A DNA stretch of 14,023 bases. Origin: Pseudomonadota bacterium (GTDB taxonomy: Bacteria; Pseudomonadota; Gammaproteobacteria; Xanthomonadales; Rhodanobacteraceae). Numbering within the stretch: position 1 is the stretch's first letter; each line of letters starts with the position of its first letter. Under the pieces are notes generated by a model. It saw only the letters and a list, made by a program, of their open reading frames with translations, ran no database searches and was not told where the DNA came from. The stretch covers positions 1 to 14,023 of the forward strand of contig JANXVS010000079.1 of NCBI GenBank assembly GCA_025351555.1, written 5' to 3'. Made by a program: the position numbers and the translations under genes. Shown here in pieces: positions 1 through 14,023 of this stretch.

Positions 1-78
1 CTTAGGCGAGTCGGCCAAGGGTTCTGCCGCCAGTGATATATTGCCGTTCCCATTCCTCACCCACGTTCATACGCAATC

Positions 79-999
79 ATGCGGACCGCGTTGTCATTTC
101 TTTGCCTTGTCTGGGCGAGCCTTGCCGGCATGCCGTTTGCCATGAGCTCGACCGAAAGCTCGGACGACTGGGAACTGGGCAACGCCCAATATCAGGATTT
201 CGCGGCCACGCCAGACAGCAAGCTGGTGCGCGACACGCTGGCTCTGCCCTTGGGCGATGATTTGCAAAGCGCCGAAGTGGCCCGCCTGGATTTGGCCATC
301 ATGCGCCAGACCGAGGACGCAACATTGCTCAAAGCCTGGATGGAACACGACGTTGCCGCAGCCGTGCTCGGCCTGCCGGCGCAGCCGGCCGGGAGCGTTG
401 GTGAAGCGATCGAACGCCAGCGGGCATTGCCGGCATCGCTGGATGTCGCTCAGCGCAGGGCGGTTTATGACGCCGTGGCGCACCGGTACCCACAGCATTC
501 ATCAAACGGTGGCGTCTTTCTGGAGAGCAAACACGTCTTCATTCTTCCCGATGACAACATGGCGTTCGGCTATCCTGCCAATATTGCTGGTGCCGCCAGA
601 GCCATTGCCCACGCTCGTCTGTTCGCCAGCTCGTGCCTGGATCGCGGCACCTGCAGTCGTCTCACTTATTTCCTGCAGCAACCATCGACGCGACACGGTT
701 TTCCCCTTGCGCTCTCGATCGCGACATGGCTCGCGATTGCCGTGGCCTTGATCGCGTTCGCCGTGCAGGCGCCGGGTACGCTCGTTTATCCCGGTTTCGT
801 CATCGGCGTACCGCTGCTGATCGTCGGCGCGTTCAGTCTCTACGCTGTCAACGACAACTCCGCCCTTATCGGCATCATCTTCGGGGTCGTCTACGGCATT
901 CCGATCGGTGTTGGATGTGCACTGGTGGCCGCACTGCTGCGTTACGTTGTGCGCAAGATACGCGGAGCACGCATTCCGGCGGCGGACGCAGAGAGCTAG
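79..999 (+). CDS. Hypothetical exported/membrane protein with three C-terminal helices
   Basis: I do not recognise a family, so no function is proposed. The 306-residue product begins with a signal-peptide-like stretch (Arg2, then a hydrophobic run to about residue 22). A largely polar region follows (about 25-205). It contains a Cys186/Cys192 pair that could form a disulfide if this part is periplasmic. Three hydrophobic segments lie at about 208-229, 235-256 and 263-291, followed by a short basic tail (RKIRGAR). The ATG at 79 is chosen because it gives the signal peptide. There is no clear Shine-Dalgarno, and in-frame ATGs at 130 and 142 are possible alternatives. An in-frame stop lies at 34-36. 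The gene is convergent with ctaB across 22 bp with no visible terminator. Base composition and codon use resemble the neighbours. It is probably a real gene because the frame stays open for 306 codons with coherent protein features, but a role in oxidase assembly is not supported. Confidence 0.7.
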   Translation: MRTALSFLCLVWASLAGMPFAMSSTESSDDWELGNAQYQDFAATPDSKLVRDTLALPLGDDLQSAEVARLDLAIMRQTEDATLLKAWMEHDVAAAVLGLPAQPAGSVGEAIERQRALPASLDVAQRRAVYDAVAHRYPQHSSNGGVFLESKHVFILPDDNMAFGYPANIAGAARAIAHARLFASSCLDRGTCSRLTYFLQQPSTRHGFPLALSIATWLAIAVALIAFAVQAPGTLVYPGFVIGVPLLIVGAFSLYAVNDNSALIGIIFGVVYGIPIGVGCALVAALLRYVVRKIRGARIPAADAES

Positions 1000-1021
1000 T
1001 TGGCTTGGATCGCGTGCGTGC

Positions 1022-1930
1022 TCAGCCGATCTTCTGCAACGGCAGCACGGTCTGCCGCAGCATAGGCAAGTCGAGGTAGTGATCGGCCAGCAGGAAGGCG
1101 AACAACGCCATCAAATATACAATGGAATAATTGAACACCTTCATCGCAAAGCGCTCGTTTGGTGGGTTCAGCAGGACGATCGCGTAGTACAGGAATCCCA
1201 CGCCGAGCACGAGGGCGCCGCCCAGATAAAACAAGCCGCTCATGCCGGTCAGGTACGGCAGCACGGTGACGATAAGCAGCAACACCGTGTAGTACAGCAC
1301 ATGCCAACTCGTGTACTCGACGCCATGCGTGACCGGCAGCATCGGCACTTGGGCGCGCGAGTAGTCGTCGCGACGGAAGATCGCGAGCGCCCAGAAATGC
1401 GGTGGCGTCCACACGAAGATGATCAGGAACAGCAGCAGCGCATACGGATGCACGTGGCCCGTGACCGCCGCCCAGCCGAGCATCGGTGGCGCCGCGCCGG
1501 CGGCACCACCAATCACGATATTCTGTGGCGTCGCGCGCTTGAGCCAGGCGGTGTAGACCACTGCATAGCCGATCAGCGAAGCGAATGTCAGCACGGCGGT
1601 GAGCGGATTCACCAGCACGATCAGGATCGCCATCGATACGGCACCGAGCACGACGGCGAAGATCAAAACCTGTCGTGGCGTCAATGCGCCGGTTGCGAGC
1701 GGCCGATGCGCGGTGCGCACCATCACGCGGTCGATGCGCTGGTCGATCAGGTGATTGATTGCGGCAGCTGACGCGGCAGCGAGCCAGATGCCGACCGTGC
1801 CGGCGACAAGCGGCTGCAGCGGCACCATGCCCGGCGCCGCCAGGAACATGCCGATAACCGCAGTGAATACGATCAACGCAACCACGCGCGGCTTGGTCAG
1901 TTCGAGGTATTGACGGGCGATTGCGGACAT
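1022..1930 (-). CDS. ctaB: Protoheme IX farnesyltransferase (heme O synthase)
   Basis: This integral-membrane prenyltransferase transfers a farnesyl group from farnesyl diphosphate to the heme B vinyl group, giving heme O, the precursor of heme A. The 302-residue product has the family hallmarks. The first is an aspartate-rich loop [15 protein letters not shown] with Asn59, Asp63, Asp67 and Arg72, followed by HRPLATG. The second is [16 protein letters not shown] near 134-149. The third is [12 protein letters not shown] with Asp188/Asp189, followed by VPMLPVTHG. The rest alternates hydrophobic helices, as expected for a nine-helix UbiA-superfamily enzyme, and the length is normal. It starts 9 bp after the ctaA stop and is the last gene of the cox run. 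No strong Shine-Dalgarno is seen, so translation is probably coupled to ctaA. An equivalent name is cyoE; ctaB fits better beside ctaA and an aa3 oxidase. Confidence 0.96.
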
Positions 1931-1939
1931 AGGCGCAGT

Positions 1940-2950
1940 TTACCGCGGCATCGTCGGTCGCAGTCGTACGACCAACGCCAGCAGCACGAGCAGCAATAGC
2001 GCCGCGCCGCCGTCGTGCGCGGTCGCCACCGGCAATGGCAGGCCGAGCACCACATTGCCGATACCAAGCGCGACTTGCAGCAACAACGCCGCTCCCAGCG
2101 CCAGTGCGAGCGTGCGCGTTTCGCGCCGGCGCGCGGCCAGCAGCGCCAGCAACAGGCCATAAGCAAACACGATCAACGCGCCCAACCGATGCGCTAGCTG
2201 GATCGCCGTGCGCGCTGCGGCATCCAGCACACCACCTTCGTAGTCGACGCCAATGCCGCGCCACAGAACAAAGGCGGAATGGAAATCGGTCGGTGGCCGC
2301 CATTGACCGAGACAGATCGGAAAATCCGTGCCACAAGCCAGCGCAGCATAGTTCGCGCTGGTCCAGCCGCCGAGCGCGATCTGCACGGCGAGCAGGATGA
2401 TGCCGATCACGACCATTCTACGCAATGCGGCATTTTCCACATTTCCCATCGATACGATGGTCAGGCGTAGCGCGATGTAGGCAAGTAACGCGAACAGCGT
2501 CATGCCCCCAAGCAGGTGCGCGGTCACTACCAGCGGTAGCAGTTTCAGCGTTACCGTCCACATGCCAAGCACGGCTTGGAACACGATGAAAACCGCAGCA
2601 AACCACGGCACGATCGCTAGACGACCAAGATCGCGGTGGCGCAGCCAGGCCCAGCCGGCCAGCGCAAACGTGACCAGGCTCAAACCGCCAACCAGGAGGC
2701 GATGCGCCTGTTCGCGCCAGGCTTTGTCCAATTCTAGGGGTCGATCGGGAAACGCCGCATTTGCGCTCACGATGTCGTGCGCCTGCGTCGGCCAGGTCAG
2801 CTTGCCGTAGCAGGTCGGCCAATCCGGGCATGACAGACCCGCGTTCGACAAACGCACGAACGCGCCGAACACGATGACCAGGAGCGCGAACGCGGTAGCG
2901 ATCCAAGCCACGCGACGCAAGCCGGGAAACCGCGTCGTGGAAATCGCCAT
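1940..2950 (-). CDS. ctaA: Heme A synthase (COX15/CtaA family)
   Basis: The enzyme oxidises the C8 methyl of heme O to a formyl group, giving heme A for the aa3 oxidase. The 336-residue protein shows about eight hydrophobic helices and four positionally conserved histidines: His83 (REQAHRL), His145 (TAHLLGG), His254 (QLAHRLG) and His312 (TAHDGG). These match the heme-ligand pairs of the two four-helix halves. Two periplasmic-loop cysteine pairs are visible: Cys41/Cys47 in GLSCPDWPTCYG and Cys206/Cys213 in ALACGTDFPIC. This makes it a cysteine-containing bacterial form. Its start overlaps the stop of the upstream Sco-like gene by one base (TGATG), indicating translational coupling, and ctaB follows after 9 bp. 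The product is of the length expected for the COX15 family, with no truncation. Confidence 0.95.
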   Translation of the reverse strand: MAISTTRFPGLRRVAWIATAFALLVIVFGAFVRLSNAGLSCPDWPTCYGKLTWPTQAHDIVSANAAFPDRPLELDKAWREQAHRLLVGGLSLVTFALAGWAWLRHRDLGRLAIVPWFAAVFIVFQAVLGMWTVTLKLLPLVVTAHLLGGMTLFALLAYIALRLTIVSMGNVENAALRRMVVIGIILLAVQIALGGWTSANYAALACGTDFPICLGQWRPPTDFHSAFVLWRGIGVDYEGGVLDAAARTAIQLAHRLGALIVFAYGLLLALLAARRRETRTLALALGAALLLQVALGIGNVVLGLPLPVATAHDGGAALLLLVLLALVVRLRPTMPR

Positions 2951-3498
2951 CAGTAGATGACCTTCTGGATATCGCTGCGCAAACCCTGCGCAGAATACCC
3001 ATCCGGATAGCGCAGCATCAACAGGCCACGGGGATCGACCAGGGTCAGCGCCAGCGAATCCCCGCCGCTGGCGCGCTCAGTAGCGAACGCGCCGCTGTCA
3101 TCGCGCCCAGCCAGCAGTGGTGCACGTGCTGATATAAATTGCGCGGGCAATGCCGCGCCGACATAGACAACGCGCAGACGATCCATGTTCTTTCCCAGAG
3201 TGATGCGCATACGCAGCATCTCGTCCAGGCGCTCGCGGCAAGCCGCCGCGCATTGCGCGCCGGGCAACGCGAGCAGGGTCCAGCGATATTCCGGATCGCG
3301 CCAGGACAGCGTGCTGCCGTCAGTGAGAGTCACAGTAACCGCGCTGATGTCGCGCGGCGGATCGACCAGGGCACCGCTACTGCGCGTCTGCAGGGGATGC
3401 CAGCCGGTTGCGCTGAGCCACCACGCAATCGCCAGCGGCGCCGCAAATATCAGCAGCACCGCGATCAGCGCCAGTCGATTCCTGTTTCTGGTTTTCAT
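2950..3498 (-). CDS. Small Sco-like membrane-anchored protein of the cox locus
   Basis: The 182-residue protein has a basic N-terminus and one membrane anchor at about 9-29, then a periplasmic domain. This domain carries a CxxxC pair (Cys83 and Cys87, in QCAAAC) after a strand-like WTLLALPG. That is the position where Sco/thioredoxin-fold proteins hold their CxxxC copper or redox site. The following RLDEMLRMRITLGKNMDRLRVVYVG resembles the helix and strand after that site. The C-terminus (LTLVDPRGLLMLRYPDG) resembles the end of a thioredoxin-like fold. Similar short proteins sit between surf1 and ctaA in other gammaproteobacterial cox loci, usually annotated as hypothetical. It overlaps surf1 by 4 bp (ATGA) and ctaA by 1 bp. 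A copper-delivery or thiol-redox role in subunit II maturation is inferred from the motif and neighbours. It is shorter than canonical Sco, and I do not see the distal Sco histidine. Confidence 0.85.
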   Translation of the reverse strand: MKTRNRNRLALIAVLLIFAAPLAIAWWLSATGWHPLQTRSSGALVDPPRDISAVTVTLTDGSTLSWRDPEYRWTLLALPGAQCAAACRERLDEMLRMRITLGKNMDRLRVVYVGAALPAQFISARAPLLAGRDDSGAFATERASGGDSLALTLVDPRGLLMLRYPDGYSAQGLRSDIQKVIY

Positions 3499-4232
3499 TT
3501 TGTTGCATTATCCACTTTGCGCCAATGTTTCCCGATGAAGATAGTCAGCGCCACGACCACGAAGGCGAACCACTGGAAAGCGTACGCCCGGTGCCGCTCC
3601 GGCGGCATCACGTTCGGCGTCCATGCACGCACGAAACCGCTGTCCGGCGTGGGATCCATCAGCAGCATGCGCGGTAGCAGCGGCTTGCCCAGATCCGCGG
3701 CAATCGGCTCTGCATCAAGGTACAGGGTCAACTTCGGCCACGTCGCCTGCGTCAGCAAGGCATTGCCGCCGATGCGCAGCCCACCGCCGGGAAACGGCGC
3801 GTAGATCCCGGTCAACACCATCTCGTCGGCCAGCAGTCGCGGCAGCGGGGGCGTCGTGCCGGGCGCGTGACTCCAGACAATCCAGCCGCGATCCACCAGC
3901 AGCAGGCGATCTTCGCCGTCACCGGCGAATACGCCGATTGCATGCACGCCCAACTGGCCGCCATGCATCTGTTCGTCCAGCAGGTAACCGCGGTCGATCA
4001 GGAAATGTCCAGCGATGCGCACATGTGGGTAATGCTGCAAATCCATGATGTCGCGTACGCGGTCAAAATCCACCGGCATCGTTTGCGGCTCAGCGCGAAA
4101 CGCAGCGAGCAACTGCTCCTTCTGCGCGGCGCGATCAAGCTGCCATAGTCCCAGCACTGTAAACACGGCAATGCCGAACAATGTCAGTGCCACTGCGAAC
4201 AACGAAGGACGCTGCCAACGCCGCGCCGTCAT
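3495..4232 (-). CDS. SURF1 family cytochrome c oxidase assembly protein
   Basis: SURF1 helps heme A insertion into subunit I of heme-copper oxidases. The 245-residue product has the family layout. An N-terminal transmembrane helix (about 10-28) runs into GLWQLDR (28-34). A periplasmic domain contains YPHVRIAGHF and the LLLVDRGWIVW segment near 110-120. A C-terminal PERHRAYAFQWFAF motif leads into the second helix, then a basic cytoplasmic end. The length is typical of bacterial SURF1. The start at 4232 is separated from the divergently read DUF2909 gene by 51 bp, so this gene must either use its own promoter or be read from far-upstream cox transcription across that gene. Its stop overlaps the next start by 4 bp. 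Confidence 0.94.
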   Translation of the reverse strand: MTARRWQRPSLFAVALTLFGIAVFTVLGLWQLDRAAQKEQLLAAFRAEPQTMPVDFDRVRDIMDLQHYPHVRIAGHFLIDRGYLLDEQMHGGQLGVHAIGVFAGDGEDRLLLVDRGWIVWSHAPGTTPPLPRLLADEMVLTGIYAPFPGGGLRIGGNALLTQATWPKLTLYLDAEPIAADLGKPLLPRMLLMDPTPDSGFVRAWTPNVMPPERHRAYAFQWFAFVVVALTIFIGKHWRKVDNATK

Positions 4233-4283
4233 CGGTTGCTGGCGCTATACTTGCACTGGCTTTGCCGCAAGGAAACCTCGCCC

Positions 4284-4493
4284 ATGTTGACTACCCTGGT
4301 CATCGTCGCGTTTCTGATCGTGATCGTCTACAACCTGGGCGCTGGCCTGTACTACATGATGACCGACAAGGGCCAGACCGACCGCACGGTCAAGGCGCTC
4401 ACGCGCCGCATCGGCCTATCGGTGCTGCTGATCCTGCTCGTCATCCTCGGCATCTGGACCGGCGTGATCAAACCGCACGGCCTGGGACATTGA
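4284..4493 (+). CDS. DUF2909 twin-transmembrane protein of the cox locus
   Basis: This 69-residue protein has two membrane helices (about 2-24 and 45-62). They are joined by a conserved polar loop, MTDKGQTDRTVKALTRRIG, and followed by a short PHGLGH end. The layout matches the DUF2909 'twin transmembrane protein' family, found beside surf1 and coxC in many gammaproteobacteria. Its biochemical role is not established; an assembly or stability role in the oxidase is inferred from location. The ATG at 4284 is chosen over an earlier in-frame start because an AAGGAAA ribosome-binding site lies about 8 bp upstream and the family begins at MLxxL. A TATACT hexamer at 4246-4251 could be the -10 of its promoter, but no good -35 is seen. 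It is the only plus-strand gene inside the cox run, 12 bp from the convergent coxC end. Confidence 0.9.
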   Translation: MLTTLVIVAFLIVIVYNLGAGLYYMMTDKGQTDRTVKALTRRIGLSVLLILLVILGIWTGVIKPHGLGH

Positions 4494-4505
4494 ACAGCAG
4501 CACTC

Positions 4506-5375
4506 TTACAGTACGTACACAAACATAAACAGGCCCAGCCAAACCACGTCGACGAAGTGCCAGTACCAGGCCACCGCTTCGAACGCGAAGTGGTGATCCT
4601 TGTCGAAGTGGCCCTTGAGGCAGCGCAACCAGATCACGCTGAGCATGATCGCACCCAGGGTGACGTGCATGCCGTGGAATCCGGTCAGCATGAAGAACGT
4701 CGAGCCGTAGACGCCGCTGCCCAGGGTCAGATTCATCTTGGTGTAGGCCTCGATGTATTCGCCGGCCTGGAACTTCAGGAACAGTGCGCCGAGGATGACG
4801 GTCGCCCCCAGCCAGATCAGTAGTTGCGTGCGCCGACCGGCGCGCAGCGCGTGATGGGCGATGGTGATGGTGACGCCGGAAGACAGCAGGATCAGGGTGT
4901 TCAGCAGCGGTACGCCCCATGCCGGCATGCTCTCGAAGCTGCCGCCGATAGCGCCGGGACCATTGGTCGGCCATGCTGGCGTGTAGCCTTTCCACAGGAA
5001 GAAATTCGTCAGCGCGCCATCGCCCTCGCCGCCAATCCACGGCACCGACATATTGCGCGCGTAAAACAGCGCGCCGAAGAACGCCGCGAAAAACATCACT
5101 TCAGAGAAGATGAACCACATCATGCCCATGCGGAACGAGGTGTCGACCTGCTTGCTGTAGATACCGGCCAGAGATTCCCCGATGACAGTGCGGAACCAGC
5201 CGAACATCATCGACAACAGACAGGCAATGCCGAACGCCATGAGGTATTTGCCGTAGGGGGTGGTCTCATTGATCCATAGCGCCGCGCCAACGACGGTGCT
5301 GGACAAGCCGATTGAACCCAGGAACGGCCAGCGCGTGCCGTGAGGGACGTAATAAGCGCCTTGTGCTTGTGCCAT
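4506..5375 (-). CDS. coxC: Cytochrome c oxidase subunit III
   Basis: This is the seven-helix core subunit that stabilises subunit I and supports proton uptake through its bound lipids. The 289-residue product begins with AYYVPHGTRWPFLGSIGL. It contains TSFRMGMMWFIFSEVMFFAAFFGALFY split across helix 3, with its conserved Glu. Later come GVTITIAHHALR, FQAGEYIEA, a GFHGMHVTLG helix and the terminal FEAVAWYWHFVDVVWLGLF. It is longer than mitochondrial-type subunit III because of a loop (about 108-150, MSVPWIGGEGDG onward). I recall this loop in related gammaproteobacterial sequences. An AGGA ribosome-binding site lies about 9 bp upstream of the ATG. The ctaG stop is 29 bp upstream, and the gene ends 12 bp from the convergent DUF2909 gene. 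ctaE is a synonym. Confidence 0.96.
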   Translation of the reverse strand: MAQAQGAYYVPHGTRWPFLGSIGLSSTVVGAALWINETTPYGKYLMAFGIACLLSMMFGWFRTVIGESLAGIYSKQVDTSFRMGMMWFIFSEVMFFAAFFGALFYARNMSVPWIGGEGDGALTNFFLWKGYTPAWPTNGPGAIGGSFESMPAWGVPLLNTLILLSSGVTITIAHHALRAGRRTQLLIWLGATVILGALFLKFQAGEYIEAYTKMNLTLGSGVYGSTFFMLTGFHGMHVTLGAIMLSVIWLRCLKGHFDKDHHFAFEAVAWYWHFVDVVWLGLFMFVYVL

Positions 5376-5404
5376 GAGGGTGTTCCTGTAAGGAAATCTT
5401 GTAT

Positions 5405-6031
5405 TTACAAAGTGCGGCTAGGGACGGCCACTTTTTGATCTTCGCGATCACGGATGATCGCACCAGTTACGGCCTGTTCGGCCAGCTTTTTCGTCGCCAG
5501 TTCATTATTGTAAAAAGTATACGAAAGCGTCAGCGTGTCGACATCGCGCGGCAGCTGCGGATCGACAATGAACTTGAGCGGCATGCGCCGCGACTCGCCC
5601 GCTTGCAACACCTGCTCGGTGAAGCAGAAGCACTCGGTCTTGTTGAAGTACAGCGACGCGGTCTTGGGCGCGATGCTCGGTACCGCATTGCCGACGATCG
5701 CCTTCGGCGCGATATTCGTCGCATCGAACCAGGCTTCGCTCAGCACGCCCGGATGCACGCGGACGCTGACCTTTTCCGGCGCAAAGTGCCAGGCAAGCGT
5801 GCTATTGACACTGCCGACAAACTGCACGGTGACCCAGCGCGACGGATCGGCAGCAAGCGCAGCGACTTTCGCACCGCCTGCGGCCTGCGCGTCGAGCTTG
5901 ATGCCCAGCACGTGCACACAGGCGATGCGGTACAGCGGCACGCAGGCGAAGCCGAACAGGAACATCGCGCCGCACGCGATCAGCGCGCGTTTCAGAAACT
6001 GCTGGTTGCGTTGCGTGGCGTTCGTTTCCAT
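5405..6031 (-). CDS. ctaG: Cytochrome c oxidase assembly protein CtaG/Cox11 (CuB chaperone)
   Basis: This membrane-anchored periplasmic protein delivers copper to the CuB site of subunit I. In the 208-residue product an anchor (about 16-34) is followed by VPLYRIAC with Cys38. The Ig-like domain contains NAVPSIAPKTASLYFNKTE and the copper-binding CFCF pair (Cys134, Cys136), then MPLKFIVDPQLP and LTLSYTFYNN. The start METNATQ at 6031 is chosen because it overlaps the stop of the small upstream gene (TGATG). A longer frame to 6100 would only add residues overlapping that gene. The last 20 residues (from about Val188) are encoded by a two-hairpin repeat also found after coxA, so this tail is not ancestral CtaG sequence. 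The family normally ends at a similar length, so the domain itself looks intact. Confidence 0.95.
   Translation of the reverse strand: METNATQRNQQFLKRALIACGAMFLFGFACVPLYRIACVHVLGIKLDAQAAGGAKVAALAADPSRWVTVQFVGSVNSTLAWHFAPEKVSVRVHPGVLSEAWFDATNIAPKAIVGNAVPSIAPKTASLYFNKTECFCFTEQVLQAGESRRMPLKFIVDPQLPRDVDTLTLSYTFYNNELATKKLAEQAVTGAIIRDREDQKVAVPSRTL
5409..5469 (-). repeat. Two-hairpin repeat, copy A (within the ctaG 3' end)
   Basis: This 61-bp unit aligns with 6170-6231 at 52 of 62 positions (9 substitutions, one single-base gap). Hairpin 1 is a perfect 7-bp inverted repeat, GCGATCA at 5444-5450 and TGATCGC at 5455-5461, with a 4-base loop. Hairpin 2 (5409-5434), read on the minus strand, pairs AAAGTGGC with GCCG-CA-CTTT around an 8-base loop. 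It has a bulged CA and one U-G wobble. The wobble pair forms only in the minus-strand transcript, the strand of the cox mRNA. The unit lies wholly inside the ctaG reading frame and encodes its tail. It is an unnamed dispersed element, REP-like in layout. Confidence 0.75.
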
Positions 6032-6162
6032 CAGTGCCAGAGAAACTGCTTGACGAAGAACAGTACGAAGATCGCGAATGCAATGCCGCCAACGATCCAC
6101 ACCGTGCGACGGATGCCGGCGCGGCGCTGATCAGGATTCGTGCTGGCGGTTTGTTCATTCAT
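6031..6162 (-). CDS. Cytochrome oxidase small assembly protein (single-helix)
   Basis: The 43-residue product has a polar N-terminus (MNEQTASTNPDQRR), one hydrophobic helix at about 20-38 and the ending VKQFLWH. Small single-helix proteins at exactly this place, between coxA and ctaG, are annotated in related bacteria as cytochrome oxidase small assembly protein. A role with CtaG is inferred from that position and from the TGATG overlap with ctaG. The ATG at 6162 gives the family-like N-terminus. The frame is open upstream to a GTG at 6225, but those codons belong to the repeat element, so I do not include them. No Shine-Dalgarno is present. The base of repeat hairpin 2 ends only 7 bases before the ATG. 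Confidence 0.82.
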   Translation of the reverse strand: MNEQTASTNPDQRRAGIRRTVWIVGGIAFAIFVLFFVKQFLWH

Positions 6163-6169
6163 AGTTTGA

Positions 6170-6231
6170 AAAGTGCAGCCAGGGACAGCTGCTTTTTGAT
6201 TTCCGCGATCATGGATCGATCGCACAAGTTA
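6170..6231 (-). repeat. Two-hairpin repeat, copy B (between coxA and the small assembly gene)
   Basis: This is the second copy of the element at 5409-5469. Hairpin 1 is GCGATC at 6205-6210 paired with GATCGC at 6218-6223. Hairpin 2 (6170-6195), read on the minus strand, pairs AAAGCAGC with GCTG-CA-CTTT, keeping the 8-base loop and the CA bulge of copy A. Relative to copy A one stem position changes from G-C to A-U on both arms, and another from U-G to C-G, so pairing is preserved. The first base of the unit is the first base of the coxA TAA stop codon, so the element supplies that stop. Confidence 0.75.
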
Positions 6232-7860
6232 GTGTGTGATGTCGCCGTGCGCCAGATCCTCGTCATGAATCACCGGCGGCGTCTCAAATGTATGGAACGG
6301 CGCCGGCGAGGGCACGGTCCATTCCAGGCCATGCGTACCTTCCCAGACATGCATGGTCGCGGGCGCGCCCGACTTGAGCGAACGGCGCAGGATCAGGAAC
6401 ATCATGATCGGGGTCAGGAACATGCCATAGGCGCCGATCGTGGAGACCAGATTCCAGTCCGCGAATGCGACGTTGTAATCAGGGATGCGGCGCGGCATGC
6501 CGGCCAGGCCGAGGAAGTGCTGCGGGAAGAACAGCACGTTGACGAACACCATGCTCCACCAGAAATGCACCTTGGCCCAGGTCTCGTTGTACATCCTGCC
6601 GGTCCACTTCGGCCACCAGTAGTAGATCGCGCCGATGATCGCGAACAGTGCGCCGGTGACCAAAACGTAGTGAAAATGCGCGACGACGAAATAGGTATCC
6701 TGATACTGGAAATCGGCAGGCACGAGCGCGAGCATCAGGCCGGAGAAACCACCGATCGTGAACAGGATCACGAACGAGATGGCCCATAGCATCGGCGTCT
6801 CGAAGCTCATCGAGCCGCCCCACATTGTCGATACCCAGTTGAATACCTTAACCCCGGTCGGCACTGCGATCAGCATCGTCGCGTACATGAAGTACAGCTC
6901 ACCGCCAAGCGGCATGCCGACGGTAAACATGTGATGACCCCAGACGATGAACGACAGGAACGCGATCGACGCGATCGCAAACACCATCGCCTGATAGCCG
7001 AACAGCGGCTTGCGGCTGAACGTCGGGATGATCTCGCTGACGATGCCGAACGCCGGCAGGATCATGATGTAGACCTCGGGGTGGCCGAAGAACCAGAAGA
7101 TGTGCTGGAACATCACCGGATCGCCGCCGCCCGCGGCGTTGAAGAAGCTCGTACCGAAATATTTGTCGGTCAGCAGCATGGTCACCGCGCCGGCAAGCAC
7201 CGGCATCACCGCGATCAGCAGGAACGCCGTGATCAACCAGCTCCATACGAAGATGGGCATCTTCAACAGATCCATGCCGGGTGCGCGCATGTTCAGGATC
7301 GTCGCGATGATGTTGATCGCGCCCATGATCGAGGAGATTCCCATCAGATGCACCGAGAACACCAGGAACGCGACACTGTTGCCGCCCTGGATGGCGAGCG
7401 GTGGATACATCGTCCAGCCACCAGCCGGCGCGCCGCCCGGCATGAACAGCGTCGACAGCAGGATCGTGAACGCAAACGGCAGGATCCAGAACGACCAGTT
7501 GTTCATGCGCGGCAGCGCCATGTCCGGCGCGCCGATCTGCAACGGGATCATCCAGTTCGCGAGGCCCACGAAGGCCGGCATGATCGCGCCGAAAATCATC
7601 ACCAGCGCGTGCATCGTGGTCATCTGGTTGAAGAAATACGGCTGCACGAACTGCAAGCCGGGTTTCATCAGCTCGGTGCGGATCACGCCCGAGAACGCCG
7701 CACCGACGCAGGCCATGATGAACGCAAAGATCAGGTACAGCGTGCCGATGTCCTTGTGATTGGTCGAGAACACCCAGCGGTTGAAGAAACCGTGTGGCTT
7801 GTGGTTGTGGTGATCATCTTGCGCATGATCGGCGTAATGTGCGGCGGCGTGGATAGCCAT
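6229..7860 (-). CDS. coxA: Cytochrome c oxidase subunit I (aa3 type)
   Basis: This is the catalytic subunit. It reduces O2 at the heme a3-CuB centre and pumps protons. The 543-residue product carries all expected ligands: His84 (TTMHALVM) and His397 for heme a, His395 for heme a3 (AHFHYV), and His260, His309 and His310 for CuB (FGHPEVY, WGHHMF). The crosslinking tyrosine is Tyr264. Proton-path residues are Asp113 in GAPDMALPRMNNW and Glu262 in GHPEVY (D pathway) and Lys338 in PTGVKVFNW (K pathway). This makes it an A1-type heme-copper oxidase. A GAGG ribosome-binding site precedes the ATG, 15 bp after the coxB stop. The N-terminus is His-rich (HAAAHYADHAQDDHHNHKPH). The stop codon is provided by the repeat at 6170-6231. 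ctaD is a synonym. Confidence 0.98.
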   Translation of the reverse strand: MAIHAAAHYADHAQDDHHNHKPHGFFNRWVFSTNHKDIGTLYLIFAFIMACVGAAFSGVIRTELMKPGLQFVQPYFFNQMTTMHALVMIFGAIMPAFVGLANWMIPLQIGAPDMALPRMNNWSFWILPFAFTILLSTLFMPGGAPAGGWTMYPPLAIQGGNSVAFLVFSVHLMGISSIMGAINIIATILNMRAPGMDLLKMPIFVWSWLITAFLLIAVMPVLAGAVTMLLTDKYFGTSFFNAAGGGDPVMFQHIFWFFGHPEVYIMILPAFGIVSEIIPTFSRKPLFGYQAMVFAIASIAFLSFIVWGHHMFTVGMPLGGELYFMYATMLIAVPTGVKVFNWVSTMWGGSMSFETPMLWAISFVILFTIGGFSGLMLALVPADFQYQDTYFVVAHFHYVLVTGALFAIIGAIYYWWPKWTGRMYNETWAKVHFWWSMVFVNVLFFPQHFLGLAGMPRRIPDYNVAFADWNLVSTIGAYGMFLTPIMMFLILRRSLKSGAPATMHVWEGTHGLEWTVPSPAPFHTFETPPVIHDEDLAHGDITH

Positions 7861-7875
7861 GATGAACCTCTGGAT

Positions 7876-8832
7876 TTAAAGTGCTGTCGGCACGGCGGAC
7901 GCGCCGGTTGCAACTGGCGGTGCCGCAGGCGTGGGAATCGCGGGCGCGGGCGCCGCTAACGGCGCATTCGCCTTCGCGTAGGCAGCTTCCTGCTCGTCCA
8001 GCCATTTCTGGAATTCGGCCATCGGCACCGCCTTGACCACGATCGGCATGAAGCCGTGATCCTGACCGCACAGCTCGGCGCACTGGCCGCGGTAGATACC
8101 CGGGTCGTGGATGTTCGTCCATGCGTCGTTGATGATTCCGGGGATGGCATCCTGCTTCCAGCCCAGCTCCGGCACCCACCAGGCATGAATCACGTCATCG
8201 CCGGTGACGACGAAACGAATCTTTGTGTCGGTCGGCAGCACCAGCGGATGATCGACATCGAGCAGATAGGTCTGATCGTTGCCCTGCTTGACCGCAAACG
8301 GATCGAGGCCGGATTTGAGCTGGCGCGTCTTGTCGCTTTGCGGATCCAGGCGCGAGATGAAATGCACGTGATAGGGTTTGTCGCCGAGATTGATGTAGTC
8401 GTAACCCCACTTCCACTGATAGCCGGTGACCTTCACGGTCATCTGCGATTCTTCGGTATGGGCCATGCCGATCATGACCGTTGTCGCCGGCCACGCCAGC
8501 GCGATCAGGATCGCGATCGGCACCACAGTCCAGATGATCTCGGCGATGGTGTTATGCGACCAGGTCGCCGCGACCGCGCCTCTGGATTTGCGGAACTTGA
8601 ACATCGCCACGATCATGGCGCCGAACACCAGAAAGCCGATCACGCAGCACACGTAGAACGCAAGCATGTGGATGCCGTAGACCGTACGCGAGGTCTCGGT
8701 GACTCCTTCGGTCATGTTCAACTGCCAGGGCTGCGACAGCGCCTGTGCGGCGCCCGTCAGTGCCGCCAGAGCGGCGCCCAATACCCAATTGAATCCGCCC
8801 AGTCTGCTACGCATCAAGCCGGCACCCTTCAT
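7876..8832 (-). CDS. coxB: Cytochrome c oxidase subunit II (CuA)
   Basis: This subunit accepts electrons from cytochrome c at the binuclear CuA centre and passes them to subunit I. With the ATG at 8832 the product has 318 residues. It has a signal peptide (about 1-31, ending AAQA), two membrane helices (about 52-77 and 97-121), the aromatic YQWKWGYDY (138-146) and a cupredoxin domain. The CuA ligands are present: His216, Cys251, Glu253, Cys255, His259 and Met262 (VIHAWW, CAELCGQDHGFM). The tail after about 288 is Ala/Pro-rich with no heme-binding CxxCH, so this is not a caa3 fusion. A GGGTG ribosome-binding site supports 8832. The ATG at 8814 (MRSRLGGF) is an almost equally good start. A promoter candidate lies at 8904-8932. 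ctaC is a synonym. Confidence 0.96.
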   Translation of the reverse strand: MKGAGLMRSRLGGFNWVLGAALAALTGAAQALSQPWQLNMTEGVTETSRTVYGIHMLAFYVCCVIGFLVFGAMIVAMFKFRKSRGAVAATWSHNTIAEIIWTVVPIAILIALAWPATTVMIGMAHTEESQMTVKVTGYQWKWGYDYINLGDKPYHVHFISRLDPQSDKTRQLKSGLDPFAVKQGNDQTYLLDVDHPLVLPTDTKIRFVVTGDDVIHAWWVPELGWKQDAIPGIINDAWTNIHDPGIYRGQCAELCGQDHGFMPIVVKAVPMAEFQKWLDEQEAAYAKANAPLAAPAPAIPTPAAPPVATGASAVPTAL

Positions 8833-8903
8833 TCGTTTCACCCTGCATCGAAAGTTCCATTGCCCCACCGCTGTCCTGCATCGACGCGATCCTTAACCCG
8901 CTA

Positions 8904-8932
8904 ATGATAGTGAGCGCGCCAACGGCGGGCAA
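8904..8932 (-). promoter_or_regulatory. Candidate sigma70-like promoter of the cox operon
   Basis: Read on the minus strand, TTGCCC (8927-8932, 4 of 6 to TTGACA) is followed after exactly 17 bp by TATCAT (8904-8909, 5 of 6 to TATAAT). The predicted transcript would start near 8897, giving a leader of about 65 bases before coxB. This lies in the 210-bp divergent coxB-putA intergenic region. On the putA side only a weak TAAACT at 8989-8994 is seen, without a convincing -35. The call rests on hexamer matching only. Confidence 0.45.
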
Positions 8933-9042
8933 GTTTGGGTTGCGGCGGAGCGTACCCACGGCGCCTGCGTAGTCGTGCGCGAGGCTGCTAAACTGTGCGG
9001 CCTTGCGTCGTTTCAAGCACCTGCCTGCGACCCAAAAAACCG

Positions 9043-12000
9043 ATGACTGCAGCCATTCTCATCCCCGAACTCCCCGCCGTACCCGACGCCGCGCGCGCGC
9101 GCCTGACCGCCGCCTATTGCCGCGATGAAACCCAGGCGATGGACGAACTGCTGGCCCAGGCCACGCTACCACCGGCCGAACGCGATCTGGTGCTGGCGCG
9201 CGCCACTGAGCTTGTCGCGCGCGTGCGCGCCAAGGCGAAAAATCAGTCCGCGGTCGAATCGTTCATGCGCGAGTACGACCTGTCCAGCGAGGAAGGCGTG
9301 CTGCTGATGTGCGTGGCCGAGGCGCTGCTGCGCATTCCGGACAAGGCGACGGCGGACAAACTCATTTCCGACAAACTCGGCGACGCGAACTGGGAAACAC
9401 ATCTGGGCAAAAGCGATTCCGTGCTGGTCAATGCCGGCACCTGGGGGCTGATGCTGACCGGCAAGCTCGTCACCCTCGCGGACGAGACTCAGCGCAACGT
9501 CGCCGGCGCGCTCAAGCGCCTGATCGGCCGCGCCGGCGAACCCGTCATCCGCCTCGCCGTGCGTCAGGCCATGCGCATCATGGGCCACCAATTCGTCATG
9601 GGCCGCACGATCAAGGAGGCAATGGATCGTTCCGTCGAGAAGGACAATCGCGCCTACCGTTATTCCTACGACATGCTCGGCGAAGCCGCGCTCACTCAGC
9701 CCGACGCCGAGCGTTACCACAAGGCGTACAAAGATGCGATCGTTGCACTCGGCGCGCGCGGCCCGTATAAAAATGTACTCGATGCACCGAGTATCTCGAT
9801 CAAACTGTCGGCGCTGCATCCGCGCTATGAAGTGGCTAAGCGTGCGCGCGCTCATGCCGAATTGACACCCAAGCTTCTGGAACTGGCGCAGCTGGCGAAG
9901 AAGAACGGCATCGGCCTGACCGTCGACGCCGAAGAAACCGATCGCCTGGAACTGTCGCTGGAAATCATCGCGGCCGTGCACGCCGACGCCTCACTCGCCG
10001 GCTGGGACGGTTATGGTCTGGCGGTGCAGGCCTATCAGAAACGCGCGCCCTTCGTGATCGACTGGCTGGCCGAACAGGCCAAGAAAACCGGCCGTCGTTT
10101 CTGCGTGCGCTTGGTCAAGGGCGCGTACTGGGATTCGGAGATCAAGCGCGCGCAGGAAGGCGGCCACGCCGGCTATCCCGTGTATACGCGCAAACCCAAT
10201 ACCGATGTTTCGTACCTGGCCTGCGCGCGACGTCTGTTCGATCACGAGGCGGCGTTCTATCCAGCGTTCGCCACGCATAACGCGCATACGATCGCCGCGA
10301 TTCATCATCTGGCCAATGGACGTCCATTTGAATTCCAGCGCCTGCACGGCATGGGCGCGGATCTATATGCAGAAGTCGTCGGCGAGAAGAACCTCAACGT
10401 CCCTTGCCGGGTTTATGCGCCTGTCGGTTCGCATGAAGATCTGCTGCCGTACCTCGTGCGCCGCCTGCTGGAAAACGGCGCCAATACCTCATTCGTCAAT
10501 CGCATCGTCGACGAATCGCTGCCGATCCGCGATCTGGTCGCCGATCCGGTCGATACAGTGCGCGCCTTCACCACCATCCCGCATCCACGCATCCCGCAAC
10601 CCATCGCCATGTTCGAGCAGATCACCACCGGCGAGCAACGGAAGAATTCCATGGGCGTCAATTTCGGCAACGACAATGAATTGAAAACTTTGGCCGACGA
10701 CGTCGCCAAGATTGCAACGAATTGGAACGCGGCACCGCTGGTTCCGGGTGCCATGCTCACCGGCGAAAAGCAGCCCGTGACCGATCCCTCCGATCGCCGC
10801 CGCCAGATCGGCACCAAGCAGCAAGCCGACGCGGCGACCGTCGAACGCGCGCTGGCCAATGCCGTCGCAGCGCAGCCGGCCTGGGACCATCTGCCCGCCG
10901 CATCACGCGCGAAAATTCTCGAGCACGCCGCTGATCTCCTCGAAGCACGCCGCGCGCAGTTCGTCGCGCTATGCGTGCGCGAAGCCGGCAAGACCCTGCC
11001 GGCAGCGATTTCCGAAGTCCGCGAGGCCGCCGATTTCTGCCGCTACTACGCGGCGATGGCGCGCAAGCTGATGGGCCATCCGGAAACCTTGCTCGGGCCC
11101 ACCGGCGAATCCAACGAATTGTCGCTGCACGGCCGCGGCGTCTTCGTCTGCATCAGCCCGTGGAATTTTCCGCTGGCAATTTTCATGGGCCAGGTGGTTG
11201 CCGCACTTGCCGCCGGTAACTCCGTGATCGCCAAGCCTGCCGATCAAACCGTGCACATCGGTCACGCGGCGGTGAAACTGCTGCACGAAGCCGGCGTGCC
11301 CGAAAATGTTTTGCAATTCGTTCCGGGCAAAGGCTCGATGCTCGGCGACACCTTGCTGACGAAACCCGATGTCGCCGGCGTGTGCATGACCGGCTCGACG
11401 ACAACCGCCTGGACAATCAATCGCACGCTGGCCGCACGCAACGCGCCGATCGCCGCTCTGATCGCCGAGACTGGCGGCCAGAACGCGTTCATCGCCGACT
11501 CGTCCGCACTGCCGGAACAACTGGTCAAGGACGTCGTCGCCTCCGCCTTCGACTCCGCCGGTCAGCGCTGCTCGGCCGCACGCGTGCTGTTCGTGCAGGA
11601 CGATATCGCCGACAAGGTGATAGCCATGCTGTCTGGCGCGATGGATGAATTGAAGGTCGGCGATCCGGGACTGCTCTCGACCGATGTCGGCCCGGTGATC
11701 GATGAGCCGTCGCGCAAGAATTTGGTCGATCACGCCGCGCGCATGGATACCGAAGCCAAGCTGATCAAGCAGGTGCCACTCGGACCGGAATGCGCGAACG
11801 GCACCTACTTCGCGCCGCGCGCGTATGCGCTGAAGTCGCTGTCACAGCTCACGCACGAGGTCTTCGGCCCTGTGTTGCATGTACTGCGCTGGAAGGCCAA
11901 CGAACTCGATGCCGTGATCGACGCGATCAATGCGACCGGCTTCGGTTTGACCTTGGGCATCCACAGCCGCATCGATTCCACAATTGCGCATATTTCACAA

Positions 12001-12207
12001 CGCGCCAAAGTAGGCAATTGCTACGTCAACCGCAACCAGATCGGCGCCGTCGTCGGCGTGCAACCTTTTGGCGGCGAGAACCTGTCAGGGACGGGCCCGA
12101 AGGCGGGTGGGCCGCATTACTTGCTGCGCTTCGTGACGGAGCGGACGTTGACGGTCAATACGACGGCCGCGGGGGGGAATGCCTCGTTGCTCACACTTGG
12201 CGAGTGA
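9043..12207 (+). CDS. putA: Bifunctional proline dehydrogenase / L-glutamate gamma-semialdehyde dehydrogenase (PutA, short form)
   Basis: PutA oxidises proline to pyrroline-5-carboxylate with FAD, delivering electrons to quinone, then oxidises glutamate semialdehyde to glutamate with NAD. The 1054-residue product starts directly with the helical arm region. It lacks the N-terminal ribbon-helix-helix domain of the 1320-residue E. coli enzyme, so it should not repress its own gene. The proline dehydrogenase barrel (about 180-500) includes SISIKLSALHPRYE, FCVRLVKGAYWD and the substrate-binding Arg473/Arg474 in RRLLENGANTSFVNR. The aldehyde dehydrogenase half (about 560-1030) includes ISPWNFPLAIF, MTGST, Glu809 in ETGGQNAF, the catalytic Cys843 in SAGQRCSA and EVFGPVLHV. 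It ends at NTTAAGGNASLLTLGE without the extra C-terminal domain of longer PutAs. The ATG at 9043 is preferred over a GTG at 8995. No good ribosome-binding site is seen. Its last 17 bp overlap the convergent HNH gene. Confidence 0.96.
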   Translation: MTAAILIPELPAVPDAARARLTAAYCRDETQAMDELLAQATLPPAERDLVLARATELVARVRAKAKNQSAVESFMREYDLSSEEGVLLMCVAEALLRIPDKATADKLISDKLGDANWETHLGKSDSVLVNAGTWGLMLTGKLVTLADETQRNVAGALKRLIGRAGEPVIRLAVRQAMRIMGHQFVMGRTIKEAMDRSVEKDNRAYRYSYDMLGEAALTQPDAERYHKAYKDAIVALGARGPYKNVLDAPSISIKLSALHPRYEVAKRARAHAELTPKLLELAQLAKKNGIGLTVDAEETDRLELSLEIIAAVHADASLAGWDGYGLAVQAYQKRAPFVIDWLAEQAKKTGRRFCVRLVKGAYWDSEIKRAQEGGHAGYPVYTRKPNTDVSYLACARRLFDHEAAFYPAFATHNAHTIAAIHHLANGRPFEFQRLHGMGADLYAEVVGEKNLNVPCRVYAPVGSHEDLLPYLVRRLLENGANTSFVNRIVDESLPIRDLVADPVDTVRAFTTIPHPRIPQPIAMFEQITTGEQRKNSMGVNFGNDNELKTLADDVAKIATNWNAAPLVPGAMLTGEKQPVTDPSDRRRQIGTKQQADAATVERALANAVAAQPAWDHLPAASRAKILEHAADLLEARRAQFVALCVREAGKTLPAAISEVREAADFCRYYAAMARKLMGHPETLLGPTGESNELSLHGRGVFVCISPWNFPLAIFMGQVVAALAAGNSVIAKPADQTVHIGHAAVKLLHEAGVPENVLQFVPGKGSMLGDTLLTKPDVAGVCMTGSTTTAWTINRTLAARNAPIAALIAETGGQNAFIADSSALPEQLVKDVVASAFDSAGQRCSAARVLFVQDDIADKVIAMLSGAMDELKVGDPGLLSTDVGPVIDEPSRKNLVDHAARMDTEAKLIKQVPLGPECANGTYFAPRAYALKSLSQLTHEVFGPVLHVLRWKANELDAVIDAINATGFGLTLGIHSRIDSTIAHISQRAKVGNCYVNRNQIGAVVGVQPFGGENLSGTGPKAGGPHYLLRFVTERTLTVNTTAAGGNASLLTLGE

Positions 12208-12892
12208 GGCGAGCGCGAAGGACTTCAATGGAGAGAGTTTCTTTCTCTCTATGCAGCATGGCATGGCAGTTTGGACAGACCGGGCGCAAATCCTTTATAG
12301 GGTTTACCTGATACTCGCGCCCAATGTCCGATAACGGGGTGAGATGGTGTACATGGATGAACCCTGCTCCTAAATCACCGTACACCTGTTCGAACGAAAA
12401 ATCACAAACAATGCATACGGCGCCGTAGTGCTTAATGCACATGAGCCGAGCATCCTTGTCGCGCTCGTACCTGGATGCAAGAACGCGGACCAATGCGCCT
12501 TCCATGTGTGCAGCACCCGACTGAAGATCGTCAGTGTCTTCTTGCACGAAGCCAGGATCGGGAAGACTCTCTCCGAGAAGGGCTTCTAGCTGACTCAAAA
12601 GCGCTGGGCTGTGCCCGGCCGCAACTCCCTTGCTGCTTTTCTTGCGAGCTGCAAGATCTACCGCATCAAATAATGCCGGACTCAACGAATCAATTGCCGA
12701 GATGAATTCGTGCTCTGGTTGATACGGGAGTTCTGCCAGCAGCGACCCGGGGATCGATGGATAGAACCCGCGTTCGTCCTTCCCCGCAAAAAGCTCCACA
12801 TGTCTGGATCGCGCTTCTAACGCCTTGTTTCCTACGATGAGGCGCACGTGATTTTCATTTGTCGTCAGAATTTCTGTCCAACCGACATTCAA
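12191..12892 (-). CDS. HNH endonuclease, C-terminal part of a frameshifted EVE-HNH protein
   Basis: This is the catalytic half of a probable modification-dependent restriction endonuclease. The open frame (233 codons from a TTG at 12892) ends in a zinc-supported HNH (beta-beta-alpha metal) fold. CIVC (codons 160-163) and CPNC (206-209) form the zinc knuckles. HVHHLTPL (His182/His183) provides the catalytic histidine. Asn197 and His214 in NPIKDLRPVCPNCHAMLH complete the motif. The preceding FEQVYGDLGAGFI is typical of this HNH subgroup. The TTG is unlikely to be the native start. The frame continues upstream with a sensible sequence (VTDYGWGVR) up to the homopolymer at 12919-12925, where it would join the EVE-containing half. 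It has no ribosome-binding site of its own. Its 3' end overlaps putA by 17 bp on the opposite strand. Confidence 0.85.
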   Translation of the reverse strand: MNVGWTEILTTNENHVRLIVGNKALEARSRHVELFAGKDERGFYPSIPGSLLAELPYQPEHEFISAIDSLSPALFDAVDLAARKKSSKGVAAGHSPALLSQLEALLGESLPDPGFVQEDTDDLQSGAAHMEGALVRVLASRYERDKDARLMCIKHYGAVCIVCDFSFEQVYGDLGAGFIHVHHLTPLSDIGREYQVNPIKDLRPVCPNCHAMLHREKETLSIEVLRARLTRQV

Positions 12893-13814
12893 TCGTACGC
12901 CCCAGCCATAGTCGGTAACCCCCCCAGCGCTCAGGCCCGTGAGCCGCCGCGCGCCGAATCAGTGTTCCCAGCAGCTGAACAAGCTTGGTTTGCAGTGCGC
13001 CTGGAACAATTGCTAGTGGTCCCACATCCGCTCGTGATAGCTCAGGCCATACGTTAGCCATCGAAGGATTCCTGCAGGTGAGCACGTGATGAAGATGTTC
13101 TCCTTCTGCCACCGTGAGGCGAAGCACTGAAGCAGCAGGTCCATTTTTCAAGAACAGCGCACCCTGCAACACGTGATCGTTGCGAAGCTCGTCCAAGGTC
13201 AACGGATGCGCCGCAACGTCCGAGAGGTAGTGCACGTTGTAAAGCGTTTCGCCCTCGGAAGTAACTTCGCCGGTTTCACCTTCAAATTCGCCCAGCGCGA
13301 TCAGTTCACGGCGCGGCGAAGACGCCCAAAAGAGCAGTCGATCGCCAGCGCGCCAATCACGCGGAGGACGTTTCGTTCGCCACGGTCCGCGCTCTCCGCG
13401 TTTGATGAACTCAAATGCGCCATTCTCGGCGGGGCTTCCGCGTACCAGCCAATAATTCACGTGGCTTTGCAGTTCAGGTGCTTCGGAACCCGCTCGGTTC
13501 CCGACGGGGGAGGAAGAGATGAACCCGTCCCGCATGCAGTGTTTACAAGGCTCTACGCTGACTCGCGATGCTTTTGCCCACGCAAAGAGCTTGTCTTCGG
13601 AATCCGCGCAGACTTTGCGTTTCCTTGTCAGAGAATTCGTGCCATCGCTGTCCGCCATCCAATCCGTGGATCCGAGATGCCCGCACTGCGCGCCGTGCAG
13701 ATTCGTCGACAGCTGAGTAACGAAGTTCAAGAACATGCCATCAGGATTGGCGTCTCGCCACGCCTGGAACTCGTCGTGCTGGGAAATGCCGTCTCGATCC
13801 TCGAAGGTTTTCAT
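12855..13814 (-). CDS. EVE-domain protein, N-terminal part of a frameshifted EVE-HNH endonuclease
   Basis: This 319-codon frame carries the sensor half. Residues 1-100 form a conserved-looking region with FLNFVTQLSTNLHGAQCGHL, Cys44, Cys69 and Cys90-x2-Cys93, a possible zinc site. From about 119 an EVE (PUA-like) domain begins with VNYWLVRGSPAENGAFEFI and continues with DWRAGDRLLFWASS and RELIALGEFEG. EVE domains in EVE-HNH enzymes such as VcaM4I flip out and recognise modified cytosine, which suggests restriction of modified (for example phage) DNA. Residues after about 298 (GYRLWLGRTIECRLDRN) are out of frame relative to the HNH half. The ATG at 13814 has a GGAG ribosome-binding site 5 bp upstream. 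The gene lies 82 bp downstream of an IS transposase end on the same strand. Confidence 0.82.
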   Translation of the reverse strand: MKTFEDRDGISQHDEFQAWRDANPDGMFLNFVTQLSTNLHGAQCGHLGSTDWMADSDGTNSLTRKRKVCADSEDKLFAWAKASRVSVEPCKHCMRDGFISSSPVGNRAGSEAPELQSHVNYWLVRGSPAENGAFEFIKRGERGPWRTKRPPRDWRAGDRLLFWASSPRRELIALGEFEGETGEVTSEGETLYNVHYLSDVAAHPLTLDELRNDHVLQGALFLKNGPAASVLRLTVAEGEHLHHVLTCRNPSMANVWPELSRADVGPLAIVPGALQTKLVQLLGTLIRRAAAHGPERWGGYRLWLGRTIECRLDRNSDDK

Positions 13815-13883
13815 TCGGCTCCGCCCCTGCTTGCGTCAAGTGTATGCCAGTCTCGTCGCATGCATTGAGACCCGAACGCAGCC

Positions 13884-14023
13884 CACTACTGTCCGGTTAA
13901 TCGTCGAACAAGATCAATTGATTAGGGCGATCGAGCGGATCGGTCCGAAATGCATCGGTCTGCAAGGCGCATGAGAGCTGGGTTTTCTCGAAAACCGAGA
14001 CCGACAATATCTGTAGACACGTG
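13884..14023 (-). mobile_element. IS4-family insertion sequence, 3' end (partial, runs off the window)
   Basis: The transposase C-terminus at 13897-14023 and the flanking plus-strand sequence CACTACTGTCCGGTTA look like the terminus of an IS4-family element. I recall CCGGACAGTAGTG-like ends in this group. The exact outer boundary is estimated, because the other end and the target duplication lie outside the window. Nothing else is recognised between the terminus and the EVE gene start at 13814. Confidence 0.6.
13897..14023 (-). CDS. IS4-family (DUF4372-type) transposase, C-terminal fragment
   Basis: Only the last 41 residues and the stop are present; the gene continues beyond the window edge. 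The sequence contains LQILSVSVFEKT, then LQTDAFRTD, and ends NQLILFDD. This closely resembles the end of DUF4372-containing IS4 transposases as I remember them (ILQILSV, FEKT, and a terminal NQLxLF). The catalytic residues would lie upstream, outside the window, so activity cannot be judged. Confidence 0.7.
   Translation of the reverse strand, partial: TCLQILSVSVFEKTQLSCALQTDAFRTDPLDRPNQLILFDD

Follow-up and report, generated by a model that had tools for sequence, protein, structure and literature searches.

A dispersed two-hairpin repeat of Rudaea and its family, with two copies in a cytochrome oxidase operon

Introduction

The window analysed here is a whole contig of 14,023 nucleotides from a draft Rudaea genome (2.78 Mb in 603 contigs, 80% complete). 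It carries a cytochrome oxidase operon in which Pfam recognises coxI, ctaG, coxII and coxIII as neighbours of two similar units, each able to fold into a pair of hairpins. The closest ctaG loci are those of Rudaea, a genus of the Rhodanobacteraceae (NCBI), and of other Lysobacterales. The question raised by this locus is what such a pair represents: a sequence duplicated within one operon, two members of a mobile family resembling the REP/BIME elements, or an RNA structure serving the cox message.

Results

The sequence-only reading of this DNA had reported 52 matches over 62 aligned positions between 5409-5469 and 6170-6231, and the alignment indeed gives 52 matches in 62 columns. The local alignment score of unit 1 against unit 2 is 41, compared with 15 for the best match of unit 1 elsewhere in the window on either strand, and an independent repeat search of the window recovers the pair at 81% over 52 nt. 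The two hairpins claimed for each unit were seen in both, on either strand, upon folding; relative to shuffled sequences, the minus strand of unit 2 folds clearly better (z -3.5), the other three folds giving z of -1.1 to -1.7. On the plus strand, hairpin A (hairpin 2 of the earlier reading) is followed by hairpin B (its hairpin 1). The hairpin to which an 8-base loop had been attributed exists, but the family form has a 6-nt loop closed by C-G, the closing pair of hairpin A being C.A in unit 2 and T.G in unit 1. The proposed compensatory double change between the units, G-C against A-U, is real and falls in alignment columns 15 and 28. Coordinates are collected in Table 1.

Table 1. Features of the two units and of the neighbouring cox genes (positions in the window)
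Feature	Position	Strand	Basis and details
Unit 1, copy of the two-hairpin repeat, 3' end of ctaG	5402..5469	+ (antisense to cox operon)	R1 match 78.9 bits, E 2.6e-22
Unit 1 hairpin A	5414..5431	+	Stem 5414-5419/5426-5431; C5415.A5430 mismatch, T5419.G5426 wobble; loop AGGGAC 5420-5425; sequence, consensus structure
Unit 1 hairpin B	5444..5461	+	GCGATC 5444-5449 / GATCGC 5456-5461; loop ACGGAT 5450-5455; sequence, consensus structure
Unit 2, repeat copy filling the gap from the coxI stop codon to the next ORF	6163..6231	+ (antisense to cox operon)	R1 match 81.2 bits, E 4.3e-23; gap letters
Unit 2 hairpin A	6175..6192	+	Stem 6175-6180/6187-6192; C6180.A6187 mismatch; loop AGGGAC 6181-6186; then TTTTT; terminator-like on + strand in scan
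Unit 2 hairpin B	6205..6223	+	GCGATC 6205-6210 / GATCGC 6218-6223; loop ATGGATC 6211-6217; sequence, consensus structure
coxI	6229..7860	-	Pfam COX1, E 6e-159; the last triplet of unit 2 serves as stop codon
ORF of 43 residues immediately following unit 2 and overlapping the start of ctaG	6031..6162	-	Translation
ctaG, cytochrome oxidase assembly	5405..6031	-	Pfam CtaG_Cox11, E 2e-45
ctaG end, where the element encodes roughly the 21 final residues (188-208) and the stop codon	5405..5470	-	Translation, codon coordinates
coxIII, downstream of unit 1	4506..5375	-	Pfam COX3, E 2e-61

Elsewhere in the window, beside a putA-like gene (8995-12207), two adjoining minus-strand ORFs (12191-12892 and 12855-13814) show an HNH endonuclease domain (E 1.5e-6) and, narrowly below the cut-off (22.7 against 23 bits), a match to the EVE domain; our guess is that they possibly form a modification-dependent restriction pair.

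A BLAST search with unit 2 returned 12 further copies at E<=0.003, and a covariance model, R1, was built from these and the two window units. R1 gives at least 40 matches at E<=0.01 in this draft genome and at least 101 at E<=1 in R. cellulosilytica DSM 22992 (G007), copy counts that are minima because the candidates scored by R1 are capped at 25-150 per genome. At E<=0.1 the repeat is present in 16 of 16 genomes of the genus and in 8 of 8 other genomes of the family (the weakest, G018, at E 0.019), whereas among 16 genomes from other families of the order 12 were without a match and four had one to five. At the stricter E<=1e-4, at least one match was found in 86 of 117 genomes and 20 of 26 genera drawn from the family; in a draw from the order, 27 of 200 genomes matched; four of these belong to other families, and each of the four has one or two matches. 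Both units are copies of one dispersed, non-autonomous, two-hairpin intergenic repeat of about 68 bp belonging to Rudaea's family. Two copies alone, with no covariation at homologous loci, was the outcome by which the earlier reading would have reduced the pair to a local duplication; the repeat survives this comparison, with its many copies in the genome and the covariation in cox loci described below.

Unit 2 had no match in plasmid and phage collections, and none of the papers listed in literature searches described the repeat, as judged by titles and the beginnings of abstracts. Rfam gave 0 matches in the window and, on three element-bearing loci, no element at the gathering score, a Xoo8 match (18.8 bits, cut-off 90) overlapping an element in L243. 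The same locus holds the Rfam 5'_ureB sRNA above cut-off (7483-7769, 134.9 bits), antisense to the urease genes, and two elements lie in neighbouring gaps of this cluster. Sub-threshold matches to sX9, a Xanthomonas sRNA, occur on the minus strand in L224 (2535-2610, 36.5 bits) and L243 (14901-14983, 33.8 bits), the cut-off being 44.

The size, copy number, extragenic place and hairpins of the repeat are all REP-like, and Y1_Tnp is found above cut-off in three of the 16 genus genomes, as could be expected if a RAYT (Y1_Tnp) missing from the draft genome had mobilised a REP/REPIN family. The 13 other genus genomes, however, have no Y1_Tnp match over the cut-off. The consensus of 165 matches bears no GTAG or CGTC end tag, which extends to the family what had been remarked of the GTAG head in the two units. 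The link to REP/BIME elements through a RAYT, which the same reading had raised, found no support: 30 Y1_Tnp loci, among them all 11 family matches listed, were searched with flanks of up to 1.5 kb and gave no R1 match at E<=1. Movement by such a transposase is thus considered very unlikely.

Across relatives, R1 was run on 80 other ctaG loci and gave 26 matches at E<=1. The coxI-ctaG gap is filled in 14 of the 80, in several genera (L105-L107, L109, L110, L112-L115, L119-L121, L123, L135), with weak matches in L132 and L138, and the copies in this gap are antisense to the operon every time. This shared place and orientation suggest that the coxI-ctaG copies were inherited, re-insertion or conversion being the alternative. 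In other gaps of the cox operon, copies are found in sense in L105, L109 and L114 and in antisense in L120. The 176-bp ctaG-coxIII gap of L114 holds an inverted repeat (CACGAAGATCACGAAG ... CTTCGTGATCTTCGTG), long and imperfect, that does not resemble the element. The place of unit 1, at the ctaG end, is occupied in two of the 80 loci (L116 and L138), both times right after the stop codon, and the relatives' matches to the CtaG of the window mostly end near residue 186. Unit 1 is a separate insertion: the ctaG frame enters the element, which adds some 21 residues to the C-terminus of the protein and provides the stop codon.

The 761 bp that separate the two units would agree with a local duplication inside the operon, an origin to which we attach almost no probability. 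The occupancy of the two places in other loci speaks against it, and it was rejected on the copy census of the genome. The two units agree at 82% of 60 columns, less than each agrees with a copy elsewhere in the genome (0.867 and 0.833), so that unit 1 is no duplicate of unit 2.

The plus-strand consensus reads AAAAGT-GCGGCC[ANGGAY]GGCCGC-TTTTTGATTTTC-GCGATC[ANGGAY]GATCGC-AAAA. In full, from 165 aligned matches of three genomes, it is TTATTGAAAAGTGCGGCCAAGGATGGCCGCTTTTTGATTTTCGCGATCAGGGACGATCGCAAAAATAA, with TTATTGAAAAGT at its start and AAAAATAA at its end. The stems of the two hairpins differ (GCGGCC and GCGATC) and the loop consensus ANGGAY is common to both, being exact in 52 loops A and 75 loops B of 104 high-scoring copies. 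Stem B varies (GCGATC, GCGTTC, GCGCTC, GCAATC, GCCATC, GTATTC and others), mostly with a matching partner arm, a recurrent exception being GCGATC with GAGCGC, an A.G found in 13 of 66 copies. Covariation was examined in 14 cox copies, namely the window's and 13 of the 14 from the coxI-ctaG gap (L120, which is interrupted, was left out). In these, 93.5% of cells are paired and five pairs are changed on both sides, whereas 0-1 of 500 shuffles were as good and slid structures pair 24.5-41%. In the same copies GGA in loop A and GG in loop B are invariant and the N positions vary. A constant loop consensus on covarying stems argues for a single-strand structure, which appears, from these alignments, to be under selection.

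The genomic placement of the repeat was followed by calling genes, with a home-made hexamer model, in 1.19 Mb of G007 and 0.8 Mb of Rudaea sp. 3F27F6 (G014). After removal of seven copies inside predicted genes and three at stretch ends from 132 unique copies, 122 remain in gaps, 100 tandem, 18 divergent and 4 convergent, against the 62, 23 and 15% predicted by intergenic bases, in stretches that were chosen around matches throughout G014 and for the most part in G007, the first 400 kb of the latter (8 copies) being unselected. Copies favour gaps between co-directional genes and avoid convergent gaps. Many copies nearly fill their gap, a few bases separating them from the gene on each side, and the element ends, by eye, often provide the stop codon of the preceding gene; 12 of 163 copies lie inside predicted genes. 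In the tandem gaps of three genomes, 50 copies are sense and 67 antisense. The replication-strand bias is inconsistent, at 27:32 in G007 (14 unclear) and 30:11 in G014 (18 unclear).

Between G007 and G014, 166 collinear gaps could be compared: 10 are filled in both (in one case the match is partial, 20 nt), nine in G007 only, eight in G014 only and 139 in neither, several of the empty sites being short or overlapping gene junctions. The repeat is gained and lost between these two Rudaea species. The genes beside gaps filled in both, 18 of 19 of which were scanned, include COX1; acyl carrier protein and ketoacyl synthase; ScpA and ScpB; a rhodanese; SecB and glycerol-3-phosphate dehydrogenase; urease gamma and a cupin; ZapA and 5-FTHF cyclo-ligase; and a UvrD-type helicase. 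Amplification within a genome is seen in G052, where 68 of 300 pairs among the top 25 listed copies are at least 90% alike and an amplified subfamily (L346-L365) has CCGCCCGTTTGAT after hairpin A. In some loci units of about 65 bp are arrayed in tandem, and L350 of G052 has four of them consecutively. With regard to MITEs, which carry terminal inverted repeats and a target-site duplication, the element ends are, by eye, only weakly inverted, and the filled and empty pairs are too diverged to fix the ends.

Such gain and loss, the amplified subfamily and tandem arrays, the mixed orientation and the insertion into the ctaG end are what a purely selfish hairpin repeat would leave, one that folds as single-stranded DNA during its spread, has no use for the host and survives in operon gaps as genes cannot be interrupted there. 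We regard this explanation as unlikely, because structure and loops are kept behind coxI across genera, provided that those copies were inherited and not re-inserted or converted, and because convergent gaps, the safest places, are avoided.

The loops allow another reading, in which the element is a dispersed double RsmA/CsrA site. Each hairpin shows on the plus strand an ANGGAY hexaloop closed by C-G, and this loop consensus with its closing pair is CANGGAYG, free N included, the consensus given for P. aeruginosa RsmA in the account of PMC7705225. Sense transcripts of a copy would then be bound by RsmA close to the following start, whereas the remaining copies would work as decoys or by way of antisense transcripts. 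At least one ANGGAY-type site (N optional) is kept in 115 of 163 copies, and the loop positions invariant in the cox copies, around a varying N, fit the same motif. In Xanthomonas an sRNA that binds RsmA and derives from the 3' end of an mRNA is described, RsmU (PMC7694677).

Also in favour of the RsmA reading, G.T on the plus strand outnumbers A.C by 55:24 in the 104 high-scoring copies, most strongly in sense copies (18:2; antisense 18:12; divergent 6:8), and by 8:5 in the 14 cox copies, counts that lean to R1 in that matches and alignments come from a model already favouring G.T and the copies are related and non-independent. These counts also bear on the wobble, possible on the minus strand alone, from which a cox-mRNA strand had been deduced: it is present in unit 1 (C5415/A5430), but the deduction finds no support in the family, where G.T prevails on the plus strand. 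As a mutation control, G>A was found more often in antisense copies (45/469) than in sense copies (17/350; p 0.011), so the difference in G.T between sense and antisense may be mutational.

Other observations count against the RsmA reading. Antisense to the surrounding genes are 67 of the 117 tandem-gap copies and those behind coxI, the latter being the best conserved, and divergent copies show no G.T excess. A site is kept in 42 of 50 sense and 42 of 67 antisense copies (raw p 0.013), an effect that is gone once general decay is controlled (permutation p 0.21). The copies shared by G007 and G014 are antisense in seven cases and sense in three, those of a single species in five and nine (hand tally, p 0.21). 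Moreover, the motif was noticed after looking, and csrA, found in 24 of 30 relatives, does not discriminate. It is unlikely, in our estimation, that the element is such a double site. We are equally doubtful of the wider proposition, drawn from the loop sequences, that the family has spread a ready-made RsmA/CsrA site, about 100 times in some species, into operon gaps, so that a mobile repeat would rewire or titrate a global post-transcriptional regulator.

The region behind coxI was then considered in loci without the element. In the 70 nt after coxI, z<=-2 is reached in 18 of 62 such loci; the corresponding values after ctaG (0/63), coxII (1/56) and coxIII (26/63) come from windows that frequently extend into the following gene, the gaps between ctaG and coxIII being mostly 15-50 nt, so these controls are partly coding. 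With the element, z<=-2 is reached in only 7 of 17 loci. Unrelated inverted repeats stand directly after the coxI stop codon in L108, L111, L116, L118, L124, L125, L128, L129, L130, L134, L136, L137 and L139, all without the element. The element therefore occupies a place where other hairpins recur in related operons, which is read as support for a role in mRNA. A scan of 4400-9000 for terminator-like hairpins found five, with 3.2 (sd 2.0) expected; the hairpin of unit 2 was among them on the plus strand only, and no unit hairpin on the cox strand. The T run after hairpin A does not differ between sense and antisense copies (p 0.16). The mRNA role inside the operon that had been suggested from the sequence is thus favoured by the folds recurring after coxI, rare as they are after ctaG and coxII, and disfavoured by the good folds also seen after coxIII, by the modest share of element-bearing loci reaching z<=-2 and by the lack of a terminator-like unit hairpin on the cox strand; the sequences hint at an intercistronic mRNA role behind coxI.

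Discussion

We propose that the element is a dispersed hairpin repeat which, in transcribed operon gaps, would act as an intercistronic mRNA module, a reading whose chances we consider evenly balanced. Copies would spread without an adjacent RAYT. Where one comes to lie in a transcribed operon gap, its hairpins may stabilise the upstream message, slow read-through or separate the next start from the preceding gene. Unit 2 sits behind coxI, a position at which related operons repeatedly show stem-loops. Two aspects of the distribution count against this module. Since copies stand both in sense and in antisense, no single RNA strand is always made, and the avoidance of convergent gaps is unexpected for a general protector of 3' ends.

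The repeat is REP-like without the REP hallmarks tested, and it is found in most sampled genomes of one family. Its copies sit in gaps of core operons, behind coxI, at acyl carrier protein/ketoacyl synthase and ScpA/ScpB, and around SecB. As copies differ between two related species, they offer natural pairs of filled and empty gaps for testing effects on operon expression. Should RsmA bind these loops, the sites of a global regulator would be spreading with a mobile repeat.

Among known systems, REPINs and BIMEs with their RAYT have in common with this repeat a two-hairpin unit, intragenomic amplification and occasional tandem arrays. The repeat differs from them in that its loops are not mutually inverted and no Y1 transposase is associated. 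With the RsmA/CsrA-binding hairpins, as presented in PMC7705225, it shares the loop and closing pair; it differs in being a dispersed repeat found in both orientations, a candidate site by sequence. RsmU of Xanthomonas, of the same order, is likewise a GGA-motif RNA, from an mRNA 3' region; the likeness is one of description, RsmU appearing in that account (PMC7694677) as a single sRNA locus and not as a repeat family. The REPs of the GTAG/CGTC super-families are defined by one end carrying the tetranucleotide GTAG or CGTC in unpaired form, and CGTC repeats lack a RAYT as well, according to PMC3733652. Like them, as characterised there, the repeat is short, palindromic, extragenic and hairpin-forming, present in tens to hundreds of copies, often paired and in some cases clustered, but it has neither the GTAG/CGTC end tag nor a RAYT alongside. 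Being a short palindrome in many extragenic copies, it is, by the features compared, a REP-like dispersed palindromic repeat, neither a GTAG/CGTC REP nor RAYT-linked. By analogy, it may work like an intercistronic REP without belonging to that class.
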